Shown here: positions 1-54,429 of the stretch, piece after piece
Layout: each line of letters starts with the position of its first letter
Position numbering within the stretch: position 1 is the first letter of the stretch
Assembly: GCA_020073115.1 (NCBI GenBank)
Contig: JAIQFU010000003.1
Coordinates: 1-54,429 of the forward strand
DNA: 54,429 bases
Source of the DNA: Terriglobia bacterium
Lineage (GTDB): Bacteria > Acidobacteriota > Terriglobia > Bryobacterales > Bryobacteraceae
Direction of reading: 5' to 3'
Notes under the pieces: model-generated
The model's database searches: none
Told to the model about the DNA's origin: nothing
What the model saw: only the letters and a program-made list of their open reading frames with translations
Position numbers and translations under genes: made by a program

Positions 1-445
1 ACTCGATTCTTAGAAACTGCCGGGCCATAAAAGAGCCGCATTGTGGGCATTTTCTCTGAAAGCAGGGGACACCGGGTTCACAGGGGAGTGTAAGGCCGCA
101 TTGGGGACGCTCATCCGAGCGCTGCCAGCCCCTGGGGCCGCGGCCGGCGAAGCGCCCGGGGCGTGCATAGGATCCGATTCCGCCGCCGTAGGCGCCCATG
201 CCGCCGGCATAAGAGGCGCGGTTGCCGAAGGTCCCCCACGCTCCCTGACGGCCCCAGTCGCCACGGCCGGTGTACTCGATGGGGCTTTCCGGCGCGAGCC
301 GGGGTGTACGCCGCTCCGGGCCCCACTCCTCGGGATACGGCTCGCGGCGCGCCGGACCGGCCCAACGGCGCTCGCGTTCCCATTCGCCACCCCGTTCACC
401 CCACTCCCGATCCGAGTCTCTATCCTTGTCGTAGTGCTCCGCCAT
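1..445 (-). CDS. Partial RGG/Tyr-Gly-rich protein, BON-type N-terminal region
   Basis: The minus-strand frame starting at the ATG at 445 reads MAEHYDKDRDSDREWGERGG and continues through an Arg/Gly/Tyr-rich low-complexity stretch to GRGPRGWQRSDERPQ. A charged leader, a glycine-rich linker and a GPRGWxRSDER motif are what normally precede a BON domain in small acidobacterial and proteobacterial envelope or stress proteins. Here the frame does not continue into BON sequence. After SDER it turns into a Cys-rich stretch (CGLTLPCEPGVPC, then CPQCGS) and runs off the window edge. This could be a truncated or rearranged copy, or a genuine zinc-knuckle tail. The other reading frames over the same bases show no family-like sequence. 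A 15-mer at 239-253 is identical to part of the palindrome found inside the glycoside hydrolase gene at 44419-44433. Confidence 0.55.
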   Translation of the reverse strand, partial: MAEHYDKDRDSDREWGERGGEWERERRWAGPARREPYPEEWGPERRTPRLAPESPIEYTGRGDWGRQGAWGTFGNRASYAGGMGAYGGGIGSYARPGRFAGRGPRGWQRSDERPQCGLTLPCEPGVPCFQRKCPQCGSFMARQFLRIE

Positions 446-591
446 GCCCCCATCCTACGGCTATGACGCCTGCCGGGCAAGGCAGAATCCGGAAGCACTG
501 TGAGGATCAGGGCGCCATGGAAAACGGAAACCGAAACGGATTGACTTGCGTCGCTATACGGCTCAAGCTGTTAGATGGGCGGAGGCGCCGT

Positions 592-1644
592 ATGAAACGC
601 TTTTGGATGGTACTTCTTGCAGCGGCAGTTCTCGCGTTGACGGCCATGCCGGCGGCAGCGCAACCGGTGGTCCCATCGAAGTCGGGGATGGTGAGCATCG
701 TTCAGGGAACCGCGTACCTGGACGGCCAGGAAATGAAGGAACCGCTCAATGCCCAGTACCCCTACATGAAGGAGAACGGAAGCCTGCGGACAGCCGAGGG
801 GCGGGCCGAAGTGATGATGAACCCGGGAGTGTACGTGCGCATCGGCGAGAACAGCGAGATCCGCATGATCACCAACCGGTTCATCGATACGAGGGTGGAA
901 CTGGTGAAAGGCTCCGCCGTCGTGCAGTACACGGAAGTTCTTAAGGACAACAACTTTACCCTGGTGCTGAAGAAGGCGGAGATCGCGCTCCTGAAGCCCG
1001 GGGATTACCGGTTCGATTCGGACCCGGCCCGTATTAAGGTGTTCGCGGGGCATGCCGATGTGAAGGTTGATGGCCAGACGGTGGCGGTCACCGGCGGCAA
1101 GATGTTGAACCTCGGAGGGGCGGTCGCCTCGGCCGAGAAGTTCAACATCCAGGACACGGATGCACTGGACCGCTGGAGCGCGCGGCAGGGCGAACTGTAC
1201 GCACGGGCCAACGCCTCCGCCGCCCGGCAGGTCAACGACCAATACGGGACGAGGGACCCGTGCTACGGGTATTATTCCAATGCCGTCCCCGTGGGGCAGT
1301 ACCCCTGCGTGGGGACGTGGCGCTGGAACCCGTGGTACAACCTCTGGACGTACATCCCGATGCGCGGCTACTGCGATCCGATCTGGGGCTACTGTTACTA
1401 CAACCCGAGGGATGTGATGGGCGCCTATTACCGTCCGCCGGTGCAATGGACTCCGAGTTCCGGCGGCTTCGGCGGCGGCTATTCGGGCGTGCCCGCGAGT
1501 TCCGGTGGATACTCGGGCGCGGCGGCGGCATCCTCGACGGCCATGTCGGCGCCATCGGCAGGTACGGGTTCGACCGCGGCGGCTGCCTCTTCGTCCGGTT
1601 CGGCCGGACACGGTTCGGCGGCGGGCGGCGGGCACGGGAAGTAA
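592..1644 (+). CDS. Exported FecR-like domain protein with Ser/Gly/Ala-rich tail
   Basis: A 350-residue protein. Residues 1-22 form a Sec signal peptide (MKRFWMVLLAAAVLALTAMPAAAQ), which decides the ATG at 592 over longer upstream readings. Residues ~30-180 resemble a FecR-type beta domain: SIVQGTAYLDGQ, ASLRTAEGRAEVMMNPGVYVRIGENSEIRM-like blocks and an LKPGDYRFD segment. A Tyr/Trp/Cys-rich region follows (CYGYYSNAVPVGQYPCVGTWRWNPW style), then a low-complexity Gly/Ser/Ala tail over the last ~75 residues. FecR domains outside siderophore systems occur in envelope proteins of unknown role, so no function is assigned. It is divergent from the upstream BON-type gene, with a 146-bp shared promoter region. 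The operon appears monocistronic, because a strong hairpin follows the stop codon. Confidence 0.72.
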   Translation: MKRFWMVLLAAAVLALTAMPAAAQPVVPSKSGMVSIVQGTAYLDGQEMKEPLNAQYPYMKENGSLRTAEGRAEVMMNPGVYVRIGENSEIRMITNRFIDTRVELVKGSAVVQYTEVLKDNNFTLVLKKAEIALLKPGDYRFDSDPARIKVFAGHADVKVDGQTVAVTGGKMLNLGGAVASAEKFNIQDTDALDRWSARQGELYARANASAARQVNDQYGTRDPCYGYYSNAVPVGQYPCVGTWRWNPWYNLWTYIPMRGYCDPIWGYCYYNPRDVMGAYYRPPVQWTPSSGGFGGGYSGVPASSGGYSGAAAASSTAMSAPSAGTGSTAAAASSSGSAGHGSAAGGGHGK

Positions 1645-1670
1645 CCTGAACCTGGCAGTTTAGCTTTCGC

Positions 1671-1724
1671 CTGCTGACGACCGCTCCCTGCGCTCGACGC
1701 GCGACCGCAGGGAGCGGTCAGCAG
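1671..1724. terminator. Palindromic hairpin, GACCGCTCCCTG family
   Basis: Inverted repeat with arms CTGCTGACGACCGCTCCCTG and CAGGGAGCGGTCAGCAG around a short GC-rich loop. It lies 26 bp after the FecR-like gene and before a convergent gene, so it can terminate transcription from both sides, although there is no T tract. The core ACCGCTCCCTG/CAGGGAGCGGT is shared with the element inside the glycoside hydrolase gene at 44417-44485, so it also belongs to a dispersed palindromic repeat family. Confidence 0.7.
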
Positions 1725-1772
1725 CGAGGAAGAGTCCCCCGCAGGGAAGAGAACTCCAGAATTTACAGAGGA

Positions 1773-2159
1773 TTAGCGGTAGCGACGGCTGGCGCGCATG
1801 CCGATCAATTCGGCGACCTGGGCCAGGAGATGCGGCAGGTCCTGCGTGTGAATCGCCACCTCGGGTTTTTCGGAAGCGGAAAGGCCTTTCAATCCGGGTT
1901 CCGCGGAGGTGATCAGCGCCGTGGCCGGGTGGTAGTTTTTGACTCTGGCATAAGCCAGAACGTCCAGCCCGTTCTGCGCTCCGAATTGCGCATTGCTGAG
2001 AACCAGTTCGTATTGGCCCTCGTCCAGTTTGGCAAGCGCTTCCGCGGGGGTGCCGGCCACATCCACGTAATAGCCGCCTGCCTGGAGTATTGTCTGAAGA
2101 GCTAACCGTGGGGCCAAGTCACCGTGGACCAGAAGCACCCGGGCGAGTTCCAATGGCAT
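1773..2159 (-). CDS. Degenerate response-regulator receiver (pseudo-receiver)
   Basis: A stand-alone CheY-like fold of 128 residues from the ATG at 2159 (MPLELARVLLVHGDLAPR), preceded by GGCGGGG as a plausible ribosome site. A longer frame opens at 2258, but its extra residues do not look like receiver sequence. The pattern beta1-VLLV, beta3-YELVLSNAQFG, beta4-ALITSAEPG and a C-terminal helix is that of a receiver. The acidic pair after beta1 is HGD rather than DDD, the phospho-acceptor position is Asn56, and the position of the invariant Lys is Gln106. Only the Thr/Ser pair (84-85) is kept. It is therefore expected not to be phosphorylated and may act as a constitutive binding partner. It is divergent from the KaiC-like signalling operon. 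Confidence 0.72.
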   Translation of the reverse strand: MPLELARVLLVHGDLAPRLALQTILQAGGYYVDVAGTPAEALAKLDEGQYELVLSNAQFGAQNGLDVLAYARVKNYHPATALITSAEPGLKGLSASEKPEVAIHTQDLPHLLAQVAELIGMRASRRYR

Positions 2160-2347
2160 TTTGACCCCGCCGGAATCCGCTGCGTTCGGGAAGGTACGCA
2201 TCTGCTTCAAAAATAACTTTAACCGAAGATGCTCGATTTTCAGCCACTTATTTTGCAAACCAAGTACCCAAGTGCATGTGGCGTAACCGCTTTTGAGGGG
2301 GTTGCCACCTCCATTCCAGGGGTAAATACAGTACGTCTGTTACGTTA

Positions 2348-2368
2348 ATCACATTTAACTAGTGTGAT
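2348..2368. promoter_or_regulatory. Operator-like inverted repeat in a divergent promoter region
   Basis: Perfect 6-bp arms ATCACA and TGTGAT flank a 9-nt AT-rich spacer (TTTAACTAG). The site lies in the 294-bp gap between the divergent pseudo-receiver gene and the KaiC-like gene, in the most AT-rich part of the left arm. The half-sites have the inward order opposite to a CRP box. No cognate regulator is seen in the window. It could also be a start-site structural element. Confidence 0.35.
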
Positions 2369-2453
2369 GAGAAAAACAGCAGCCAGGGGGGTTGCTCCGA
2401 ACGGCACGATATCATGGTGAGAACTTTTTGGCCGGCCGTCCGGCCCAGGGGTT

Positions 2454-3917
2454 TTGAAAGCGGTGGCGCCAGAGTTCTCACGGATATCGATCGGTGTCCC
2501 CGGTTTGGACGAAATCCTGCGAGGCGGTCTGATCCCCCGCCGCACTTACCTGGTGCGTGGGGGACCGGGGGTCGGAAAAACGATTCTCGGGCTTCATTTT
2601 CTCGATATCAGCGTGCGGCAGGGCGAAGCCGCGCTGTTCCTCACCTTCGGGGAGAGTGAAGGCGAGCTTCGGGTCAATGCGCGCCTGGCGGGCTTCGCGC
2701 TGGGGGACCTCGCTTTTTTGGATATCAGCCCGAGTTCGGGCCAGTTCGCCGAAGAGCGTTCATACGACATTTTTCCACCCTCGGAAGTAGAACGCGAGCC
2801 GGTGACGCGGCGCATCCGGGAAACGGTTGCCTCGTTGAAACCGGCGCGTATTTTCGTCGACGGCATGACGCAGCTCCGGCGGCTGAGTCCGAACGCGTTT
2901 CAGTTCCGGGGGGAGGCGCTGGCGTTTCTGCGGTTCCTGTGCGAATCGGGGGCGACCGTGCTGTTCACGTCGGAATCGGCCGAAGGCGAGGACGACGATC
3001 TTCAGTTCATCGCCGACGCGGTGATTCACCTGGAGTTATTGGCGGGGAGGCGGCGGCTGTCGGTGGTGAAATTTCGCGGGTCGGACTTCCGGGCCGGCTA
3101 CCACACGCTACGCCTCTGTGATCGCGGAATGGAGGTATTCCCGCGGCTGCTGCCGTCGGAGTTCTCGGCGGATTTCGCCCCGGAGCCCATTTCGTTCGGG
3201 CTGCCGGAACTGGACCGGCTCACGCACGGCGGCCTGGAACGTGGCGCGATCAGCATCATCACCGGCCCGAGCGGGGTCGGGAAGAGCACTCTGGGGATGC
3301 AGTTCGTGAGTGCGGCGGCGGCGCGCGGCGAACGCGCGGCGGTCTACCTGTTCGAAGAGTGGCCCGAAACCCTGATCCGCCGGTGCAGGGGGATCAAGAT
3401 ACCAGTGGAAGCGATGATCGAATCCGGCATGGTGAGGCTGGAGCACATCGAGCCGCTGTACTTCACCGGCGACGAGTTCGCCCGGATGGTACGCCGGGAG
3501 GTGGAGGAACGCAACACGCGCGTGGTGATGATCGACAGCGTGTCCGGATATCGCCTCTCGGTGGCCGATCAGGACCTGGTCGGACAATTGCACGCGCTGG
3601 GCAAGTATCTGCAGAACATGGGCGTAGCTGTACTGCTGATCAACGAGGTGGAGCGCATCACGGGCGATTTCCGCGTGACCGACGTGGGGGTGAGCTACGT
3701 GGCGGACAACATCATCTTTCTCCGCTACCTGGAGCTTCGGGGGGAAATGGCCAAGGCCATCGGGGTATTGAAAAAACGACTCAGCGATTTTGAAAAAACT
3801 CTACGGGAGTTCGCTATCACTCCCGAAGGCATCCGGATCGGCGGGCCGTTGAGGGGTCTGCGCGGCATTCTGTCCGGCAATCCGGAGTGGGCCGAAGGCG
3901 AGCCGCCCGCGAGGTAG
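2454..3917 (+). CDS. KaiC-like double-domain ATPase
   Basis: A 487-residue protein of the KaiC/RadA-like RecA superfamily with two tandem P-loop domains. Domain 1 has Walker A GGPGVGKT (36-43) and Walker B IFVDG (Asp136). Domain 2 has GPSGVGKST (271-279), a catalytic-type FEE (300-302) and Walker B VVMID (Asp361). The C-terminal half retains the KaiC-like block RGEMAKAIGVLKKR. At the positions of the cyanobacterial phosphosites Thr426/Ser431/Thr432 it has Thr409, Ser414 and Tyr415. The TTG start follows AGGGG at good spacing. It is the first gene of a run that continues, 2 bp later, into receiver and histidine kinase genes, which implies that nucleotide or phosphorylation state is passed to two-component signalling. 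There is no kaiA or kaiB here, so a clock role is not implied. Confidence 0.9.
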   Translation: MKAVAPEFSRISIGVPGLDEILRGGLIPRRTYLVRGGPGVGKTILGLHFLDISVRQGEAALFLTFGESEGELRVNARLAGFALGDLAFLDISPSSGQFAEERSYDIFPPSEVEREPVTRRIRETVASLKPARIFVDGMTQLRRLSPNAFQFRGEALAFLRFLCESGATVLFTSESAEGEDDDLQFIADAVIHLELLAGRRRLSVVKFRGSDFRAGYHTLRLCDRGMEVFPRLLPSEFSADFAPEPISFGLPELDRLTHGGLERGAISIITGPSGVGKSTLGMQFVSAAAARGERAAVYLFEEWPETLIRRCRGIKIPVEAMIESGMVRLEHIEPLYFTGDEFARMVRREVEERNTRVVMIDSVSGYRLSVADQDLVGQLHALGKYLQNMGVAVLLINEVERITGDFRVTDVGVSYVADNIIFLRYLELRGEMAKAIGVLKKRLSDFEKTLREFAITPEGIRIGGPLRGLRGILSGNPEWAEGEPPAR

Positions 3918-3919
3918 TT

Positions 3920-4216
3920 TTGAGCCACATCCTCCTCCTGCTGGAAGGCAAGGAAAACAGGCGTCTTCTGGCCGAACTCCTGGGCAAACTCCATGATTTG
4001 AGTTTCGACCCTTCCCCGGACGCCTTCGACCTGATCCTGGCGGACCACGAGGCATTGCGCCATCACGGGGAATTTCTGCGGTCCCGCAGGCTGGCGGAAG
4101 AGCCGGGGCTTCTGCCGGTGCTGCTAGTGGCCCGCCGCCGGGATGCCCCGCTGTTTGCCGGGCCAATTCCCGGCATGGTAGACGAAAGCGTGCTGACGCC
4201 GGTGGAGAAAGTGTAA
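3920..4216 (+). CDS. Receiver domain fragment, 5' half of a split REC-histidine kinase
   Basis: From the TTG at 3920 the frame reads LSHILLLLEGKENRRLLAEL, then FDLILADHEAL with a plausible phospho-acceptor Asp, and ends ...VDESVLTPVEKV at TAA 4214-4216. This is a complete atypical receiver without its linker. The next in-frame codons (LSARVEMLLRARRLSLELRLR) are the expected alpha-helical linker into the HisKA domain of the following frame, which is in the same phase. A single base change at the first position of the TAA codon (for instance from GAA) would give one uninterrupted protein. Translation may end here or be partly suppressed. It starts 2 bp after the KaiC-like stop codon. Confidence 0.75.
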   Translation: MSHILLLLEGKENRRLLAELLGKLHDLSFDPSPDAFDLILADHEALRHHGEFLRSRRLAEEPGLLPVLLVARRRDAPLFAGPIPGMVDESVLTPVEKV

Positions 4217-4234
4217 TTATCCGCACGAGTCGAA

Positions 4235-4951
4235 ATGCTGCTGCGCGCGCGGCGGCTTTCTTTGGAACTGCGTTTGCGAAACGAGGATCTGGAAGCGTTC
4301 ATCAACGCGATGACGCACGACTTGCGGGCTCCTTTACGGACCCTGTCGGGTTTCGCGGAAGCCATGGCGGAAGACCAGTCGTCGCGCTTGGACGCCGCCG
4401 GCCAGCATCAACTGGACCGGATCCAGGCGGCCGTCCGGCAGATGTCGGAGCTGATCGATTGCCTGCTGGAGTTCTCCCGGATCGGGCGTAAAGCCTTCCG
4501 GCTGAGGAGAATCAGCCTGGACGAGTTGGTGGCCCGGTGGGTCGAAGAACTGCGGCCGGAGATCGAATCCCGCGGCGCCGAGGTCCGGATCGCCGGACCT
4601 TTCGGGGAAGCGGAGGCGGATCCGGCCCTCTTGAAGATCGCGGTCTGCAATATGCTTTCGAATGGAATCAAGTATGTCGCCGCCGGTGTGACGCCCCGGG
4701 TGGAGATCACGGCGCGGCGGGAGGGGCGCGCTGTCCGGCTCATGTTCCGCGATAACGGCATCGGGATGAGCGAGGAAGAGCAGCAGCGCATTTTCGCGCC
4801 GTTCGTACGGCTGCACGGCGTAGAAGATGTCCCCGGCGTGGGGCTGGGCCTCTCGTCAGCGCGCAAAGCCGTCGAGATCATGCGCGGCCAGACGGGGGTG
4901 ATCTCTTCTCCCGGGGACGGCAGTACGTTTTGGATTGAACTGGTGGCCTGA
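4235..4951 (+). CDS. Histidine kinase, 3' half of a split REC-HK
   Basis: 238 residues, with an ATG at 4235 available for re-initiation 18 bp after the in-frame stop at 4216. The HisKA H-box is FINAMTHDLRAPL (His29). The N-box is CNMLSNGIKYV, the G1 box DNGIGM, the F-box FAPFVRLHG and the G2 box GVGLGLSSARK, so the catalytic core looks intact although the N-box Glu is Cys. The kinase has no sensor of its own, and input would come from the receiver domain encoded just upstream in the same frame. It could still work as a separate soluble kinase if re-initiated. The next gene begins 8 bp downstream, so all are probably co-transcribed with the KaiC-like gene. Confidence 0.85.
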   Translation: MLLRARRLSLELRLRNEDLEAFINAMTHDLRAPLRTLSGFAEAMAEDQSSRLDAAGQHQLDRIQAAVRQMSELIDCLLEFSRIGRKAFRLRRISLDELVARWVEELRPEIESRGAEVRIAGPFGEAEADPALLKIAVCNMLSNGIKYVAAGVTPRVEITARREGRAVRLMFRDNGIGMSEEEQQRIFAPFVRLHGVEDVPGVGLGLSSARKAVEIMRGQTGVISSPGDGSTFWIELVA

Positions 4952-4959
4952 GTCGAACC

Positions 4960-6984
4960 ATGAGAGTGTTGATTATCGACGATAACCCGGACCATCGGGA
5001 GTTGATTATCTCGCGGGTGAAGAAGGCCTATCCGGACGCCTCGTTTCAGGAGATCATCCGGCAATCGATGCTGGACGAGGCGTTGCGGAAGGGCGGCTTC
5101 GACGTGACGCTCACGGATTACCGCCTGAACTGGACGAACGGGCTGAAGGTGCTGGAGCAGGTGCGGGCGGCGGGATTCGACGGGCCGGTGATCATGGTGA
5201 CAGACACGGGCACGGAGGAAGTGGCCACCGCGGGGTTGAAGGGCGGGCTCGCCGACTACGTGCTGAAAGGCCACCTGCAGCGCCTGCCGCTGGCCATCGA
5301 GGAATCACTGACCAAGCGGCGCCTGCAACGGGAGCGCGAAGAGGCGCTCGAAAAACTGCGGATCTCCGAAGAGCGGCACCGGATTGTGTCGGAGCTTGCC
5401 TCGGACTACGCCTATTCGTACCGGGTGGAGCAAGACGGCGCGGTGGTGCGCGAATGGATTACGCAGGCTTTCACGCGCATCACGGGGTACACGGCGGAGG
5501 AACTGGACCAGGGGGTATTGCTGCCGCTGGTGCACCCGGAAGACCGGCCGCTGATCGAGGGCGGCCGGGAGGCCCTCTTCGCCGGCCGGCCGTACTCCAC
5601 CGAGCTTCGCATCATCACCAAGGACCGGCAGATCCGGTGGCTGCGCGACTCGGCCCGGCCGGAGTGGGACGCGGCGGCGGGACGCGTGGCGCGCATCTAC
5701 GGCGCCGGCCAGGACATCACCGAGCGCAAGCGCGCCGAAGAGGAGGGCGCGCAGTTGATCCGCGAGCAGGCGGCGCGGGCGGAGGCCGAGGCCGGCGAGC
5801 GGCGCTACCGGTCTCTGGCCGAAGCCATCCCGCAGATCGTGTGGACGGCGCGGCCGGACGGGAGCGTGGATTACTTCAACCGGCGGTGGTTCGACTATTC
5901 GGGACTCAGCGAGGCCGAGAGCTATTCGCGCGACGGCTGGAAGAAGATACTGCACCCCGAGGACGTGGCGAACTGCCGGGAACGGTGGTCCCACGCGGTA
6001 CGCACCGGCGAGGTGTACGAGATCGAGTACCGGTTTCAACGGGCCGCCGACGGAGCCTATCGCTGGCACCTGGGACGCGCCGTGCCGCTGCGCGATTCCA
6101 AGGGCCGGGTGGTGAAGTGGTTCGGCAGCTGCACGGACATCGACGACCAGAAACGCTCCGGCGAGGCGCTGCTGGAAGCGCAGAAGCTGGAAAGCATCGG
6201 GCTGCTGGCCGGAGGCATCGCGCACGACTTCAATAACCTGCTTACCGGGATTCTGGGAAACGCCTCGCTGGCCTTCGACGAGCTGCCGAGGAACAGCGAA
6301 CTGCGGCCGCTGCTGGACAACGTGATCGTGGCCAGCGAGCGCGCGGCGGACCTGACGCGCCAATTGCTGGCTTATTCCGGGAAGGGCCGTTTCTTCGTGC
6401 GCTCCGCCGATGTTTCGGAACTGGCGCGGGAGATTGGAGGGCTGATCCGGACTTCGATCCCTAAGAAAGTCACCCTCCGGCTGGACCTGGCGCCCGGGCT
6501 TCCCAAAGTCGAGGTGGATGCCGCGCAGATCCAGCAGCTCCTGATGAACCTGGTGATCAATGGCGCGGAGGCCGTGGGGGAAGACCGCCCGGGCACGGTG
6601 ACGGTGTCGACCCGGCTGCTGGAGGTGGACACGGAGTACCTCACCGGCAATCATTTTGCGGGGGACCCGGTGGAACCCGGAACGTATATCGCCATGCAGG
6701 TGCGCGATAACGGGTGCGGCATGGATGAAGCGGTGCGCCCCCACATCTTCGACCCATTTTTCACCACGAAATTCACCGGGCGGGGCCTGGGCCTGGCCGC
6801 GGCCCAGGGGATCGTGCGCAGCCACAACGGGGCGATCCGGATCGAATCGGAGGTGGGAAGGGGGACCACGTTCGAGGTGCTGATCCCGGTGGGGAAAAAG
6901 GAAGCGGTCAGTCCTCAGGAAGCTGCCAGATCTCAGCTGTCGGTCTTCAGCTTCGGCGCGGGGGCGCCGAAGGCGGATGGCTGA
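4960..6984 (+). CDS. Hybrid histidine kinase, REC-PAS-PAS-HisKA-HATPase
   Basis: 674 residues. Residues 1-120 form an intact receiver (LIIDDN, TDYRL with the phospho-Asp, MVTDTG, YVLKG). Two PAS domains with PAC motifs follow at ~135-265 (HPEDRPL, GAGQDITERKR) and ~280-410 (HPEDVANCRERW, GSCTDIDDQKR). HisKA follows with LAGGIAHDFNNLLTGIL, then an HATPase with NLVINGAEAV, DNGCGMDE and GRGLGLAAAQG. There is no transmembrane segment, so it is a cytoplasmic kinase driven by an upstream receiver. It is the last gene of the KaiC-like operon. Its final ~20 residues (SQLSVFSFGAGAPKADG) are encoded by repeat DNA of the TCAGCT type and are probably not part of the ancestral protein. Confidence 0.9.
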   Translation: MRVLIIDDNPDHRELIISRVKKAYPDASFQEIIRQSMLDEALRKGGFDVTLTDYRLNWTNGLKVLEQVRAAGFDGPVIMVTDTGTEEVATAGLKGGLADYVLKGHLQRLPLAIEESLTKRRLQREREEALEKLRISEERHRIVSELASDYAYSYRVEQDGAVVREWITQAFTRITGYTAEELDQGVLLPLVHPEDRPLIEGGREALFAGRPYSTELRIITKDRQIRWLRDSARPEWDAAAGRVARIYGAGQDITERKRAEEEGAQLIREQAARAEAEAGERRYRSLAEAIPQIVWTARPDGSVDYFNRRWFDYSGLSEAESYSRDGWKKILHPEDVANCRERWSHAVRTGEVYEIEYRFQRAADGAYRWHLGRAVPLRDSKGRVVKWFGSCTDIDDQKRSGEALLEAQKLESIGLLAGGIAHDFNNLLTGILGNASLAFDELPRNSELRPLLDNVIVASERAADLTRQLLAYSGKGRFFVRSADVSELAREIGGLIRTSIPKKVTLRLDLAPGLPKVEVDAAQIQQLLMNLVINGAEAVGEDRPGTVTVSTRLLEVDTEYLTGNHFAGDPVEPGTYIAMQVRDNGCGMDEAVRPHIFDPFFTTKFTGRGLGLAAAQGIVRSHNGAIRIESEVGRGTTFEVLIPVGKKEAVSPQEAARSQLSVFSFGAGAPKADG

Positions 6985-6985
6985 A
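6931..6985. repeat. AGCTGA-family palindrome overlapping the kinase 3' end
   Basis: TCTCAGCTGTCGGTCTTCAG on the left and GATGGCTGA on the right flank a perfect 9-bp hairpin, CTTCGGCGC (6951-6959) with GCGCCGAAG (6964-6972). This is the same design and wording as the palindromes in the ribosomal operon gaps. It supplies the last codons and the stop codon of the kinase, and may also serve as its terminator. Confidence 0.6.
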
Positions 6986-7031
6986 CAGAGCGGCGACGGA
7001 AGGGCAGGCGGATCGCGGCTTTTCAGCCGCA

Positions 7032-7074
7032 TGTCGGCACGAATGCCGACACGGCGGGCAAGAATGCCCACGCC
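7032..7074. repeat. 43-bp double-hairpin REP-like element, copy 1
   Basis: TGTCGGCA-CGAA-TGCCGACA forms one hairpin, and GGGCA-AGAA-TGCCC a second directly after it, ending CACGCC. Near-identical 43-bp copies lie at 42364-42406 and 51427-51469. All are intergenic. This one lies between the hybrid kinase and the secreted protein gene. Confidence 0.75.
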
Positions 7075-7226
7075 ACGTCGTGGCCGCCCTGTGATGAAAG
7101 GTGACGGAGTGGCCGCGCACCGGGTGAGAATTCGCTCGCGGGGCGGGTCAGGCTGCGCGCAGGTTCACAGCGCCGGGCGGCGAAGGCTAGCGAGAATAAC
7201 CCCATCGCCCGGAGGGGTACTCTCGT

Positions 7227-10141
7227 TTGCGATTCCGCCTGTTGTTGTTCGCTTCGCTAAGCTTGGCCTTGTGGGCGCAGCCCGCCCGAAGAGCGGTGGA
7301 CCGGGCGGTGACGGTCAACATGGGAACGATCGCCCGGAGCGCGCGGATGGAGGAGTCTCTCCCGCGCGTGGCGCCGCGGCCGCGGTCAACAGCCGCCGGC
7401 CGGAACCCGGGGGTCGGCCCCGGCGGTGTTAGCGGCAGCCAAAGCACCGGCGCCGGACCCCGCGCGCCGGCGGTGCTCCCACCCTTTACGGGATTCCAGG
7501 GATTACTCGACAACTACACGGTTGTACCGCCGGACACCAACGGGGCGGTGGGGCCGCGCGATGTCGTCACCATGCTGAACTCGCAGGTCCTGATTCAATC
7601 GCGCAGCGGACAGATCCGGCCGGGGTTCCCGATTGGCCTCAACGACTTCTGGTCGGGCCTGGGAAGCTTCCAGGACGCCTTCGATCCGCGTGTGCTTTAC
7701 GACGCGGCGAGCGACCGCTGGATCGCGTCGTCGGGGGTCGGTGGCGCCAGCTCCAGTTCGGCGGTCCTGCTCGGGGTGTCTCAAGGCGGGGACCCGGGCG
7801 GAGGGTGGAACCTTTTTCAGATCAATGTGGGCGCTTCGGGCAACTGGGCCGATTATCCCATCCTGGGCTTCAACGGAAACTGGATCGTGGTTTCGGTGAA
7901 TCTCTTTAGCCTGAGCGGACACGGGGACTACGTGCGCACCGATCTTTACGTATTCGACCGGTCCGCGGTCTACCAGAACGGCAAAGCCGGGTACGCGACG
8001 TTCAGCGATACGAACGGCGGGTTGACGCCGGTGTCCGATTTCGACAAACGCCCCGACACGTTTTATTTTGTGCAGGCGATTCCCGGAGCGGCCGCGGGCC
8101 ACATCCGGCTAAGCGCGCTGACGGGTCCGCCCGGAGCGGAGAAGTTCACGGGCGGCGCGAGCGATATTGCGGTAGAGGATCCCTGGGCCGACACGGCCCC
8201 CTACGACGAGGATTTCGCGCCCCAGGCGGGCATGGCCGCGCGGATCGATACGGGCGACAGCCGCATCCAGAACTGCGCCCTGCGCGCCGGCGCGATCTGG
8301 TGCGCGCACACGGTGTTCCTTCCCGCGGGGACGTGCAGTGGTTTCAGCTCGACGCCGCGACCGGCCGGGCGGAGCAGCGGGGGCGGATCGAGGACCCCGG
8401 CAACAACCGCTTCTATGCGTTTCCCTCGATCGCGGTAAACCGCAACAACGATGTGCTCATCGGATATACGCGCTTCACTCCGCAGGAGTATCCCAGCGCC
8501 ACCTTTTCCTTTCGGAAGGCTTCCGATCCGCCCGGCGCGCTGGAGGGGGAAACCGTGTTCAAGAGCGGCGAGTCTTCGTATTTAGGACTGGGCGCGGATT
8601 GGGGTTCCAACCGCTGGGGCGATTACAGCGTGTCGCTGGTGGACCCGGTGGACGACCTCACTTTCTGGACGGTGCAGGAGTATGCGGCGTCGCCGACGGG
8701 CGGGTGGAGCGGACGTTGGGGCACGTGGTGGGCCCGGATCACGGCGCCTTCCGCCGACCTGAGCTGCTCCTACTCGCTTTCAGAGACCAGCCAGGCCTTC
8801 GGTCCGGCGGGCGGAACCGGGACCGTCTCGGTAACAGCGCCGCCGGGCTGCCCGTGGATGGCGGCGAGCAATGCGGGCTGGATTTATGTCGGGTCGGGAA
8901 ATCAGGGGGCGGGGAACGGGACGGTGGGGTTTGTGATTGCTCCGGCGGTGGATGCGGCGAAGGGCCGCAACGCCACCCTGACCATCGCCGGGCAGACCTT
9001 CACGGTGACGCAGCAGCCGCCGGGAGGTTCGGCCGGAGGAGGGCCGTTGGGCGGCATCGACCTGGCGGTAATCTCGGTTTCGGCGCCGGCGGAGGCGGTC
9101 TCCGGGGGGCAAATCGTCGTCTCGGCGGTGGTCCAGAACCGCAGCCCGATGGACACCGGCCCATTCCGGATCGGCCTGTACATCAACAGCGGCTCGTCGG
9201 TGGGGACGGGAGGGGACACGCTGCTGGGAACGTGCGACGTGGCGAGCCTCGCGGCGAACGCGTCGCTGACGTGCAGCCGCAGTCCCTACCTCGCCTGGGG
9301 CATGCCGACCGGCAAGTACGTAGCGGGAGCGATTGCCGACGACCAGGACCAGATACCGGATCCCGACCGCGGCAACAATGTGCGGCTATCGGATACGGGA
9401 GCTGTGAGCGTCACGCTTTCCGCGCAAGCGCCGGTCATTTCGGGAGCGGGGGTGGTGAACGCGGCCAGCTACCGCGCGGGCGGGATCGCCCCCGGCGAAC
9501 TGGTGACGATTTTCGGCGCCAACCTGGGCGCGCCGACGCTGCAGTACCCGCGCGTGAGCGCCTCGGGGAAGGTGGACACGCAGGCGGGCGGGACGCGCGT
9601 GCTGTTCGACGGCGCTCCGGCGCCGATGATCTACGCGCGCGCGGACCAGGTGACCGCGGTGGCGCCTTTCGGGATCAGTGGAACCACCGAGATGCAGGTG
9701 GAGTCGCTGGGTATGCGCTCGAACACGGTCGCCGTGCCGGTGGTGGCGAGCGCGCCCGCGATCTTTACCAGCGACGGCTCGGGGAGCGGACCGGGGGCCA
9801 TTCAGAACGAGGATTTCTCGTTGAATACGGGATCCAACCCGGCGGTGCGGGGAAGCTGGCTGGAAATCTGGGCGACCGGCGGCGGGGCGATGCAGCCACC
9901 GCCCAGCGACGGCAGCCTGGGGGCTCCGCCGTTCGCGCAGGTGAGCCAGCGTGTGTCGGTTCGGATCGGCGGGGCCGAGGCGCCGGTGATGTACGCGGGA
10001 GAGGCCTCGGGGATGGTGGCGGGGGTGCTGCAGATCAACGTCATCGTGCCGCCGGACGCGCCTTCGGGAGCCGCCGTGCCGATTGCATTGACCATCGGAG
10101 GGGTAACGAGCCAGCAGGGGGTGACGGTGGCGATTCAGTAG
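7227..10141 (+). pseudogene. Secreted BACON/CARDB protein with TIGR03437-like C-terminus, frameshifted
   Basis: A signal peptide (MRFRLLLFASLSLALWAQ) opens the frame at 7227, which continues to about 8330 (PPDTNGAVGPRDVVTMLNSQ, then ...CAHTVFLPAG). Homologous-looking sequence then resumes in another frame at about 8333 (VQWFQLDAATGRAEQ) and runs to 10141. If joined, the product would have ~970 residues: a secreted beta-rich N-terminal region, a BACON domain (CSYSLSETSQAFGPAGGTGT), a CARDB-like domain (DLAVISVSAPAEAVSGGQIV) and a C-terminal module containing NAASYRAGGIAPGELVTIFG and GVLQINVIVP, the hallmarks of TIGR03437. It is likely cell-surface or extracellular, with no catalytic motif recognised. 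The left frame alone would run on to 8438 in junk sequence. The break may be real or a sequencing error. Confidence 0.8.
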
Positions 10142-10228
10142 TCGTACAGAAGGCCGGCAACCCGCGCCGTAGTTTGGCAACCCGCCCACCCACTCTGCCG
10201 CGAACGATTTGTGCGCTGGTTTCAGCCA

Positions 10229-12537
10229 CTACTTCGCGCGGGCGATCAGGAGGGTCAGGTCGTCCGATTGCGCGCCGGCGCTGAACTGCTGGACGGCGGC
10301 GAGCACGGCGTCGAGGATTTCGCCTGCCGCCCGGTCCCGGTTGGCGCGCAGGACGTCCAGGAGCCGGGCTTCGCCGAATTCCTCCTCGCCGCGAGCGGCT
10401 TCGGTGACGCCATCGCTGAAAACCACCAGAAGATCGCCCGGGGCGAGTTGGACCTCGCGCACCGCCCCGGTCCATTGCTCGAAGGCTCCGATCACGGTGG
10501 CGGTGGGTTCCAGCCGCTGCGCCGGGGCGCCGGGACGCAGCCACACCGGCGGGTTGTGGCCGCAGTTGATGTACTGCAGGCGGCGGGAGCCCTCGTCGTA
10601 GACCGCGAAGAAAAGCGTCGCGTAGTGTTGGGCCGCGGTGGACTGCCACAATCCGCGGTTCACCGCCTTGAGCAACGCCGCCGGATCCAGCGGCGCGACC
10701 CCGCAATGGCTGCGCAGTTGGGCCTGAAGGTGGGCCATGAGCAGCGCCGCATGGACGCCTTTGCCGGAAACGTCCGCCAGAACAAAGCCCGTTTTGCCGC
10801 CGCCGAGGTCGACGAAATCGTAGTAGTCGCCGCCCACGGACCGGGCCTGGATACACTGCGCGGCGCAGTCCAGGGTCGGCAGGCTCGGACAGGATTGCGG
10901 GAACAGCCGGGCCTGCACTTCGCGGGCGATCTCCATTTCGCGCGCGGTGCGCCGCTCGCCCTCGATGCGCGCCGCGATGTCCTCCGCCAGCCGGATGTTC
11001 TCCAGCGCCGTCCCGGCCTGGCCGGCGGCGGAGGCCAGCAGGCGCTTGTCATCGCCGGAGTACGGTTCTTCGGAAAGGCGGAGCCCCAGGATGACCAAGC
11101 CCAAGAGCCGGCCGTTCCGGCCCGCGATGGGAACGAGGTATTCGGGCTGGAACGCGGCCAGCGTATCGCGCTCCAGCGCCGGGTCCAGCAGTTCCGGGAG
11201 GCGGATGGGAATCGTCTCCGAGCCCCGCGGAGCTTCGCCGGCCGCCAAGGCCAGCGTATTCTCACCCTGCTCCAGGAAGATGGCCAGCGACCTCGGCTGA
11301 AGGGCTTCTCGGATATGCTGTTCGAGCAGGCGAGCGAGGGCGGCGCGGTCCGTCGCTGTGCGCGTGTCTTCGGCCAATTCCTCCAGGATCACGCGGGCGT
11401 TGTACGCGCTGCGGAAGAACGCGCGGTCGATCCGCCCGCTGACGCGGCGGTGCACCTGCGAGCCTCCCCAGAGCAGTGCGGTTCCGATCACCGCGCCCAA
11501 CGAAATCCCGGTTGGCTCGGCGGCTTCGCCGGCCGCCTGGAGCCGCCCGGAAAAAGCGAACGCGAACATGAGCATCAGCCCGATGCTGACGAGTGAAAGG
11601 AGGAAAGTGAAGCCGCGCTGGACCAGCAGATACCGCGCGCTCCGTTTCAACAGCACGGGAATCTCGAGCACGCGGTGCTTCACCACGGCGTAGGCGAACG
11701 CCAGCGGGGACAGGAACAGCAGGGCCGTGGTGGCGGTCTCGATCCAGGCGGAGCTCTTGAAACCGAGGAGGACCTGGAGCGCGCGGTCTATCAGGGCCGG
11801 TGTCACCCCGCCATGCACAGGCCGGCCCCCACGGCCGCCCATTTCAGCCACGGCCAGCGCCGGTCCAGGGGCGAACGGGCGGGAAAAACGGCGAAGAAGA
11901 AGTAGAAGAGAGGACCGAGCAGGCCGAGGAACAGCGTCTGGTAAGCGGAGGCGAACGGCCGCAGGGATGCGGGGATGCCGTCGGTTCCGTTGGGGAACCC
12001 CGGGGAAGCGGCGAAGCCTCCGAACAGCAGCGCCAAAAGCCACACATTGCGGTCTTCCAGGCGCAAGAAAAGCACCGCCAAGCCGACCACTACGAAAGGA
12101 ACGGGAAACGAGTTGCGGACCCAGGCGGCCGGTCCCCCCAACGCCGTCTGCCGCTTGCGGAATTTCGTCTCGATCCGGAGAGGCGAGGAGACTCCGGGCC
12201 GTTCCACAGTCAACCGGACCGTGTCGCCCGGCCGGCGGCGCCTCCAATAGCCGGTCAGGGACGAGGAGTCCACGACGGGGGCGCCATCGAAGGCGATGAT
12301 CCGGTCGCCGACGCGCAGTCCGGCTTTTTCCGCCGGGCCGTTCCGGTATACGCTGTCCACCGCTTCGGCGTGTTCGGACCCGAGGTAGCGGTTCTGGAAT
12401 CCGATTTCCACGTCCGGCGCCGAGGGGAGCGCCGACATCGACCAAAGAACGCTGAAAAGGACCGTGGATCCGGCAAAAACCACGGCCAGGAGCGCCGGAA
12501 CGAGGCGTACCCGGTGCGCCGCTGGGGACGGAGCCAT
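10229..12537 (-). pseudogene. PDZ-membrane-GAF-PP2C (SpoIIE-type) phosphatase, frameshifted
   Basis: From the ATG at 12537 the frame encodes a signal-anchor helix, a PDZ domain (GPAEKAGLRVGDRIIAFDG) and several membrane helices, then stops at TGA 11803-11805 after CMAG. The next frame picks up at once with GVTPALIDRALQVLL, further helices, a GAF-like domain and a SpoIIE/PP2C catalytic domain with GGDYYDF, LADVSGKGVHAALLMA, GHNPP, FSDGVTEA and SDDLTLL, ending at 10229. One extra G in the G4 run at 11806-11809 (minus-strand sense) would restore a ~769-residue protein. The catalytic residues are intact. The family acts as a membrane-linked serine phosphatase in partner-switching regulation. The change may be a true mutation, phase variation or a homopolymer read error. 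Confidence 0.82.
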
Positions 12538-12648
12538 CGGTACAATGCTAACAAGCCGGCGACCGGGACGCGGCGCAGGCCGGGACTACGCAGGCCGGGA
12601 CATGCCCCACGCGAGGCAGTCCTCCGACCCGCGTGGCCGGTGATGAGC

Positions 12649-13725
12649 TTACTTCAACGGCAGTTTTACGGCGCGGCCGGTCTTCACCGAATCCCGGGCG
12701 GCCTCGATAATTTCCACCACGCCAACGTTGATATCCAGCGCGGTGAGGCCCTCGATGGGGTGGTGATTGCGGAGCGCGTCCACCATATACGCGATGGGCT
12801 GAGCGCGCTCCGGCGGCAGGGGCTCGGGCGCGACCTGGGTGGCTTGGCCCCGCGATTTCCGCACTTCCACGCCCCGCTGGGTCATGTAGACGCTGCCCTC
12901 GAGACCGAATACCTCCAGATCCTGGTGGCTGCGGGGCAGGTCCCAACTGCCCTCGAACACGCCGTCGGCGTGCTTCCAGTGCAGGGCGAGGGTGGCCGAA
13001 TCCTCCACCTTGGGGAACGTCCCGGGCCGGAGGTGAAGAACCTCGGCGTAGACGGTCTCCGGCTGTCCGAAGTACCACAGGCCCCAGAGGGCGTTATAGC
13101 AGCCGAAATCCACCAGCGCGCCGCCGCCGTTCCTGACGGGGTCGGTGAGCCAGTCGAAGAAGTATTTTCCTATGCCCGTGGAGCCGGGTCCGCCGTGGCC
13201 GACGATGCCGCGCAGGCGCCAGACTTTGCCGAGGCTGCCTGAGTCCACCTCTTTTTTCGCGGCGTAATTGGCGGGCCACCAGGCCATCTGGTAGTTGCAC
13301 AGGACCTGAATGCCGTATTTGTCGGCCAGGTCGCGGATGGCCAGCGCGTCCTTATAAGTGGACGCCAGGGGCTTTTCGAACATGATGTGGATCTTGCGCG
13401 GGGCGCAGGCCTGGACGATTTCGAGATGGCGATTATTTTCGACGAAGGACCAGACGATGTCGGGCTTGGCCTCGTCGAGCATTTTCTTGTAGTCGCTGTA
13501 GATGGGAATGTCGGGGCCGGCGACGCGCCTGGCTTCGGCGATGAGGTCGGGAACGGTTTCGGCGATACCGACCAGCTTGACGTCGCTGCTCTTGACCAGG
13601 GCAGGGAGGTGGCCCCAGACGTGGCCGTGCAGGAGCCCGATGACGGCGATTTTAGATGGCTGGGCGGCCGCGGGGAGGGTGAAAATGGCCAGGAGCGCGG
13701 CCGCAAGGGGGATCGGTTTCGGCAT
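12649..13725 (-). CDS. Exported Gfo/Idh/MocA-family oxidoreductase
   Basis: 358 residues from the ATG at 13725, chosen because it places a signal peptide (MPKPIPLAAALLAIFTLPAAAQ) at the N-terminus. An upstream frame adds only Arg/Pro-rich sequence. The Rossmann part reads KIAVIGLLHGHVWGHL (a GLLHGH variant of the usual GxGxxG), followed by the family motif FEKPLAST and a C-terminal beta-sheet domain (GGGALVDFGCYNALWG). The family uses NAD(P) on sugars or other polyols, and exported members are common in Acidobacteria and Planctomycetes. The substrate is unknown. It is divergent from the ornithine cyclodeaminase-like gene, with only 35 bp between start codons. Confidence 0.86.
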   Translation of the reverse strand: MPKPIPLAAALLAIFTLPAAAQPSKIAVIGLLHGHVWGHLPALVKSSDVKLVGIAETVPDLIAEARRVAGPDIPIYSDYKKMLDEAKPDIVWSFVENNRHLEIVQACAPRKIHIMFEKPLASTYKDALAIRDLADKYGIQVLCNYQMAWWPANYAAKKEVDSGSLGKVWRLRGIVGHGGPGSTGIGKYFFDWLTDPVRNGGGALVDFGCYNALWGLWYFGQPETVYAEVLHLRPGTFPKVEDSATLALHWKHADGVFEGSWDLPRSHQDLEVFGLEGSVYMTQRGVEVRKSRGQATQVAPEPLPPERAQPIAYMVDALRNHHPIEGLTALDINVGVVEIIEAARDSVKTGRAVKLPLK

Positions 13726-13760
13726 GGACTGATGGTACCGCTGGGCTATTCTAAACGCGT

Positions 13761-14720
13761 ATGCTCTGGCTCTCCGAATCGGAGGTGCGCGCGGCGCTCT
13801 CGCCGGCCGAACTGATCGGCGCCATGGAATCCGCACTGGCGGCATTTTCGGCCGGGAAGATCGTCCAGCCGATGCGAACGGTGCTCGAAATCGGGCCGCT
13901 GGCTTTCTTCGCCGTGATGCCGGCTTTCGATGGAGAGCGTTCCGTGGCCGGGGCGAAACTGGTCAGCGTGGTAGCCGCGAATGCGGAGAAGGGGCTGCCG
14001 ACCCACCAGGGGCTGATCGCGCTGTTCGACGGGGAGAACGGCGAGCCCATCTCGGTCGTGGACGGCCGGTACATCACGGAAGTGAGGACCGCGGCGGTGT
14101 CGGCGGTATCCGTAGGCTATCTGGCGAGGCCGGACGCGAACGCGCTGGGCATCCTGGGTTCCGGTGTGCAGGCGCGCAGCCACCTGGCGGCGCTGTCGAC
14201 TGTGCGGGAATTTACCGACATTCGGGCGTGGAGCCCCAATTCGGAGCATCTCCGCCGGTTTGCGGAGGAATGCGGGGTGTGCGCCGCCCGGAGCGCGGAG
14301 GAGGCGGTGCGCGGGGCCGGGGTGGTAGTGGTAGCGACCCAAGCGATCACGCCCGCCATCGAGGCGGAGTGGGTGGCGCCCGGGGCGCACGTGATCGCGG
14401 TAGGGGCGTGCCGGCCGAACCACCGCGAGGTGGATCCGGAATTGATGGCTCGCGCGCGGCTGGTGGTGGATTCGCGCGCGGCGGCACTGCGGGAGTCGGG
14501 GGACGTGGTGCAAGGGATCGCCGAGGGAAGGTTTGGGGCGGACCACATCCATGCGGAACTGGGGGAGATCGTGAGCGGGGGCCGGCCGGGACGGCAGTCC
14601 AGCGAGGAAGTCACGCTGTTCAAATCACTTGGGCTGGCAATCGAGGACGTGGCGGCGGCGCATCTGGCATACCGGGCGGCGCGGAAAGCGGGGCGCGGCG
14701 CGGAGTTCCGCAATCGATAG
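13761..14720 (+). CDS. Ornithine cyclodeaminase / mu-crystallin family protein
   Basis: 319 residues. The family Lys lies in GAKLVSVVAAN and the Arg in YITEVRTAAVSAVSV. The NAD-binding loop is LGILGSGVQARSHL. A second conserved block includes VGACRPNHREVDPELMARARLVVDS. Members convert ornithine to proline, reduce imino acids, or make amino-acid precursors of siderophores, and the exact substrate cannot be told from sequence. The ATG at 13761 is the first start after the divergent 35-bp promoter gap. A short hairpin follows the stop codon. Confidence 0.88.
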   Translation: MLWLSESEVRAALSPAELIGAMESALAAFSAGKIVQPMRTVLEIGPLAFFAVMPAFDGERSVAGAKLVSVVAANAEKGLPTHQGLIALFDGENGEPISVVDGRYITEVRTAAVSAVSVGYLARPDANALGILGSGVQARSHLAALSTVREFTDIRAWSPNSEHLRRFAEECGVCAARSAEEAVRGAGVVVVATQAITPAIEAEWVAPGAHVIAVGACRPNHREVDPELMARARLVVDSRAAALRESGDVVQGIAEGRFGADHIHAELGEIVSGGRPGRQSSEEVTLFKSLGLAIEDVAAAHLAYRAARKAGRGAEFRNR

Positions 14721-14724
14721 CGAC

Positions 14725-14743
14725 CGTGGCTTTCGCGGCCACG
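14725..14743 (+). terminator. Hairpin after the cyclodeaminase-like gene
   Basis: CGTGGC-TTTCGCG-GCCACG begins 4 bp after the stop codon. It is a compact 6-bp GC-rich stem without a T tract, so a weak or factor-assisted terminator is the likely role. Confidence 0.4.
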
Positions 14744-14867
14744 ATGAGACTACAATGGGTTCAGATCCTGCGGCACGGGCCGAGCTTTCTCGCGCCAAGG
14801 TGATGGAAGCCACACATTCCCGCTTGCGGGGTGCGGTTACACCGTCGATTTAGATCTTCCGCTTTAG

Positions 14868-14897
14868 TTGCACTGTGCCGTTCCTTTCAGTTATGAT
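14868..14897 (+). promoter_or_regulatory. Sigma-70-type promoter of the ribosomal operon
   Basis: TTGCAC at 14868-14873 and TATGAT at 14892-14897 are separated by 18 bp, in the only AT-rich part of the 406-bp gap before rpsL. No better match was seen nearby. Transcription would start about 7 nt later, giving a ~220-nt leader. The gap otherwise holds no gene. Confidence 0.65.
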
Positions 14898-14904
14898 TTA
14901 AGAG

Positions 14905-15126
14905 TTTCGCGAGAATAGCTTTCTGCCCTTGTGCTACCACCCGTCTGCAGGGCGGGTCCGGCCGGGGGTGAGGCCCCGAGGCTCCAGCGGCTTTTCGCCG
15001 CGCGGGCATGGGCCTGTCTAAAGCAGGTAATCCTCGCTGTTGCGACCTTTTGTTTTTCTGGGGCTTTGCGGCCCCGGTCGTAGTGGGTTGCGCCACTTTT
15101 TGAATTGCATCGCGAAGAGGAAATTC
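14905..15126 (+). promoter_or_regulatory. rpsL leader: Structured 5' leader of rpsL
   Basis: About 220 nt separate the predicted start site from the rpsL start codon. The leader can form GC-rich hairpins, including GGGGC-TTTGCG-GCCCC near 15059-15075. AGTGG-GTTGCG-CCACT follows, directly before TTTTT (15082-15101), which resembles a weak intrinsic terminator 26 bp before rpsL. This suggests attenuation or ribosomal-protein feedback, but no known leader motif is recognised. Confidence 0.4.
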
Positions 15127-15501
15127 GTGCCGACTTTTAACCAACTCGTGCGTAAAGGGCGGAAACCGCCACGGTGGAAGACATCGAGCCCGGCGCTCAA
15201 CAGCTGCCCGCAGAAGCGTGGAGTGTGCACGCGCGTTTATACCTCCACCCCCAAGAAGCCCAATTCGGCGCTGCGGAAGGTGGCCCGCGTGCGCCTGACC
15301 AACGGAATCGAAGTGACCACGTATATCCCGGGGGTCGGCCACAACCTGCAGGAGCACTCGATCGTGCTGATCCGCGGAGGCCGCGTGAAAGATCTTCCGG
15401 GCGTGCGCTATCACGTGATCCGCGGCGCCCTGGATACCGCGGGAGTGGCCAACCGCAGGCAGGGCAGATCGAAATACGGAGCCAAGAGGCCCAAATCGTA
15501 G
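15127..15501 (+). CDS. rpsL: 30S ribosomal protein S12
   Basis: 124 residues from a GTG start preceded by AGAGGAA. S12 lines the decoding centre of the 30S subunit. The signature [11 protein letters not shown] (41-51) and [14 protein letters not shown] (83-96) are present. Lys43 and Lys88 are wild type, so the classic streptomycin-resistance substitutions are absent, and Asp89, the site of methylthiolation, is kept. It is the first gene of the merged ribosomal operon and lies 6 bp before rpsG. Confidence 0.98.
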
Positions 15502-15507
15502 GAACGT

Positions 15508-15978
15508 ATGCCACGCAGAAGAAGAGCCGTTATTCGTGAAGTGACGCCGGATCCGGTCTACAATTCGACCCTCGTGGAGAAGTTCGTCAACTCCATGATG
15601 TGGGAAGGCAAGAAGAACACCGCGCAGGGGATCTTCTACGACGCCATGGACAAGCTCCGGGAGCGCACCGCCGACGATCCGCTCAAGGCCTTCAAGAAGG
15701 CCGTGGAGAACACGAAGCCGCTGCTGGAAGTGAAGACGCGGCGCGTGGGCGGCGCCAACTACCAGGTGCCGATCGAGGTTCCCCAGAACCGGCGGACCTC
15801 GCTGGCCATCCGCTGGATCATCCTGAACGCGCGGTCGCGTCCGGAGAAGGGCATGCCGGAAAAGCTGGCGAACGAGTTGAATGATGCCGCGAACCTGCGC
15901 GGCGGAGCGATCAAGAAAAGGGACGATGTACACCGCATGGCGGAAGCGAACAAGGCTTTTGCGCATTACCGGTGGTGA
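15508..15978 (+). CDS. rpsG: 30S ribosomal protein S7
   Basis: 156 residues, the usual bacterial length. It begins [20 protein letters not shown] and ends in the conserved AFAHYRW. The QVPIEV and [10 protein letters not shown] blocks match the family. S7 nucleates assembly of the 30S head and contacts mRNA and tRNA in the exit region. In E. coli it is also the translational repressor of the str operon. The next gene, fusA, is 167 bp away across a palindromic repeat, whereas in many bacteria this gap is under 100 bp. Confidence 0.98.
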
Positions 15979-15982
15979 GAAG

Positions 15983-16140
15983 AAGCTGTCGGCTATCAGC
16001 GGTCAGCTTTCGGCCTGAGGGGCTGAAGGTGGCGGGGATGGCTGGACGGCGGGGCGAGAACAAGAACTAAGGAAAGGGATCATCGGCATCGTCGGATGCC
16101 GGCGCGGGTTGGCGGATGGCCGACCGCTGACAGCTGAAAG
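15983..16140. repeat. AGCTGA-family palindromic repeat, rpsG-fusA gap
   Basis: The left arm contains AGCTGTCGGCTATCAGCGGT and CAGCTTTCGGCC. The right arm, 130 bp away, contains GGCCGACCGCTGACAGCTGA, which is largely its reverse complement. The centre is not repetitive. The right arm ends 6 nt before the fusA ATG, where a Shine-Dalgarno sequence would be expected. Confidence 0.75.
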
Positions 16141-16145
16141 ATTTT

Positions 16146-18239
<2,094 letters not shown>

Positions 18240-18256
18240 GGAGATCTAATTTTCTT

Positions 18257-19444
<1,188 letters not shown>

Positions 19445-19445
19445 C

Positions 19446-19526
19446 ATTCAGGGTTCAGCGATCAGCCTTCAGCAACCGCAGGGTGGCCGAAGCTGAACGC
19501 TGGGAGCTGAAGGCTGAGAGCTGGAA
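19446..19526. repeat. AGCTGA-family palindromic repeat, tuf-rpsJ gap
   Basis: The left arm reads GTTCAGCGATCAGCCTTCAGC. The right arm reads GCTGAACGCTGGGAGCTGAAG followed by GCTGAGAGCTGGAACT. The two pair extensively around a ~15-nt centre. The whole gap is repeat, and it runs to within 2 nt of the rpsJ start codon. Confidence 0.78.
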
Positions 19527-19528
19527 CT

Positions 19529-19849
19529 ATGGCGCTTAGAGAACGCATTCGCATCCGCCTGAAAGCCTACGATCACCGCGTGCTCGATCAATCGACCACG
19601 GAGATTGTGGACACGGCGAAAAGGACCGGCGCGACGGTAGCCGGTCCGATTCCACTGCCCACCTCGCGGAGCATCACGACGGTATTGCGCTCCCCGCACG
19701 TGGACAAAAAATCGCGGGAGCAGTTTGAAATCCGGACGCACAAGCGGTTGTTGGACATCCTGGAACCGACCCAGCAGACGGTGGACGCGCTGATGAAGCT
19801 CGATCTGCCCGCGGGCGTGGATGTGGAGATTAAGGCGTTCGGGAAGTAG
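19529..19849 (+). CDS. rpsJ: 30S ribosomal protein S10
   Basis: 106 residues, with the family core [21 protein letters not shown] and a beta-hairpin carrying [21 protein letters not shown]10 belongs to the 30S head and, as NusE, to the antitermination complex with NusB. The N-terminus [11 protein letters not shown] is slightly different from the usual MANQKIRIRL. The only ribosome-binding sequence is GAGAGCTGGAACT, which is part of the repeat. It begins the S10 segment of the merged operon. Confidence 0.98.
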
Positions 19850-19850
19850 C

Positions 19851-19950
19851 TGTCCGCTGTGAGCTATGAGCCCTCAGCTTTCCGCGGCTTCGCCGCCGGA
19901 AGGCCGGGTTCGGATAGCTGAGAGCTGATGGCTGAAAGCTGAGAGCTGAA
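19851..19950. repeat. AGCTGA-family palindromic repeat, rpsJ-rplC gap
   Basis: The left half has CTGTCCGCTGTGAGCTATGAG and CTCAGCTTTCC. The right half has GGATAGCTGAGAGCTGATGG and CTGAAAGCTGAGAGCTGAAT. The centre holds a GCGGCTTCGCCGCC hairpin. The right arm abuts the rplC ATG with no separate Shine-Dalgarno sequence. Confidence 0.78.
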
Positions 19951-19951
19951 T

Positions 19952-20584
19952 ATGAGCCCAGGAATCCTTGGCAAGAAGATTGGAATGTCGCAGGTGTTCC
20001 GGCCGGACGGACAGGCCGTGCCGGTCACGCTGCTGAAGGCCGGCCCGTGCATGGTGGTGCAGCGCAAGACGCCCACCGCGGACGGCTACGATGCGGTGCA
20101 ACTCGGGCTGGTCGAGTTCATTAAGCCGCAGCGCATCAACAAGCCCACCGCGGGCCACACGAAGAAGGCGGGCGTGGATGGGACGAAGTTCCTGCGCGAG
20201 TTTCTCCTGGGACCGGGAAACGACGATCTGAAACCGGGCGACCAGGTACTGGTGGACCAGTTCAAGCCCAAGGACAAGGTGGACGTGATCGGGATCAGCA
20301 AGGGCCGCGGTTTCGCGGGCCTGGTGAAGCGCCACCACTTCGGCGGGGGCGCGGGCTCGCACGGTTCCATGTTCCACCGGGCGCCGGGTTCCATCGGCGC
20401 GTCCAGCTTCCCGTCGCGCGTGATGCCGGGGATGCGCATGGCCGGCCACATGGGCCATTCGCGGGTGACGGTGCGCAATCTGGAAGTGATCGACGTGGAC
20501 GCCGCGGACAACGTGCTGGTGGTGAAGGGCGCGGTCCCGGGGCCGAACGGCGGCTACGTGGTGGTGCGGAGGTCGAAGAGGTAG
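19952..20584 (+). CDS. rplC: 50S ribosomal protein L3
   Basis: 210 residues, beginning [20 protein letters not shown], with the central-extension signature [20 protein letters not shown] and [17 protein letters not shown]3 is an early 50S assembly protein reaching to the peptidyl-transferase centre. It is followed 6 bp later by rplD, and its own start codon is directly preceded by the AGCTGA repeat. Confidence 0.98.
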
Positions 20585-20590
20585 CTCGCC

Positions 20591-21217
20591 ATGCCGACAG
20601 TCGACGTATTTGATTTGAGTAATCAGAAGGTCGGGGAACTGCAACTGGCCGACGAGGTGTTCGGCGCCGAAGTGAACGAGGCGCTGCTCTACGAGGCCGT
20701 GCGGCAGTACCAGGCCGGCTTGCGGGCGGGGACGCACAAGACCAAAGTCCGCTCCGAAGTGGCCGGTTCCGGCAAGAAACTGTGGAAGCAGAAGGGCACC
20801 GGCCGGGCGCGCATGGGCTCTGTCCGCTCGCCGATCTGGCGGCACGGCGGGACCGCGCACGGGCCGCAGCCGCGGGACTACAGCTACAAGCTCCCGCGGA
20901 AGATGCTGCTGGGCGCGCTGCGGTCGGCGCTTTCCGCCAAGGTGCGGGACGGCGAGTTGAAGGTAGTGCAGGCTTTCAACCTGGCCGACCATAAGACCAA
21001 GGGCGCCATGAACGCTCTGGCCTCGCTCGAAGCCGGGCGGACGGTGCTGGTGGTGGACAACGGCGAAAACCGCAATCTCTTGCTGGGCGTCCGCAATCTG
21101 AAGGGCGTGACGCTGATGCCGACCAAGGACGTCAACGCCTACCACCTGCTGGGCCACCAGAGCGTGCTGCTGAGCGAAGCGGCGGCGCGGAAATTTTCGG
21201 AGGCGCTCGCAAAATGA
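20591..21217 (+). CDS. rplD: 50S ribosomal protein L4
   Basis: 208 residues. The conserved extended loop reads KLWKQKGTGRARMGSVRSPIWRHGG, and the C-terminal globular part includes VLVVDN and NLKGVTLMPTKDVNAYHLLG. L4 lines the nascent-peptide exit tunnel. In E. coli it also represses the S10 operon through its leader, but no such leader is seen here because S10 is internal to the long operon. The stop overlaps the rplW start by 4 bp (ATGA). Confidence 0.98.
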   Translation: MPTVDVFDLSNQKVGELQLADEVFGAEVNEALLYEAVRQYQAGLRAGTHKTKVRSEVAGSGKKLWKQKGTGRARMGSVRSPIWRHGGTAHGPQPRDYSYKLPRKMLLGALRSALSAKVRDGELKVVQAFNLADHKTKGAMNALASLEAGRTVLVVDNGENRNLLLGVRNLKGVTLMPTKDVNAYHLLGHQSVLLSEAAARKFSEALAK

Positions 21218-21501
21218 CCGTATACGAAGTGATTCGCCGCCCCCTGGTGACGGAAAAGGGCGTGGAGAAGAAGGACAACGAGCGCACCCTGTGTTTCGAG
21301 GTGGCGCACGCCGCCAATAAGACGCAGGTGAAGTCCGCGGTGGAGAAGCTTTTCAAAGTGAAGGTCGAGGAAGTCCGGACCGCCAATTTCGAAGGCAAGT
21401 TGCGGCGGCGCGGCCGATTTTCGGGCTACCGCCCGGACTGGAAGAAGGCTTACGTCAGGCTGAAGGAAGGGGAGAAAGTCCCCGACTTCTCGGGAGTGTA
21501 G
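21214..21501 (+). CDS. rplW: 50S ribosomal protein L23
   Basis: 95 residues, with VIRRPLVTEKGVEKK at the N-terminus, the internal VEKLFKVKVEEVRTANFEGK and the C-terminal DWKKAYVRLKEGEKV. L23 surrounds the exit tunnel and is the docking site for trigger factor and SRP. Translation is coupled to rplD by the ATGA overlap. Confidence 0.98.
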   Translation: MTVYEVIRRPLVTEKGVEKKDNERTLCFEVAHAANKTQVKSAVEKLFKVKVEEVRTANFEGKLRRRGRFSGYRPDWKKAYVRLKEGEKVPDFSGV

Positions 21502-21504
21502 AAG

Positions 21505-21588
21505 GAAGCTGTCAGCCGTCAGCTATCAGCTATCAGCCGGATTGGCGGTAGCGGGGAGCTGAGGGCTGAGAGCTGACAGCTGAGAGTT
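21505..21588. repeat. AGCTGA-family palindromic repeat, rplW-rplB gap
   Basis: The left arm is AGCTGTCAGCCGTCAGCTAT with CAGCTATCAGCC. The right arm is GGGAGCTGAGGGCTGAGAGC with TGACAGCTGAGAG. Each left word has its reverse complement on the right. The ATG of rplB follows 4 nt after the element. Confidence 0.8.
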
Positions 21589-21592
21589 ATTT

Positions 21593-22423
21593 ATGCCGAT
21601 CAAAACATACAGACCGGTGACCCCGACCCGCCGCTTCCAGACGGTTGTGTCGCGCGAGGACATCACCAAGCAGCGTCCGGAGAAATCGCTGGTGGAGCCG
21701 AAGAAGCGCACCGGCGGGCGAAACAGTACGGGGCGGGTCACCTCCCGCTTCATCGGGGGCGGCGCGAAGAAGGGCTATCGCGTAGTGGATTTCAAGCGGG
21801 ACAAGACGGGCGTGCCCGCGGTGGTGGCGGCGATCGAGTACGATCCGAACCGCTCGGCGCGCATCGCGCTGCTGAACTACGTGGATGGCGAGAAGCGCTA
21901 CATCATCCAGCCGAACGGCCTGAAGGTGGGGCAGAAGGTGATGTCCGGTCCCGAGGCCGACATCCTGGTGGGGAACGCGCTGCCGCTGAAGAACATGCCG
22001 GCCGGCACCATCGTCCACAACATCGAGCTGAAGCCCGGGAAGGGCGCGCAGATGGCGCGGTCAGCGGGCTCGCAGGCGCAGCTGATTTCCAAGGAAAACA
22101 ACCTGGCGCTGCTGAAACTGCCTTCGGGCGAGATACGCCGGGTGCCGCTGGATTGCATGGCCACGGTGGGGCAGGTGGGCAACGTGGACCACGAGAACAT
22201 TTCGCTGGGCAAGGCGGGGCGCACGCGCTGGCTGGGCAAGCGGCCGCACAACCGCGGCGTCTCGATGAACCCGGTGGACCACCCGCACGGCGGCGGCGAG
22301 GGCAAAACTTCCGGCGGGCGCCATCCGGTCACCCCCTGGGGCCAGCCCACGCGCGGCTTCAAAACGCGCAACAACAAGCGTACCGACCGCTGGATCGTGA
22401 CGCCGAAGAGCAAGAAGAGGTAG
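21593..22423 (+). CDS. rplB: 50S ribosomal protein L2
   Basis: 276 residues. It begins [15 protein letters not shown] and carries [21 protein letters not shown]. The peptidyl-transferase-proximal block is [20 protein letters not shown], with the conserved His at the catalytic-core contact. L2 is needed for subunit joining. The start is preceded by repeat sequence (GCTGAGAGTTATTT) rather than a clear AGGAGG. rpsS follows 6 bp later. Confidence 0.98.
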
Positions 22424-22429
22424 CCGAAT

Positions 22430-22720
22430 ATGGGTCGTTCAGTCAGCAAGGGACCATTCACCGACACGCACCTGGAAGCCAAGCTCGCCGTGCTCAGCGC
22501 GACCAAGGAGAAGAAAGTGGTCCGGACGTGGTCGCGGCGTTCGACGATTCTTCCGGAGTTCGTGGGGCTAACCGTCGCGGTCCACAACGGCAGGAAATTC
22601 ATTCCGGTGTACATCACCGAGAACATGGTGGGGCACAAGCTGGGCGAGTTTTCGCCCACCCGGACGTTCCGGGGCCACTCGGTGAAGGCGGCGACGGAGA
22701 AATCGGCCAAGCCGGCATAG
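22430..22720 (+). CDS. rpsS: 30S ribosomal protein S19
   Basis: 96 residues, with [40 protein letters not shown] and the C-terminal [15 protein letters not shown]19 sits in the 30S head next to S13. It is slightly longer than the usual 92 because of the Lys/Ala tail. rplV begins 8 bp downstream. Confidence 0.98.
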
Positions 22721-22728
22721 AGGCAAGC

Positions 22729-23091
22729 ATGGAACCTGACACTCAAGTCAAAGCGGAAGCGAGATACATCCGGATATCGCCGCAGAAGGCGCGGCTGGTG
22801 GTGGACCTGATCCGCGGCAAGAAGGCGGATGCGGCGCGCACCACGCTGCGCACGACCAACAAACGCATCGCACCGATGGTCCTGAAGGTTTTGGAATCGG
22901 CCATCGCCAACGCCGCCAACCGCAATGAGGACCTCGACGTGGACCGGCTGTACGTGTCGGAAGCGTACGTGAACGACGGCCCCCGGATGAAGCGCGTGCG
23001 GCCGGCTCCGATGGGACGCGCTTACCGGTACCAGCGCCGCCTGGCGCATATCGTCATCAAGGTGACGGAGAAGACGGAGCAGGGAGCATAG
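22729..23091 (+). CDS. rplV: 50S ribosomal protein L22
   Basis: 120 residues from the ATG at 22729 (MEPDTQVKAEARYIRISPQK). A longer in-frame reading upstream overlaps rpsS and rplB and is not L22-like. The tunnel-lining hairpin reads VSEAYVNDGPRMKRVRPAPMGRAY, followed by RRLAHIVIKV. L22 lines the constriction of the exit tunnel and is the site of some macrolide-resistance deletions, none of which is present. Its stop codon directly touches the rpsC start codon. Confidence 0.98.
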   Translation: MEPDTQVKAEARYIRISPQKARLVVDLIRGKKADAARTTLRTTNKRIAPMVLKVLESAIANAANRNEDLDVDRLYVSEAYVNDGPRMKRVRPAPMGRAYRYQRRLAHIVIKVTEKTEQGA

Positions 23092-24072
23092 ATGGGACAG
23101 AAAGTTCATCCGTACGGATTCCGGCTGGGCTTCAACAAGCCGTGGCGGTCGCGCTGGTTCGCCAAGCAGGGGTACGCCAAGCTGCTGCAGGAAGACCTGG
23201 AGTTGAAGGAAAACCTGCGCGAGCGGCTGAAATCGGCGGGCGTCAGCTCGATCGAGGTGGACCGGCCGGGCAACAAGCTGCGGGTCACGATCCGCACCTC
23301 GCGGCCGGGGATCATCATCGGCCGCAAAGGCGCGGAGATCGAAAAGCTGAAGCAGGACATGGCGCGGAAGACCAAGCGCGAAGTTTTCATCGACATCCAG
23401 GAAGTGCACAAGCCGGAGCTGGACGCGCAACTCGTGTCGGAGTCGATCGCACTGCAACTGGAAAAGCGCGTGGCATTCCGGCGTGCGATGCGCAAGGCCG
23501 TGGACTCGGCGCTGCGCTTTGGCTGCAAAGGCATCAAGGTGCGCGTATCGGGCCGTCTGAACGGGGCGGAAATCGCGCGCAGCGAGTGGTACCTGCAGGG
23601 GCAGCTTCCGCTGCACACGCTGCGGGCGGACATCGATTACGGCTTCGCCGAGGCGCACACGACGTACGGGGTGATCGGGATTAAGGCGTGGCTGTACAAG
23701 GGCGAGATTCTGGACATCACGAAGCGCCGTGGCGGGCTGCTGTCGGAGCCGGAGCCGCGCCGCGAACCGCGCGAGCGCCGCGACCGCGGCGGGCGCGGAC
23801 GCGACCGCGACCGGGGCCCGATGGAGCATCCGCCGGCGCCGCCGGCGCCGCAGCCCGAAGCAGGCGGCCCGGCTACGCAGACTCCGCCTCCGGAGCTGCC
23901 GCGTCCGGCGGTCCGGCCGGCGGCCCCGATTCTGCCGCCGCTGATGGCGCCGCAGCAGCCTTCGTGGAAGCAGGAAGCGCGGCAGGAGCCGCCCAAGGAG
24001 CAGCCGGCCGAGAAACCGGCTGAAAAACCGGCCGAGAAGCCGGCCGAGAAGCCGGAAGGCGAGAACCAGTAG
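23092..24072 (+). CDS. rpsC: 30S ribosomal protein S3 with long disordered tail
   Basis: 326 residues, compared with roughly 210-240 in most bacteria. The KH domain is intact ([17 protein letters not shown]), as is the C-terminal S3 domain ([17 protein letters not shown], ending around [14 protein letters not shown]). About 105 further residues follow: an Arg/Asp/Gly-rich run, a Pro/Ala-rich run and four PAEK repeats before GENQ. S3 forms the mRNA entry site and has helicase activity with S4 and S5. The tail would project from the entry side. Its DNA has imperfect 12-bp tandem repeats that could change in copy number. Confidence 0.96.
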
Positions 24073-24092
24073 GGATTTGAGGGCAAACCGCC

Positions 24093-24509
24093 ATGATGAT
24101 GCCAAAGAAGGTCAAGTTTAGAAAACAGCAGCGCGGGCGCATGGCCGGCAAGGCGTGGCGCGGCTCTTCCATCGCCTTCGGCGACTACGGGCTGAAGGCC
24201 ATGGAGTGCGCGTGGATCACGGACCGGCAGATCGAAGTCGCGCGCATCGCCATGACGCGTTCGATTAAGCGCGGCGGCAAGGTTTGGATCCGGCTTTTCC
24301 CGGACAAGCCGATCACCAAGAAGCCCGCCGAGACCCGCATGGGCAAGGGCAAGGGCGCTCCGGAGCAGTGGGTGGCGGTGATCCGCCCCGGCAAGATGCT
24401 GTTCGAGATGGAAGGCGTGGACCGGGAGACCGCCCAGAGCGCCATGCGCCTGGCGGCGCACAAGCTGCCCATCAGAACCAAATTCGTTAGCCGGGAAGAG
24501 GCGGAGTAA
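24093..24509 (+). CDS. rplP: 50S ribosomal protein L16
   Basis: 138 residues, with [40 protein letters not shown] and [18 protein letters not shown], the conserved loop near the A-site tRNA. L16 organises the 50S A site. The start has three consecutive Met codons (MMMPKK), and the first is used here because of its spacing from AGGG. It is 4 bp before rpmC. Confidence 0.98.
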
Positions 24510-24513
24510 GGAT

Positions 24514-24717
24514 ATGAAGGGGCAGAAGGTTCGCGATCTCGACGAGGCCGAATTGCGGCAGCAGTTGCGTGAAATGGACGAACAGATGTTCCGTCTCCAG
24601 TTTCAGATGTCCATCGGGCAGATGGAAGGGTTGAAGAAGGTCCGCGCCATGCGCCGGGACCGCGCCCGCATCTACACGATCTTGCGCGAGAGGGAACTCG
24701 CGGCGGAGAAGAAATAA
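24514..24717 (+). CDS. rpmC: 50S ribosomal protein L29
   Basis: 67 residues, an all-helical protein with [21 protein letters not shown] and the C-terminal [15 protein letters not shown]. It lies beside L23 at the tunnel exit. There is only 1 bp between its stop and the rpsQ start. Confidence 0.97.
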
Positions 24718-24718
24718 G

Positions 24719-25027
24719 ATGGCCGAACAGGAAGCCAGCAAGGGATTCAGGTCCGAGAAGATCGGCCAGGTGGTTTCGACCAAGATGCAAAAGACCATCG
24801 TGGTCGAGGTGAGCCGCCGCGTGCCGCATCCGCTGTACAAGCGCATCGTGGGCAAGCGCAAGAAGTTCTACGCGCACGACGAGACGGGCGACGCCAAGAT
24901 GGGCGACGTGGTGCGCATCGAGGAGTGCCGGCCGCTGAGCAAGCTGAAACGGTGGCGTCTGGCGGAAGTCATTCGCAGGGCGGCGCAGGTAGGCGCGCAG
25001 CCGGCGGATTTGGACGTGAAGGTCTAG
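24719..25027 (+). CDS. rpsQ: 30S ribosomal protein S17
   Basis: 102 residues. The family core is [39 protein letters not shown] and [21 protein letters not shown]17 binds the 5' domain of 16S rRNA early in 30S assembly. The C-terminus is ~15 residues longer than E. coli S17. The stop codon is followed at once by a nested palindrome. Confidence 0.97.
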
Positions 25028-25115
25028 CCGAATTCGGGGACAGGCTACGAAATCCCCAAACTGCGGGGATGGCGAAACCAATCCCCGAATTCGGCGGCGG
25101 ATAGCTGACGACTCG
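25028..25115. repeat. Nested GAATTCGGGGA palindrome, rpsQ-rplN gap
   Basis: Outer perfect 13-bp arms CCGAATTCGGGGA (25028-25040) and TCCCCGAATTCGG (25082-25094) enclose an inner hairpin ATCCCC (25052-25057)/GGGGAT (25065-25070). GGGGA and TCCCC segments can pair in more than one way, so alternative structures exclude each other. A half AGCTGA-type arm (GGATAGCTGACGACT) follows up to the rplN ribosome site. Confidence 0.8.
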
Positions 25116-25123
25116 GAGCTTTT

Positions 25124-25492
25124 ATGATTGGAATGCGAACGATTCTCGAGGTGGCCGATAATTCCGGCGCGCGCAAGCTCTCCTGTATTCTGCCGCGCGG
25201 CGGCGACCTCGGTTTGCGCGCCGGCCTGGGAGATGTGATCACGGCCAGCGTGAAGGAAGCCGCTCCCGATTCGGCGATCAAGAAGGGGAAGGTGGTGCGC
25301 TGCGTGATCGTCCGCATGCGCAAGGAGACCCGGCGCAGGGACGGGACGTACATCCGGTTCGATTCGAACGCCGCGGTGCTGATCAATGAAGTCGGCGAGC
25401 CGGTGGGCACGCGCGTTTTCGGCCCTGTCGCCCGGGAACTGCGCGATAAGAAATTTATGAAAATCGTATCCCTGGCTCCGGAGGTGATCTGA
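25124..25492 (+). CDS. rplN: 50S ribosomal protein L14
   Basis: 122 residues, beginning [22 protein letters not shown], with [32 protein letters not shown] and [25 protein letters not shown]14 lies at the subunit interface. The ATG is preceded by CGGAGCTTTT. The stop codon overlaps the rplX start by one base. Confidence 0.98.
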
Positions 25493-25863
25493 TGCCGGCA
25501 GCGCGAAAGAAGGCGTCCGCGCCGATCCGCGTGGACATTAAGAGAGAAGACACGGTCAAGGTGATCTCGGGCCGCGACAAGGGCAAAACGGGCCGTGTGT
25601 TGGGCGTCAACCGGGAGAACGGAAAGCTCCTGGTGGAGCACGTGATGATGGTCAAGCGGCACACGCGCCCGAATCCCGGCAAGCAGATCAAGGGCGGCAT
25701 CGCCGAGCGCGAAAGCCCCATTCCGGCCTCCAACGTCATGGTGGTGTGCCCGGCATGCGGCAAGGCGACGCGCATCGGCCACCACGTGGACGCGGCCCCC
25801 GGCGGCAAGACGCGGCGCACGCGGATCTGCCGCAAGTGCAACGGGACGATCGACAGGAAGTGA
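25492..25863 (+). CDS. rplX: 50S ribosomal protein L24
   Basis: 123 residues with a KOW motif ([30 protein letters not shown]), then [20 protein letters not shown]. The C-terminal CPACGK and CRKCNG pairs could hold a zinc ion, as in many L24 proteins. L24 starts 50S assembly. About 16 residues precede the KOW domain, slightly longer than usual. Confidence 0.98.
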
Positions 25864-25870
25864 GGATTCC

Positions 25871-26413
25871 ATGGCTGCACGTTTGAGAAAGCACTATCAG
25901 GAGAAGGTCGTTCCGACGCTGACCAAGGAATTCGGCTACGGCAACGTGATGGCCGTGCCGAAGATGGAAAAGATCTCGATCAACATCGGGCTGGGAGAGG
26001 CGACGCAAAACGCCAAGCTGATGGATGGCGCGGTGAACGAGCTGGGCCAGATCGCCGGGCAGAAACCGGTCATCACCAAGGCGAAGAAATCCATCTCGCA
26101 GTTCAAGCTCCGGGAGGGGCAGTCGATCGGGTGCATGGTCACGCTGCGGGGCGACCGCATGTACGAATTTTTCGACCGGCTGGTGAACGTGGCGCTGCCG
26201 CGCGTGCGCGACTTCCGGGGCGTCTCGACGAAATCGTTCGACGGCCGCGGGAACTACACGCTGGGCGTCCGGGACCAGTTGATTTTCCCGGAGATCGACT
26301 ACGCCAAGGTGGAAAAGACGAAGGGAATGAACATTTCGATCACGACCACGGCGCGGACCGATGCGGAGGGCCTGGCGCTGCTGCGCCAGATGGGAATGCC
26401 GTTTCGGCAGTAA
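25871..26413 (+). CDS. rplE: 50S ribosomal protein L5
   Basis: 180 residues, with [60 protein letters not shown] and the C-terminal [21 protein letters not shown]5 binds 5S rRNA and contacts the P-site tRNA elbow. It is followed by a 113-bp gap with a palindrome before the S14 gene. Confidence 0.98.
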
Positions 26414-26419
26414 GGAAGA

Positions 26420-26505
26420 AGCAGCTGTCAGCGATCCGCTGTCAGCGCAAGCGGGTGAGCGGCAGGTCGCAGCGGAATGCCGAGATCTGATCGCCGAGAG
26501 CTGAT
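26420..26505. repeat. AGCTGA-family palindrome (diverged), rplE-rpsN gap
   Basis: The left part is AGCAGCTGTCAGCGATCCGC with TGTCAGCGC. The right part is GATCTGATCGCCGAGAGCTGAT. The words are degraded relative to the other copies, suggesting an older element. Here a normal GGAGAAGTGGAA spacer has been kept before rpsN. Confidence 0.65.
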
Positions 26506-26526
26506 AGGAGAAGTGGAAACAAGAAC

Positions 26527-26766
26527 ATGGCCACCACCGCCAAAATCGCGAAAGACCTGAAGCTGGATAAGATCCGGCGGGCCTCCCAATCGGCCAAGGC
26601 CGAGAAGAAGCCCGGAATCGCCATGCTGCCGACGCGGCATCGGAACCGCTGCTGGCGCTGCGGGCGTCCGCGGGGGTATCTGCGCAAGTTCGGCATTTGC
26701 CGTTTGTGCTTCCGCCAACTCGCGCTGAACGGCGAGATTCCCGGCGTGATCAAGGCGAGCTGGTAA
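26527..26766 (+). CDS. rpsN: 30S ribosomal protein S14, zinc type
   Basis: 79 residues. The zinc ribbon is [20 protein letters not shown] (CX2C-X12-CX2C), followed by [18 protein letters not shown]. Zinc-type S14 is usually 61 residues. Here the N-terminus has ~18 extra residues ([20 protein letters not shown]...), in contrast to the zinc-free long form of ~100. S14 binds the 30S head near S3 and S10. The extension lacks similarity to the long-form S14 and may be lineage-specific. Confidence 0.95.
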
Positions 26767-26771
26767 GAAAG

Positions 26772-26872
26772 ATGAGGAGACAGGAGACAGGAGTCAGGAG
26801 TCAGAATCCCGGGAGCCCAAGCAACCCCGGCATTCTGACTGCGGAATCCCGGCTCCTGGCTTCACCAGGAGT
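26772..26872. repeat. CAGGAGTC-family palindromic repeat, rpsN-rpsH gap
   Basis: The left arm is GAGGAGACAGGAGACAGGAG, then TCAGGAGTCAGAATCCCGGG. The right arm has ATTCTGACT and CCCGGCTCCTGGCTTC, ending ACCAGGAGTTTT. The final CAGGAG supplies the Shine-Dalgarno sequence of rpsH. The design is the same as the AGCTGA copies but the words differ. Confidence 0.75.
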
Positions 26873-26875
26873 TTT

Positions 26876-27271
26876 ATGACGAGCGATCCCATTGCCGACA
26901 TGCTGACTCGCGTGCGCAACGCGATCCGGGCTCGCCACCCCAAGGTGGACGTGCCGGCCTCCAAGCTGAAGACGGAAATCGCGCGCATTTTGAAAGAGGA
27001 AGGCTACATCGCCAATTTCAAAGTGGCGGAAGAGGGCGTGAAGAGGACCATCAAGATCTACCTGAAGTATGGTCCCAACAACGCGCCGGTGATTTCCGCC
27101 ATCGAACGCGTTTCCCGTCCAGGGTGCCGCGTGTATGTCGGGCAGACCGACATTCCGCGCGTGCTGGGCGGGATGGGAATCAACATTCTAACCACGGCGC
27201 GCGGGGTGATGACCGGCCGCGAAGCGCACAAGGAACGCGTGGGCGGCGAGATTCTCTGCCGGGTCTGGTAA
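26876..27271 (+). CDS. rpsH: 30S ribosomal protein S8
   Basis: 131 residues, with [46 protein letters not shown] and the C-terminal [29 protein letters not shown]8 organises the central domain of 16S rRNA. In E. coli it also represses the spc operon at L5, but whether it does so here is unknown. The ATG follows CCAGGAGTTTT. Confidence 0.98.
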
Positions 27272-27281
27272 CGAGGGAATT

Positions 27282-27818
27282 ATGTCGAGAATTGGCAAAA
27301 AGCCGATCCCGCTGCCGAGCGGCGTCAAGGCGCAGATCGGCGCAGAACTGGAAGTGACCGGACCCAAGGGCACGCTGACCGTGCCGATCCCCGAGGGCAT
27401 CCGGGTCGAGCAAAACGACGGCCGGCTGGAAGTGAAGCGCGCGTCCGACGAGCAGGCGGCGCTGCACGGGCTGACGCGGGCGCTGGCGGCCAACGCGGTG
27501 CAGGGCGTCTCGGCGGGCTTCACCCGGGAGTTGGATATCGTGGGAATCGGCTACCGCGCCGACGTGAAGGGTAAGGTTGCGACTTTCACGCTGGGGTATT
27601 CGCATCCCATCGAGGTGTTGCTGCCGGACGGCGTGGACCTGAAGATCGAGAAGCAGACGCACCTGGTCCTGAGCGGCAGCGACCGGCAGATGCTGGGGCA
27701 GGTGGCGGCCAATATCCGCGCGCTGCGCAAGCCGGATCCTTATAAGAACAAGGGCATCCGCTACACCGGCGAGGCGCTGCGCAAGAAGGTCGGGAAGACC
27801 GGGGCAGGCGCCAAATGA
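27282..27818 (+). CDS. rplF: 50S ribosomal protein L6
   Basis: 178 residues with two tandem L6 folds: [20 protein letters not shown] at the start and the C-terminal [26 protein letters not shown]6 lies near the GTPase-associated centre. The stop overlaps the rplR start by 4 bp. Confidence 0.98.
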
Positions 27819-28174
27819 TACATAAAGCAGAAAAGCAGGAAGTCCGCAGCCGGGTTCACCGGCGCATTCGGCGGAGGCTGCGCGGCACGGCCGAGCGCCC
27901 CCGCCTGGCGGTGTTCCGCAGCGTGGCCCACATCTACGCGCAAGTCATCGACGACGCCGGAGGTAAGACTCTGGTTTCCGCGTCGTCTGTGGACAAGGGC
28001 GGCAAGATGAACGGCGGGAACGTGGCCGCCGCCAAGGCGATCGGCAAGCTGGTCGCCGAGCGCGCCAAGGAGAAGGGCATCGTGAAGGTGGTCTTTGACC
28101 GCGGCGGTTTTGAGTACCACGGGCGCGTCAAGGCGCTGGCCGACGCGGCGCGGGCAGCGGGACTGGAGTTCTAA
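27815..28174 (+). CDS. rplR: 50S ribosomal protein L18
   Basis: 119 residues, with [32 protein letters not shown] and the C-terminal [29 protein letters not shown]18 carries 5S rRNA into the 50S subunit with L5. Overlaps on both sides (4 bp with rplF and 1 bp with rpsE) imply translational coupling. Confidence 0.98.
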
Positions 28175-28683
28175 TGATTACGACAGTGAAACGCATCGAT
28201 CCGGCGTCGCTCAACCTCAAAGAGCAGGTGGTTTCGATCAACCGCGTCACCAAGGTGGTGAAGGGCGGCAAGAACCTCAGCTTTTCGGCGCTGGTGGTCA
28301 TCGGCGACCCCTCGGCCAAGGTGGTGGGGTTCGGCGTGGGCAAGGCGAAAGAAGTGCCCTCGGCCATTCGCAAGGGAATCGAAGCGGCCAAGAAAGGGCT
28401 GCGCAAGGTGCACGTGCTGGAGACGACCATCCCGCACCAGGTGCTGGGGTGTTTCGCCAGCTCGCAGGTGCTGCTCAAGCCGGCCCCGGAAGGCACGGGC
28501 GTGATCGCCGGCGGGGCGGTACGCGCGGTGCTGACGGCCTGCGGGGTTCCCAACGTGCTCACCAAGTCGATCGGCCGGCGCAACCCGCACAACGTGGTGA
28601 AGGCGACCATCGTGGCGCTGGAATCGCTGCGCGACAGGAACGCCGTGGCCGAGATGCGGGGCATCACGGTGGAGAAACTCTGA
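28174..28683 (+). CDS. rpsE: 30S ribosomal protein S5
   Basis: 169 residues. The double-stranded RNA-binding part is [30 protein letters not shown], followed by [28 protein letters not shown] and the C-terminal [14 protein letters not shown]5 affects decoding fidelity and forms the mRNA entry tunnel with S3 and S4. The spectinomycin-loop residues look wild type (TKVVKGGK). Confidence 0.98.
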
Positions 28684-28862
28684 TGGAAGGCACGATCAAA
28701 ATCAAGCTGGTGCGCAGCCCGATCTGCACGCCGGAGAAGCACAAGCGCGTGGTGAAGGGCCTCGGCCTGCGGAAGGTCAACCAAGTGGTGGAACGGCCCG
28801 ACACGCCGGTGTTTCGCGGGATGGTGAAGAAGGTTCCGCATCTGCTGAGCGTAGTGGAATAG
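28683..28862 (+). CDS. rpmD: 50S ribosomal protein L30
   Basis: 59 residues from the ATG at 28683 that overlaps the rpsE stop codon by one base. The sequence IKIKLVRSPICTPEKHKRVVKGLGLRKVNQVVERPDTP is standard, including the GLGLRK motif. A longer in-frame reading upstream is only rpsE shadow. It is absent from some bacteria but retained here. Confidence 0.97.
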   Translation: MEGTIKIKLVRSPICTPEKHKRVVKGLGLRKVNQVVERPDTPVFRGMVKKVPHLLSVVE

Positions 28863-28882
28863 GGATTTGGGCACGGAACAAC

Positions 28883-28924
28883 ACGGATGAACACGGATAA
28901 AAAAATTCTTCGGTGTTCATCCGT
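28883..28924. repeat. ACGGATGAACAC palindromic repeat, rpmD-rplO gap
   Basis: Perfect 12-bp arms ACGGATGAACAC (28883-28894) and GTGTTCATCCGT (28913-28924) surround an A-rich loop (ATAAAAAAATTC). A partial second word (ACACGGATAA) overlaps the loop. This is a third word family. I recall similar words as dispersed intergenic repeats in other phyla, which is unverified here. Confidence 0.78.
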
Positions 28925-28947
28925 GGCCGTCTAGGAGTTTTAGAACA

Positions 28948-29391
28948 ATGAATCTGAGCGGATTGAAACCTCCGGCGGGGCAGAAGAAGGCCCGCAAGCG
29001 CATCGGGCGCGGCATGGGGTCGGGGCACGGCAAGACGTCCACGCGCGGCTCCAAAGGACAGCGCGCCGGCACCGGCTTCAGCCAGAAGCGCGGGTTCGAG
29101 GGCGGCCAGATGCCGCTCCACCGCCGCCTGCCCAAGCGCGGGTTCACCAACATATTCAAGAGGGAGTACGCCATTATCAACCTGGGGCGGCTGGAAAAGC
29201 TGGAAGGCGACGTATTCAATCTCGACCGCCTCATGGAACTCGGCGTGGTGAAGAAGCCGGGCGAAGGGCTGAAAGTGCTTGGGGCCGGCGAGTTGACCCG
29301 GAAAATCACGGTGGAGGCCCACCAGTTTTCGAAGTCGGCCGTGGAGAAGATTCAGAAGGCCGGAGGCGCGGCGCAAGTCGTCGGCGCATAG
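28948..29391 (+). CDS. rplO: 50S ribosomal protein L15
   Basis: 147 residues. The extended N-terminal arm is LKPPAGQKKARKRIGRGMGSGHGKTSTRGSKGQRAGTG, with QMPLHRRLPKRGF and the C-terminal globular VEAHQFSKSAVEKIQKAGG. L15 is a late 50S assembly protein. The ATG is preceded by TAGGAGTTTTAGAACA. Confidence 0.98.
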   Translation: MNLSGLKPPAGQKKARKRIGRGMGSGHGKTSTRGSKGQRAGTGFSQKRGFEGGQMPLHRRLPKRGFTNIFKREYAIINLGRLEKLEGDVFNLDRLMELGVVKKPGEGLKVLGAGELTRKITVEAHQFSKSAVEKIQKAGGAAQVVGA

Positions 29392-29398
29392 GCGAGAT

Positions 29399-29425
29399 GT
29401 AGGTCCGGGCCTGCCCGGCCCCTAC
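29399..29425. repeat. GTAGGTCCGGGC palindrome, rplO-secY gap
   Basis: GTAGG...CCTAC arms enclose CCGGGC/GCCCGG, a short GC-rich hairpin filling most of the 50-bp gap. The 11-mer GTAGGTCCGGG recurs at 32279-32289, across the map stop codon and the start of infA. Confidence 0.6.
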
Positions 29426-29441
29426 GGGAATCGAAGGTATC

Positions 29442-30860
29442 ATGGGTAAGCTACTGGAAGCGTTCGCGAACATTTTTCGCGTTCCGGATCTCCGCAAGCG
29501 GGTCCTGTTTACGCTGGGACTGCTGGCGGTGTATCGCCTGGGCGGTCATATCCCGACGCCGGGTATTAATATCACGAAGTGGGAGACGTTCTTTCAAAGT
29601 GCCTCCGGCTCGATCTTCGGGTTTTTCGACATGTTCGCCGGCGGCAACATCCGGCGGCTGACGATCTTCGCCCTGGGGATCATGCCGTACATTACGGCGT
29701 CGATCATCCTGCAGTTGATGACGGTGGTCGTCCCCACCCTGGAGAAACTTTCCAAGGAAGGCGAACTCGGCCGGCGCAAAATCACCCAGTGGACCCGCTA
29801 TCTGACCATCATTCTTTCCGTTCTGCAATCCCTGGGAATCGCGCGCGGCCTGATGTCGATGGGCGAGGGAATCGTCATCAACCCGGGCTGGGGCTTCACG
29901 ATGTTGACGGTGATCTCGCTGACCACGGGCACGGCCTTCATCATGTGGCTGGGCGAGCAGATCAGCGACCGCGGCATCGGAAACGGCATGTCCCTGATTA
30001 TCTTCACCGGAATCGTGGTCGGGCTGCCGAACGCCATCGCCAATATTTATAACAACATCTTCGTCACGCACGAATGGAACGCGTTTACGTTGATCGTGCT
30101 GCTGGCGGTGATGATCGCGGTAGTGGCCTTCATCGTCCTGGTGGAGCGCGGCGAGCGGCGCATCCCGGTGCAGTACGCCAAACGCGTGGTGGGGCGGAAG
30201 GTGATGGGCGGGCAGTCCACGCACATGCCTCTCAAAGTCAACGCCGGCGGCGTGATCCCGGTGATTTTCGCGTCGTCGATCCTGGCGTTTCCGTTGACGC
30301 TGCTGCAGGTGGCGTGGGTCAAGAACGTGCCCTGGCTGTACGCCACGCTGCGGTCGATCGCGCATTTCGAGCCGCTGTACTACGTCCTGTTCGTAGCCGG
30401 CATCATCTTCTTCTGCTTCTTCTACGTTTCGATTATTTTCAACCCCAACGAAGCGGCCGACAACATGCGGAAGTACGGCGGCTTCGTCCCGGGCATCCGG
30501 CCGGGGCGCAACACCGCCGATTACATGAACCAGATCCTGACGAAGATCACGGTGGTGGGCGGTATTTACCTTTCGATCCTCTGCATCATTCCCGATGTCA
30601 TGATGGGCGGCATCAAACTGAACCATCTGCCGCTGATCGGGGCCTGGATCGATAACACGCTCACCAGCGCGCACATGCGCTTCCTGTTGGATGGCCTGGG
30701 GGTGAGTTTTTATTTCGGCGGCACCTCGCTGCTGATCGTGGTGGGCGTGGCGATGGACACGATCAACCAGATCGAAGCCCAGCTCATCATGCGGCATTAC
30801 GAAGGATTCACTCCGCGGTCGGGCCGGATTCGCGGCCGGCGGAGCACGTTCGGCGGCTGA
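29442..30860 (+). CDS. secY: Preprotein translocase channel subunit SecY
   Basis: 472 residues with the expected ten transmembrane segments. Signatures are MGKLLEAFANIFRVPDLRKR at the N-terminus, FDMFAGGNIRRLTIFALGIMPYITASI (plug and TM2 region), TQWTRYLTIILS, and the cytoplasmic GERRIPVQYAKRVVG loop that contacts ribosomes and SecA. SecY forms the protein-export channel with SecE and SecG. It lies at its usual place between rplO and adk. Confidence 0.98.
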   Translation: MGKLLEAFANIFRVPDLRKRVLFTLGLLAVYRLGGHIPTPGINITKWETFFQSASGSIFGFFDMFAGGNIRRLTIFALGIMPYITASIILQLMTVVVPTLEKLSKEGELGRRKITQWTRYLTIILSVLQSLGIARGLMSMGEGIVINPGWGFTMLTVISLTTGTAFIMWLGEQISDRGIGNGMSLIIFTGIVVGLPNAIANIYNNIFVTHEWNAFTLIVLLAVMIAVVAFIVLVERGERRIPVQYAKRVVGRKVMGGQSTHMPLKVNAGGVIPVIFASSILAFPLTLLQVAWVKNVPWLYATLRSIAHFEPLYYVLFVAGIIFFCFFYVSIIFNPNEAADNMRKYGGFVPGIRPGRNTADYMNQILTKITVVGGIYLSILCIIPDVMMGGIKLNHLPLIGAWIDNTLTSAHMRFLLDGLGVSFYFGGTSLLIVVGVAMDTINQIEAQLIMRHYEGFTPRSGRIRGRRSTFGG

Positions 30861-30861
30861 T

Positions 30862-31515
30862 GTGAACGCGATCATCCTGCTGGGGGCGCCGGGTTCGGGC
30901 AAAGGGACTCAGGCCAGGCTGTTGGCGCAGCGCCTGGGGATCCCGCATGTTTCCACGGGCGACATGCTCCGGGAACGGCTTCGGCAGGGCGTCGGCGTGG
31001 GGACCGCAGTGGCGGGCGCCATGCTGGCGGGGGCGCTGGCGCCGGACGGCGTCGTGAACCGGCTGGTGGAGGAGCGCCTGAGCGAGCCCGACGCCGGCGG
31101 CGGGTTTGTTTTGGACGGCTACCCGCGAACGGGGGCGCAGGCCGAGAGCCTGCGAGAGTGGCTGCGGGTGCGCGGGGTAGGCGAGGTGGTGATTCATCTC
31201 GTCATTGATTACAATATAGTTATTGCCCGTCTGACGAGCCGCCGCCAGTGTCCCCGCTGCGGGAGGGTGTACAACCTGATTTCCCAGCCGCCGCGCCGCG
31301 ATGCGGTGTGCGATTCGGACGGCGAGAACCTGGTCACGCGGGAGGACGACGCGGAGCCGGTGATTCGGGAACGGCTGGAAGCCTACGGCCGGCAGACCAG
31401 CCCGGTGCTTGCCTGGTACCGGGATGCGGGGGCGCGAGTCGTGGATGTGGAGGCGGGCGACGGCTCGCCGGAAGAGGTTTTTGCCAGAGTCTGCCAGGCA
31501 ATGGGAGTCGGATGA
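30862..31515 (+). CDS. adk: Adenylate kinase with zinc-type LID
   Basis: 217 residues from a GTG start 1 bp after the secY stop codon. The P-loop is GAPGSGKGTQ (8-17), the AMP-binding region contains STGDMLRERL, and FVLDGYPRTGAQAE follows. The LID carries CPRCGRVYN and CDSDGENL, a Cys3-Asp zinc site as in Bacillus-type enzymes. It converts ATP plus AMP to two ADP. The stop overlaps the map start by 4 bp. Confidence 0.97.
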   Translation: MNAIILLGAPGSGKGTQARLLAQRLGIPHVSTGDMLRERLRQGVGVGTAVAGAMLAGALAPDGVVNRLVEERLSEPDAGGGFVLDGYPRTGAQAESLREWLRVRGVGEVVIHLVIDYNIVIARLTSRRQCPRCGRVYNLISQPPRRDAVCDSDGENLVTREDDAEPVIRERLEAYGRQTSPVLAWYRDAGARVVDVEAGDGSPEEVFARVCQAMGVG

Positions 31516-32282
31516 TCGTTCGAAAGACGGCCGCTGAACTGGAGAAAATGCGCCGGAGCGGTCTGTTGGTCTTCCAGATTCTTCAGAAACTGCGGGAGAT
31601 GGCGGCCGACGGCGTCAGCACGATGGACCTGGAAGTCGCCGCCGCGGAAATGATCGCCGGCGCCGGCGCGAAGCCGGCTTTTAAGGGATACTACGTCCCG
31701 GCGGCGGGCCAGGCGTATAAGTTCGTGTTGTGCACTTCGGTGAATGACGAGATCGTGCACGGGATGCCGAACCCGAAGCGGATCTTGAAGAAGGGCGACA
31801 TCGTCTCGATCGACACCGGGGTGAAGCTGGATGGGTATTACGGCGATTCTGCCATCACGGTCCCGATTGGGGCCATCGACGAGCAGACGGAAAAGCTTCT
31901 GCGGGTAACGAAAGAAGCCCTGGAGTTGGCGATCGACCGGGTGCGGAACGGGAACCGGCTTTTCGACGTGAGCGGTACGGTGGAAGAACACGTCACGTCC
32001 AACGGGTTCTCGGTGGTGCGGGAGTACGTGGGCCACGGCATCGGGACACAGTTGCACGAAGAGCCGCAGGTTCCGAACTACGTGGACCGGCGGAACGAAA
32101 ACCCGCGCCTGAAGCCGGGCATGGTTTTGGCTGTCGAGCCTATGGTCAATGCGGGCCGGCCGGAAGCGGTGGTGCGGCGCGACCGTTGGACGGCGGTGAC
32201 GAAGGACGGCTCCTGTAGCGCCCATTTCGAGCACTGCGTGGCGGTGACGGAGAACGGGCCGTGGGTGCTGACAAGACCGTAG
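31512..32282 (+). CDS. map: Methionine aminopeptidase, type I
   Basis: 256 residues. The pita-bread fold metal ligands are Asp in VSIDTGVKLDGYYGDSA (two), His in GHGIGTQLHEEP, Glu in VLAVEPMVN and Glu in HFEHCVAVTE. It removes the initiator Met from nascent proteins. The start is coupled to adk (ATGA). The 3' end overlaps the infA start by 22 bp, and its stop codon lies within the repeat word GTAGGTCCGGG. Confidence 0.97.
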   Translation: MIVRKTAAELEKMRRSGLLVFQILQKLREMAADGVSTMDLEVAAAEMIAGAGAKPAFKGYYVPAAGQAYKFVLCTSVNDEIVHGMPNPKRILKKGDIVSIDTGVKLDGYYGDSAITVPIGAIDEQTEKLLRVTKEALELAIDRVRNGNRLFDVSGTVEEHVTSNGFSVVREYVGHGIGTQLHEEPQVPNYVDRRNENPRLKPGMVLAVEPMVNAGRPEAVVRRDRWTAVTKDGSCSAHFEHCVAVTENGPWVLTRP

Positions 32283-32488
32283 GTCCGGGGGCCAGGGTTG
32301 AGGCCACGGTGGTAGAAGAGAGGCCGCGGTTGGTTTTTGAGGTTGTACTGCCGACGCAGCAAAGAGTTTTGGCCCATTTGGTGGGCGTAGTGAAAAGGAA
32401 TTTTGTAAGGCTGGTTCCGGGCGACCGGGTCGAGGTGGAATTGAGTCCGCACGACCCGACGCGGGGCAGAATTACGAGGAAGCTGTAG
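32261..32488 (+). CDS. infA: Translation initiation factor IF-1
   Basis: 75 residues of OB-fold. VEATVVEERPRLVFEVVLPTQQRVLAHLVG is followed by the highly conserved KRNFVRLVPGDRVEVELSPHDPTRGRITRKL. IF-1 blocks the A site during initiation. The only start codon consistent with the family length is the GTG at 32261, inside map. The first ~11 residues (MGADKTVGPGAR) are unlike the usual MAKED-type leader and are partly encoded by a repeat word, so the N-terminus is less certain. Confidence 0.9.
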   Translation: MGADKTVGPGARVEATVVEERPRLVFEVVLPTQQRVLAHLVGVVKRNFVRLVPGDRVEVELSPHDPTRGRITRKL

Positions 32489-32496
32489 GCAGGGAG

Positions 32497-32566
32497 TGCG
32501 GGAATCCCCGGCCCCTGGCCCGCGGCCCCCGGCCCCCTGATTTGGGACCCCGGCCGCCGCGGAGAT
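32497..32566. repeat. GGCCCC-rich low-complexity palindrome, infA-rpmJ gap
   Basis: A run of CCCCGGCCCCTGGCCCGCGG, CCCCCGGCCCCC and GGGACCCCGGCCGCC words fills the gap and can fold on itself. A similar stretch (CTGGGGGCCGGGGATCGGG) lies at 40043-40061 after another gene. The rpmJ Shine-Dalgarno region (GGAGATAAAGGC) follows. Confidence 0.5.
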
Positions 32567-32572
32567 AAAGGC

Positions 32573-32686
32573 ATGAAGGTACGAGCGTCCGTCAAGAAGA
32601 TTTGCGACAAATGCAAGGTGATCCACCGCGAGGGCGTGGTGCGGGTCATCTGCGTCAACCCGAAACACAAACAGAGGCAGGGATAG
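32573..32686 (+). CDS. rpmJ: 50S ribosomal protein L36
   Basis: A 37-residue protein. It reads [20 protein letters not shown] and [17 protein letters not shown]. The CX2C...C...H zinc ligands are all present (Cys11, Cys14, Cys27, His32), so this is the zinc-binding form. It lies between infA and rpsM as in most bacteria. The start is preceded by GGAGATAAAGGC. Confidence 0.97.
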
Positions 32687-32690
32687 ACTT

Positions 32691-33077
32691 ATGGCACGTA
32701 TTGCCGGCGTAGATCTGCCGCCCGCGAAGAGGGCCGAGATCGGGCTCACCTATATTTACGGCATTGGCCGAACCCGTTCGCGCTCGCTCCTTTACCGGGC
32801 CGGTATCGATTTCGACAAGAAAGTCCGGGATCTCAACGAGGACGAAGTCAACCGCGTCCGCCAGATTTTGGAGGAAGAGGGCGCCGTGGAAGGCGATCTC
32901 CGCAAGGAGATCTCGATGAACATCAAGCGTCACATCGAGATGGGGTCCTACCGGGGGCTGCGGCACCGCCGCGGGCTGCCGGTGCGCGGCCAGCGGACGC
33001 ACACCAACGCCCGTACGCGCAAAGGACCGCGCCGCGGAACGGTTGCGAACAAGAAGAAGTCGGCGGCCAAGACATAA
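32691..33077 (+). CDS. rpsM: 30S ribosomal protein S13
   Basis: 128 residues. [30 protein letters not shown], the [15 protein letters not shown] region and the C-terminal [25 protein letters not shown] are standard. S13 bridges to the 50S subunit and contacts P-site tRNA. It starts 4 bp after rpmJ. Confidence 0.98.
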
Positions 33078-33080
33078 GGC

Positions 33081-33151
33081 AGTCGTTAGTCGCTAGTCGT
33101 TAGTCGCTAGTTTCCCACGGGGAGCCGGCCTTTACTAACGACTATCGACTG
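33081..33151. repeat. TCGTTAGTCGCTAGT palindromic repeat, rpsM-rpsK gap
   Basis: Tandem words AGTCGTTAGTCGCT and AGTCGTTAGTCGCTAGT on the left face ACTAACGACTATCGACT on the right across a ~22-bp centre. This is a fourth word family with the same left/right reverse-complement logic. A normal TTAGGAGATTT follows for rpsK. Confidence 0.78.
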
Positions 33152-33165
33152 GATTTAGGAGATTT

Positions 33166-33573
33166 ATGGCGAAGGCGCCTGCAAAGACCACCAAGAAGAA
33201 GAGTTTCAAGAAGAAGGAAAAGCGCATCGTCCATACGGGCGTCGTGCATATCCAGGCCACGTTCAACAACACGATCGTGACCATCGCGGACCCGGAAGGG
33301 AACACCATCGCGTGGTCCAGCGCCGGCTCGCTCGGATTCCGCGGGTCGCGCAAGGGCACGCCATTCGCCGCGCAACAGGCGGCGCTGACGGCGGCCAACA
33401 AGGCCAACGAAAGCGGCTTGCGCATAGTGGAAGTGCGGGTGAGCGGCCCGGGTTCCGGCCGGGAATCGGCGGTGCGCGCCCTTTCGACGGCGGGCATCGA
33501 AGTGCGCGCGATCAAGGATGTGACGCCGATCCCGCACAACGGCTGCCGGCCACCGAAAAAACGGAGAGTTTAA
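33166..33573 (+). CDS. rpsK: 30S ribosomal protein S11
   Basis: 135 residues, with [49 protein letters not shown] and the C-terminal [19 protein letters not shown]11 forms part of the E-site platform. The lysine-rich N-terminal extension ([15 protein letters not shown]) is within the normal range. Its start follows AGGAGATTT. Confidence 0.98.
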
Positions 33574-33579
33574 AGAAAG

Positions 33580-33645
33580 GAATCAGGAGTCGGAACTCAG
33601 GAGTCGCGGCGCTTTGCCCTCCTGGCTCCTGGCTCCTGGTTGAAG
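33580..33645. repeat. CAGGAGTC-family palindromic repeat, rpsK-rpsD gap
   Basis: The left words are GGAATCAGGAGTCGGAACTC and AGGAGTCGCGG. The right words are CCTCCTGGCTCCTGGCTCCT. It is the same family as 26772-26872. About 65 bp of unrelated sequence and a strong AAGGAGAGAG follow before rpsD. Confidence 0.65.
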
Positions 33646-33710
33646 CGGGACGACAGCCTGCCATCGGCCGTAAACCGCACCTGAGCGAAGAAAGGTAAGG
33701 AGAGAGAAAC

Positions 33711-34343
33711 TTGGCAAGATATATCGGCCCGGTCTGCCGGCAATGCCGGCGCGAGGGCATGAAACTCTTTTTGAAGGGCGAGCGCTGCCACAGCGAGAAA
33801 TGCGCCATCGAACGGCGCAACTTCGTACCCGGGCAGCACGGTAAAGACCGCAAAGCCAAGATCGTCGGCTACGGTCTCCAGCTTCGCGAAAAGCAGAAGG
33901 TCCGCCGCATCTACGGCGTCCTGGAGCGGCAGTTCCGCAACACCTACGAGAAGGCCGCGCAGGCCAAAGGCATTACGGGCGAGAACCTGATGGGCGCCCT
34001 GGAGCGCCGTCTCGACAGCGTCATCTATCGAATGGGATTCGGCACCAGCCGCGCCCAGTCGCGCCAGATCGTGCGCCACGGCCACATTCAGGTCAACGGC
34101 CGCAAGGTGAACATCCCCTCCTTCCAGGTGAAGATCGGCGACGAAATCGCCGTCCGCGAGACGAGCAAGAACAATCCCACGATTCTGGCCGCCCGCGACG
34201 CCACGGCGCACGCACCCGCGCCCAACTGGATCGACGTGGACCGCGAGGCCTTGAAAGGACGTGTTCAGGCCCTGCCCAAGCGCGACGAGTTGGTGCAGAT
34301 TCAGTTAAACGAGCAGCTGATTGTGGAGCTGTACTCGAAGTAA
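33711..34343 (+). CDS. rpsD: 30S ribosomal protein S4, zinc type
   Basis: 210 residues from a TTG start preceded by AAGGAGAGAGAAAC. The zinc motif [23 protein letters not shown] is present, followed by [11 protein letters not shown] and an S4 RNA-binding domain ([34 protein letters not shown]). S4 is a primary 16S rRNA binder. In E. coli it represses the alpha operon. The TTG start is the only one matching the family N-terminus MARYIGP. Confidence 0.97.
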
Positions 34344-34348
34344 GAGCA

Positions 34349-34428
34349 GCCATCAGCCGTCAGCTGTCAGCCTTCAGCATCCCGCGGCCTAATTGAAGCT
34401 GATAGCTGAAAGCTGATGGCTGAGAGCT
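34349..34428. repeat. AGCTGA-family palindromic repeat, rpsD-rpoA gap
   Basis: The left arm is GCCATCAGCCGTCAGCTGTC and AGCCTTCAGC. The right arm is GAAGCTGATAGCTGAAAGCT and GATGGCTGAGAGCTTG. It contains an ATG (34416) in frame with rpoA. A separate AGAGAGG follows, so the true rpoA start is downstream. Confidence 0.8.
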
Positions 34429-34445
34429 TGTTTAGAGAGGTTTCT

Positions 34446-35489
34446 ATGTTCAAGGGCTTTCAAAAACCCAAACGATTGGTCGCCAATACCGAGACGTTGA
34501 CGGAGCGGTATGGCATGTTTACGGCGCAGCCGTTCCAGCGCGGCTTCGGCACGACGGTCGGCAACAGCCTGCGGCGCGTGCTGCTGAGCTCGATTGAAGG
34601 CGCGGCGATTACCGCCGTGCGCATCGAAGGCGTGGAGCACGAGTTCAGCCCTATTCCCGGGGTGGTCGAGGACGCCACCGACATCATCCTGAACCTGAAG
34701 CAGATTCCATTCAAGATCATGGGAGAAGGCGTTAAGACTGTCCGTCTCAACGTAGAGACTCCCGGCGATGTGCGCAGCGGCCAGATCGAGACCGATGCGG
34801 ACGTGGAAGTACTCGACCGCGACGTGCACGTGGCCACGGTCAGCGAGGGCGGCAAGCTCAGCATCGAGATGCGGCTGAAGACCGGGCGCGGCTACGTCAG
34901 CGCCGATAAGAACTTCGACGAGGATCTTGCGCTGGGCTACATCCCCATCGACTCGGTGCACTCCCCGGTGCGCAAGGTGAACTTCGCGGTGGAGGCGGCG
35001 CGCCTGGGGCAGATGACCGACTATGACAAGCTGACCCTGGAGGTCTGGACCAACGGCGCCGTGTCGCCGCAGGACGCCATCGGCTACGCGGCCAAGCTGC
35101 TGAAAGATCACATGTCGATCTTCATCAACTTCGAGGAAGTGCCGGAGCAGGCGGAAGAGATCTCCGAGCGCGGCATCGACAAGATGAACGAGGTGCTGAA
35201 CCGTTCCGTGGAGGAACTGGAGCTGAGCGTCCGTTCGTACAACTGCCTCAAGAACGCCAATATCCAGACCATCGGCGAACTGGTGCAGAAGACCGAGGCG
35301 GAGATGCTTCGGACGAAGAATTTCGGCCGCAAGTCGCTGAACGAAATCAAAGAGATTCTGGCGAACATGGGGCTGTCGTTAGGGATGCGGATCGACGCCC
35401 ATGGGCGCCTGATCGCGCCGCCGGCGCAGCCGCCGGGTACGGTGGAAGAAATCGAAGAGGAAGGCCCGCAGGACCAGATCGGGGGATAG
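34446..35489 (+). CDS. rpoA: RNA polymerase alpha subunit
   Basis: 347 residues from the ATG at 34446, preceded by AGAGAGGTTTCT. An earlier in-frame ATG at 34416 lies in repeat DNA and would add 10 residues. The N-terminal dimerisation domain has [26 protein letters not shown]. The alpha-CTD has [47 protein letters not shown], including the Arg that contacts UP elements and activators. The acidic C-terminal tail is slightly long. Confidence 0.98.
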
Positions 35490-35492
35490 CTG

Positions 35493-35954
35493 ATGAGACA
35501 CAAGGTTGCCGGTTTTAAATTGAAACGGCCGGTGGATAGCCGGAACGCGCTCCTGCGAAACCTCACGACGAGCGTGATCCTGCAGGAGCGCGTGATCACC
35601 ACGACGCCGAAGGCCAAGGCTGTCCGCCCGCTGGTGGAGAAGATGGTCACGCTGGCCAAGAAGGACACGCTGCACACGCGGCGCCAGGCGGCGGCCTTTC
35701 TGAAGACGCCCGCCTCGGTGAAGAAGCTGTTCGAGACCATTGGCCCGAAGCTGGGCCAGCGCAACGGCGGCTACACGCGCGTGACGCGCCTGGGACCGCG
35801 CAAGGGCGACGGTGCGGAATTGGCGATGATCGAAATTGTCGGTTCCGAGCTGGTGAAGCGCGCCGCGGAGCGGGCGAAGCGGAAGGAAGAGCGCTTGAAG
35901 GCGCAGCGCGAAGGCCGCGAACTGGAAGAAGGGGAAGGGAAAGAAGAGAAGTAG
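35493..35954 (+). CDS. rplQ: 50S ribosomal protein L17
   Basis: 153 residues. [29 protein letters not shown] is the family N-terminus, with [26 protein letters not shown] following. The Lys/Glu-rich C-terminal tail ([28 protein letters not shown]) is longer than in E. coli (127 residues) and probably helical. It is the last gene of the operon, and a long hairpin follows 7 bp after the stop codon. Confidence 0.98.
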
Positions 35955-35961
35955 CGCAAGT

Positions 35962-36031
35962 GGCGCACGCTTACAGCGCGCCGTCGTGGCCTTCAGCCCA
36001 CGATCAGCGCCGGCGCGCTGAAGCGTGCGCC
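35962..36031. terminator. Long hairpin ending the ribosomal operon
   Basis: The left arm GGCGCACGCTT-A-CAGCGCGCC pairs with the right arm GGCGCGCTGAAGCGTGCGCC over 20 bp with one bulged A. A further CGTGG/CCACG pair lies inside. It lies between convergent rplQ and the aldo/keto reductase gene, so it can serve both. There is no T tract, and the composition and bulge resemble a dispersed palindromic repeat as much as a classical terminator. Confidence 0.75.
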
Positions 36032-36034
36032 CCA

Positions 36035-36997
36035 TCACTCGTAGAAGTTTCTGTCCCAGGCGTGATGCTTCAGCATTGCCAGCATCTCCGCCGGCAGGGC
36101 GCCTCGATCGGACGCCCCCGCGTTCGATTCCGCGTGGCGCACGGTCCGCATTCCCGGAATGACGCTCGATACGGCGGGGTGCGACAGGCAAAACCGCAGC
36201 GCCGTCTCCGGAAGGTCCGCTCCCTCCAGGTCTCTCTCCAGCGCCTTCACGTGTTCCACCACTTGTTTCTTCCGATCTCCCCGGAAGTACCACTCCCTGA
36301 AATCGCCGGCGGGGAACGCCGTCTGTTCGGTTATCTTTCCCGACAGCCCGCCTTCGTCCAGGGGAACTCGCGCCAGTACCCCGATCTTCTCCCGCATACA
36401 GAGCGGGAACAGGTTCGCCTCGGGAGCTTGGTCAAAAACGTTGTAGATCACCTGCACGGCGTCGATGAGGCCCGTCCGGATCACCTCCAGGCCGGAATCC
36501 GGGTCGTGTTCGGATAAGGAAACGCCGAACGCGCGGACCTTGCCCGAGTTCCTGAGGTCCTCGAACGCGCGGCGCCACTCCTCCCTTCCGGTCCACTCGT
36601 CGTTCCACACGTGCAGTTGGAGGAGGTCGATCCTCTCCAGCCCCAGGTTGCGCAGGCTCTCTTCCGCCGAGCGCATGAGGTAATCGTACGGGAAGACCTG
36701 CTCGATCCCCACGCCCGGGCGCGCGGGCCAGAGGCGGTTGCGGGGTGGAACTTTGGTGGCCACGAAGATGGCGCGTCCGGCGGCGCGGACGATCTGACCG
36801 ACCAGGCGTTCGCTATGGCCGTCCCCGTAGGCCAACGCGGTGTCGATGAGGTTCACGCCCAATTCGATGGCGCGCCGTAGCGCCGCCCCGGACTCGTCAT
36901 CGTTTCCCCCGAGCCACTGCTTGCCGCCAATGCCCCAGGCGCCGTAGCCGATCTCGCTGACTTCTAAGTTGGTCCTGCCGAGTTCGCGGTAGTTCAT
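36035..36997 (-). CDS. Aldo/keto reductase
   Basis: 320 residues. The catalytic tetrad is visible as Asp and Tyr in NLIDTALAYGDGHSE, Lys in FVATKVPPRN and His in DLLQLHVWNDEW. The NADPH-binding end has SSVIPGMRTVRHAESN. It reduces a carbonyl substrate that cannot be named, and the similarity is to the YajO/IolS-like group. It is convergent with rplQ and shares its terminator hairpin. It is followed on the same strand, after a repeat-filled 75-bp gap from the NHL gene, by no closely spaced partner, so it is probably transcribed alone. Confidence 0.92.
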   Translation of the reverse strand: MNYRELGRTNLEVSEIGYGAWGIGGKQWLGGNDDESGAALRRAIELGVNLIDTALAYGDGHSERLVGQIVRAAGRAIFVATKVPPRNRLWPARPGVGIEQVFPYDYLMRSAEESLRNLGLERIDLLQLHVWNDEWTGREEWRRAFEDLRNSGKVRAFGVSLSEHDPDSGLEVIRTGLIDAVQVIYNVFDQAPEANLFPLCMREKIGVLARVPLDEGGLSGKITEQTAFPAGDFREWYFRGDRKKQVVEHVKALERDLEGADLPETALRFCLSHPAVSSVIPGMRTVRHAESNAGASDRGALPAEMLAMLKHHAWDRNFYE

Positions 36998-36998
36998 A

Positions 36999-37070
36999 AA
37001 CTATCAGCTCTCAGCTATCAGCCGCCAGCCAGTTGATAGCCGATAGCCGATAGCTGACCGCTGATCGCTC
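36999..37070. repeat. AGCTGA-family palindromic repeat, outside the operon
   Basis: The left words are ACTATCAGCTCTCAGCTATC and AGCCGCCAGCC. The right words are GATAGCCGATAGCCGATAGC and TGACCGCTGATCGC. It is the same family as in the ribosomal operon, here between two minus-strand genes and immediately upstream of the aldo/keto reductase start codon. Confidence 0.75.
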
Positions 37071-37072
37071 GT

Positions 37073-39940
37073 TTAGTTCGTCACCGCTATTGTGACACCG
37101 CTCTGGGTGGTGAAGTCGCCGACTTTGATGGCTACGGGTACGGCGGATCCGGGGGTGACGCCGTCCGGGACGAGGGCGTTCACCTGCATGATGCCGGCCA
37201 CTGCCTGCGGCGCCTGGCCGGCGTAATTCGTGGTTGCCGATTTGCCGCCGATAGTCACCGTCACGGACAACACGGGCAGGGGCAGGGGGATGGCGCCGGG
37301 GAGTCCATCCGTGCCCGGAGGATTTGTCTCGCCGTAGCCGGTGACGTACAGGGCGATATACTTGCCGATTTTAATGGGATGGCCGGCGTCGTTAATGGCC
37401 AGGCTGCCATCCTGGTTCACGGCCGCCGCCTGGCCCTTGCCGGAACTGTCCAGGGTGAAGATCGCGGGGTTCGCCGGGGCTACCGACAGCATCACGGGCG
37501 CGGCGGTCTGGCCGTTGTACGCAACCAGCGCCTGCGCGGTCGGGCCGGAGACCGAGTAGGGGACTACGGCTCCCACCTGGGTGGCCGAGGCATAGAGGAT
37601 CGGCGCGGCCGTGCCGTTGAAGTATACCGACGCGCCACCCGCGCTTCGCGACAGCGTGCCGGTGGAATCGTACTTGCCCTGCACCAGGGTGTCCGGCCCC
37701 AGGTGGGAACCGTAGATCACCACGACCTCGCCCGGGGAAATCGGGCCGGGGAGGTTGCTGGCCGCATTCGTGACGCCCTGCGAATGGTCGAACACGCCCG
37801 AGCCGATCTCGGGGCCCTGCCCGAGTTGGGGCTGCAGCATGCGAACGGCGTTATTCCCGGAATCGGCCACGAAAATGGGGCTCGGGCTGCCTCCCGGAAA
37901 CGCTATCGCCAGCCCTGCCGGCGCGCTGAACTGCGCGTTGGTGGAATCGCCGCCGTCGCCCGAGTAGCCCCGGGTAGACTTGCCGGCGACCGTAGTGATG
38001 ATCCCGCCGGGGAAGAGCTTGCGGATACGAGTGGCGCCGTCGGAGATGTACACGGCGCCGATCTTGTCCACCGCGATGCCCTGGGGCGTGCCGATCTGAG
38101 CGAGCGTGGCGGGCCCCAGGTCGCCGGAGTAGCCGGGAACGCCGCTGCCGGCGACCGTCGAAATCCTGTTGGACGCCGTCACCTCGCGGACCACGTAGTT
38201 GTTGGTGTCGGCGATGAAGAGGTTGCCCGAGTCGTCCACGGCGACGGCTTGTGGGGTGTTCAGTTGCGCGTTCGCGGCCGGACCCCCGTCGCCGCCGTAC
38301 CCCTGGGCGCCGGTCCCGGCGACGGTGGTGATCGCACCCCCGGAGACCTTGCGAATGCGGTGGTTCCCGGAATCGGCGATGTACAGATTGCCGGAGGCGT
38401 CCACGGCCAGGCCGGCCGGCGCGTTCAATTGTGCGCTGGCGGCGGGACCGCCGTCTCCCCCGGAACCCGCCGTACCGCTGCCGGCGAACGTGGAAATGGT
38501 TCCGTCGGGGGCCACCTTGCGGATGCGCTGGTTCCCGGTATCGGCGATGTATAGGTTATTGGATTTGTCCACCGCCACGCCTCCGGGCGCGTTCAACTGC
38601 GCGCTGGCGGCCTTGCCGTTATCGCCGCCGAACCCGGCGGAGCCATTGCCGGCCAAGGTGGTAATCGTCCCGTCCGGGGCCACCCTGCGCACCACGTTAT
38701 TTCCCGAATCGGCGATGTAGACGTTGGCGAAGCCGTCCGTCGCCACCGCTCCCGGGTCGTTCAACTGGGCCTTAACGCCGGGCCCATTGTCGCCCGAATA
38801 GCTGTAGACCCCGTTTCCGGCGACGGTGGAAATATTCCCGCCGGAGATCTTGCGGATCCGGCCGTTCAGGGAGTCGGCGACGTACAGGTTGGGGAACGTG
38901 TCCACAGCCACGCCCGTGGGCGTGGAAAGTTGGGCGCTGGTGGAGGGGCCGCCGTCACCCCCGAACCCCCCCGAGCCGTTGCCCGCGATAGTGATGACAA
39001 TGTTTGTTTTGCCATCGACCTTGCGGATCCGGCTGTCGACCGATTCGGCGATGTAGATGTTGTTGAACACGTCCACGGCCACGCTGTAGGGCTCGATCAA
39101 GCCCGCCTGGGTCGCCGGGCCGTTGTCGCCGGAATAGCCGATGCTCGGCGCCACGCCCGCGGTGGCGCTGAGGGCTCCGACGATGGTGGCGATGTTGCCG
39201 TCCGTGGTGATTTTGCGGATGCATCCGTTGCCCGTATCGGCCACGTAGATGTTGCCGGAACTGTCGAGGGTCACGTCTTCCGGCCCGCGGAATTCGGCGC
39301 TGGTGGCCGGCCCGCCGTCGCCCTGCCAGCCGGCGTACGTATCGCCGGCGATGCGGGTAATCGTGCCGTCGGGCGTCACCTTCCGGATGGAGTTATTGCT
39401 GGTATCGGCGATGTAGACATTCCCGGCGCCGTCCACCGCCACTCCCGATGGCAGATGGAGATTCGCCTGAATGGCCGGCCCGTTATCTCCCAGAAAACTG
39501 TAAGCGCCGGGCTGGCCGTTTCCGGCGAAGGTATTGATGATTCCCGCGGAGGAGACCACGCGCACGCGGTTGTTCATGGCATCCGCGATGTAGACGTTCC
39601 CCGCGGAATCGACCGCCACGCCTTGCGGTCCATTCAACTGGGCGTTCACCGCGGGTCCCCGGTCGCCGGAAAAGCCGGCCCGGGAATTGCCGGCCACGAG
39701 CGTGAGGGTCGTTCCTCCGCTCAGCTTGAAAACGGAATTGAGGCTGCTGAAGTAGACGTTCCCGGCGCTGTCCACGAACACCCGCCGGGGTTGCCCGATG
39801 GAGACGCTCGCCGCCTGGGAGGTAGCAGCCGGTGGCGCGCCTCCCGCCAGGGTGGAAACGACATACTGCTGCGCGAATCCAGCGGACGCGGCCAGTAGCG
39901 CGAGGGCGCTCCGCTTGAGGGTCTTGACCGATTTGAACAT
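37073..39940 (-). CDS. Secreted NHL-repeat protein with TIGR03437-like C-terminus
   Basis: 955 residues from the ATG at 39940 (MFKSVKTLKRSALALLAASAGFAQ, signal peptide), with GGAAG at good spacing. A GTG two codons earlier is also possible. Residues ~45-700 contain twelve NHL-type repeats of about 55 residues, each carrying a GDGGPA-xx-AQL-xxP motif and a GVAVD-GN-YIAD-N-RIRKV motif, which would form two beta-propellers. The last ~220 residues start at GVTNAASNLPGPISPGEVVVIYG and include GIMQVNALVPDGV, as in the frameshifted protein at 7227-10141. It is probably an extracellular binding or scaffold protein, and no catalytic residues were recognised. Confidence 0.9.
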   Translation of the reverse strand: MFKSVKTLKRSALALLAASAGFAQQYVVSTLAGGAPPAATSQAASVSIGQPRRVFVDSAGNVYFSSLNSVFKLSGGTTLTLVAGNSRAGFSGDRGPAVNAQLNGPQGVAVDSAGNVYIADAMNNRVRVVSSAGIINTFAGNGQPGAYSFLGDNGPAIQANLHLPSGVAVDGAGNVYIADTSNNSIRKVTPDGTITRIAGDTYAGWQGDGGPATSAEFRGPEDVTLDSSGNIYVADTGNGCIRKITTDGNIATIVGALSATAGVAPSIGYSGDNGPATQAGLIEPYSVAVDVFNNIYIAESVDSRIRKVDGKTNIVITIAGNGSGGFGGDGGPSTSAQLSTPTGVAVDTFPNLYVADSLNGRIRKISGGNISTVAGNGVYSYSGDNGPGVKAQLNDPGAVATDGFANVYIADSGNNVVRRVAPDGTITTLAGNGSAGFGGDNGKAASAQLNAPGGVAVDKSNNLYIADTGNQRIRKVAPDGTISTFAGSGTAGSGGDGGPAASAQLNAPAGLAVDASGNLYIADSGNHRIRKVSGGAITTVAGTGAQGYGGDGGPAANAQLNTPQAVAVDDSGNLFIADTNNYVVREVTASNRISTVAGSGVPGYSGDLGPATLAQIGTPQGIAVDKIGAVYISDGATRIRKLFPGGIITTVAGKSTRGYSGDGGDSTNAQFSAPAGLAIAFPGGSPSPIFVADSGNNAVRMLQPQLGQGPEIGSGVFDHSQGVTNAASNLPGPISPGEVVVIYGSHLGPDTLVQGKYDSTGTLSRSAGGASVYFNGTAAPILYASATQVGAVVPYSVSGPTAQALVAYNGQTAAPVMLSVAPANPAIFTLDSSGKGQAAAVNQDGSLAINDAGHPIKIGKYIALYVTGYGETNPPGTDGLPGAIPLPLPVLSVTVTIGGKSATTNYAGQAPQAVAGIMQVNALVPDGVTPGSAVPVAIKVGDFTTQSGVTIAVTN

Positions 39941-40168
39941 GTACACTTCCGGTTACGGCGAATAGAAAACCCGCAGACGCGCTGCCGCTGCCGGCGGTTT
40001 CCTAATTCAAGTATGGACAGGGCTTAGGGCCATAATAACACCCTGGGGGCCGGGGATCGGGAGACCGGGAGTTAGCCCCGTGCACGGAAAGGGAAGCGCC
40101 GGATCGGACTCCCAAGAGCCGGGACGCCGAATCCACGCCGTCTCGTCGCCGGCCCGGCCCCCGCTCCT

Positions 40169-41194
40169 TCAGGCCACTGCCTGTTCCATCGCCGCCAGGG
40201 CTTCGGCGCAGGCGGCGCGGTCCACGTCGTAATGCGTCACGGCGCGCATGAGGCGCTCGTTGACACCGTTGATGAGCACGCCGCGCTGCTTCAGGCGGCC
40301 GCTGATTTCGCCGCTCGGCAGGCCCGTTCCGCCGACATCGAAAATCACGATGTTGGTGGCGACCCTGGCCGGATCTACCTGAATCCCCGGAATCCGGGAG
40401 AGGCCCTCGGCCAGAAATTTGGCGTTGCAGTGGTCCTCCGGCAGCCGCCTGGGCGTTTCTTCCAGCGCGATCAGCCCGGCGGCCGCGAGAACGCCTACCT
40501 GCCGCATCCCGCCGCCCAGGCGCTTGCGGTACAGCCGTCCTTTGGCGATGAGGTCCGCCGGTCCGGCGAGCATCGAGCCCACCGGCGCCCCCAGGGCTTT
40601 GGAGAGGCAAAACATCACGGTATCCACCGGCGCTACCACGTCGCGCACGGAAGCGCTCACGGCCGCCGCCGCGTTGAACACGCGCGCGCCGTCCATGTGG
40701 ACCTTCAAACCGCGCTGGTGCGCGCCGTCGCAGATTTCGCGGATGGCGCGCAGCGGGTACACCGTCCCGCCCGCCATGTTGTGGGTGTTCTCGATTTCAA
40801 TCAGGCCGGTGGGCGCCCAGTGCGGTCCGAGCGGCCGGATGCGCTGCCGCACCGCGTCCCACGAGAGGATTCCATCCTCGGTAGGGATGGCGCGCACGAC
40901 GCAACCGGAGAACCAGGCCACCATGGCCAACTCGTAATCCAACACGTGGGCGCGCGCATCGCAGATCACTTCCTGGCCGGGCTCGGTGTGCAGTTTCACC
41001 GCAATGGTGTTCCCCATCGTGCCGGAAGGGACGAACAGCGCCGCCTCCTTGCCGGCGATCTCGGCCGCGCTCTGTTCCAGGCGGTTTACCGTCGGGTCCT
41101 CGCCATACACGTCGTCCCCGACTTCGGCCTCCATCATGGCCCGCCGCATCGCGGGCGTCGGCCTGGTTACGGTATCGCTGCGCAGATCAATCAT
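40169..41194 (-). CDS. ltaE: Low-specificity L-threonine aldolase
   Basis: 341 residues of fold-type I PLP enzyme. [19 protein letters not shown] is the family N-terminus. [12 protein letters not shown] and [14 protein letters not shown] precede [13 protein letters not shown], and the PLP-binding Lys is in [15 protein letters not shown]. The enzyme splits L-threonine or L-allo-threonine to glycine and acetaldehyde. It overlaps the end of the hemW-like gene by 4 bp (ATGA), so it is translationally coupled and downstream in the same operon. The 222 bp after it, up to the NHL gene, hold only a GGGGCC-rich stretch near 40043. Confidence 0.93.
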
Positions 41195-42285
41195 AGGTCG
41201 ATGAATTCCTGAAAGACTTGATTGGAGAGGGGCACGCCCCGGCTGGTCAACCGCAGGATTCCATCCTCCCTTTCCAGCAGGCCCAGGTCAATCAGATCGC
41301 GAATCGGCTGGTCGAAGCGGTTCCACTCTTCGGCGGTCGGGCGGACGCCGGCCATCAGCCGGAGTCCGACGAAGAATCGCTCTTCGTCGGGGCGGGCTTG
41401 GACGGGGGGCGGCGCCGGGGCGCGGCCCGCCTGCTGATCGATGTATTCCGCGGGGGTCTCCGCATTCCCTCGCCGCGCCCGCCCGTCGAAGGAGTGGGCG
41501 TCCGAGCCGAACCCCACGTAAGGCTCCAGTTTCCAGTACTTCATATTGTGGCGGGATTCGAAGCCGGGGCGGGCGAAGTTCGAAATTTCGTACCGCGGGA
41601 TGCCGGCGGCAGCGAGCCGTTTCACCGCTGTTTCGTAGAAGTCAGCCACTTCGTCGTCGTCCGGTACTTCCTTGGCGCCGTAAAGCGCGCCCCGCAGCAA
41701 AAGCTGCCCGCCGAGGCGGCTGTCGGCGTCCACTTCCAGCATGTAGACGGAGACGTGCGGCGGCTCCAGGCGCTCCACCCAGTCGAGGGACTCCGCCCAA
41801 CTCTCCGCGGTCTGCCCGGAGAGGCCCGCGATCAGGTCGATATTGAAATTACGGATCCCGGCTTCGCGCAGCAGGCGCACATCCGCGGCCACGGTTTGGG
41901 CCGAATGTTTGCGTCCCGCGCGGCGGATCTCTTTATCGACGAAGGATTGCACGCCGAGGCTGACGCGGTGGATGCCGCACTCCGCCCATGCGCGCGCTTT
42001 TTTGGGGGTGATGCTACCGGGAGTGGCTTCGATAGTGGCCTCCACCCAGGGGCGCCCCGGAAGCAGCGCGAGGATGGCCCGCAGGCCATTCAGATCCAGG
42101 TTCCCGGGCGTACCTCCGCCGAGGTAGACGGTTTCGGGCCGCCATTCCCAAACGTGGGCGCGGATTTCCGACTCCAGCGCGGCAACGTAGCGCGCTTCCA
42201 TCTCGCGCGGGAAAACACCCGATTCGAAGTTGCAGAACGTGCACTTCTGGGCGCAGAAAGGGTATGCAATGTACACTCCGGGCAC
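41191..42285 (-). CDS. hemW: HemW-like radical-SAM heme chaperone
   Basis: About 364 residues if the GTG at 42285 is used ([20 protein letters not shown]). The frame remains open to 42408, but that part is REP DNA and not family-like. The cluster motif CX3CX2CNF matches HemW, which lacks the fourth Cys of true Hem[40 protein letters not shown] and EISNFARPG follow in the usual order. HemW handles heme insertion into respiratory enzymes, and other HemW-like roles are possible. TACAAT lies just upstream of the GTG and may be the -10 element of a nearly leaderless mRNA. It is divergent from the glycoside hydrolase gene. Confidence 0.85.
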
Positions 42286-42363
42286 TACTTCAATTGTAGC
42301 GAGTACTGCCGCTGCCCGCAGTTTGGCGGGTGCGCTCCCCTCATGGGCACATCCGGAGCCGGG

Positions 42364-42406
42364 CGTCGGCACGACTGCCGACACGGCAGGCAGGCGTGAC
42401 CACGCC
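42364..42406. repeat. 43-bp double-hairpin REP-like element, copy 2
   Basis: GTCGGCA-CGAC-TGCCGAC, then GGCAGGCA and CACGCC, with the same length and order as the copies at 7032 and 51427 (about 36 of 43 bases match copy 1). It lies in the 131-bp gap between the divergent hemW-like and glycoside hydrolase genes and extends close to the latter's start codon. Confidence 0.72.
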
Positions 42407-42416
42407 ACGCTACTCT

Positions 42417-45400
42417 ATGGCTATGCGAAAGATCGCGCTCGTGGCGCTGGCATTCTCGACGTTGTGTTCCGCGGCGGCGGTGGACTCCCTCGACCGTCTC
42501 AAAGCCCTGTTCCCTAAACCGCCCGCGGAATTCAGCACGCTCCCGTTCTTCGTGTGGAACGGCGAGATCACCGAAGCGATGATCGACCGCGAGCTTCGGG
42601 ATTTCTCCGCGCAGGGAATCCATGGCTTCATCATCCACCCGCGCCCGGGCCTCATCACGCCCTACCTCTCGGACCGCTGGTTCCAGTTGATCCGCTACAC
42701 CGTGGACGGCGCGAAGAAACTCGGTATGGAAGCGTGGCTCTACGATGAGAACTCCTACCCCAGCGGCTTCGGCGGCGGACACGTGCCGGCGGAAATGCCG
42801 GAATCCTTCAACCAGGGGCAGGGGCTGGCGCTCCAGCCAGGCGGGCCCTGCAAGATCCTCCTTCAAAAGGTGGGGGACCGGTTCGAGGATGTCACCGGCA
42901 AAGGCGACCCCACCGGGCCCGGGATGTACTGCTTCGGCCTCACCCAATATCCGGTGCGCGCCTGGAACGCGGGGTTCTCGTATGTGGATCTTCTCCTGCC
43001 GGGCGTCACGCAGAAATTCATCGACGTGACGATGCGCGGATACGAGAAGACCCTGGGGCCGGACCTGGGACCCGTCGTGCCGGGCATCTTCACCGACGAG
43101 CCGAACATCAGCCCTCCGGGGCGCGGCGCGGTGAAATACACCCCCGATCTATTCGAGCAGTTCCACGAGCGGTGGGGCTACGATCTGAAGGCCAACCTGC
43201 CCTCTCTGTTCGAGGAGGTCGGCGACTGGCGGCGCGTGCGGCACAACTACAACGCCGTGCTGCTGGACCTGTTCATCGAGCGCTGGTCGAAGCCCTACCA
43301 CGATTACGCCGCGAGCAAGGGCATCGCCTGGACGGGCCACTATTGGGAGCACGGGTGGCCCAACCCTTCGGAGGGCCCCGACAACATGGCCATGTACGCC
43401 TGGCACCAGGTCCCCGGGATCGACATGCTCTTCAACCAGTTCAACGAAAGGGTCAACGCGCAATTCGGGAACGTGCGCAGCGTAAAGGAACTGGCGAGCG
43501 CGGCGAACCAGGTGGGGCAACGGCGGACGCTGAGCGAAACGTACGGGGGCGGCGGCTGGGACCTGCGCTTCGAGGACATGAAGCGCCTGGGTGATTGGGA
43601 GTACGCGCTGGGCGTGAACATGATGAACCAGCATCTTTCGTTCGGGACCATCGTGGGCGCGCGCAAATACGACTACCCGCAGTCGTTCAGTTACCACGAG
43701 CCGTGGTGGAAATATTACGGCGTCCTGGGCGATTATTTCGCGCGCCTCTCGCTGGCGCTCTCCGCGGGGCAGGAGATGAACCGGATGCTGGTGATCGAGC
43801 CGACCACGTCGGCATGGATGTACTCCGGCCCGCGGCCGAACGCCCGGATGATGCAGATCGGCAGCGAGTTTCAGGAGTTCATCACCCGGCTTTCGCACCG
43901 CCAGGTGGAATACGACCTGGGCAGCGAAAATATCATCAGGGACCACGGCAAAGTCGAGGGACGGCAGTTCGTGGTGGGCAAGCGCTCGTATGAAACGGTT
44001 GTGCTGCCGCCGGGAACGGAGAGCCTGGACTCCGCCACCGCGAAGCTGCTGGGGCAATATGCGCAGGCCGGCGGGAAACTACTTTCGTACGTCTCGGGAG
44101 ATCTGCTGGTGGATGGAGCGCCCGGCGGCGTCTCGTTCGCGAAGTCCACGGAAGAGTTGGCGAACCCGGAGGTCACGGGCGGGGAAGGGATGTTGTTCCA
44201 CCAGCGCCGGCGGCTCACGGACGGCGAACTGTGGTTCTTCGCGAACTCCAGCCTGGAAGCCTCGGCGCAGGCGGCAGTGAAAACGCGCGGGGGATCCGTG
44301 GAGAAGTGGGATGCTCTCACAGGCCGCACGGAGCCGTTCGCGGCGACGGCCGCGGGCGGGTCGCTGGAGTTTCCGGTATCGCTTCCTCCCGCCGGCAGCT
44401 TGCTCCTGGTTGTGAAACCGCTCCCTGACGGCCGCGGCTCGCAGCCGGCCGCGGTTGTTGCGAGCCGCGAGCGTCAGGGAGCGGTCGAACCGGCCTCCCC
44501 ACTGGCCGTAAAGCGCATGGCGCCGAACGCGCTGCGCATCGATTACTGCGATTTCACCCTGAACGGAAAGACCCAAAAAGAGGTCTACTTCTTCAAAGCC
44601 GCGGACGAGATCTTCAAGGCCTACGGCTTCCAGGACGGAGACCCCTGGAATACCGCGGTGCAGTTCAAGACCTCCATCCTGGACCGCAACAAATTCCCCG
44701 CCGATTCGGGCTTCGATGCGACGTTCTGGTTCGACGTGGCGGAGGGCGTGAACACCGCTTCGCTGCGCGCCGTGGTGGAACGGCCGCCGCTGTGGAAGGT
44801 TTCGGTGAATGGGGTTCCGGTGGAGAACGAGCGCGGCGAGTGGTGGCTGGACGTAGATTTCGGCGTTTACCGCATCGGCGGGCACGTGAAGCCGGGGCGC
44901 AACAGCATCACGCTGGCGGCGCGCCCCATGTCGGTCCATAGCGAACTGGAGCCCGTGCACATCATCGGGGATTTCAATGCGGCCCCGCAGGAACGGGGTT
45001 TTCGGATTGTCCCGGCGCAGGCGTTGCAAGTGGGTTCCTGGAACGAGCAGGGGCTCCCGTTCTATCCGGACACCGTGTCCTACTCGAAGGTCTACACGCT
45101 CAAACGCGGGGAGCAGTACAAGGTCGTGCTGGGCAAGTGGGCGGGAACCGTGGCGGAGGTGCGGGTGAACGGGAAGCCGGCGGGCGTGATCGGGTGGCAG
45201 CCGTACGAGGTGGCCATCGACTCGCTGGCGCAAAACGGGCGGAACACGGTGGCGGTGCTGGTGACCGGCTCCCTGAAGAACCTGCTGGGACCGCATCACG
45301 GGAACATCAGCCGGGGAATGGTTTCACCGGGGAACGTGAGGAACGCGCCCGCGGCGATGCCGCCGGGCACGGGGTACGACTTGTTCCCGTATGGGTTGAT

Positions 45401-45431
45401 GGAGGATTTTCAGGTAGTGCGAGTGCGGTAG
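42417..45431 (+). CDS. Exported GH106-like glycoside hydrolase (putative alpha-L-rhamnosidase)
   Basis: 1004 residues from the ATG at 42417, the first to give a signal peptide (MAMRKIALVALAFSTLCSAAA). The N-terminal catalytic barrel starts FFVWNGEITEAMIDRELRDF and has GFIIHPRPGL, AWLYDENSYPSG and GIFTDEPNIS, with several acidic candidates. Large multi-domain proteins with this beginning are classed near GH106 rhamnosidases. Substrate and catalytic residues are not proven from sequence. Residues ~668-690 are encoded by an exact palindromic 69-bp insert that keeps the frame. The C-terminal beta domains (VHIIGDFNAAPQERGF, WAGTVAEVRVNGKPAGVIGW) resemble a galactose-binding jelly roll. Confidence 0.75.
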   Translation: MAMRKIALVALAFSTLCSAAAVDSLDRLKALFPKPPAEFSTLPFFVWNGEITEAMIDRELRDFSAQGIHGFIIHPRPGLITPYLSDRWFQLIRYTVDGAKKLGMEAWLYDENSYPSGFGGGHVPAEMPESFNQGQGLALQPGGPCKILLQKVGDRFEDVTGKGDPTGPGMYCFGLTQYPVRAWNAGFSYVDLLLPGVTQKFIDVTMRGYEKTLGPDLGPVVPGIFTDEPNISPPGRGAVKYTPDLFEQFHERWGYDLKANLPSLFEEVGDWRRVRHNYNAVLLDLFIERWSKPYHDYAASKGIAWTGHYWEHGWPNPSEGPDNMAMYAWHQVPGIDMLFNQFNERVNAQFGNVRSVKELASAANQVGQRRTLSETYGGGGWDLRFEDMKRLGDWEYALGVNMMNQHLSFGTIVGARKYDYPQSFSYHEPWWKYYGVLGDYFARLSLALSAGQEMNRMLVIEPTTSAWMYSGPRPNARMMQIGSEFQEFITRLSHRQVEYDLGSENIIRDHGKVEGRQFVVGKRSYETVVLPPGTESLDSATAKLLGQYAQAGGKLLSYVSGDLLVDGAPGGVSFAKSTEELANPEVTGGEGMLFHQRRRLTDGELWFFANSSLEASAQAAVKTRGGSVEKWDALTGRTEPFAATAAGGSLEFPVSLPPAGSLLLVVKPLPDGRGSQPAAVVASRERQGAVEPASPLAVKRMAPNALRIDYCDFTLNGKTQKEVYFFKAADEIFKAYGFQDGDPWNTAVQFKTSILDRNKFPADSGFDATFWFDVAEGVNTASLRAVVERPPLWKVSVNGVPVENERGEWWLDVDFGVYRIGGHVKPGRNSITLAARPMSVHSELEPVHIIGDFNAAPQERGFRIVPAQALQVGSWNEQGLPFYPDTVSYSKVYTLKRGEQYKVVLGKWAGTVAEVRVNGKPAGVIGWQPYEVAIDSLAQNGRNTVAVLVTGSLKNLLGPHHGNISRGMVSPGNVRNAPAAMPPGTGYDLFPYGLMEDFQVVRVR
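44417..44485. repeat. 69-bp palindromic element inside a coding sequence
   Basis: Perfect 14-bp outer arms ACCGCTCCCTGACG (44417-44430) and CGTCAGGGAGCGGT (44472-44485), and perfect 10-bp inner arms GCGGCTCGCA (44434-44443) and TGCGAGCCGC (44459-44468). The length is a multiple of three and there is no stop codon, so it encodes PLPDGRGSQPAAVVASRERQ within the hydrolase. The outer core is shared with the intergenic hairpin at 1671-1724. Confidence 0.88.
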
Positions 45432-45439
45432 ATGGTGGA

Positions 45440-45503
45440 GTGGGCATCTGCCCTGCCATGCCGGCTTCCATGCCGAAAGCCGGCACAGAAGACCAGAGGC
45501 CCA
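45440..45503. terminator. Bidirectional hairpin between convergent genes
   Basis: GTGGGC...GCCCAC outer ends and TGCCGGCTT/AAGCCGGCA inner arms lie 9 bp after the hydrolase stop codon and just before the end of the convergent permease gene. The wording (GGGCA, GCCGGCA) suggests relation to the 43-bp double-hairpin repeats. Confidence 0.6.
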
Positions 45504-45511
45504 CTCTATCG

Positions 45512-47874
45512 TCACTCCTCCCGCAGCGCCAGGATGGGGTCTACCCGCATGGCGCGGCGCGCGGGGATGTAGCTTGCCAGGGAGGCTACGGCCAACAGAA
45601 TGGCGGCCGTGCCGGCGAAGGTCGTCGGGTCGGTGGCCTTGATGCCGAACAGCAGCTTTTCCAGCAGCCTTGTGAGCGCGAAAGCTCCCGCCGCGCCAAT
45701 GGCGATGCCGGGCCACAACGACAACCGGTGCGGCGGCAGGTTGTGCGAGGCCGCGCGGAATATTTTCGGGAACAACAGCGGCTTGATCAACTTGTAGTTC
45801 TTGAGGTCGGGCACGTCGTCGCTGCAATAGTCGAGCAGATTGATGTGCGACTCGATCAGCTCGTCCATGCGATGCGGTTCGAGCAAATAATGATGATAGA
45901 GATGCTCCAGCAACACGGTCTGCCCGGACGCCGTCGGCACGCGCGAACCGCTGCCGCAACGCCCTTGGGATCGCGCGCGGTGCGCACCACCAGCCAGGAA
46001 ATGGCTCTATTGTCCTGGGCCACCGAAAGGTACATCTCGGGTTTCGGCGCTACGTCCAGGCCGGCCTGTTTGATATCCCCCACAATCCCCACGACCGGGA
46101 CCCACGGCGTGCCTTCCCGGAACCGGATGCGCTTTCCCAGAGCGCTTTCGCCGGGCCAGAACCTGCGCGCCATGCTCTCGTTGACCAGCATGACCGGCGG
46201 GGCATCCGGGGTGTCGTGGCGGCTGAGATAGCGCCCGGAGCGCAGCGGAATCCCGATGGTTTCGACATATTCCGGCGTGACCACGCGAAAGTTCGCGTTG
46301 GAGAGCGTATCCGCGGGCCGGCCTTCCACCTGAAACCCGTTCACCCAGCCTTTGAAGGCCAGCGGCGGTCCCAGGGTGAACCCGGCGGAGACGACGCCGG
46401 GCAACGCTTTGAGGCGATCCACCACCTGGTCGTAGTACGCCGCTCTTCTGGCCGGTTCGCGGTATTGCCGGGAGCCCATCGGCGTTTTCAACGTCAGGAT
46501 GTCTTTGGTGCGGAACCCGGGGTCGATGGCTCGCAAACGGGTGAACGCCTGGATCATCAGCGCCGCGCCCACCGTGAGGACGAAAGCCAGCGCCACCTCG
46601 GAAATCACCAGCCAGTTTTCCACCGTGTGGGAGGCCCCGCGGGTTCCCTGCCGTCCGCCGCCCTGCTTGAGGGTCTGGTGGAGGTCCACCCGCAGGGTCT
46701 GAAACGCCGGCGCCAGTCCGAAAATGACTCCAGTAAGCAGCGAGACGCCCAGCGTGAAAGCCAGGACCCGGAGGTCGATGTTCACCGCCGACATGGCCGA
46801 AATGCCTCCGGGCAGGACTTTTTGCAGGAAGCGCACGCCTCCCAGGGCGAGGACGAGGCCGCAAATGCCGCCGGCCACGGACAGCAACAGGTTCTCAGTC
46901 AACAATTGTCGGGCGATCTGCCAGCGGCCCGCGCCTACCGCGGTCCGGATGGCGACTTCGCGCCGGCGATGCGAAGCGCGCGAGAGCAGCAGGTTGGCGA
47001 TGTTCGCGCAGGCGATGAGCAGAACGAAGCCCACGGCCCCCGCCAGCGCGGCGAGCATCGTCCGCTGGTCCGCCACGAAATGGTCGCGCAGCGGCGCCAC
47101 GAACGCGCCGACCTTGGCGTTCGTGCCCGGGAACTCCCGCTCGGCGCGCGCGGCGATCCCGCGGATATCCTGGTTCGCCTGCGCCATCGTAACGCCCGGC
47201 TTGAGCCGCGCCACCACCATCCAGTTATGCCGTCCGCGGTTGACGAACTCTTTGGGGCCATACATCATTCCGGTCGGGAGCCAGACCTCGATCTCGCTGT
47301 CGGGGAAGCGGAATCCGGCAGGCATGACGCCCGCCACCACGAAGTGCTCGTCTTCCAGTTCGATGGTTCGCCCCACGACCGCTGGGTCCGCCCCGAAGGC
47401 GCGCCGCCAGAGGCCATCGCTCAGGATGGCCGTTTTGGCCGCGCCGGGCAGGTCCTCGCCGGCGGAAAACGGGCGTCCGAGCGCGGGCTTCACTCCCAGG
47501 GTCTCCAAGACGCCCGCGGTCACTCCGCTGCACTGGATCTGCTGGGCTTCGCCGGCCCCGGTCAGGCGGACAGAGCCCCGCTCCAAGGCGCCCATGGCTT
47601 CGAAAGAGCGGTTCTGCGCGCGCCAATCCGCGTAATTGCCCAATGCCACCGGGCTGTCTTTCAGCCCGAACATGGCGGTCTCTTCCCACACGAGAGCGAG
47701 GCGCTCCGGATGCGGGAAGGGCAGCGGCCGCAGCAACGCGGCGTTGATCAGGGTGAAGATGGCGGAATTGGCGCCGATGCCGAGCGCGAGAGTGAGGATC
47801 GCCACCGCGGCGAACACGGGGCTCTTGCGCAGCGTGCGGCACGCGTAGCGAAGGTCCTGGAGGAGTCTGGTCAT
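45512..47874 (-). pseudogene. ADOP/MacB-type duplicated permease, disrupted near the 3' end
   Basis: From the ATG at 47874 about 640 residues follow the acidobacterial duplicated orphan permease pattern: [47 protein letters not shown], a MacB-like periplasmic domain, [33 protein letters not shown] and a second periplasmic domain ending at [15 protein letters not shown]. The frame then degenerates and stops at 45856. In another frame, 45940-45719 encodes an unrelated ~70-residue stretch ([20 protein letters not shown]...). Typical permease sequence then resumes (GAAGAFALTRLLEKLLFGI to RRAMRVDPILALREE, ending at 45512). The expected TM segment with the GIRMALGA motif is missing. This looks like a replacement, not a simple frameshift. 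Confidence 0.82.
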
Positions 47875-47928
47875 GGCTAGATCTCCCTAATCGGACGAAA
47901 TCGCCCGAAATTGTCAGTCAGAAGCATT

Positions 47929-48573
47929 TTACGCCGGTTTGCGCAACTCCATGCTGAACGTCTGAAAGCCGCCGGGCTGCTCTTTCACCGCGCCGATTCG
48001 AAACCCGGCCTGTTGCGCCAGCGCTTTATAGTGGCCGGCATCGAGCGGCTTTTCCGGCCAGAACGCGCCGTAGCCCGTTTGAATCTCCTTGCCGTCCGGC
48101 AGGTGAAAGCGGAATCGAAAGGCCGGGCCTTTGGTGTCCTTTTCCATCACGGTGGGCATCACGGCATCCCAGATGAGCCAGCGCCCGCCGGGTTTCATGA
48201 CGCGGAAAGCTTCGGCGAACGTCTTGCGCTGCACCTCCGGGTTCATGTACATGAGGGAAAAAAACGCGGTGACGGTGTCGAACGTCGCGTCCAGGAATTT
48301 CAGATCGGTCGCGTCCATGACGATCTTCAGAGGTCCGGGCGGGGCGTCCTCCAATTCGCGTTTGTAGAGGTCGATGGCGACCACCTGGCTGGACTTCATG
48401 AGCCCGATGATTCCTTCTCCCCCGCCTCCGATATCCAGGATGAAGCCGGCGGCCTGAAAATCGTCAACAGCGAAATCCTGGCGCTCGAACATGTGCATCT
48501 TCGGCCGTTCCTGGGCCGCGAGGCTCCCCGCGCCGGCCAGGGCCAGCAGGAATTGCGTCCGCGTTACGTTCAT
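47929..48573 (-). CDS. SAM-dependent methyltransferase-like protein with signal-type N-terminus
   Basis: 214 residues. A class I methyltransferase fold is visible: motif I FILDIGGGGEGIIG, then VVAIDLYKRELED, IVMDATDLKFLDATFDTV (motif II) and FRVMKPGGRWLIWD (post motif). The N-terminus MNVTRTQFLLALAGAGSLAAQ looks like a Sec or degenerate Tat signal peptide, which is odd because SAM is cytoplasmic. Either it is exported and no longer uses SAM, or the segment is not cleaved. It is on the same strand as the permease gene and 54 bp upstream of it. Confidence 0.8.
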   Translation of the reverse strand: MNVTRTQFLLALAGAGSLAAQERPKMHMFERQDFAVDDFQAAGFILDIGGGGEGIIGLMKSSQVVAIDLYKRELEDAPPGPLKIVMDATDLKFLDATFDTVTAFFSLMYMNPEVQRKTFAEAFRVMKPGGRWLIWDAVMPTVMEKDTKGPAFRFRFHLPDGKEIQTGYGAFWPEKPLDAGHYKALAQQAGFRIGAVKEQPGGFQTFSMELRKPA

Positions 48574-48660
48574 GTATTCGGTTACGAAACTCCGGAATTA
48601 CTTGTTCCCGGGGTCTGCCTGTTATCGTGGTGAGTGTTCCCTCACGGCGATTTTCCGGGG

Positions 48661-50112
48661 ATGAAGCGCGGTCCCGGCCCGGCCCTCTGGCTGTATGGCT
48701 TGAGCGCCGCGATCGCCGCGGCGCTGTTGGTCTCCGCCCAGACCACCGCATTCACCTGGGACGAGGGATTTCACCTGCTCGCGGCGCAGCTCATCACCAC
48801 CGGCAGGGAGCCGTACCTCGATTTCTGCTTCCCGCAAACGCCGCTCACGGTCTACTGGAACGCGGCGTGGATGCTCCTGTTCGGGGATACGTGGCGCACG
48901 GCGCACGCGCTTTCGGCGTTGCTCACGGCAACCGCCGTGCTGCTGGCGGCGGACTACGTCCTGCGCCGCATTCCGGCGCCGCGCTGGGCCTTGGCAGGCG
49001 CCGCCGCGGCCGCGCTATTTTTCGGGTTGAACGACGCCGTGTTCGAGTTCGGGACGCTGGGGCAGGCGTATGGGATGTGCCTCATCGGGACGGTGGCGGC
49101 GTTCCGTTGCGCTGTTGCGGCCGTCGATCGCAAACCATGGGCGGCGGCGGCCGGGGCGGGATTCTTCACGGGAGTGGCCATGGCGTCGTCCCTACTGACC
49201 GCGGCGGCGCCGCCCGTGCTGCTGCTGTGGATGGTCCTCCGCAACCGCGCCGGCAGCCGCTGGGCTAAGGCCGCGGCTTTTGCCGCCGGCGCCGCCATTC
49301 CGTTCGCGCCCGTCTTCCGGCTGCTTTTGAAGGGTCCGCGCCAGACGCTGTTCAACGTCATTCAGTACCAGCTCCATCACCGCGTGGCGAACTGGCCGGA
49401 CGCGACGCAGCACGACTGGGAGATTTTCACCTCCTGGGTCAATTCAGGGCCGGCGCTGCTGCTGGGCATCCTGGCCCTGGCCGGCCTGTACTGGGCCCGC
49501 ACGGGGAAGGAGTGGAATGACGGGCGCCGCTCCGAGCTATACCTCTGCGGCTGGCTGGCCGCGGCCCTCGGTTTCGAGGCGGCGACCGCGCACCCCACCT
49601 TCGCACGCTACTTCCTGCTGACCGTGCCGTTCCTGGCGATCCTGGCGGGCGTGGGGTTCTGCGGCCTGGCGACGCGCCTGGCGCCGGCCGTGCGCCCACT
49701 GTGGCCGGGGCTCGCCCTCGGCGCCCTGCTGTGCCTGGGGTGGGGCCGGGGAATCTACGACCGGCGCGACGTGTACACCTGGGCGGACTTGGTAAAAGTG
49801 GCGCAGAAGGTGCGGGAGGCGACGCCGCCGGGGGCGGCGTTGTGGGCCGAGGAGCCCATCTATTTCCTCCTGCGCCGCACCCCTCCCCCGGGCATGGAGT
49901 TCGCCTATTCTCATACCGTGGAGGGGCTGACTCCGCAACAGGAACGGGAACTGCACATCATCACGAGGGCGGAAATCAAGCGGCAGGTGGAAGCCGGGGC
50001 TTACCACACCGTGGAAACCTGCGATCCGGATACGGAGTTCATGGCATCGCTGGGGCTGGAGAAGTTGTACCGGCATAAAGTGGAACTCGTGGGCTGCGCG
50101 GTCTATTGGTGA
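48661..50112 (+). CDS. GT39-like polyprenol-linked glycosyltransferase (ArnT/PMT superfamily)
   Basis: 483 residues from the ATG at 48661, with a GTG 27 bp upstream also possible. There are about ten hydrophobic segments. The first periplasmic loop carries TWDEGFHLLAAQLITTGREPYLDF, in which the acidic residue after TM1 is the catalytic type in the ArnT/PMT family. A soluble C-terminal domain follows (WAEEPIYFLLRRTPPPGMEF). Members move sugars from lipid carriers to proteins or lipids in the periplasm. The acceptor is unknown. It is divergent from the methyltransferase-like gene. Confidence 0.8.
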   Translation: MKRGPGPALWLYGLSAAIAAALLVSAQTTAFTWDEGFHLLAAQLITTGREPYLDFCFPQTPLTVYWNAAWMLLFGDTWRTAHALSALLTATAVLLAADYVLRRIPAPRWALAGAAAAALFFGLNDAVFEFGTLGQAYGMCLIGTVAAFRCAVAAVDRKPWAAAAGAGFFTGVAMASSLLTAAAPPVLLLWMVLRNRAGSRWAKAAAFAAGAAIPFAPVFRLLLKGPRQTLFNVIQYQLHHRVANWPDATQHDWEIFTSWVNSGPALLLGILALAGLYWARTGKEWNDGRRSELYLCGWLAAALGFEAATAHPTFARYFLLTVPFLAILAGVGFCGLATRLAPAVRPLWPGLALGALLCLGWGRGIYDRRDVYTWADLVKVAQKVREATPPGAALWAEEPIYFLLRRTPPPGMEFAYSHTVEGLTPQQERELHIITRAEIKRQVEAGAYHTVETCDPDTEFMASLGLEKLYRHKVELVGCAVYW

Positions 50113-50155
50113 GTACCGCCGGGGGCCGGTTTGCCGCCGGGGCTTTTGGGCGGAT

Positions 50156-51379
50156 TCAAAAGACCGGCCGCCGGCGGCGCCTTTCCACTTCGCTCATCAG
50201 CCGCAGCGTGTTCTCGCCGTAGATTTTGCGGATCTCGGCGGGGGTGTAGCCGTCCTCCAGAAGCGCGCGGGTGAGGTTGGGCCACCGATCCACGCTGTCC
50301 AGCCCCTCGGGGGCGCAGGAAATGCCGTCGAAGTCGCTGCCGAGGCCCACCGCGTCCACGCCGGCTACCTGGACGACGTGGTCGATGTGCTTCACCACAT
50401 CGGCCAGGGTGGCGCGCGGTCCGTTGGCGCCGAAGGCGGCGGTCCAGCTTTCGTGCATGGCGCGCGCCAGGCCCAGGGGGTCGGCCGCGTACTTCGCGAT
50501 GAGCTCGTTTTCCATCTTGCTCATTTGCGGCGCGCGCTCCTTTTCCGCCCTGGCCACCTCCGGGTTAAGGAACCCGCACTCGAAATTGATCTGGACCACG
50601 CCGCCGTTTTTGGCCAGCGCCGCAATCATCTCGTCGGTCAGGTTGCGCGCGGCGGGAGAAATGGCCCGGCAGGAGGAGAAGGAAGCGAAGACCGGGGCGG
50701 AACTCGTGGCCAGCACGTCCCAAAACGTTTTGTCGGAGACATGCGAGACGTCCACGATCATGCCCAGCCGGTTCATCTCGCGCACCACTTCCTTACCGAA
50801 AGGGGAGAGGCCGTTGTTGGGCTTCTCCGTGTCGCCCGACGAGTCCGCCCAGTGGTTGCTGTTGACGTGCGTCAGGGTCATGTAGCGCACGCCTTCGTCG
50901 TAGAAACGGCGCAGCAGGCGGAGACTGTCTTCGATGGCGTGGCCGCCTTCGATCCCGATGAGCGCCGCCATTTTGCCCTGCTTGTGCGCGCGGCGGATAT
51001 CGGCGGCGGTGGTGGCCAAGACGAAATCGTTGGGGTAACGTTCCACCACGTCGTGCCTGACGCTGTCGATCATCTCGAAGGCGCGCTTTGCGGCGCCGTT
51101 GGTTTCCACGTAGCGCGCGGCCACGTAGGCGGCGAAGAACTGCGCGCCCATGCCCCCCTTCCTCATGCGCGGGATATCGGTGTGGGTGACGGAGTTGGCC
51201 CGGCCCAGGTCGAGCCCCGCGACGGTATCGCTGGGAACATCGTTGTGAGTGTCGATCAGGATTGCGGATTTGTGGACGCGGAGGACCTCGGCGTCACTGA
51301 CGACGCGCTTCTGGCGGCCGGGAGCCTGGGGGAATACGAGAGCCGGCGCCAGGGCGCCGATCAGGAGCAAGCGGTTCAT
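50156..51379 (-). CDS. Exported M19 (renal dipeptidase-like) peptidase with altered metal site
   Basis: 407 residues from the ATG at 51379 (MNRLLLIGALAPALVFPQAP, signal peptide). A longer frame upstream is shadow sequence. The M19 metal ligands are His45 and Asp47 (IDTHND), Glu144 (IGIEGGH), His213 (DVSHVSD) and the GSDFDG block near the C-terminus. The second bridging His, normally in the SHS motif before SxRA, is Phe234 here (VFASFSSCRAI). The protein may have lost or changed dipeptidase activity. It is convergent with the GT39-like gene, and a GC-rich hairpin-prone 43-bp gap separates them. Confidence 0.88.
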   Translation of the reverse strand: MNRLLLIGALAPALVFPQAPGRQKRVVSDAEVLRVHKSAILIDTHNDVPSDTVAGLDLGRANSVTHTDIPRMRKGGMGAQFFAAYVAARYVETNGAAKRAFEMIDSVRHDVVERYPNDFVLATTAADIRRAHKQGKMAALIGIEGGHAIEDSLRLLRRFYDEGVRYMTLTHVNSNHWADSSGDTEKPNNGLSPFGKEVVREMNRLGMIVDVSHVSDKTFWDVLATSSAPVFASFSSCRAISPAARNLTDEMIAALAKNGGVVQINFECGFLNPEVARAEKERAPQMSKMENELIAKYAADPLGLARAMHESWTAAFGANGPRATLADVVKHIDHVVQVAGVDAVGLGSDFDGISCAPEGLDSVDRWPNLTRALLEDGYTPAEIRKIYGENTLRLMSEVERRRRRPVF

Positions 51380-51426
51380 TGCCGAGCGAGTATAGCATGG
51401 GGGGCGTGGGCATTCCTGGGGCCGGA

Positions 51427-51469
51427 TGTCGACACGAATGTCGACACGGCGGGCAGAAATGCCCACGCC
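51427..51469. repeat. 43-bp double-hairpin REP-like element, copy 3
   Basis: TGTCGACA-CGAA-TGTCGACA, then GGGCA-GAAA-TGCCC and CACGCC. Compared with copy 1, both G and C positions of the first stem have changed together (GGCA/TGCC to GACA/TGTC). These compensatory changes indicate that the pairing is conserved. It lies between divergent genes. Confidence 0.78.
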
Positions 51470-51544
51470 CCATCTAGTGTCCGAGCGTACAAACTTCGGA
51501 GAGCGGGGCGATTCCCGGAGCGGCGGGCGCGTATCCAAAACAAC

Positions 51545-52336
51545 ATGAGCGGAATTCGGGCGGGGCTGGGGCTGGCCTGCGCGCTGGCGTTGGCCGGCTG
51601 CGGGTCGAGCGGCGGGGATGCGGCCGGCGGCGCCAACCGCGAAGCCGAGGCGCCCACCACGCCTTCCGGCCCGCCCGTTACCCCCGACCGGGTCAACGGC
51701 GCCACGATCACCGGGCGTGTTGCGTTCACCGGAACGGCTCCCGCCAGGAAGATCATCGATATGTCGGCCAATCCCCCCTGCCAGCGCGCCAACGCCGGCG
51801 CGCCCGCCAAAACCGAGGAGGTCGTGGTCAACCCCAACGGCACGCTGAAAAACGCATTCGTGTGGGTGAAATCGGGGCTGCCGCGCGAGAACTGGGCCGT
51901 ACCGGGGGCGCCCGCGAGCCTTGATCAACGCGGCTGCGTGTACGCGCCACACGTGCTCGGGGTCATGGCGGGACAGACGGTCGAGGTCCTGAACAGCGAT
52001 CCGACGAACCACGACGTTCACGCGCAGGCCGAGATGAACCAGGATTGGAACCGCTCGCAGCCTGTCGGCAGCGGCGCCTTGACCATGAGCTTTCCCCGGC
52101 AGGAGATCATGGTTCCGTTCAAATGCAACGTTCACCCCTGGATGCGCGCGTACGTCGGTGTCGTCTCACACCCTTTCTACGCGGTTACAGGGGACGACGG
52201 GACGTTCACGATCACGGGGTTGCCGCCCGGCACGTATACCATTGAATCGTGGCACGAGGCATACGGGGTCCACGATCAGCAGGTTACAGTCGCCCCGCGG
52301 GAAAGCAAGACCGTTGATTTCACGTACAAAGGATAG
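51545..52336 (+). CDS. Cupredoxin-like lipoprotein
   Basis: 263 residues. A lipoprotein signal (GLACALALAGCGSS, Cys20) is followed by a Ser/Gly/Pro linker. The body has GQTVEVLNSDPTNHDVHAQ and PFKCNVHPWMRAYVGVVSHP: His, Cys, His and Met in the order of a type-1 copper site. A small beta domain typical of carboxypeptidase regulatory-like modules follows (GTFTITGLPPGTYTIESWHE). It is probably an envelope electron carrier or copper-holding protein. The next genes (heme O synthase and ABC transporter) suggest a role in cytochrome oxidase biogenesis. Confidence 0.85.
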   Translation: MSGIRAGLGLACALALAGCGSSGGDAAGGANREAEAPTTPSGPPVTPDRVNGATITGRVAFTGTAPARKIIDMSANPPCQRANAGAPAKTEEVVVNPNGTLKNAFVWVKSGLPRENWAVPGAPASLDQRGCVYAPHVLGVMAGQTVEVLNSDPTNHDVHAQAEMNQDWNRSQPVGSGALTMSFPRQEIMVPFKCNVHPWMRAYVGVVSHPFYAVTGDDGTFTITGLPPGTYTIESWHEAYGVHDQQVTVAPRESKTVDFTYKG

Positions 52337-52352
52337 GTCGCTGGGAACGCGG

Positions 52353-53231
52353 GTGAAAAATTACATCGAGCTTACGAAGCCGCGGATCACCTGGCTGATC
52401 CTGATGAGCACTGCGATCGGCTACTTCTTCGGGCTCCGCGGCGCCGGCGGCTGGTGGGGCCTCGCGAAGTCCATCGACTTCCCGGCGATGCTCCACACGA
52501 TCGCCGGCACGGGCCTGATCGCGTCGGGAACCGCGGCGCTGAACCAGTGGTACGAGCGGGAAGCGGACGCGAAAATGCGCCGCACGGCGCACCGCCCGCT
52601 GCCTTCCGGGCGCATATCCGCCGGCGGCGCCCTGCTTTTCGCCGTGGCGCTCTCGGTAGCGGGATTCCTCGAACTGTGGCTCGGGGTGAATCTCCTGGCG
52701 GGGCTGATCGGGGCGTTCACCCTCGCCAGCTACCTGTTCCTGTACACGCCTCTCAAGCAGCGGACGTGGTGGTCCACTACCATCGGGGCCATCCCGGGGG
52801 CCATGCCGCCGCTGATCGGCTATGCGGCGGCGGCCGGGACCATCACGCGCGAAGCCTGGGTTCTGGGCGCCATCCTGTTCCTCTGGCAGTTTCCGCATTT
52901 CTACGCCATCGCCTGGATGTATAGGGAGGACTACGCCCGCGCCGGGATTCGCATGCTGCCCGTCGTAGAGCCCGACTGCCGGTCCACCGCCCGGCAGATC
53001 GTGCTATACGGGCTGGCCCTGGTACCCGTCAGCCTGGCTCCGGGTATCCTGGGGATGGCGGGGCGCATCTATATCGTAGGAGCATTGCTGCTCGGCGTTT
53101 GGTTTCTCTATTCCGGCGTGCGGGTGGCGCTGGAGCGCACTTCGGTCCGCGCGCGAAAAGTCCTGGTAACCTCCGTGCTGTACCTGCCGCTGATCTACGG
53201 GCTCATGCTCCTGGATAGGCCTGGGTTGTGA
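52353..53231 (+). CDS. ctaB: Heme O synthase (protoheme IX farnesyltransferase)
   Basis: 292 residues from a GTG start (MKNYIELTKPRITWLILMST), 16 bp after the cupredoxin gene. The UbiA-type prenyl-diphosphate motif is NQWYEREADAKMRRTAHRPLPSG, in which one Asp of the usual NDxxDxxxD-like pattern is Glu. The second motif region is YTPLKQRTWWSTTIGAIPGAMPPLIGY and IAWMYREDYARAGIRMLP. There are about eight or nine transmembrane segments. It farnesylates heme B for the aa3/bo-type oxidases. Its stop codon overlaps the next gene. Confidence 0.95.
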   Translation: MKNYIELTKPRITWLILMSTAIGYFFGLRGAGGWWGLAKSIDFPAMLHTIAGTGLIASGTAALNQWYEREADAKMRRTAHRPLPSGRISAGGALLFAVALSVAGFLELWLGVNLLAGLIGAFTLASYLFLYTPLKQRTWWSTTIGAIPGAMPPLIGYAAAAGTITREAWVLGAILFLWQFPHFYAIAWMYREDYARAGIRMLPVVEPDCRSTARQIVLYGLALVPVSLAPGILGMAGRIYIVGALLLGVWFLYSGVRVALERTSVRARKVLVTSVLYLPLIYGLMLLDRPGL

Positions 53232-54136
53232 TCCAAGTTGAAAACCTGACTCACCGCTACGGTGACCGCATCGCCCTTTCGGGCGTCAGCTTCGAGGTGC
53301 GCAAGGGAGAGATCTTCGGCCTGCTGGGGCCGAATGGCGGTGGAAAATCGACGTTGTTCCGCGTACTCTCCACCATGATGGTCCCCAGTGGGGGACGCGC
53401 GGTCATCGCCGGGCGCGACGTGGTGCGCGACGCGGCGGACGTCCGCCGGCATGTGGGGGTCGTCTTCCAGACCCAGAGCCTGGACAAGGCGCTTACGGTG
53501 CAAGAGAACCTGCGCGCCCAGGGCCACCTTCACGGGCTCAGCGGGGCGGACCTTCGCGGCCGCATGGAAGCCGCCATGCAGCAACTGGGGCTGGTGGACC
53601 GCCGCAAGGACCTGGTGGAGAGCCTCTCCGGCGGCCTGCGGCGGCGCGTAGAGATTGCCAAGGCGCTGTTGCACCGCCCGCAGGTTCTGCTCATGGACGA
53701 GGCGTCCACCGGGCTCGACCCGGCCGCGCGGCGCGACCTCTCGCGCCACGTGGAAAACCTGCGCGATAAAGAAGGCGTCACCATACTGCTCACCACCCAC
53801 ATCCTGGAAGAGGCCGGCCGCTGCGACCGGCTGGCCCTCCTGCACCAGGGCAAGATCGTGGCGGAGGGCAGCCCGGGCGAACTGCGCTCGCGGATCGGGG
53901 GGGACGTGGTGGTGCTGGAGACGGCGGACACGGAATCGCTGGCCGGCCGGATCCGGGAGCGGTTCGGGGTCTGCCCGTCGCCGATGGACGGCCGGGTGCG
54001 CGTGGAGATCGCCGACGGGCACCGCTTCATCGCCGAGGTGGTGGAAGCGTTTCCCGGTTCGATCGAATCCGTGGGCCTGCACAAGCCTACGCTGGAAGAC
54101 GTTTTCGTGCGCGAGACGGGGGCATCCATTGAGTAG
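53228..54136 (+). CDS. ABC-2 type transporter ATP-binding protein
   Basis: 302 residues from a GTG start overlapping the ctaB stop codon by 4 bp. Walker A is GPNGGGKST, the Q-loop lies in VVFQTQSLDKALTV, the signature is LSGGLRRRVEIAKALL, Walker B is VLLMDEAS with TGLD, and the switch His is in LLTTHILEEA. The C-terminal ~70 residues form the regulatory domain of CcmA/NodI-like ABC-2 ATPases. In oxidase clusters of several phyla such a transporter follows ctaB, with an unknown substrate. Confidence 0.95.
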   Translation: MIQVENLTHRYGDRIALSGVSFEVRKGEIFGLLGPNGGGKSTLFRVLSTMMVPSGGRAVIAGRDVVRDAADVRRHVGVVFQTQSLDKALTVQENLRAQGHLHGLSGADLRGRMEAAMQQLGLVDRRKDLVESLSGGLRRRVEIAKALLHRPQVLLMDEASTGLDPAARRDLSRHVENLRDKEGVTILLTTHILEEAGRCDRLALLHQGKIVAEGSPGELRSRIGGDVVVLETADTESLAGRIRERFGVCPSPMDGRVRVEIADGHRFIAEVVEAFPGSIESVGLHKPTLEDVFVRETGASIE

Positions 54137-54429
54137 CTTCTTTTTACCCGCCGCAACCCTCTGGCAGCGCGAACTGGTGCGTTTCTGGCGCCAGAAAAGC
54201 CGCGTGCTGGGGGTGGTGGCGTCGCCCCTGGTGTTCTGGCTATTGATCGGCTACGGCTCCAACGACCTGGCGCGCTTCTATTCCGGCGCGCTGGTCCTGA
54301 CCGTGATGTTCTCGGCCATCTTCTCCACCATCTCGATTATCGAGGACCGCCGCGAGGGTTTCCTCTTGTCGATGCTGGTTTCGCCCGCGCCGCGCACCAG
54401 CATGGTGCTGGGCAAGATTCTGGGCGCGG
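54129..54429 (+). CDS. ABC-2 type transporter permease, partial
   Basis: A TTG start at 54129 overlaps the ATPase stop codon by 8 bp. One hundred codons are visible: LSSFFLPAATLWQRELVRFW, a first hydrophobic segment VLGVVASPLVFWLLIGYG, then SGALVLTVMFSAIFSTISII and the ABC-2 hallmark EDRREGFLLSMLVSPAPRTSMVLGK. It is the membrane partner of the preceding ATPase and continues beyond the window. Confidence 0.9.
   Translation, partial: MSSFFLPAATLWQRELVRFWRQKSRVLGVVASPLVFWLLIGYGSNDLARFYSGALVLTVMFSAIFSTISIIEDRREGFLLSMLVSPAPRTSMVLGKILGA

Follow-up and report, generated by a model that had tools for sequence, protein, structure and literature searches.

The window analysed here, that is, the whole stretch of 54,429 nucleotides taken from contig JAIQFU010000003.1 of a Terriglobia bacterium (Acidobacteriota), contains a gene whose product matches the glycoside hydrolase model PF17132 over residues 190-555 and, under the model's curated cut-off, a jelly-roll model over residues 876-955. 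Between these two matches, at about residues 667-690, the reading frame of this GH106-like protein runs through a long palindrome. The features concerned are as follows.

42417..45431, + strand: host gene, GH106-like protein of 1004 residues (open reading frame and domain matches)
44417..44485, + strand: in-frame palindrome of 69 bp, a REP-like element of subtype A (covariance model and inverted-repeat search)
44417..44443, + strand: left arm, orientation +, ACCGCTCCCTGACGGCCGCGGCTCGCA (exact match to the family arm pattern)
44459..44485, - strand: right arm, orientation - (inverted-repeat and arm-pattern searches)
1678..1720, no strand assigned: hairpin between genes, related to the element but shorter, resembling subtype B (covariance model, 31 bits, E 9e-6)

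The arms, 27 nt each according to the inverted-repeat search, are 93% complementary and enclose a 15-nt spacer. An initial sequence-only reading had described an in-frame palindrome with perfect outer and inner arm runs of 14 and 10 bp; the frame of 42417-45431 indeed contains no stop, the encoded peptide is as claimed and the outer run is perfect over 14 bp, and direct reading extends the inner run to 11 bp. The element scores 70.5 bits on the minus strand and 66.9 bits on the plus strand with a covariance model of the family (span 44415-44487). Its predicted fold is very stable both as RNA (-62.2 kcal/mol, z -8.0) and as DNA (-39.5, z -8.4), with 0 of 200 shuffles as good in either case. The outer ends read ACCGC/GCGGT and no GTAG occurs within 44417-44485. 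Direct reading of the bases at the ends (..GTTGTGAA / CGAACCGG..) reveals no adjacent direct repeat, and a MITE of a DDE insertion sequence was rejected for want of a target site duplication. An Rfam search of the window at the gathering threshold returned no match.

The palindrome belongs to a repeat family. At up to three mismatches, the arm pattern occurs twice in the window against 0.01 expected, and 37 times in the 7.19-Mb host assembly, where a reversed-pattern control gave 0; three of the arms in the host genome are exact. A covariance model built from 22 palindromes yielded 65 matches over both strands at E <= 0.01, corresponding to at least 34 distinct places, as scoring covered 150 of 10,192 candidates; the window copy ranks fourth among these places. 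Two subtypes can be distinguished, A, to which the window copy belongs, and B, which has a different inner part and a CnGATG foot. The CnGA foot is present in subtype B, and no such conservation is seen outside the arms of subtype A. The outer core of the palindrome had been thought to recur in an intergenic hairpin at 1671-1724, and the two are related, the hairpin being the shorter relative listed above.

Gene positions of the host-genome copies were assigned with a home-made codon-usage gene finder: 26 of the 34 copies are intergenic, 4 lie at gene ends and 4 are internal, in a genome with a coding fraction of 0.76. The internal ones lie in the window gene, in an ABC-F ATPase (contig C432), where the copy directly precedes the C-terminal domain, in a molybdopterin oxidoreductase (C78) and on contig C435, where the copy stands near an N-terminus and may supply the start codon, so that its internal status is uncertain. 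In all four, the reading frame is the one that yields GRG. The C435 copy (at L257:2923-4731) is of subtype B and precedes a signal-peptide-like stretch of an FG-GAP/ASPIC protein. Elements within genes numbered 3 of 46 in the related genome G003 and 2 of 45 in G022, some of them near gene starts, in a survey that took up to 40 loci from each genome out of more places. Among arms in the named stretches of a wider collection (see below), 16 of 191 were called intragenic, half of these (8) at most 15 codons from a gene end. The element is therefore mainly extragenic, and the expectation that it can live both between and inside genes is confirmed by copies of both kinds in the host genome. The accompanying claim that such repeats are rare was overstated, given that Di Nocera et al. 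(2013; PMC3733652) already describe in-frame intragenic REPs, including RPE-4 and RPE-6. Two possible signs of coding selection were dropped. Full intragenic copies away from gene ends measure 69, 72 and 60 bp (n=3), and the commonest element lengths are 73 bp in G003 and 61 bp in G022, where 81 bp is common too, so that no length signal can be read from three copies. The lack of A at a variable arm position was likewise discarded, as A occurs there in 3 of 35 arms at the class 3 transposase loci introduced below and in 4 of 79 at G022 loci.

Comparison with homologues shows what occupies the site elsewhere. Of 11 homologue frames, 10 were compared, L043 being left out because its longest frame is not the homologue and contains no anchors. 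The element residues, which are indeed unlike their surroundings, as said at the outset, are absent from all 10. The linker between two conserved anchors is nearly constant in length, with 46 residues in the GH106-like protein vs 38-43 in the homologues; the same-genus orthologue (78% identical) has 41, a net gain of 5 residues in the window gene. These lengths contradict a clean 23-codon addition, as which the palindrome had been interpreted, and this candidate was rejected. Judging from the alignment, the element occupies a site where homologues have a shorter, variable linker. The ABC-F linker that carries a copy is comparable (37 residues vs 33 and 30 in two same-genus genomes), and the Lhr helicase of G003 offers a clearer net gain than the window gene, with 27 residues vs 6 in the host-genome orthologue and 8 in G004. 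A search for decayed copies in the homologue linkers, comprising 20 alignments, gave at best 15 of 1000 (G022) and 57 of 1000 (G003) codon shuffles, which is unconvincing after 20 tests. That the linker is native and palindromic by chance could draw on the tendency of GC-rich linkers to look palindromic and on the one homologue linker that beat 985 of 1000 codon shuffles when aligned to the element, one result out of the 20; with two arms in the window against 0.01 expected, a fold z of -8 and a genome-wide family, such a coincidence is hardly credible.

The family extends well beyond this genome. A degenerate 25-mer arm search of the GTDB collection found at least 118 stretches, and labels obtained for 80 of them comprise 39 Planctomycetota, 34 Acidobacteriota, 3 Chloroflexota, 2 Proteobacteria and 2 without label. 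In Acidobacteriota, 15 of 18 pairs of neighbouring opposite arms are arranged +/-, whereas 21 of 22 in Planctomycetota are arranged -/+. The arm also occurs in 56 stretches from contigs labelled as viral, an origin taken here as labelled. A plasmid search gave no match to the protein or the element. Exact arms are present in 21 of 61 related genomes, with 173 in G022 and 66 in G020. In several stretches (L069, L073, L116, L118, L121, L126 and L159), a sister arm, ACCGCTTGCTGACGCGCGCGGCTC, often pairs with the family arm to form an imperfect palindrome.

In G022, a gene for a Y1 (HUH/tyrosine) transposase with the motifs NHVH and YVVEEQ is flanked on both sides by a full palindrome (72 and 64.5 bits), and similarly flanked Y1 genes occur in G003, G006, G004 and G024. 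Motifs, size and range match class 3 of the TnpA-Y1 transposases. According to Quentin et al. (2018; PMC6006769), class 3 genes carry NHVH, W[TA] and YV[VI][AENY]EQ and are flanked by atypical REP-like structures with a CnGA foot, of which Solibacter usitatus has about 600 copies. In 11 aligned class 3 proteins, H-V-H, the W motif, Y and Q are invariant; the Y motif is exact in some (YVVEEQ in L391 and L393) and a near variant in others. One class 3 protein was used to search the 61 genomes: 19 had matches, reduced to 18 since the match in G028 is a class 2-like gene, and 30 loci were reduced to 28 distinct ones, some of them fragments, by leaving out L409 (the same gene as L395) and L404 (the G028 gene, 25% identical, the same as L215).

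An arm with at most three mismatches lies within 700 bp at 18 of the 28 class 3 loci (17 of 27 excluding the query's own), often 8-35 bp from the gene, vs 1 of 53 other Y1 loci (p 5e-10); for the latter, a script covered 46 loci, none with arms, and whole-locus lists for the other 7 show arms at L207 alone. The remaining 10 class 3 loci, those of G053 among them, have no such arm within 700 bp. At the genome level, 15 of the 61 genomes have both a class 3 gene and exact arms, 6 arms only, 3 a class 3 gene only and 37 neither (p 4e-7). The family might instead have been moved by another enzyme, either a class 1 or class 2 Y1 transposase or a further one, with the presence of class 3 genes being secondary. 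The six genomes with exact arms and no class 3 match, including G020 with its 66 arms at 96% completeness, would suit this alternative, as would arms near other Y1 genes at L207 and at L158, where an exact arm and a fragment (104 residues) of a different Y1 type are 252 bp apart. Given how differently arms are distributed over class 3 and other loci, and their frequent closeness to the class 3 gene, we regard it as unlikely. The Y1 genes of the host genome itself were rejected as resident transposase, because their flanks contain no good arms; an arm with five mismatches lies between two of them.

No class 3 match at E <= 0.001 was detected in the host genome, whose assembly is 95.9% complete. 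Because 15 of the 21 genomes with exact arms have such a gene, its absence is read as loss, and together with the three remaining exact arms this makes the window copy probably a relic. In G001, which belongs to the same genus, the match to the class 3 gene (L392) contains an internal TAA, which indicates that the system is decaying in this genus.

Taken together, these observations make it likely that the window palindrome is a non-autonomous REP-like copy that was spread by a class 3 TnpA-Y1 transposon and is tolerated, presumably without effect on the gene, as a protein linker. In its autonomous form, this transposon would be a transposase gene some 160 codons long, flanked by the same arms. 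If IS200/IS605 elements and REPtrons are a guide, the enzyme would act on single-stranded DNA, where it would recognise the folded arms and cut and rejoin them, leaving no target duplication. Copies that break genes would be lost, leaving most copies just outside genes, and the few surviving inside would be those that are free of stops, keep the frame and fall into tolerant linkers. A different account holds that the element is kept in the GH106-like gene for a function, whether in the mRNA, through a hairpin that delays ribosomes or shields the transcript, or in the protein, where the linker itself would be useful. The stability of the fold and a linker length close to that of the homologues speak for it, as does the covariation of the family's paired positions, although arms copied from each other would give the same signal. 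However, genes are avoided overall, the internal copies lie in unrelated genes, and no second species among the 10 aligned homologues has the element at the site; a function of this kind is improbable. The analysis links a repeat that occurs in several phyla with the little-studied class 3 Y1 transposases and presents copies of it that have been taken up into proteins as linkers.

The REPINs and REPtrons of class 2 RAYTs are built of paired inverted units, include a tyrosine transposase gene flanked by such units and spread non-autonomously. The family studied here appears to share all three features and differs in that its arms occur at 1 of 53 non-class-3 Y1 loci. For the same reason, and for the lack of GTAG in 44417-44485, assignment to the GTAG REPs of class 2 RAYTs was rejected. 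PMC3733652 covers intragenic GTAG and CGTC REPs, including RPE-4 and RPE-6 with CGTC at one end, and already offers the linker explanation, which also appears in PMC6006769. Compared with the REPs of PMC3733652, the present elements are alike in being short palindromes, mostly intergenic near gene ends and some in frame within genes; the window element differs in having no GTAG, in its ACCGC/GCGGT ends and in the class 3 transposase associated with it. The parallel first drawn with the palindromic elements of Rickettsia thus holds as a likeness, and membership in RPE-4/RPE-6 was rejected, as the ends are not CGTC and the family goes with a class 3 Y1 transposase. With class 3 as portrayed in PMC6006769, agreement extends to the transposase motifs and size, to the range over Planctomycetes, Acidobacteria and Proteobacteria, and to the gene-flank position and high copy number of the repeats, which were compared by description rather than by repeat sequence; the passages compared mention neither in-frame copies for class 3 nor a class 3 gene inside another gene. 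Taken alone, the window copy adds one more member to a known kind, as a class 3 REP-like element that a linker has accommodated without loss of frame; both in-frame REPs and class 3 repeats had been published before. Three points go beyond the compared passages of PMC3733652 and PMC6006769: that this sequence is linked to class 3, that it occurs across phyla, and the valS cases described below. A literature text search with the letters of the arm found no paper on the subject, judged by title and start of abstract.

Among the matches listed for class 3 relatives at the arm-holding stretches (at least 118 named and 56 viral), a sole case, L082, was found; none was confirmed in viral contigs. 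Here the class 3 domain lies within a 1343-codon open frame that encodes valyl-tRNA synthetase (ValRS; TIGR00422, 772 bits against a cut-off of 612), with the anticodon and C-terminal domains present and the Y1 match in the middle of the protein. A survey of the 61 genomes around it disclosed four further loci:

L082:3206-7189 (JAJDCZ010000052.1), Phycisphaerales isolate OFTM204: valS with in-frame class 3 Y1 domain, hairpin repeats in frame on the flanks
L538, L540, L547, L553: valS loci with in-frame class 3 Y1 domain and in-frame hairpin repeats, same loop

The valS frames of 39 genomes were read, picked for strong matches or long frames, and frequencies are biased accordingly. Both anchors of the loop, bounded by ALRAL/ALRAM..DQR-like and RFYP.RYAKT-like sequence, are seen in 37 of these 39, and 5 (G061, G108, G104, G063 and G105) carry a class 3 domain in frame, all in the same loop. 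Each of the five domains has the W motif, a Y with Q and either HVH or HIH, and inverted repeats are in frame on both sides of each; G108, whose valS gene is split between contigs, and G104 each have repeats of their own, distinct from those in the remaining three. The repeats beside the G104 transposase (L540), ACGAGCCCGAAGC.., are unlike the family arm, and class 3 transposons with other ends therefore exist. In L082, a solitary arm marks what, by comparison with the Thermus enzyme, is judged a second in-frame insertion further along valS. The L082 genome contains no second full valS match and no second class 3 match; three further matches are 25-30% identical.

No in-frame ATG, GTG or TTG lies between the left repeats and the domain in any of the five inserts, and in four of them ValRS codons 30-82 codons upstream could serve as start. 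The transposase domain should therefore be translated either together with ValRS or from a start codon located in ValRS sequence. Between G108 and G104, the N-terminal part of ValRS is 90% identical and the transposase 50%, which suggests repeated insertion. Insert-bearing hosts scatter among genomes without insert, and in a tree the five valS transposases group against 11 acidobacterial ones (support 0.999). Repeated entry into the loop fits these sequences best, although five cases are few; old inheritance with fast change and many losses is the alternative. In the literature searched, no paper connects valyl-tRNA synthetase to a tyrosine transposase, or to a transposase and in-frame insertion.

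Homing elements, for example inteins with a homing endonuclease, offer a comparison: an essential gene encodes, in frame and at a single site, an enzyme that cuts DNA and seems to have been acquired repeatedly, the enzyme in the valS cases being a Y1 transposase with hairpin repeats. We see about an even chance that class 3 REPtrons are coding-compatible mobile elements, in which the reading frame of a host gene can run through the repeat as well as the transposase, with one lineage resident in ValRS, re-entering the same valS loop in a homing-like manner and made as an internal domain; in-frame parasites would then form a spectrum, with the window repeat at its small, non-autonomous end. If true, the valS cases would represent a transposon that shelters in an essential gene by keeping the frame, and would make it testable how a mobile element lives in coding sequence without destroying it. 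Structure prediction for the L082 transposase domain from its single sequence gave a weak model (pLDDT 65.6), and the matches of this model, none at E <= 0.001, include the IS200, IS608 and ISDra2 transposases and also glutamine synthetases.

The window also holds a second family of imperfect palindromes with CAGCTNTCAGC-like units, found at 19456-19523, 19869-19947, 21507-21581, 34347-34422 and 37003-37065.
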